Source: Nitrospira sp. (GTDB lineage: Bacteria; Nitrospirota; Nitrospiria; Nitrospirales; Nitrospiraceae). Taken from it: a DNA stretch of 14,816 nt. Below are positions 1 to 14,816 of the stretch, in pieces. The notes below the pieces were generated by a model that was not told the origin of the DNA, did no database searches, and saw only the letters and a list, made by a program, of their open reading frames with translations. The DNA is taken from positions 1-14,816 of the forward strand of contig JANYAJ010000313.1 in the NCBI GenBank assembly GCA_025361385.1, in the 5' to 3' direction. How positions within the stretch are numbered: the stretch's first letter is position 1; each line of letters begins with the position of its first letter. The position numbers and the translations under genes were made by a program.

Positions 1-625
1 CCTCGAAGCCAAGCCCGACGAGATCGCGCGCGGAAGTGACGCGGAGCTCTGCGTCCAAACCGCCTTGCACAATTCCGAAGAGGGCTTGATCCGTGCAACG
101 CCGACTATCCTGACAGCGTTTCGCCCAAAAGGTGGTCCGTCGCACCGCATCCCGCACCACCTCTTTTTCAGCAGGCAAGGCCACGCAATGATCGAACGCC
201 ATCATGATATCGGCCCCCAGCGCTTCCTCGATCTCGATGGCCGTCTCCGGTGTGATGAAATGCGTGGACCCATCGAGATGCGACTGAAAACTCACGCCTT
301 CGTCCGAGACTTTGCACAATTTGGCTAGACTGAAAATCTGGAATCCACCGCTATCCGTCAAGATCGCTCCGGGCCACCCGGTGAAGCGATGTAATCCGCC
401 CATCTCAGCCACGACCTTATGTCCAGGCCGCAGATAGAGGTGGTACGCGTTATTCAGCATCAGGCCAAAGCCGAGCTGCTCGAGATCGGCGGGGTCGATC
501 CCTTTCACCGGCCCCAACGTGCCAACCGGCATGAAGGCCGGCGTGTCGATGGCACCATGGGCGGTGCTGAGTCTCCCCAACCGCGCACTGGTCTCACGAT
601 CTTCCTGCAGCACTGAAAAATTCAT
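1..625 (-). CDS. tgt: Queuine/preQ1 tRNA-guanine transglycosylase, N-terminal part (cut by window edge)
   Basis: The enzyme exchanges guanine 34 of GUN-anticodon tRNAs for preQ1 in queuosine synthesis, in the cytoplasm. The first 208 codons are present and the C-terminal zinc-site half lies beyond base 1. The ATG is at 625-623, preceded by AAGGG only three bases upstream. Seen in the translation: PVGTLGPVKG near residues 33-42, HLYLRPG near 62-68, the active-site DSGGFQ at 91-96 (Asp91 is the conserved catalytic-base position), and GIVQGG at 184-189. The usual Asp-Glu-Cys substrate loop reads Asp145-His146-Cys147, a mild variant that keeps the recognition Asp and the Cys. The gene begins 15 bases after argS ends and is probably cotranscribed with it. 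The family call is secure; nothing can be said about the missing half. Confidence 0.95.
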   Translation of the reverse strand, partial: MNFSVLQEDRETSARLGRLSTAHGAIDTPAFMPVGTLGPVKGIDPADLEQLGFGLMLNNAYHLYLRPGHKVVAEMGGLHRFTGWPGAILTDSGGFQIFSLAKLCKVSDEGVSFQSHLDGSTHFITPETAIEIEEALGADIMMAFDHCVALPAEKEVVRDAVRRTTFWAKRCQDSRRCTDQALFGIVQGGLDAELRVTSARDLVGLGFE

Positions 626-640
626 AGTCCCTTGTGCACG

Positions 641-2395
641 CTACATCTGATCCGGTGCGGAAACTCCGAGTACGCCGAGTCCATTCTTCAAGACTTGCTG
701 GATGCCTCGCATCAGCGCCAATCTCGCTGCTGTCCGCTCAGGAACCAGCACTTCTTTCGGCACCCCCTCGACAGGAACCAATCCCTCTGGCGTGACGGCC
801 AAGAGATCTCGATCCGCAGCGGGAGGTAAAATCCGGTGCTTGTTGTAAAACGTATGGAGCAACCCGGCTAACTGCTGAAGATAATAGGTCATCCGGTGAG
901 GCTCGTAGGCCAGGGCACTGCCCTGGAGGACTGACGGATACGCCGAGAGCTTGCGAATCAACCCCAATTCATCCGGATCCGTCAGCACGGTCAAATCCGT
1001 CTCGCTTGGCAGAGGACAGGCGATGCCGCGCGCAGCCGCGACGCGCCAGAGGCTGGCGATTCTGGCATGAGCATACTGCACATAATAGACGGGATTATCG
1101 GATGACCGCTGCTTCGCCAGCTCCAAATCGAAGTCGAGATGTGAATTGGAATCGCGCATCAAGAAAAAGAACTTGGCCGCGTCAGCCCCGACTTCATCGA
1201 TGACTTCCCGCATCGTAATGAACTCACCGGCCCGCTTCGACATTTCCACTTTTCTCCCGCCACGCAACAGACTTACCATCTGGACCAGCACGACCTGAAG
1301 ACGATCTTTCGGATGCCCATAGGCCTGCACGACCGCTTGCATGCGGGGAATGTAGCCATGGTGATCCGCGCCCCAGACGTCGATCAAGAGATCGTATCCG
1401 CGCCGCAACTTATCCTGATGGTAGGCGATATCGGACGCCAGGTAGGTGTACTCGCCGTCCTGTTTCCGGACAACACGGTCTTTCTCATCACCGAATGCGG
1501 AGGATCGGAACCACCAGGCCCCTTCCTCCTCGAATAGGAACTGCTGCGATTTCAACTCATCCAAGACTCGCTGCACCGCACCAGAATCTACAAGGGAGGC
1601 CTCGCTGAACCAGGACTCGAACTCGATCCCGAAATACTTCAGATCCTCGCGAATCAGCCCCAGCAACTCCTGATAGGCAAACGTGCGACAACGTTCCTCA
1701 ACCTCTGCAGCCGTACGTCCGGTCAGCTCAGACTCGAGCTGTTGCTTCACATGCTCGGCCACAGCCGTGATGTAGGCCCCGTGATATCCTTCCGCCGGAA
1801 ACTCAACGGGACGGTTCGACAATGCTTCGTATCTGGCGTAGACGGAGGTTCCCAGCAATTTCATCTGCCGGCCGGCGTCGTTGATATAGTACTCACTCAC
1901 GACGTCATATCCGACAGCCTTGAGCATATTCGCGACCGCCTGCCCGACTGCCGCGCCACGCCCATGGCCCACATGCAACGGGCCAGTCGGATTGGCGCTC
2001 ACATATTCCACCAAGACGCGACGACTCTCACCCAATTCAGCTCGCCCGTAGGTTGATCCTTGCGTCTCGATTTCTTTGAGCACTTCTTGCCAGATCGAGG
2101 GCTTGAGCGTGAGGTTCAGGAACCCGGGTCTGGCAATTTCGACCCGGTCGAAGAGTTGTTCGCGCTGAGAGAGGTTGTCGATAATAATTTGGGCGATGTC
2201 ATGGGGCGCTCGTTGCTCGGACGCCGCAAGAGACATCGCAACCGTTGAAGCTAAGTCTCCCCATTCAGGCCGTTTTGGAGCATCCAGACTCAGTTCAGGC
2301 CAGGCTTCCGTCTTCAATTGGCCCTTCTGCTTGGCTCCATTGAGCGCTCCGAGGAGCGCGCTGGTGACCTTTTCCTGAACGACCCCGCTGGACAA
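641..2395 (-). CDS. argS: Arginyl-tRNA synthetase (class I)
   Basis: A cytoplasmic enzyme that charges tRNA-Arg with arginine using ATP. The 584 residues match the usual family length. The N-terminal additional domain covers about residues 1-110. It is followed by the ArgRS signature around SANPTGPLHVGH, with the HIGH box as HVGH at 141-144. The KMSKS-like loop reads VEMSKRAG around 383-390, and a C-terminal DALR anticodon-binding helical region ends the protein. The start codon is TTG at 2395-2393. It is supported by an AGGAG ribosome binding site eight bases upstream and by the absence of a better start. The gene has its own likely promoter in the 99-base gap after the glycosyltransferase gene and is followed 15 bases later by tgt. 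A complete housekeeping gene. Confidence 0.97.
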   Translation of the reverse strand: MSSGVVQEKVTSALLGALNGAKQKGQLKTEAWPELSLDAPKRPEWGDLASTVAMSLAASEQRAPHDIAQIIIDNLSQREQLFDRVEIARPGFLNLTLKPSIWQEVLKEIETQGSTYGRAELGESRRVLVEYVSANPTGPLHVGHGRGAAVGQAVANMLKAVGYDVVSEYYINDAGRQMKLLGTSVYARYEALSNRPVEFPAEGYHGAYITAVAEHVKQQLESELTGRTAAEVEERCRTFAYQELLGLIREDLKYFGIEFESWFSEASLVDSGAVQRVLDELKSQQFLFEEEGAWWFRSSAFGDEKDRVVRKQDGEYTYLASDIAYHQDKLRRGYDLLIDVWGADHHGYIPRMQAVVQAYGHPKDRLQVVLVQMVSLLRGGRKVEMSKRAGEFITMREVIDEVGADAAKFFFLMRDSNSHLDFDLELAKQRSSDNPVYYVQYAHARIASLWRVAAARGIACPLPSETDLTVLTDPDELGLIRKLSAYPSVLQGSALAYEPHRMTYYLQQLAGLLHTFYNKHRILPPAADRDLLAVTPEGLVPVEGVPKEVLVPERTAARLALMRGIQQVLKNGLGVLGVSAPDQM

Positions 2396-2443
2396 GATAA
2401 AAACTCCTAAGTCATTAGCAATGAAAGGGAAAACGAACTGGTC

Positions 2444-2472
2444 ACTGTAGCATACGGGATGGTTAGTGACAA
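2444..2472 (-). promoter_or_regulatory. Putative sigma70 promoter for argS-tgt
   Basis: On the minus strand, TTGTCA (2472-2467) and TACAGT (2449-2444) are separated by exactly 17 bases. They match the -35 and -10 consensus at five and four of six positions. Transcription would start near 2437, about 42 bases before the argS TTG codon. The element lies in the gap between the GT9 stop and argS, so argS-tgt can be expressed apart from the genes upstream. Confidence 0.5.
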
Positions 2473-2494
2473 GGCAGCCAGATGGGATTCTCTG

Positions 2495-3484
2495 TCAGAC
2501 CACAGCCTCTTTGAGCTGTGCCAGGCAGAGTGACACAAGATCGTCCTGCGATATCTTGAGACAGGGTTGCTCCTCGCAGCGACTGACGTCGCCCCAAGAC
2601 CGGCAGAGACAAGGAGGCCCCTGCACGATGGTGACATGGGCGCCACAGGGAGCCCAACGCGCCTGGTCAGTCGGACCAAAGAGAGCCACCGTACGCACCC
2701 CTAGTAACCCTGCCATATGTGTCACGCCAGAGTCCTGCCCGAGAAAGAATCGTGCTTGAGCCAGCACCCCGGCAACGGTGAGAACATCCAGGCCCTTCAA
2801 GACAACCGGCGGTTGTAGACATGACAGGAAGAGCCGCTCGACTGGCTCCCGGTCTGCCGGCCCCTCGAGAATCACTGGAATCGTCCCCGAGCGCTGAAGC
2901 GCGACAACGACGGACGCGAGTATCTCCGGGCCCACACACTTATGGGCACTTCCACTCCCCGGATGAATAACGACAAAAGACTGACCGCTCGAAAGACCTG
3001 CCATTGTAAGACAGGCTTGCCCAAGAGAGAGAAGCGGTTCCGTCACCGTCAACCATGCATGCCCCTCACCGTCATACGGTGCTTCATTGATCGCCTCAAG
3101 AAATCGATCGCGTTGATGTGTCGCATGGATCATGAGTGAGAAGGGAGACCTCACGATAACCTCTCGGACACCAGCGGCCTTGAGTACCCCGCTCAACCTG
3201 CCATCGGCATCCTCCAGCCAGCCAATGGCAAGATCACAATCCTTCAGCCATGTCTGTAGCTGACCCGTAGCCGAACCGGCAAATAGGTCCGCGCAAGCAC
3301 GTCCCTGCACAGAGGTCCAGGCATCGATAATCATACATGCAAGCAGCAGCGTTGCAACTTGGTCCCCGGCACAGAGCAGCAGACGATGGCTGGGAAATCG
3401 GATGCGCAATCGAGTCATGGCAGGAACAGCCAAAAGCACATCGCCAAGGCCACCGGGATGGATCATGACGATCGTTCTTGCCAC
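2495..3484 (-). CDS. Glycosyltransferase family 9 (LPS heptosyltransferase-like)
   Basis: Family 9 enzymes transfer heptose from ADP-heptose to the lipopolysaccharide inner core at the cytoplasmic face of the inner membrane. The 329 residues form the usual GT-B pair of Rossmann-like domains. The N-terminal glycine loop PGGLGDVLLAVP is at 10-21. The C-terminal domain has HPGSGSAHK at 174-182, LGQDSGVTHMA at 248-258 and FGPTD at 269-273, the classic donor-binding motifs. A cysteine-rich tail with CEEQPC is also common in the family. The start is GTG at 3484-3482, eight bases after the mobA stop. The only nearby binding site is a weak TAAGG overlapping that stop, which suggests translational coupling to mobA. 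Exact acceptor and sugar cannot be read from sequence, and no other cell-wall gene is adjacent. Confidence 0.85.
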   Translation of the reverse strand: MARTIVMIHPGGLGDVLLAVPAMTRLRIRFPSHRLLLCAGDQVATLLLACMIIDAWTSVQGRACADLFAGSATGQLQTWLKDCDLAIGWLEDADGRLSGVLKAAGVREVIVRSPFSLMIHATHQRDRFLEAINEAPYDGEGHAWLTVTEPLLSLGQACLTMAGLSSGQSFVVIHPGSGSAHKCVGPEILASVVVALQRSGTIPVILEGPADREPVERLFLSCLQPPVVLKGLDVLTVAGVLAQARFFLGQDSGVTHMAGLLGVRTVALFGPTDQARWAPCGAHVTIVQGPPCLCRSWGDVSRCEEQPCLKISQDDLVSLCLAQLKEAVV

Positions 3485-3492
3485 GATGTGCC

Positions 3493-4059
3493 TTACTGTC
3501 CAGAGGGAGGTGACTGTGCCAGCAAGGACCGCGCGACTTCAAGATCTGCAGGTGTATTCACATTTTGGAAAGAACGGCCGGAGGGATCGATGCCAACCAG
3601 ATCCGCCTCAGTCACATATTGAACCCGGAGGGACTCGCACGACACGATCTCTTGGATCTTGAGCTGTCGTGCCAAAACCATCTGTTCAATAACAGGCAGG
3701 CACCGTTTGCTATACAAGGCGTGCATTGGATGTAACCGGCCCGCGAGTTTCGCCATGACAATGTCTGTAGACGTTCTTCGACTTGTGAACTGCGAAATAA
3801 CTGCCCGATCCAAAAATGGCATATCGCAGGCGACCACGAATATGTAGGGTGTCGTGGCCTCTGTAAGCCCGGTATACAACCCTCCAAGACTGCCGCAATC
3901 CGGCACCAGGTCTCGAACAATTCTCGCGTCGACATCGAGTGCCGGACTGTCCTGCGCAATGACGACCACTACCTCCTGAAAGATTGAGCGAAGCACGGCG
4001 AGTCCTCGCTCAAGGAGTGTTTGCTCCCCCACAACGAGATACCGTTTATCTTCGCCCAT
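3493..4059 (-). CDS. mobA: Molybdenum cofactor guanylyltransferase, N-terminus out of frame
   Basis: MobA attaches GMP from GTP to molybdopterin to make the guanine dinucleotide cofactor of DMSO-reductase-family enzymes, which include nitrite oxidoreductase. The open frame from ATG 4059 gives 188 residues starting MGEDKRYL. It includes the PDCGSLGGLYTGL segment near 53-65 and the metal-binding CDMPF near 78-82. The family normally has an LAGGKSRRMG nucleotide-binding loop immediately before this point. That loop is encoded upstream in the same frame (to about 4092), but no ATG, GTG or TTG lies between an in-frame TGA at 4101-4099 and the loop. A protein starting at 4059 would lack the loop and probably be inactive. 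The gene lies just below the terminator of the cytochrome operon and is coupled to the GT9 gene. Either a sequence error or a real one-base frameshift explains it. Confidence 0.85.
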   Translation of the reverse strand: MGEDKRYLVVGEQTLLERGLAVLRSIFQEVVVVIAQDSPALDVDARIVRDLVPDCGSLGGLYTGLTEATTPYIFVVACDMPFLDRAVISQFTSRRTSTDIVMAKLAGRLHPMHALYSKRCLPVIEQMVLARQLKIQEIVSCESLRVQYVTEADLVGIDPSGRSFQNVNTPADLEVARSLLAQSPPSGQ

Positions 4060-4112
4060 TCTCCGGCTTTTCCCCCCGGCAAGGAGGACGCAGTTACGTC
4101 ACTCTCCATCAT
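4060..4112 (-). other. Displaced N-terminal codons of mobA (apparent one-base frameshift)
   Basis: Reading down from 4092 in the mobA frame gives CVLLAGGKSRR joined to MGEDKRYL, an exact fit to the MobA loop. The only plausible start is ATG 4109-4107 (or 4112-4110), with GAGG five bases before the second ATG. It opens a different frame, reading MESDVT. Adding one base near 4092-4094, within GTAACTGC, would join these as MESDVTCVLLAGGKSRRMG. This supports a missing base in the assembly or a genuine inactivating deletion. Confidence 0.7.
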
Positions 4113-4129
4113 GTCCTCAAAATGACGGC

Positions 4130-4166
4130 CAAAAAGAAAGAGGGGGTGGGTTACCCCCACCCCCTC
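4130..4166 (-). terminator. Rho-independent terminator of the bd-like oxidase/cytochrome operon
   Basis: On the minus strand a perfect 11-base-pair stem is formed by GAGGGGGTGGG (4166-4156) and CCCACCCCCTC (4150-4140), with a five-base loop. It is followed at once by TTTCTTTTT. It lies 34 bases past the stop of the last cytochrome gene and only about 20 bases before the mobA start region. Promoter room for mobA is therefore almost absent, unless its promoter overlaps the terminator or some transcripts read through. Confidence 0.92.
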
Positions 4167-4199
4167 ATGCTTTTCCAGACGCTCTCGCTCAGATGAACG

Positions 4200-5975
4200 T
4201 TAGAGGGTCTTTCCCTTCCGCTTGTTCGATCGTCTCGTGAGGACCCACCCTTCGAGGAGGACCACACCAAAGGCAATCACAACCGGATAGATGTAGGCTT
4301 CGCGAGGCGTCGGCGGCTCCAGGAAGGTGTAGTAGAAGGCCGAAACGGCCATCTTCCGTCCTGCGTCGCCATTGTGGCCGTCCCAAGCGAAGAACACCGT
4401 GGGAATGTACTGTCCCATTTCGAAGAAAGTATCTTCGTCGTAATCCTGATCCTTCTTGTTTCCCAAAGGACGCTGAATGATGACCGTCCAACGTCCATTT
4501 TTCCACTCTGAGTGAAGAATCTTGATGTTCTCTTCGTAGGTATCGCGTTGGGTGAAGTCCTTGTCCCATCCGGTACCTTCAAAGGCACGGAGTGAGCCAT
4601 CAGCTTCCCACTTCACAATATCAACAGGGAACTGCTCATTGCTGCCGAACAGATACCGTGGCTTAATCGGCGCCGGAAGTTCTTTCCACTTCACGGCCGT
4701 TTGCATCGCGATCGCATCGTTGTACACCGTGTAGTTATTCTGATGCGAGGCAATCGAACCCTCTTCGCCAGTCTTCGGATCTTGTTCTTTGACATCGACA
4801 TTCACGGATGTCGGCGCCCAAGGCAACTTCCCTTCGGCCACGCTCTTCGTCCGGTCGTCCCACTGGAACATGAATACGACATGTTTGTCGTTGTAGAGAG
4901 ACTTCACCCAAATATCGTCGATCCGATTCACGAAGTTTCTTGGCTTGTGGGTGATCTGACCACCCATTGCCACATACCGTCTGGCCCGATTCTTCCACAA
5001 TTCATGCTCTGGATCTGCAGGAATCTCTCCCTCAACCACCCCTGACGACACCACGAAGTTGATCTTCGGCTTGTCCGCCAACGGATCGATAGAAAGGGGC
5101 TTCCCGTCAGCTTCGCGCTCGCACAACGAGTTTACGAAGTTGGCAATGTGCCATCGCTCTTCAACCGTGCTGTTGTCAGCGAACGAAGGCATCGGCGTGC
5201 CGTTGACTCCGGTTGAAAACGTCCGGAAAATGTTTTTGACGTTGTAGGGATCCTGGCGGCTGCCCCTGAAGTTCCAGCACTTGTGCCAATTGGCAGGCTG
5301 AATCGAAAAGCCCCAATCGTCTTTCAGATTGAACGCATTACCGTCGCCACGGCCTTCAGCGCCGTGACATTCCACGCACTTCTTCTCGACGATGAGCTCT
5401 GCGCCCTTCTTTAAACTCTCTTCTGACACGGCAATCGGCTTCAGTTCGTCCAATTGCAACACGGTCTGGCTCTCGGACTGCTTATCCGTAAACTTCCGGT
5501 CTTTCACCAGCTGGGTGGTCACGAAAGACAATACTTGTAGTCGTTGCTCTTCCGTCAGAATACCTTCCCAGGATGGCATGGCTGAACCAGGCAGACCATG
5601 CGTGACGGTCTCAAATAGATCGTTCTGACCAGGAATGGGTTTCTTGGCATCGAACAAGGGCAACTCACCGCTGGCCGTGCGTCGAATCTTGAACGTGCCC
5701 TGGTTGAAGTTACGAGGGCGAGGCCAGAGACGATCTGCGCCAGGTCCATCACCTGCACCATCCACGCCGTGACACCAGACACACTTGGTAAAGTACACCC
5801 GCTTGCCTGCCTCAATCATGTCGGCAGCAGGCTCAGGCGATAATTCAGCCTTCTTGAAACCCTCAGGAAGGGCATCTGCTGCAAACGCTACGCCCCCGGT
5901 GCTTCCGGAGACCAGGATAATTCCAAAGGCAGTCGCGAGGAGCGCCCCCGCCTTCAGACTAAACGAATTCTTCAT
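4200..5975 (-). CDS. Diheme cytochrome c with C-terminal ethylbenzene-dehydrogenase-gamma/NxrC-like domain
   Basis: A 591-residue exported, C-terminally anchored electron carrier. A signal peptide spans about residues 1-32 and ends AFAA. Two cytochrome c domains follow: CVWCH at 65-69 with likely Met ligand Met133, and CVECH at 200-204 with likely Met262. Residues about 305-555 resemble the heme-b-binding gamma subunit of ethylbenzene dehydrogenase and NxrC. A single membrane span at 561-579 is followed by a basic tail. ATG 5975 is chosen over ATG 5987 because GAGGG lies five bases before it and the signal peptide then has normal length. It is the last gene of the operon, 50 bases after the monoheme cytochrome gene. 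Its likely job is to pass periplasmic electrons between a donor such as nitrite oxidoreductase and the oxidase; the partner is inferred. Whether heme b is bound cannot be told from sequence. Confidence 0.88.
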   Translation of the reverse strand: MKNSFSLKAGALLATAFGIILVSGSTGGVAFAADALPEGFKKAELSPEPAADMIEAGKRVYFTKCVWCHGVDGAGDGPGADRLWPRPRNFNQGTFKIRRTASGELPLFDAKKPIPGQNDLFETVTHGLPGSAMPSWEGILTEEQRLQVLSFVTTQLVKDRKFTDKQSESQTVLQLDELKPIAVSEESLKKGAELIVEKKCVECHGAEGRGDGNAFNLKDDWGFSIQPANWHKCWNFRGSRQDPYNVKNIFRTFSTGVNGTPMPSFADNSTVEERWHIANFVNSLCEREADGKPLSIDPLADKPKINFVVSSGVVEGEIPADPEHELWKNRARRYVAMGGQITHKPRNFVNRIDDIWVKSLYNDKHVVFMFQWDDRTKSVAEGKLPWAPTSVNVDVKEQDPKTGEEGSIASHQNNYTVYNDAIAMQTAVKWKELPAPIKPRYLFGSNEQFPVDIVKWEADGSLRAFEGTGWDKDFTQRDTYEENIKILHSEWKNGRWTVIIQRPLGNKKDQDYDEDTFFEMGQYIPTVFFAWDGHNGDAGRKMAVSAFYYTFLEPPTPREAYIYPVVIAFGVVLLEGWVLTRRSNKRKGKTL

Positions 5976-6025
5976 GGTTTCCCTCATGTCGTAAATCCAG
6001 GTTGGCTAGAAATTCCCGTGAACGA

Positions 6026-7063
6026 TTAGTCCCAGGTTCGGGGGTAATACCCCGTGTGCCAATATTCGAACAAGATCACTTTCCAGATTTCGTCTACAGT
6101 CAAATGCTGTTCCCACGGTGGCATCACAGAGGCCCAGGGGAAGCCTTCGTTGGGCAACCCGATTCCACCCTTTGAGACGCGCCAGAAAATAAACGTTTCC
6201 TGTAACTGTGCAATCGTTCCCGGATCAGTAAAGTTCGCAGGAATTGGATTGAACGCGAATGCATGGAGACCGCGACCGTTCAGGTTATCGCCGTGGCAGA
6301 AGTGGCAGTTTTGGAAGAAGATCTCTCCCCCCTCACGCACATACTTGAGATATCCTTGCGCGTCTTTATCCCAGGGATTGGCGTTCGGCTTCATCAACCG
6401 ACCCATGCCCTGCTCCACAATGTTCGCATTGCTATATTCCTGATCGAACTTCCCTTCGAGGTTGACACGATAGGGGTTCTGCGACGTTTGAAGTGTATAC
6501 GTCTTTCCATGGACCTTGGTGCTAGCCGGTGGCGCCGGATGCACCGTGCGCAACTCGATGGGCTCCTCAGACTTCGGCACCATGGCGTTATAGGAGAACC
6601 CGCCGATCAGAAGGGGCAACAGAACTAGATAGGCATAACGCAGCAATTTGTTTGCCCCGGTCTGGGCATCCAAAATATTCATGATCGGCTGCTTGAACTT
6701 CTTCCAGTCTTCCTCGTTCGCTGAGACCCACATAAACACGGCTATGAGCGACACGGTTCCGTACATAGCGCGAACGCTGAACGGAATCGGCGGATAGACC
6801 CGAAACTTCAAATACAGGAGAATGAACGACCAAAAGAGAATCCCTTGCCAGAAGCGAGGGACGGCCATTCCCATGGAACCCAACATATAGCTCAACCCTG
6901 TAAATCCCGCGACAAACAGCGTGAGCTCAAAGAGCACTTGCATGGGCATATAACCTTCGACCAGGCGCACCGTATTTGACGGAATGATATCGACAATCAT
7001 TCCGGCAAGCAGGAGTATCCCAACTGCGCCTATGAGTGCCGCGACTGACATTAATGCTTTCAT
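6026..7063 (-). CDS. Membrane-integral monoheme cytochrome c
   Basis: A 345-residue protein with an N-terminal membrane part and a periplasmic cytochrome c domain. Hydrophobic spans are visible at about 4-26, 43-64, 72-90, 98-114 and 143-160. They are followed by a linker and a heme site CHFCH at 253-257, with Met314 in SVMPPW as the likely sixth ligand. ATG 7063 is preferred to ATG 7087 because AAAGGGAG lies seven bases upstream of it. The gene lies 43 bases after the diheme cytochrome and 50 before the NxrC-like gene, so cotranscription is likely. The role as electron relay to the bd-like oxidase is inferred from context. I do not recognise a named family for the membrane part. Confidence 0.87.
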   Translation of the reverse strand: MKALMSVAALIGAVGILLLAGMIVDIIPSNTVRLVEGYMPMQVLFELTLFVAGFTGLSYMLGSMGMAVPRFWQGILFWSFILLYLKFRVYPPIPFSVRAMYGTVSLIAVFMWVSANEEDWKKFKQPIMNILDAQTGANKLLRYAYLVLLPLLIGGFSYNAMVPKSEEPIELRTVHPAPPASTKVHGKTYTLQTSQNPYRVNLEGKFDQEYSNANIVEQGMGRLMKPNANPWDKDAQGYLKYVREGGEIFFQNCHFCHGDNLNGRGLHAFAFNPIPANFTDPGTIAQLQETFIFWRVSKGGIGLPNEGFPWASVMPPWEQHLTVDEIWKVILFEYWHTGYYPRTWD

Positions 7064-7106
7064 CGGCGAACTCCCTTTGCTGAACAAAAGAGGTAGACAG
7101 ACACGA

Positions 7107-8420
7107 TTATGAAATCTTCGGTGGTGGCGATCCCGCCTTCACCTGCGACAAATAGTCGACGATCTTCTTAAGCGCCCCGGCGCTGAGCTTCTGCCCGAAC
7201 ACCTTGGGCATCGTATTGTCCGGGAATGGTTTCACCACATACGTGCTGGGTGAAACGATCGACTCCATAATGTAATCCGGAACAGTCTTGGCTGTTCCCT
7301 TATAGTCCTTGTCCTTGATGCGAAGAGGAGCATTCGTGCCTTCTTCGAGTTTAGGACCAATCGTACCAACCGCTCCAGGAATGCCAGGGATCGTGTGGCA
7401 AGACACGCACTGAGCCTTTGCTAAAATCTGATCCACCGGCTCAGTTCCATCTGCCAGCAAGGCGCTTGGCGGCCCGGCGGCCTTCTCATCCTGCTGCTTC
7501 GGACGGTCGGCTTCTGGAATAAACTTCTCATACGACTTCACGATCTCTTCGTATGTCGGAGCGTCTCGCCCTTCGCGGATATAGAGCCACGTATCAACAG
7601 CCGCCAACTCTGGGAGACTCAGCGAAATCGGTGGCTTGTGGATGGCAGGCATCGGGCTCTCTTTATCGTTCGTACCCTTTACGCCAAAGCCGGCAACGAC
7701 GTAACAGCTCGGGCAGGAGTGGGACTCTGCGATATACTCTTGGCCACTTTCTGCAGTGCCCGCGCCAGGAAATGCTTCCTTCTGAGCATAGTCTCTACCT
7801 GCTGGCTTTCCCTTGCTGTACTTAGGATCTTCCAGCCGCTCTTTACCTGCACGCTCAGGAATACCGTCAAGATTTGGGGCACGCTCTCCCAGCATTCCTT
7901 TGTGGAACGCATGACACAGTGGACATTGCCCTTTTCCAATCGCGCCCTGAACCTTATTTTGCCCGATCCCACCGAAGATGATCTTCTCACCCTCGTCGGC
8001 CAACTGCTGCGCGGTCATCGCTTCATATTGAAGCTTCTCTTCTTTCGGGGGAAACCCACCTTCGACCTGCGGCAACCAATTGCCATACCCTGATAAGCCA
8101 GCAGCAACAAGGAACATGAAGCCGCCGATCTTGAGCAATGCGGCTTGATTGGGGAAGTAGATCCCCATCATGAAGCACATTGACGTGATAAGAACTAGAG
8201 AGACTGGCAGCATCCGATTCGCTTCATAGAAGCTGTTCTTGTAATGCGCAATTGCCACCAACAGCATGAAGGCTGCAATGATGCCAATAAACAGCTTGAA
8301 GGTTGCGCGTTTTTTTGCAGCAGGATCGCTAATCGATACCAGGGAATACACGAGAAGCCCCGCGAGAAGCGCGAGCAGCGGCCACCCTATTGAAATCGCT
8401 TCGTTTATCAGATCGCCCAC
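7107..8420 (-). CDS. Membrane-anchored diheme cytochrome c
   Basis: A 437-residue protein with four N-terminal membrane spans (about 8-29, 42-60, 71-89, 96-113) and two periplasmic cytochrome c domains. Heme sites are CPLCH at 166-170 and CVSCH at 338-342; likely Met ligands are Met257 and Met404. The domains look like tandem copies: YIAES...YVV before the first Met aligns with YIMES...YVV before the second. The first copy has an extra Cys pair (236 and 239) that is not a heme site. The start is GTG at 8420-8418, since AGGAGG lies eight bases upstream; a longer frame from GTG 8459 has no binding site and adds no membrane sequence. An 82-base gap containing a strong hairpin separates it from the oxidase gene upstream. 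Electron transfer to the oxidase is inferred. Confidence 0.88.
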   Translation of the reverse strand: MGDLINEAISIGWPLLALLAGLLVYSLVSISDPAAKKRATFKLFIGIIAAFMLLVAIAHYKNSFYEANRMLPVSLVLITSMCFMMGIYFPNQAALLKIGGFMFLVAAGLSGYGNWLPQVEGGFPPKEEKLQYEAMTAQQLADEGEKIIFGGIGQNKVQGAIGKGQCPLCHAFHKGMLGERAPNLDGIPERAGKERLEDPKYSKGKPAGRDYAQKEAFPGAGTAESGQEYIAESHSCPSCYVVAGFGVKGTNDKESPMPAIHKPPISLSLPELAAVDTWLYIREGRDAPTYEEIVKSYEKFIPEADRPKQQDEKAAGPPSALLADGTEPVDQILAKAQCVSCHTIPGIPGAVGTIGPKLEEGTNAPLRIKDKDYKGTAKTVPDYIMESIVSPSTYVVKPFPDNTMPKVFGQKLSAGALKKIVDYLSQVKAGSPPPKIS

Positions 8421-8447
8421 GATTGTAACCTCCTGAGGTTTTGGTAA

Positions 8448-8478
8448 GAGTAGAGGCACGTACCACGCGCCTCTACTC
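8448..8478 (-). repeat. Intercistronic hairpin between oxidase and diheme cytochrome genes
   Basis: In the minus-strand RNA, GAGUAGAGGCGCG (8478-8466) pairs with CGUGCCUCUACUC (8460-8448) around a five-base loop. This gives 13 pairs including one G-U pair. The wobble works only in the minus-strand RNA; on the other strand that position is a mismatch, fitting a role in this transcript. No U-run follows, so it is not a standard terminator. It may stabilise the upstream oxidase message, mark a processing site, or cause partial termination. Confidence 0.75.
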
Positions 8479-8502
8479 CCCCAAGCAAGATCCTAAAGAT
8501 GA

Positions 8503-10416
8503 TCAGTGGCTCCCAGCTGGCTGTGCAGCGCCACCAGGAACCCCTGCCTTTGCTTCAACTGGCGCCTTCTTTACCCCCAGGCTACCCAGCCAGAAGACAA
8601 AGAGAATGCTGATCCAGAAGAACAACACATTGAATGAAATCATGTTTGCTGCAAATCCCACCGTATGGGTATAGGCCCAAGGTGAGTTGTCGCGCATAAT
8701 CTCATTCACGTGCCAGAATAATCGAACCGATGAGCGAATGTACCCCATCAACCCCATCATCCAGGTAAAGGCCGTCGCGAGCATAATTAACGCATATTGC
8801 GAACGAGCCGAGATCTTCCCCCATTCGATGGGCCCCATCTGCTTCGCACCCTTCATCATAAAGCTGTTGAGCGCAAACATGAAGAAGAGGCAGGATAGGG
8901 TTGTCGCCACCTGAGGAACAGATAGACCGACTCGCACGTTTGCCGGAATATAATATCCCAGAACCGCGAGTCCGACGATATTCACGTAGGCGCAACCGAA
9001 GAAGCAGCCCATGAAGATATTGCCAAACTTCGACCAGGATACCGTCGAGACCTTGTTGCCTCGCATGTACCAAACGAAGCTCAGAATGGTGGTTGTGATA
9101 ATGACGTTGATGCCACCGTTCTTAGCCGACATGACGCCATAGTTCCCCAACACCGGGTGCTGCTGCCCACCCATCGCCTTGAGCTCAGCGGGAGTCATGA
9201 CAATCGTGTGAGGAGTAATGAACACCAGGTAGCCGCAACAGAGGACGAACACGAGATACTTGATGTAGCGTTGATACTTCTCGGCACCACGCATCCGGCC
9301 GAGAGCCTGCCAAAGATAGTAGTTGGTGCTGAGGAAGAGAATGCCGATCATCGTAGCCTGAATGATGAAGAGCCAAGCCAGAAGACCGCCCATGAGGGTA
9401 ATGCCCATCTGCTGACGATAGGCATACACTTCACGCATCAGCCAATACCCGGCAAATGGCAAGGGGATCAAGAACGCCACGCCGAGCGCCATGGCGATAT
9501 AACCCATCCAATCATAGTGCGCACGATCTTCATCGGTCTTGGAGGCCAAGAACTTATACGCCGCATAGGCCGCCACGACACCGCCACCGAACGCCATGTT
9601 ACCCAAAATGCGATGCACATTGAGCGGATTCCAGAGCGCGGTATGAATGACGTGCCAGATGTTCCCCAGATACCGCCCCTGCTCATCGACGCCAGCAGGC
9701 GACATCATGAAACCGATCCAGGAATTCGCCAGGAACATGAGCAACGTTCCAATCACGTTCAAAATGACGGACATGCTCAAGTGAATCCACTTGAGGAACC
9801 CTTCCCGCATCTTGTCCCAGCCGTAATAATAGATGTAGAGGGTTCCGCTCTCCGCCACGAACATCAATGCATAGATATGCATGACCGGGCGGAAAATGCT
9901 GGATAAGTACCCGAAGAATGCCGGATAGAGCGTCAGGAAGGTGAAGAGCAGAATACCACCGAGAATGGCGGTCAGCGAATAGGCCGTCAAACTGATCTTA
10001 ATGAAGTCGTAGGCCAGCTGGTCATACCGCTTGGCCATCGCCTTGTCCCTCGTCACCACCCCCATGAACTCGATGACCATGCAGAAAATCGGAACCGCGA
10101 GCACAAAACTTCCGTAATAGAGGTGCTGCTGATTTGCGAACCAGAGCAACACGCGGCTCTCGAAGTTGTACCGCGGATAATCCCGAGGACCATCGACCGT
10201 CTTCGGAGCAGGAGCCCCGGCAACGATACCCTCGGTCTTATAATAAACGTCTCTCCCCTTCTCAACCTTCGCCTCACCATCCTTTTTCACCGCATCAGGC
10301 GCATCCGCGCCCATAGCCAGTGTTGGAAGCGATACGGCGATGGGGAGCAGGAGAAGGCCAATCATCGCGCAAAGCGCCATGATTGAGAACAGCTTCTTCC
10401 CAGCCACTAAACCCAT
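8503..10416 (-). CDS. Cytochrome bd-like oxidase, large membrane subunit (Nitrospira type)
   Basis: A 637-residue inner-membrane protein with about 14-15 spans. It opens with a signal-like span (about 10-33) and a roughly 55-residue hydrophilic segment not usual in CydA. The CydA-like half follows. His98 in NQQHLYYGSF matches the b595 ligand region. VAESGTLYIYYYGWDKM around 187-203 resembles the conserved LEST...FFGWDR stretch, and ANSWIGFMMSP resembles ANGWMQHP. His268 in NVHRILGNM resembles the b558 ligand. The GRQPW motif of standard CydA is absent. The C-terminal half is unlike CydA but shared with the second copy in this window, including His403, His420 and His569. Known Nitrospira bd-like oxidases are proposed terminal oxidases with unusual cofactors; the cofactors here cannot be read. 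ATG 10416 is chosen for AAGGAGG six bases upstream over ATG 10473, which lacks one. Confidence 0.9.
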   Translation of the reverse strand: MGLVAGKKLFSIMALCAMIGLLLLPIAVSLPTLAMGADAPDAVKKDGEAKVEKGRDVYYKTEGIVAGAPAPKTVDGPRDYPRYNFESRVLLWFANQQHLYYGSFVLAVPIFCMVIEFMGVVTRDKAMAKRYDQLAYDFIKISLTAYSLTAILGGILLFTFLTLYPAFFGYLSSIFRPVMHIYALMFVAESGTLYIYYYGWDKMREGFLKWIHLSMSVILNVIGTLLMFLANSWIGFMMSPAGVDEQGRYLGNIWHVIHTALWNPLNVHRILGNMAFGGGVVAAYAAYKFLASKTDEDRAHYDWMGYIAMALGVAFLIPLPFAGYWLMREVYAYRQQMGITLMGGLLAWLFIIQATMIGILFLSTNYYLWQALGRMRGAEKYQRYIKYLVFVLCCGYLVFITPHTIVMTPAELKAMGGQQHPVLGNYGVMSAKNGGINVIITTTILSFVWYMRGNKVSTVSWSKFGNIFMGCFFGCAYVNIVGLAVLGYYIPANVRVGLSVPQVATTLSCLFFMFALNSFMMKGAKQMGPIEWGKISARSQYALIMLATAFTWMMGLMGYIRSSVRLFWHVNEIMRDNSPWAYTHTVGFAANMISFNVLFFWISILFVFWLGSLGVKKAPVEAKAGVPGGAAQPAGSH

Positions 10417-10497
10417 GGGATACCTCCTTAATGCATTCCGGAAAAGACTCATCACAATTCCCTGCAAACTCAACTCAGCACAGAATAGACCTAGAAC

Positions 10498-10620
10498 CTA
10501 CTTCCGGAACAAATACCAGAAGTCCAGCCCCTGCGAATCCATCAAAAAGTGATCCACTGCCGTGAAGTAGGCGACGCAAATAACGAGCGACACCACCACG
10601 TAAACGATTGTCTGACCCAT
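10498..10620 (-). CDS. 40-residue single-span membrane protein, probable oxidase accessory subunit
   Basis: A short gene starting ATG 10620 with GAGGGAGGG six bases upstream and ending TAG. The product begins MGQTIVYVVVSLVICVAYF, one membrane span at about 4-22, followed by a short tail with acidic, aromatic and basic residues (AVDHFLMDSQ, then GLDFWYLFRK). It lies 81 bases before the bd-like oxidase start and 62 after the other small gene, same strand. Size, single span and position recall CydX/CcoQ-type small subunits of terminal oxidases, but the sequence is not recognisably homologous to them. The strong ribosome binding site and the operon position argue for a real gene; function is inferred. 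Confidence 0.78.
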   Translation of the reverse strand: MGQTIVYVVVSLVICVAYFTAVDHFLMDSQGLDFWYLFRK

Positions 10621-10682
10621 GAGAATCCCTCCCTCACAACTTGCAGACGTTCAAGAAATCCCAGAAATACAGCGGCCCTCTT

Positions 10683-10805
10683 TTAGCAGGGGCACTGAAT
10701 TCCTGCGAACCAATAAAAAAACCACAAACCTGCCGCACAGGTAATGTAGAAAATCATCCGACCGACCTTAACCTTAAACTCGCTATCTGCCACTACTGTT
10801 GCCAT
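10683..10805 (-). CDS. 40-residue single-span membrane protein, first gene of the oxidase operon
   Basis: Starts ATG 10805 with AAGGAG five bases upstream and ends TAA. The product has a hydrophilic start MATVVADSEFKVKVGR and one aromatic-rich membrane span at about 17-36. It ends in a Cys-Pro-Cys tail (GIQCPC). It is the first gene after the consensus promoter and precedes the other 40-residue gene and the oxidase. The N-in topology suggested by Lys and Arg before the span would put the terminal Cys-Pro-Cys on the periplasmic side, where it could form a disulfide or bind metal; this is inference. It may be a small oxidase subunit or assembly factor. No named family is recognised. Confidence 0.75.
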   Translation of the reverse strand: MATVVADSEFKVKVGRMIFYITCAAGLWFFYWFAGIQCPC

Positions 10806-10860
10806 CGTGTCTCCTTCTCCTGATGGAAATAATACGCGCCTAATTCAGCTCAGCGAATTC

Positions 10861-10889
10861 TTGACACACAGATATTCATATGTTATTCA
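10861..10889 (+). promoter_or_regulatory. Putative promoter for the plus-strand small gene
   Basis: A perfect -35 box TTGACA (10861-10866) is followed after 17 bases by TATTCA (10884-10889), a weak -10 matching at three positions. A start near 10896 would give a roughly 32-base leader before ATG 10928. It faces the operon promoter on the other strand, and the two transcripts would overlap by about 50 bases. Confidence 0.35.
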
Positions 10890-10927
10890 AAATTCTTTGC
10901 CGCACACGAAATATCAGGGGAAAATCG

Positions 10928-11032
10928 ATGATTGCAAACTCAAAAGTGTTCGACATTATAGTTTTGGCTGGAATGGTTGTCAATATAATTTTGGCCGTGT
11001 TCCTCATTCTCTACCACTTTGATTTGTTGTAG
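10928..11032 (+). CDS. Possible 34-residue single-span membrane protein on the opposite strand
   Basis: The only plausible plus-strand gene. ATG 10928 follows AGGGG with seven-base spacing, and the frame ends TAG at 11032. The product is MIANSKVFDIIVLAGMVVNI and then a continuing hydrophobic stretch ending YHFDLL: a single span at about 9-29 with polar ends. The DNA overlaps the consensus promoter of the oxidase operon on the other strand. A T-rich sequence can give a hydrophobic reading by chance. A plausible promoter, a well-placed binding site and a clean start-span-stop layout favour a real gene. Function is unknown; the location suggests a further small respiratory protein, or a product whose transcription interferes with the operon promoter. 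Confidence 0.5.
   Translation: MIANSKVFDIIVLAGMVVNIILAVFLILYHFDLL
10955..10983 (-). promoter_or_regulatory. Consensus sigma70-type promoter of the bd-like oxidase operon
   Basis: On the minus strand TTGACA (10983-10978) and TATAAT (10960-10955) are separated by exactly 17 bases, matching the full sigma70 consensus at all twelve positions. Transcription would begin near 10948, leaving an untranslated leader of about 143 bases before the first 40-residue gene. It implies strong, largely constitutive expression of the respiratory operon. It sits inside the plus-strand 34-residue frame. Confidence 0.8.
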
Positions 11033-11041
11033 ATTTCTCTT

Positions 11042-11083
11042 GGTTTCAGGCTCCAGTTCCGCGCTCATTTCACACCTGAAACC
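11042..11083. repeat. Inverted repeat at the end of the second SUMF1-like gene
   Basis: GGTTTCAGG (11042-11050) and CCTGAAACC (11075-11083) are perfect nine-base inverted copies separated by 24 bases, overlapping the stop codon of the minus-strand SUMF1-like gene. Neither side is followed by a T-run. It could be a weak or factor-assisted terminator between the convergent small plus-strand gene and the minus-strand operon, or an operator; the role is undetermined. Confidence 0.4.
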
Positions 11084-11943
11084 GCACAGCGAAATCCAAT
11101 AGTTTCATCGCGAAAGTCCTGAACCATCTTGCTCCGGCTGGTGATACGAATATCAGCCCCTGTGGTCGCGTATCCTCCCCCTCTGAGCGCCCGAAAGGTG
11201 CCATATTCAGGGCTCTGCGGGTTTCGTTCAGGCGCTTCATTGAAGTAGGTCTCCGCATACCAGTCACCCACCCACTCCATAACGTTTCCTGCCCCATCCA
11301 TGACGCCATACGGGCTCGTATCGGTCAGGACGGCACCGACCGGCGCGGCGACCTCATAGCCATCCTGCACCCTGGCCCAATTCGCTCCATTGGGCTGCTC
11401 CACGTTGCCCCAGGGCCAGAGACGGCCATCCGTTCCTCGCATCGCCTTTTCCCACTCCGCCTCGGTGGGAAGCCGTTTTCCCTTCCAATGGCAAAACGTC
11501 TCCGCATCGTCCCATGACACGTACACCACGGGCTGATTAATACCGCGCATCCTGCTCATATTCTTGGCGTAGCGGGAAGGAGGACCAGACTTACGGTGGC
11601 CGGTCGCATCGACGAATTGCTGATATTGAAAATTCGTGACTTCGTATCGATCGATCGAAAACGCATCGAGCACCAACGTGCGCTGCGGCCGTTCATCGAA
11701 TCCGCCGTGATCGGTCCCCCGAATGAAGGGCCCTGCCGGGATTGAGACCATCTCTTCCCGAACCGGCTCTTCACGAGAAACCTGCGAAGGATCCAGCGGC
11801 TCCGGTGTGGATGAATCGGTGGAATCAGGGGAAGCTAATTCGAACGGGGTGAGCGTCGTGCCGCGAATAATTCCCATAATGGGAAGTGCCGCAAACGCGA
11901 GAACGGCAAGCAAGAACACAATCTTAAATTTGGTTTCGAGCAT
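11065..11943 (-). CDS. Membrane-anchored SUMF1/FGE-fold protein (second of a tandem pair)
   Basis: A 292-residue protein with one N-terminal span (about 7-28), a Ser/Pro/Glu-rich linker to about 62, and a formylglycine-generating-enzyme-fold domain. Family marks seen are SIPAGPFIRGTD, IDRYEVTNFQYQQFV, VSWDDAETFCHWKGKRLPTE, AEWEKAMRGTDGR, GNVMEWVGDWY, RALRGGGY and the terminal GFRCAV. True FGE uses a pair of Cys after the RGGS segment to oxidise sulfatase cysteines. Here that region, ATTGADIRITSRSKM, has none, so enzyme activity of that kind is unlikely. The gene starts five bases after the previous SUMF1-like gene and lacks a clear binding site, suggesting translational coupling. Such domains also occur in binding or scaffold proteins; a role in the cell envelope beside the oxidase is inferred. 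Confidence 0.85.
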   Translation of the reverse strand: MLETKFKIVFLLAVLAFAALPIMGIIRGTTLTPFELASPDSTDSSTPEPLDPSQVSREEPVREEMVSIPAGPFIRGTDHGGFDERPQRTLVLDAFSIDRYEVTNFQYQQFVDATGHRKSGPPSRYAKNMSRMRGINQPVVYVSWDDAETFCHWKGKRLPTEAEWEKAMRGTDGRLWPWGNVEQPNGANWARVQDGYEVAAPVGAVLTDTSPYGVMDGAGNVMEWVGDWYAETYFNEAPERNPQSPEYGTFRALRGGGYATTGADIRITSRSKMVQDFRDETIGFRCAVSGVK

Positions 11944-11948
11944 GTCTG

Positions 11949-12872
11949 TTATGACGCCGCAGGGCTATCGCCAACCTCCATATCGCTTGCACAGCGAAAC
12001 CCGATCGTAATATCCGTCCGCCAATGCTTCGCCGCAAATCGCTTGGAGAGCCGGGCGTTATGCTCGGTCTCTCGCCACGACCCCCCACGCACCACCTTCA
12101 AATCGACATCGTCCGGCCCCTTCGGGTCACGGTAGGGCGCTTTCTGGTAGTAATGCTCATCGTACGAATCTGCGACCCATTCCGCGACGTTTCCCGTCAT
12201 GTCATAGATTCCATAGGGGCTTCTTCCGGATTTGAACGACCCCGGAGGCGCGAGATACCGATAGCCATCCTCACTCCCATCCACATTGGCATTCGCATGC
12301 CCCGTGACGAATATATCGCCCCACGCGTACTTCCGTTTTCCCTCACCACGGCCGGCCTTTTCCCATTCCGCTTCCGTGGGCAGGCGCTTTCCCGCCCATT
12401 TGCAATAGGCCCCCGCTTCATCCCACGACATACTCATCGCCGCAAACTCCGGCTTCAGCAGCTTGGATTGATCGTCTTCAAACACTTCGATTTTGGGTAA
12501 CGACCGCTTCGTCATTTTGGCGAACCGGGCATATTCCTCTTGCGACACCTCTCTCTTGTCCAGAAAGAACGCCTTGAGAAACACTTGCCGCTCCGGCACT
12601 TCGTCGGGATCGCCATCTTTGCTGCCCATGATGAACGGACCTTCGGGGACCTGCACCATCTCGCGGCCCTCATCGCCCATCTTCGTTTTATACATCGAGT
12701 AGTCCTGCGACGCGACACTGCTCGGCACAAGACGAGTCTCCGTCGTGATCGACAAGGCCAGCGCCTTCATCTGCTTCGCCTTGTAAGACTCGTAGACCAA
12801 CAGGCCAACCATCAGGATAAACGATCCAAAGACAAATACGATCGAGCCGATAAGTACTTTCCTATCTTCCAT
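11949..12872 (-). CDS. Membrane-anchored SUMF1/FGE-fold protein (first of a tandem pair)
   Basis: A 307-residue protein with one span at about 7-28 and an extracytoplasmic SUMF1-like domain from about residue 72. Motifs include QVPEGPFIMGSKDGDPDE, LDKREVSQEEYARF, MSWDEAGAYCKWAGKRLPTE, AEWEKAGRGEGKR, GNVAEWVADSYDEHYY, VVRGGSWRETE and terminal GFRCAS. As in its neighbour, the segment after RGGSW holds no Cys, so the copper-site pair of true FGE is absent. The start is ATG 12872; GAAGGAG lies eleven bases upstream and overlaps the end of the preceding membrane-protein gene. The two tandem proteins share layout but are clearly diverged, suggesting an old duplication. Function is unknown beyond the fold. 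Confidence 0.85.
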   Translation of the reverse strand: MEDRKVLIGSIVFVFGSFILMVGLLVYESYKAKQMKALALSITTETRLVPSSVASQDYSMYKTKMGDEGREMVQVPEGPFIMGSKDGDPDEVPERQVFLKAFFLDKREVSQEEYARFAKMTKRSLPKIEVFEDDQSKLLKPEFAAMSMSWDEAGAYCKWAGKRLPTEAEWEKAGRGEGKRKYAWGDIFVTGHANANVDGSEDGYRYLAPPGSFKSGRSPYGIYDMTGNVAEWVADSYDEHYYQKAPYRDPKGPDDVDLKVVRGGSWRETEHNARLSKRFAAKHWRTDITIGFRCASDMEVGDSPAAS

Positions 12873-12878
12873 GACGGC

Positions 12879-13277
12879 TCATGCTCCTTCAATTGTGCGT
12901 GACACGGAGGGATCAGCCGGCTCAGATGCGGCCTTCCTGGCCGCGTACATATCTAAGAGCATCGAAATCTGCACGCCCAGAAATCCGCCCATCGCAGCGC
13001 CAGCCCCCGCACCGACCGATATTCTCTCAGGACCGGCGATAAACCAGGCCAGCGCCCCGCCCAGTAACGTTCCCACCAAGATACTCACCAGAAAACGCCG
13101 CCCCCCCATAAACCCAATGACACCGCCGAGTACCAGCCCAGTCCCACTCGCAAGCGGCAATATACTGCCGCCCATAATGACCCCGATAAGCGTTCCGACT
13201 GTTCCCATGACGGCCACGCCAAACAGGATATCGAGCATCGCGCGGGGCGCAACTTGTTCCGTACCAGACTCGGTCAT
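12879..13277 (-). CDS. Small glycine-rich multi-span membrane protein
   Basis: A 132-residue protein of unknown function. About four hydrophobic segments (roughly 15-37, 41-57, 62-80, 86-108) are rich in Gly, Ala and Val with many GxxxG-type spacings, such as GGVIGFMGG and [13 protein letters not shown]. This is the pattern of glycine-zipper membrane proteins. Both ends are hydrophilic. ATG 13277 lies 20 bases after the DUF3047-like gene ends and has no strong binding site, so coupling is possible. It ends six bases before the first SUMF1-like start. The position within the second oxidase operon is the only functional hint. Confidence 0.72.
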
Positions 13278-13297
13278 GCTAATGACAACTCATTTCT

Positions 13298-13981
13298 TTA
13301 GCGGCCAGCGCTCGCAACCATCGATCCAAAGTCGATTTCCACCCCAGGGCCCGCAATGATCGAAATACCCCAGGCTTTCGCCGCCGGCTCATGCTGGTGA
13401 ATCCGCTTGAAATCTTCATAGACGTTCACGCGCTCCTCAAACCACTGACCAACATCCGTGGTGCCGCTTTGCACCACGATCTCCGAGCCGCTGAACATGC
13501 CTCCTTCAGTCACCGTCCCCTCAGGCTTCAAGGCACTCCAGATATACTTCGTGAACACAGGGATAAACATGAGATCCGTATCCAGGGAAGCGTAGATCGC
13601 CGCAATCGGTTCAGTTCCCGCCGTCGCGGATTTGTGCAGGCGCCAGCGCCAGGTCAGGACCGGAAAGGCCTTCGGGTCCCAATCGATCTTCTTCTTCTTG
13701 ATTCTCTGTCCTGCATCCTTCGCCGCCAGAAAACTTACACCGTTCTCGGTCTGAACTTTATAGGCATCCCGCCCCTTGGACTGACTTCGTTGATTTTCAT
13801 GATCCCAATTCAAGGGAAACCCGTCTGCGTCTTTTGCCTGAAAATCTTCGAGAATCAAAGACGGATTTTGGGCCGAGACCGCTCCCTGCATCACGAAGCT
13901 TCCACAGATAACCAGCCCGACTGCGAGATATCGTCGAATCATCGCCCCTCGCCTCATACGCTCAACCCTTTCGCTGTTCAT
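13298..13981 (-). CDS. Exported DUF3047-like protein
   Basis: A 227-residue protein with a basic N-terminus and a signal peptide ending near AVSAQ (about residues 15-38). The mature part has the LTWRWRLH segment (about 109-116), IYASLDTD and a VNVYEDFKRIHQ stretch that fit the DUF3047 family, a probable beta-sandwich of unknown function. The annotated ATG 13981 overlaps the stop of the oxidase gene by four bases (ATGA) with AAGAGG just before it, which indicates translational coupling. ATG 13942 or 13957 would give a more typical signal peptide and cannot be excluded. Being exported and coupled to the oxidase suggests a role on the periplasmic side of that complex; this is inferred. Confidence 0.7.
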   Translation of the reverse strand: MNSERVERMRRGAMIRRYLAVGLVICGSFVMQGAVSAQNPSLILEDFQAKDADGFPLNWDHENQRSQSKGRDAYKVQTENGVSFLAAKDAGQRIKKKKIDWDPKAFPVLTWRWRLHKSATAGTEPIAAIYASLDTDLMFIPVFTKYIWSALKPEGTVTEGGMFSGSEIVVQSGTTDVGQWFEERVNVYEDFKRIHQHEPAAKAWGISIIAGPGVEIDFGSMVASAGR

Positions 13982-14816
13982 GCCTCTTGCGACGACGACG
14001 GCGCCAGAACCGTCGCGCTTCCTTCGGCCAAGTCTTCACCCATCACAGGCAACTGATCACGCTGACACATCCAGAAGAGCGCGAACACCGCCCCCCAGAA
14101 CACCACCATGTTGAGCGTCACCATCTTCGCCGCAAACGCCAAATCCGGCGTAAACGCCCAGGGAGAAACATCGGCCATCACCTCACTCACATGCCAGGCC
14201 AACCGCCCGGACGAGCGAATATAACCCATGAGACCCATGACCCATGAGAAGGCAGCCGCCAGTCCGAATAGGCCCACCATGCCTCTGACCGAGATCTTCC
14301 CCCATTGGACCGGCCCACGAACGAGCGCCCCCTTAAGCATCATGCGATTGATCACCAGCGCGCCCACCAGAACCGTGAACGTCGTCACCGCCTGCGGCGA
14401 CGACAACCCGACGCGAAGCTTCGCCGGCAGATAGAACCCATAGACCGAGAGACAGATAATGTTGAGTGCACCGACCAGGAACAGCGCGCCGATCAGAAAG
14501 TTTCCTTTCTTCACCCAGGAGACAACCATCGTTCGATTTGCGCGCCGATAGTAGATGAAGCTCAGCGTGGTCACGAGAATCAAGATATTGACTGCGCCGT
14601 TCTTCGCCGACATCACTCCATAGTTGCCGACCACGGGATGCGACGAACCGCCCATCGCCTTCACTTCACTGCCCGACATCATGACGGTGTGCGGCGTCAG
14701 CCAAATAAATAGAGCCAAGATCAAGACCCCGAGCAACGACTGGTAATACGGCTGATACCGTTCACCGCCACGAAGGCGCGCCATGCTCTGCCACAGGTAA
14801 TAATTCACGCCAAGAA
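13978..14816 (-). CDS. Second cytochrome bd-like oxidase, C-terminal part (cut by window edge)
   Basis: The frame enters from beyond the window edge; about 279 C-terminal residues are present. It aligns without large gaps to residues from about 362 of the full-length oxidase in this window. Shared stretches include NYYLWQ, TPHT, KAMGG, HPVxGNYGVMSAKNG, WGKIS, MGLMGYIRSS and WHVxE, with roughly half of positions identical by eye. His residues matching 403, 420 and 569 of the other copy are kept. The tail is short, acidic and unlike the other. GTG 14808 is an internal Val codon, not a start. The gene overlaps the DUF3047-like gene by four bases and heads a block with no cytochrome c genes inside this window. 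It may be a specialised isoform. Confidence 0.88.
   Translation of the reverse strand, partial: LGVNYYLWQSMARLRGGERYQPYYQSLLGVLILALFIWLTPHTVMMSGSEVKAMGGSSHPVVGNYGVMSAKNGAVNILILVTTLSFIYYRRANRTMVVSWVKKGNFLIGALFLVGALNIICLSVYGFYLPAKLRVGLSSPQAVTTFTVLVGALVINRMMLKGALVRGPVQWGKISVRGMVGLFGLAAAFSWVMGLMGYIRSSGRLAWHVSEVMADVSPWAFTPDLAFAAKMVTLNMVVFWGAVFALFWMCQRDQLPVMGEDLAEGSATVLAPSSSQEA

What the first reader, a model, noticed from the sequence alone, without database searches (positions are those of the whole stretch)
4130..10983. Compact oxidase operon joining a bd-like core, five c-type hemes and an NxrC-like domain
One consensus promoter and one strong terminator frame six genes: two tiny membrane proteins, a bd-like oxidase, a diheme and a monoheme membrane cytochrome c, and a diheme protein fused to an EBDH-gamma/NxrC-like domain. 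Classical cytochrome bd takes electrons from quinol and has no c-type partners. This layout suggests a cytochrome-c-fed bd-like enzyme or supercomplex, possibly fed straight from nitrite oxidoreductase.
Basis: partly seen in the sequence, partly recalled or inferred. Interest (0 to 1): 0.78.

Follow-up and report, generated by a model that had tools for sequence, protein, structure and literature searches.

The report
Conserved Nitrospira bd-like/cytochrome c respiratory operon
A strongly conserved and already described Nitrospira gene cluster encodes a likely membrane electron-transfer complex; related bacteria without the nitrite-oxidising enzyme carry it too, and its "nitrite-oxidoreductase-like" part has lost the residues that hold the heme in its relatives.

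Summary
In detail: six minus-strand genes between a perfect sigma-70 promoter and a hairpin terminator. Gene order, promoter (34 of 34 loci of Nitrospirales families f1-f3) and terminator (37 of 38 loci) are conserved. The cluster is in print: alt_nxrC_2, two cytochromes c and bd-like_3 of N. moscoviensis, with relatives in Nitrospina and anammox bacteria.

New, as far as my searches show:
(1) None of 24 Nitrospiria genomes outside the NXR-bearing families has an NXR beta subunit; 21 of them carry a long match to the cluster's monoheme gene, and the core was read in 20.
(2) The NxrC-like domain has lost both heme-b ligands in Nitrospiria and Nitrospinota (Met155 kept in 0 of 45, Lys305 in 0 of 44 scorable); 45 of 45 anammox and other NXR-locus copies keep both.
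(3) An opposite-strand 34-residue membrane peptide overlaps the promoter.

Best reading: an NXR-independent, cytochrome c-linked membrane complex, most likely exchanging electrons between cytochrome c and quinone. Oxygen reduction stays a strong rival: two near-complete genomes have no other recognised oxidase, and the published classification may make this the partner subunit of an oxidase. "Fed straight from NXR" is not supported for the Nitrospira type, though elsewhere the genes adjoin nxrAB.

The parts
10955..10983 (-). sigma-70 promoter TTGACA-17-TATAAT, 12 of 12
   Evidence: exact site in 34 of 34 loci of Nitrospirales families f1-f3
10928..11032 (+). tiny3: opposite-strand 34-aa single-helix peptide that contains the promoter
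   Evidence: 25 sequences: variable sites by codon position 10/2/24 in the last 30 codons; median dN/dS 0.09; relatives, f4 and 14 of 17 class loci
10683..10805 (-). tiny1: 40-aa single-helix peptide (WFFYWF motif)
10498..10620 (-). tiny2: 40-aa single-helix peptide (QGLDYFYLFR-type end)
8503..10452 (-). bd-like CydA homologue, 649 aa from the ATG (656 from an upstream TTG, numbering used in this report); bd-like_3 of the literature
7107..8459 (-). membrane diheme cytochrome c with an extra CPxC[YF] motif
6026..7063 (-). membrane monoheme cytochrome c (345 aa; about five N-terminal helices in a low-confidence model)
4200..5987 (-). diheme cytochrome c fused to an EBDH-gamma/NxrC-like domain and a C-terminal helix (alt_NxrC_2); both heme-b ligand positions changed
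4140..4166 (-). intrinsic terminator
   Evidence: terminator-like hairpin in 37 of 38 loci
11065..11943 (-). FGE/SUMF1-like protein, conserved neighbour
11949..12872 (-). second FGE/SUMF1-like protein, conserved neighbour
12879..13277 (-). 132-aa protein, conserved neighbour
13298..13981 (-). DUF3047 protein, conserved neighbour
13978..14816 (-). second bd-like gene (taken to be bd-like_4 of the literature), cut by the window end
   Evidence: PMC6606698 passages

Best explanation
The operon encodes one membrane complex: a CydA-like (OR-N type) core with b hemes, a membrane diheme and a membrane monoheme cytochrome c, a membrane-anchored diheme protein with a dead NxrC-like domain, and two single-helix micropeptides. 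Electrons pass along five c-type hemes, mostly of His/Met type and so probably of high potential, on the periplasmic side to or from the b hemes. The most likely reaction is exchange between the cytochrome c pool and the quinone pool; in nitrite oxidisers it would run uphill from cytochrome c to quinone at the cost of the proton motive force. The NxrC-like domain of the Nitrospira/Nitrospinota type carries no heme b and serves as a docking or structural part. Shown by computation: the genes and their signals, their conservation, their presence without NXR, the changed ligand positions. Inferred: that the proteins form one complex, that the heme sites are filled as drawn, the absence of heme b, the quinone reaction and its direction.
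For: Order bd-diheme-monoheme-altC: 17 of 20 Nitrospirales loci hold all six genes (two others are cut by contig ends, one is a second partial copy); 17 of 17 loci of other Nitrospiria orders hold the four-gene core (one bd cut by a contig end, one altC in two pieces); 14 Brocadiales loci near nxrB; 7 Nitrospinota and 6 Scalindua loci with no NXR gene in the stretch fetched. NXR-independent. Anammox bacteria, called strictly anaerobic in PMC3578206, keep it. Ligands Met155/Lys305 of KsNXR-C: Met155 kept in 0 of 45 and Lys305 in 0 of 44 scorable Nitrospiria + Nitrospinota copies; both kept in 45 of 45 others. Core: H117 and H287 match canonical CydA heme ligands; fold matches CydA; Gln at 438, not the His of the HHP paralogue. 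Reverse electron flow by this cluster was suggested before (PMC6606698, PMC3578206, passages).
Against: No quinone site was identified; PMC3578206 says all canonical quinol residues are lacking. G218 and G315 (96 and 95% complete) have this bd-like gene as their only CydA-superfamily match and no COX1 over the cut-off. PMC10839748 places all but a few Nitrospinota CydA sequences in OR-N1 or OR-N2, taken to pair as an oxidase, so this protein may be the OR-N1 partner; untested. Scalindua is reported to reduce O2, credited to a cbb3 oxidase (PMC13253579, passages). The models are of low confidence (mean pLDDT 59.5 and 59.1). Other heme ligation is not excluded.
Confidence: 0.38

Rival explanations
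1. A cytochrome c-fed oxygen (or NO) reductase, or its second subunit: the OR-N core, alone or paired with an OR-N2 protein (CydAA'), reduces O2 with electrons from the cytochromes c.
For: OR-N proteins are held to be cytochrome c-oxidising O2 reductases, OR-N1 pairing with OR-N2 (PMC10839748, PMC12342949, passages). G218 and G315 have no other CydA-superfamily match at 1e-5 and no COX1 over the cut-off (G315 has a 28.9-bit piece). In eight genomes of families f4-f6 no CydA scores as canonical (best 78.9 bits) and none has the HHP paralogue. His ligands of the CydA N-half are kept.
Against: Kept in anammox bacteria. Gln at 438 in 44 of 44 Nitrospiria and Nitrospinota copies and Tyr in 19 of 19 readable anammox copies, where 17 of 17 close orthologues of the putative oxidase have His-His-Pro. 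14 of 18 class genomes have that paralogue beside it, which as a pair would also fit this rival.
Confidence: 0.32
2. A membrane anchor and electron outlet of nitrite oxidoreductase: altC binds NXR and the cytochromes pass the electrons on.
For: On the same strand 4.6-6 kb upstream of nxrB in 14 Brocadiales loci; monoheme gene directly before nxrA-nxrB in 10 of 10 proteobacterial loci. Heme-b ligands kept in those versions. Strong expression in N. moscoviensis (PMC6606698, passages).
Against: No NXR beta subunit in 24 of 24 genomes tested outside the NXR-bearing families, 21 of which have a long match to the monoheme gene. Ligands lost in the Nitrospira type. PMC6606698 itself calls a direct interaction questionable because of expression levels.
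Confidence: 0.15
3. Two forms with two jobs: the anammox/proteobacterial form works with NXR, and the Nitrospiria/Nitrospinota form serves other or several high-potential donors. This can hold together with any of the above.
For: The ligand-keeping and ligand-lacking forms do not overlap; Nitrospinota bd-like sequences fall among NXR-less Nitrospiria in the quick tree (support 96). Mn(II)-oxidising relatives carry a bd-like complex called TO_1 (PMC9040806, passages), which may be this cluster or the bd-like_1/2 region.
Against: The tree is a quick one with long branches flagged by the program; the root is unknown, so which form came first is open.
Confidence: 0.15

Closest known systems
alt_nxrC_2 / two cytochromes c / bd-like_3 cluster of Nitrospira moscoviensis (PMC6606698) and its relatives in N. 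defluvii, Nitrospina and Kuenenia (PMC3578206)
   Same: Same gene content: an alternative NxrC with two hemes c, two cytochromes c and a bd-like protein, with a second bd-like gene near; I take the window to be a member (no N. moscoviensis sequence was compared).
   Different: The passages read do not mention the tiny genes, the promoter, the heme-b ligands of this domain or NXR-less relatives; they infer a role in nitrite oxidation from conservation.
Canonical cytochrome bd (CydAB, qOR)
   Same: N-terminal CydA half, H117 and H287; fold match.
   Different: No CydB gene in the operon, no GRQPW motif, C-terminal half without detectable CydA sequence match; cytochromes c in the operon.
OR-N1/OR-N2 CydAA' (NIDE0901-like) putative terminal oxidase
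   Same: Same superfamily; shared His, Met and Gln residues with the own-genome HHP paralogue L003, taken to be OR-N2-like by its His-His-Pro.
   Different: Gln at 438 in place of the second His. Whether it is the OR-N1 type was not tested.
NXR gamma subunit (KsNXR-C, 7b04) and EBDH gamma (2ivf)
   Same: Homologous domain (profile match to residues 43-318 of 322 of NXR-C, 1.7e-51).
   Different: Fused to a diheme c module and a helix; Met155 and Lys305 both replaced in the Nitrospira type.
Kuenenia-type diheme cytochrome of PDB 6h5l chain B (deposited as conserved hypothetical cytochrome protein; organism recalled)
   Same: Matches the N-terminal diheme module of altC (4.1e-40).
   Different: A separate 226-residue chain; its partner is recalled, not looked up.
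CydX-type small subunits of bd oxidases
   Same: Similar size (37 aa in E. coli, PMC4325964, abstract start in a listing), single helix, beside a CydA homologue.
   Different: No homology was shown; three peptides, one on the other strand.

Membership tests
alt_NxrC / bd-like cluster of nitrite oxidisers and anammox bacteria | bd-like, diheme, monoheme and alternative NxrC genes in one run | tested here: met
alt_NxrC / bd-like cluster of nitrite oxidisers and anammox bacteria | restricted to organisms with NXR | tested here: not met
   core read in 20 loci of genomes without an NXR beta match (17 class, 3 f4); genomes are 73-99% complete
Cytochrome bd superfamily (CydA) | PF01654 match over the cut-off | tested here: met
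   71.6 bits against 26.2
Cytochrome bd superfamily (CydA) | His ligands equivalent to E. coli H19 and H186 (numbers recalled) | tested here: met
   (H117 and H287 by profile alignment)
Canonical quinol-oxidising cytochrome bd | GRQPW motif and CydB partner | tested here: not met
   motif absent from the protein, no CydB gene in the operon
OR-N2-like putative terminal oxidase | His-His-Pro motif (its Gln replacement noted in PMC8026999) | tested here: not met
OR-N1 subunit of a CydAA' oxidase | placement in the published OR-N tree | not tested
   Murali et al. 2021 is not held; no reference OR-N sequences were at hand
NXR/EBDH gamma subunit | EB_dh domain | tested here: met
NXR/EBDH gamma subunit | Met and Lys axial ligands of heme b | tested here: not met
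NXR gamma subunit | physical association with NxrAB | not testable with these tools
   needs protein work
CydX-like small subunits | part of the purified complex | not testable with these tools
   only conservation, dN/dS and position were tested

The most novel reading that the evidence does not exclude
The Nitrospiria/Nitrospinota form is a respiratory complex of its own kind: an NXR-independent cytochrome c:quinone oxidoreductase built on a bd-oxidase fold, with a heme-less 'pseudo-NxrC' scaffold and, in much of Nitrospiria, two or three micropeptide subunits, driven in Nitrospirales by one of the few perfect sigma-70 promoters of the genome, which is written into the coding sequence of an opposite-strand peptide gene. 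It would be the entry point for reverse electron flow in organisms living on high-potential donors.
Probability: 0.24. Interest if true: 0.78.

Novelty: new variant of a known kind. Interest (0 to 1): 0.48.

Why it matters
The role of this cluster in nitrite oxidisers is open, and its conservation has been taken as a sign of a part in nitrite oxidation (PMC3578206, PMC6606698). Its presence in relatives without NXR and the lost heme-b ligands take away two grounds for calling it an NXR subunit. The function becomes testable in a simpler frame: does the complex exchange electrons between cytochrome c and quinone, or reduce oxygen? The dual-coded promoter and the conserved micropeptides give precise targets for expression and complex analysis.

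Tried and rejected
The CPSCY motif of the diheme protein as a third heme site: rejected. It is kept as CPxC[YF] in 38 of 38 Nitrospiria and 7 of 7 Nitrospinota copies, but it has no His, anammox and proteobacterial copies lack it, and by my own comparison with the second domain it stands in the loop before the axial Met.

The promoter match as a mere by-product of the opposite-strand ORF: rejected, with a caveat. The four codons under the hexamers are invariant to the third base in 25 of 25 sequences while most codons around them vary. These 25 were drawn from loci with the exact site; as 33 of 33 loci scanned without that condition have it, the filter dropped none of families f1-f3, but f4 and class loci, which mostly lack the site, are not in the test, and 9 of the 34 loci were missed by the script's start rule.

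Canonical CydA features in the C-terminal half: no sequence match found. The fold comparison lists ActC and PsrC below the CydA rows; with a low-confidence all-helical model I take nothing from that. The model of the monoheme protein was not searched.

The large protein database could not be searched. The careful tree did not finish; the quick one was used.

Rows dropped: L224 is the genome of L123; L215/L216 that of L051 (same contig and place); L132 and L167 (partial ORFs) and L131 (below the E cut) were left out of the ligand counts, which take the best hit per locus; L040 is not scorable for Lys305, L083 for either; L220 is partial. Of the 24 genomes, G252 and G352 match only part of the monoheme gene, G008 only at 1.4e-5, and G298 was not fetched. 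The name UBA2166 for family f4 is inferred from PMC12342949, not read from a label.

Papers: passages of PMC6606698, PMC3578206, PMC8026999, PMC8115632, PMC8387239, PMC10839748, PMC12542776, PMC13253579, PMC9040806; of PMC12342949 passages, section 23 whole and part 1 of section 16; PMC4325964 as a listing. Statements that something is not in print rest on the searches and on those passages; Luecker 2010, de Almeida 2011 and 2016 and supplementary tables were not seen.


Full report
What is there. On the minus strand, from 10805 down to 4200, lie six genes: two 40-aa single-helix peptides, a bd-like protein, a membrane diheme cytochrome c, a membrane monoheme cytochrome c, and a diheme protein fused to an EB_dh (EBDH-gamma/NxrC-like) domain with a C-terminal helix. 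There are five CXXCH motifs. The bd-like protein matches Pfam CydA only over residues 106-353. A 12-of-12 sigma-70 site stands at 10983-10955 and an 11-pair terminator at 4166-4140.

Is it more than chance? Yes. Of 20 loci from across the order, 17 have all six genes in the same order; the other three are a second partial copy (L047) or cut by contig ends (L040, L054). The wider block bd4-DUF3047-p132-FGE-FGE-tiny1-tiny2-bd3-diheme-monoheme-altC-mobA is kept in 15 of the 20. The monoheme gene has a match at E <= 1e-3 in 117 of 117 Nitrospirales genomes, some of them weak or over the cytochrome domain only. The promoter is exact in 34 of 34 loci of families f1-f3 and in 0 of 2 of f4 that hold the region; of the class loci only L070 and L071 have one near the operon. 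In 33 loci scanned without asking for it the best site was always 12 of 12, and 0 of 1650 mononucleotide shuffles reached that. Six genomes carry 1 to 5 exact sites each, this one among them every time. A terminator-like hairpin follows altC in 37 of 38 Nitrospiria loci (no shuffles were run there).

A third peptide. The promoter lies inside an opposite-strand ORF, 10928-11032, for a 34-aa single-helix peptide. In 25 sequences its last 30 codons vary at 10, 2 and 24 sites by codon position, with median dN/dS 0.09 over 271 pairs. The four codons under the hexamers (ATT ATA and GTT GTC) are invariant in 25 of 25, third bases included, although Ile, Val, Ala and Gly codons elsewhere in the peptide vary. 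The 25 were drawn from loci with the exact site; since 33 of 33 loci scanned without that filter have it, I read this as selection on both the peptide and the promoter in families f1-f3. The peptide is found in all Nitrospirales loci that hold the region, f4 included, and in 14 of 17 class loci, some of them distant; no convincing match came from Nitrospinota, anammox or proteobacterial loci. tiny1 and tiny2 are found in part of the class.

Who has the cluster. Seventeen loci from other orders of the class Nitrospiria all hold bd-diheme-monoheme-altC in that order (one altC is in two pieces and one bd is cut by a contig end). Of 80 loci kept from a scan for NXR beta genes (180 relatives found, the best 80 kept), 14 of Brocadiales have the run on the same strand 4.6-6 kb upstream of nxrB, with nxrA further downstream in 13, and 10 proteobacterial ones have bd-diheme-monoheme directly before nxrA-nxrB and an EB_dh gene after them. 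Nitrospinota (7 loci) and Scalindua (6 full loci from 5 genomes) hold the four genes in stretches without NXR genes. Of the 20 genomes searched there, G435, G439 and G441 had no match, and G437, G438 and G440 only a cytochrome-domain match.

NXR is not needed. Among 395 Nitrospirota genomes, 137 have an NxrA match at E <= 1e-60; none of these is a same-class genome outside the order, while 20 such class genomes match the monoheme gene, 18 over a long stretch. In 24 genomes (those 20 and four of family f4) 13 have any NXR beta match at 1e-5, the best 2.3e-13 over short pieces of 52 to 119 residues in the iron-sulfur region, which I take for other ferredoxin-type proteins. Three f4 genomes have a long monoheme match, G008 only a weak one. 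PMC12342949 likewise calls UBA2166 the only NXR-less family of the order and two other Nitrospiria orders NXR-negative (section 23 read). Against over-reading: genomes are 73 to 99% complete.

The NxrC-like domain. KsNXR-C holds its heme b with Met155 and Lys305 (PMC8387239, passage). Aligned to it, the window has Phe and Met there. Met155 is kept in 0 of 38 scorable Nitrospiria copies (39 examined) and 0 of 7 Nitrospinota; Lys305 in 0 of 37 and 0 of 7. Both are kept in 15 of 15 Brocadiales, 24 of 24 other EB_dh proteins near nxrB (one from a Nitrospira lenta NXR locus among them) and 6 of 6 Scalindua copies. These counts are not independent: they may reflect a single loss. PMC3578206 describes the domain as heme-b binding in the Nitrospina alternative NxrC proteins; for this type that now looks doubtful.

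Oxygen? Twenty-one of 24 of these genomes have no COX1 over the cut-off, and 14 of 22 keep a close orthologue of the HHP paralogue. G218 and G315 have no other CydA-superfamily match at all, and none of eight genomes of f4-f6 has a canonical-scoring CydA. PMC10839748 places all but a few Nitrospinota CydA in OR-N1 or OR-N2, thought to pair as a CydAA' oxidase; the present protein may be the OR-N1 partner, which I could not test. These are the best grounds for the oxidase rival. Presence in anammox bacteria is the best evidence against it, though Scalindua is reported to reduce O2 with a cbb3 oxidase (PMC13253579).

What it most likely does. Most heme domains show CXXCH followed by MP at a fitting distance (monoheme 76 of 76; diheme both sites 62 of 74; altC both sites 59 of 67; pattern counts), as in high-potential hemes. 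A cytochrome c:quinone exchange fits aerobic nitrite oxidisers, anammox bacteria and NXR-less relatives alike; it was proposed before for reverse electron flow (PMC6606698, PMC3578206). I give it 0.38, because no quinone site is known and direction is inferred.

Known or new. The cluster is known. I found no mention of the ligand loss, of the peptides or of the dual-coded promoter in the passages read and the searches made. A bd-like complex in Mn(II)-oxidising relatives that lack nitrification genes is in print as TO_1 (PMC9040806), but whether TO_1 is this cluster I could not tell.

Noticed in passing
window 10928-11032 (+): Opposite-strand 34-aa membrane peptide gene whose coding sequence contains the operon's promoter; convergent with the FGE-like gene that ends at 11065.
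   Followed up: yes
window 7107-8459 (residues CPSCY of the diheme protein): CPxC[YF] pair beside the axial Met of heme 1, kept in Nitrospiria and Nitrospinota and absent from anammox and proteobacterial copies; possibly a disulfide or a metal site.
   Followed up: partly
window 11065-12872: Two FGE/SUMF1-like proteins stand beside the operon in Nitrospirales; at least one FGE-like gene is near in 14 of 17 class loci; role unknown.
   Followed up: partly
L123, L127, L129, L130, L131, L133, L134, L135, L140, L144: Alpha-, beta- and gammaproteobacterial MAGs carry bd-diheme-monoheme directly before nxrA-nxrB of the anammox/Nitrospira type: possible unrecognised nitrite oxidisers or nitrate reducers.
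   Followed up: partly
   Followed up: partly
G218, G315: Two near-complete Nitrospiria genomes whose only CydA-superfamily match is this bd-like gene and which have no heme-copper oxidase over the cut-off.
   Followed up: partly
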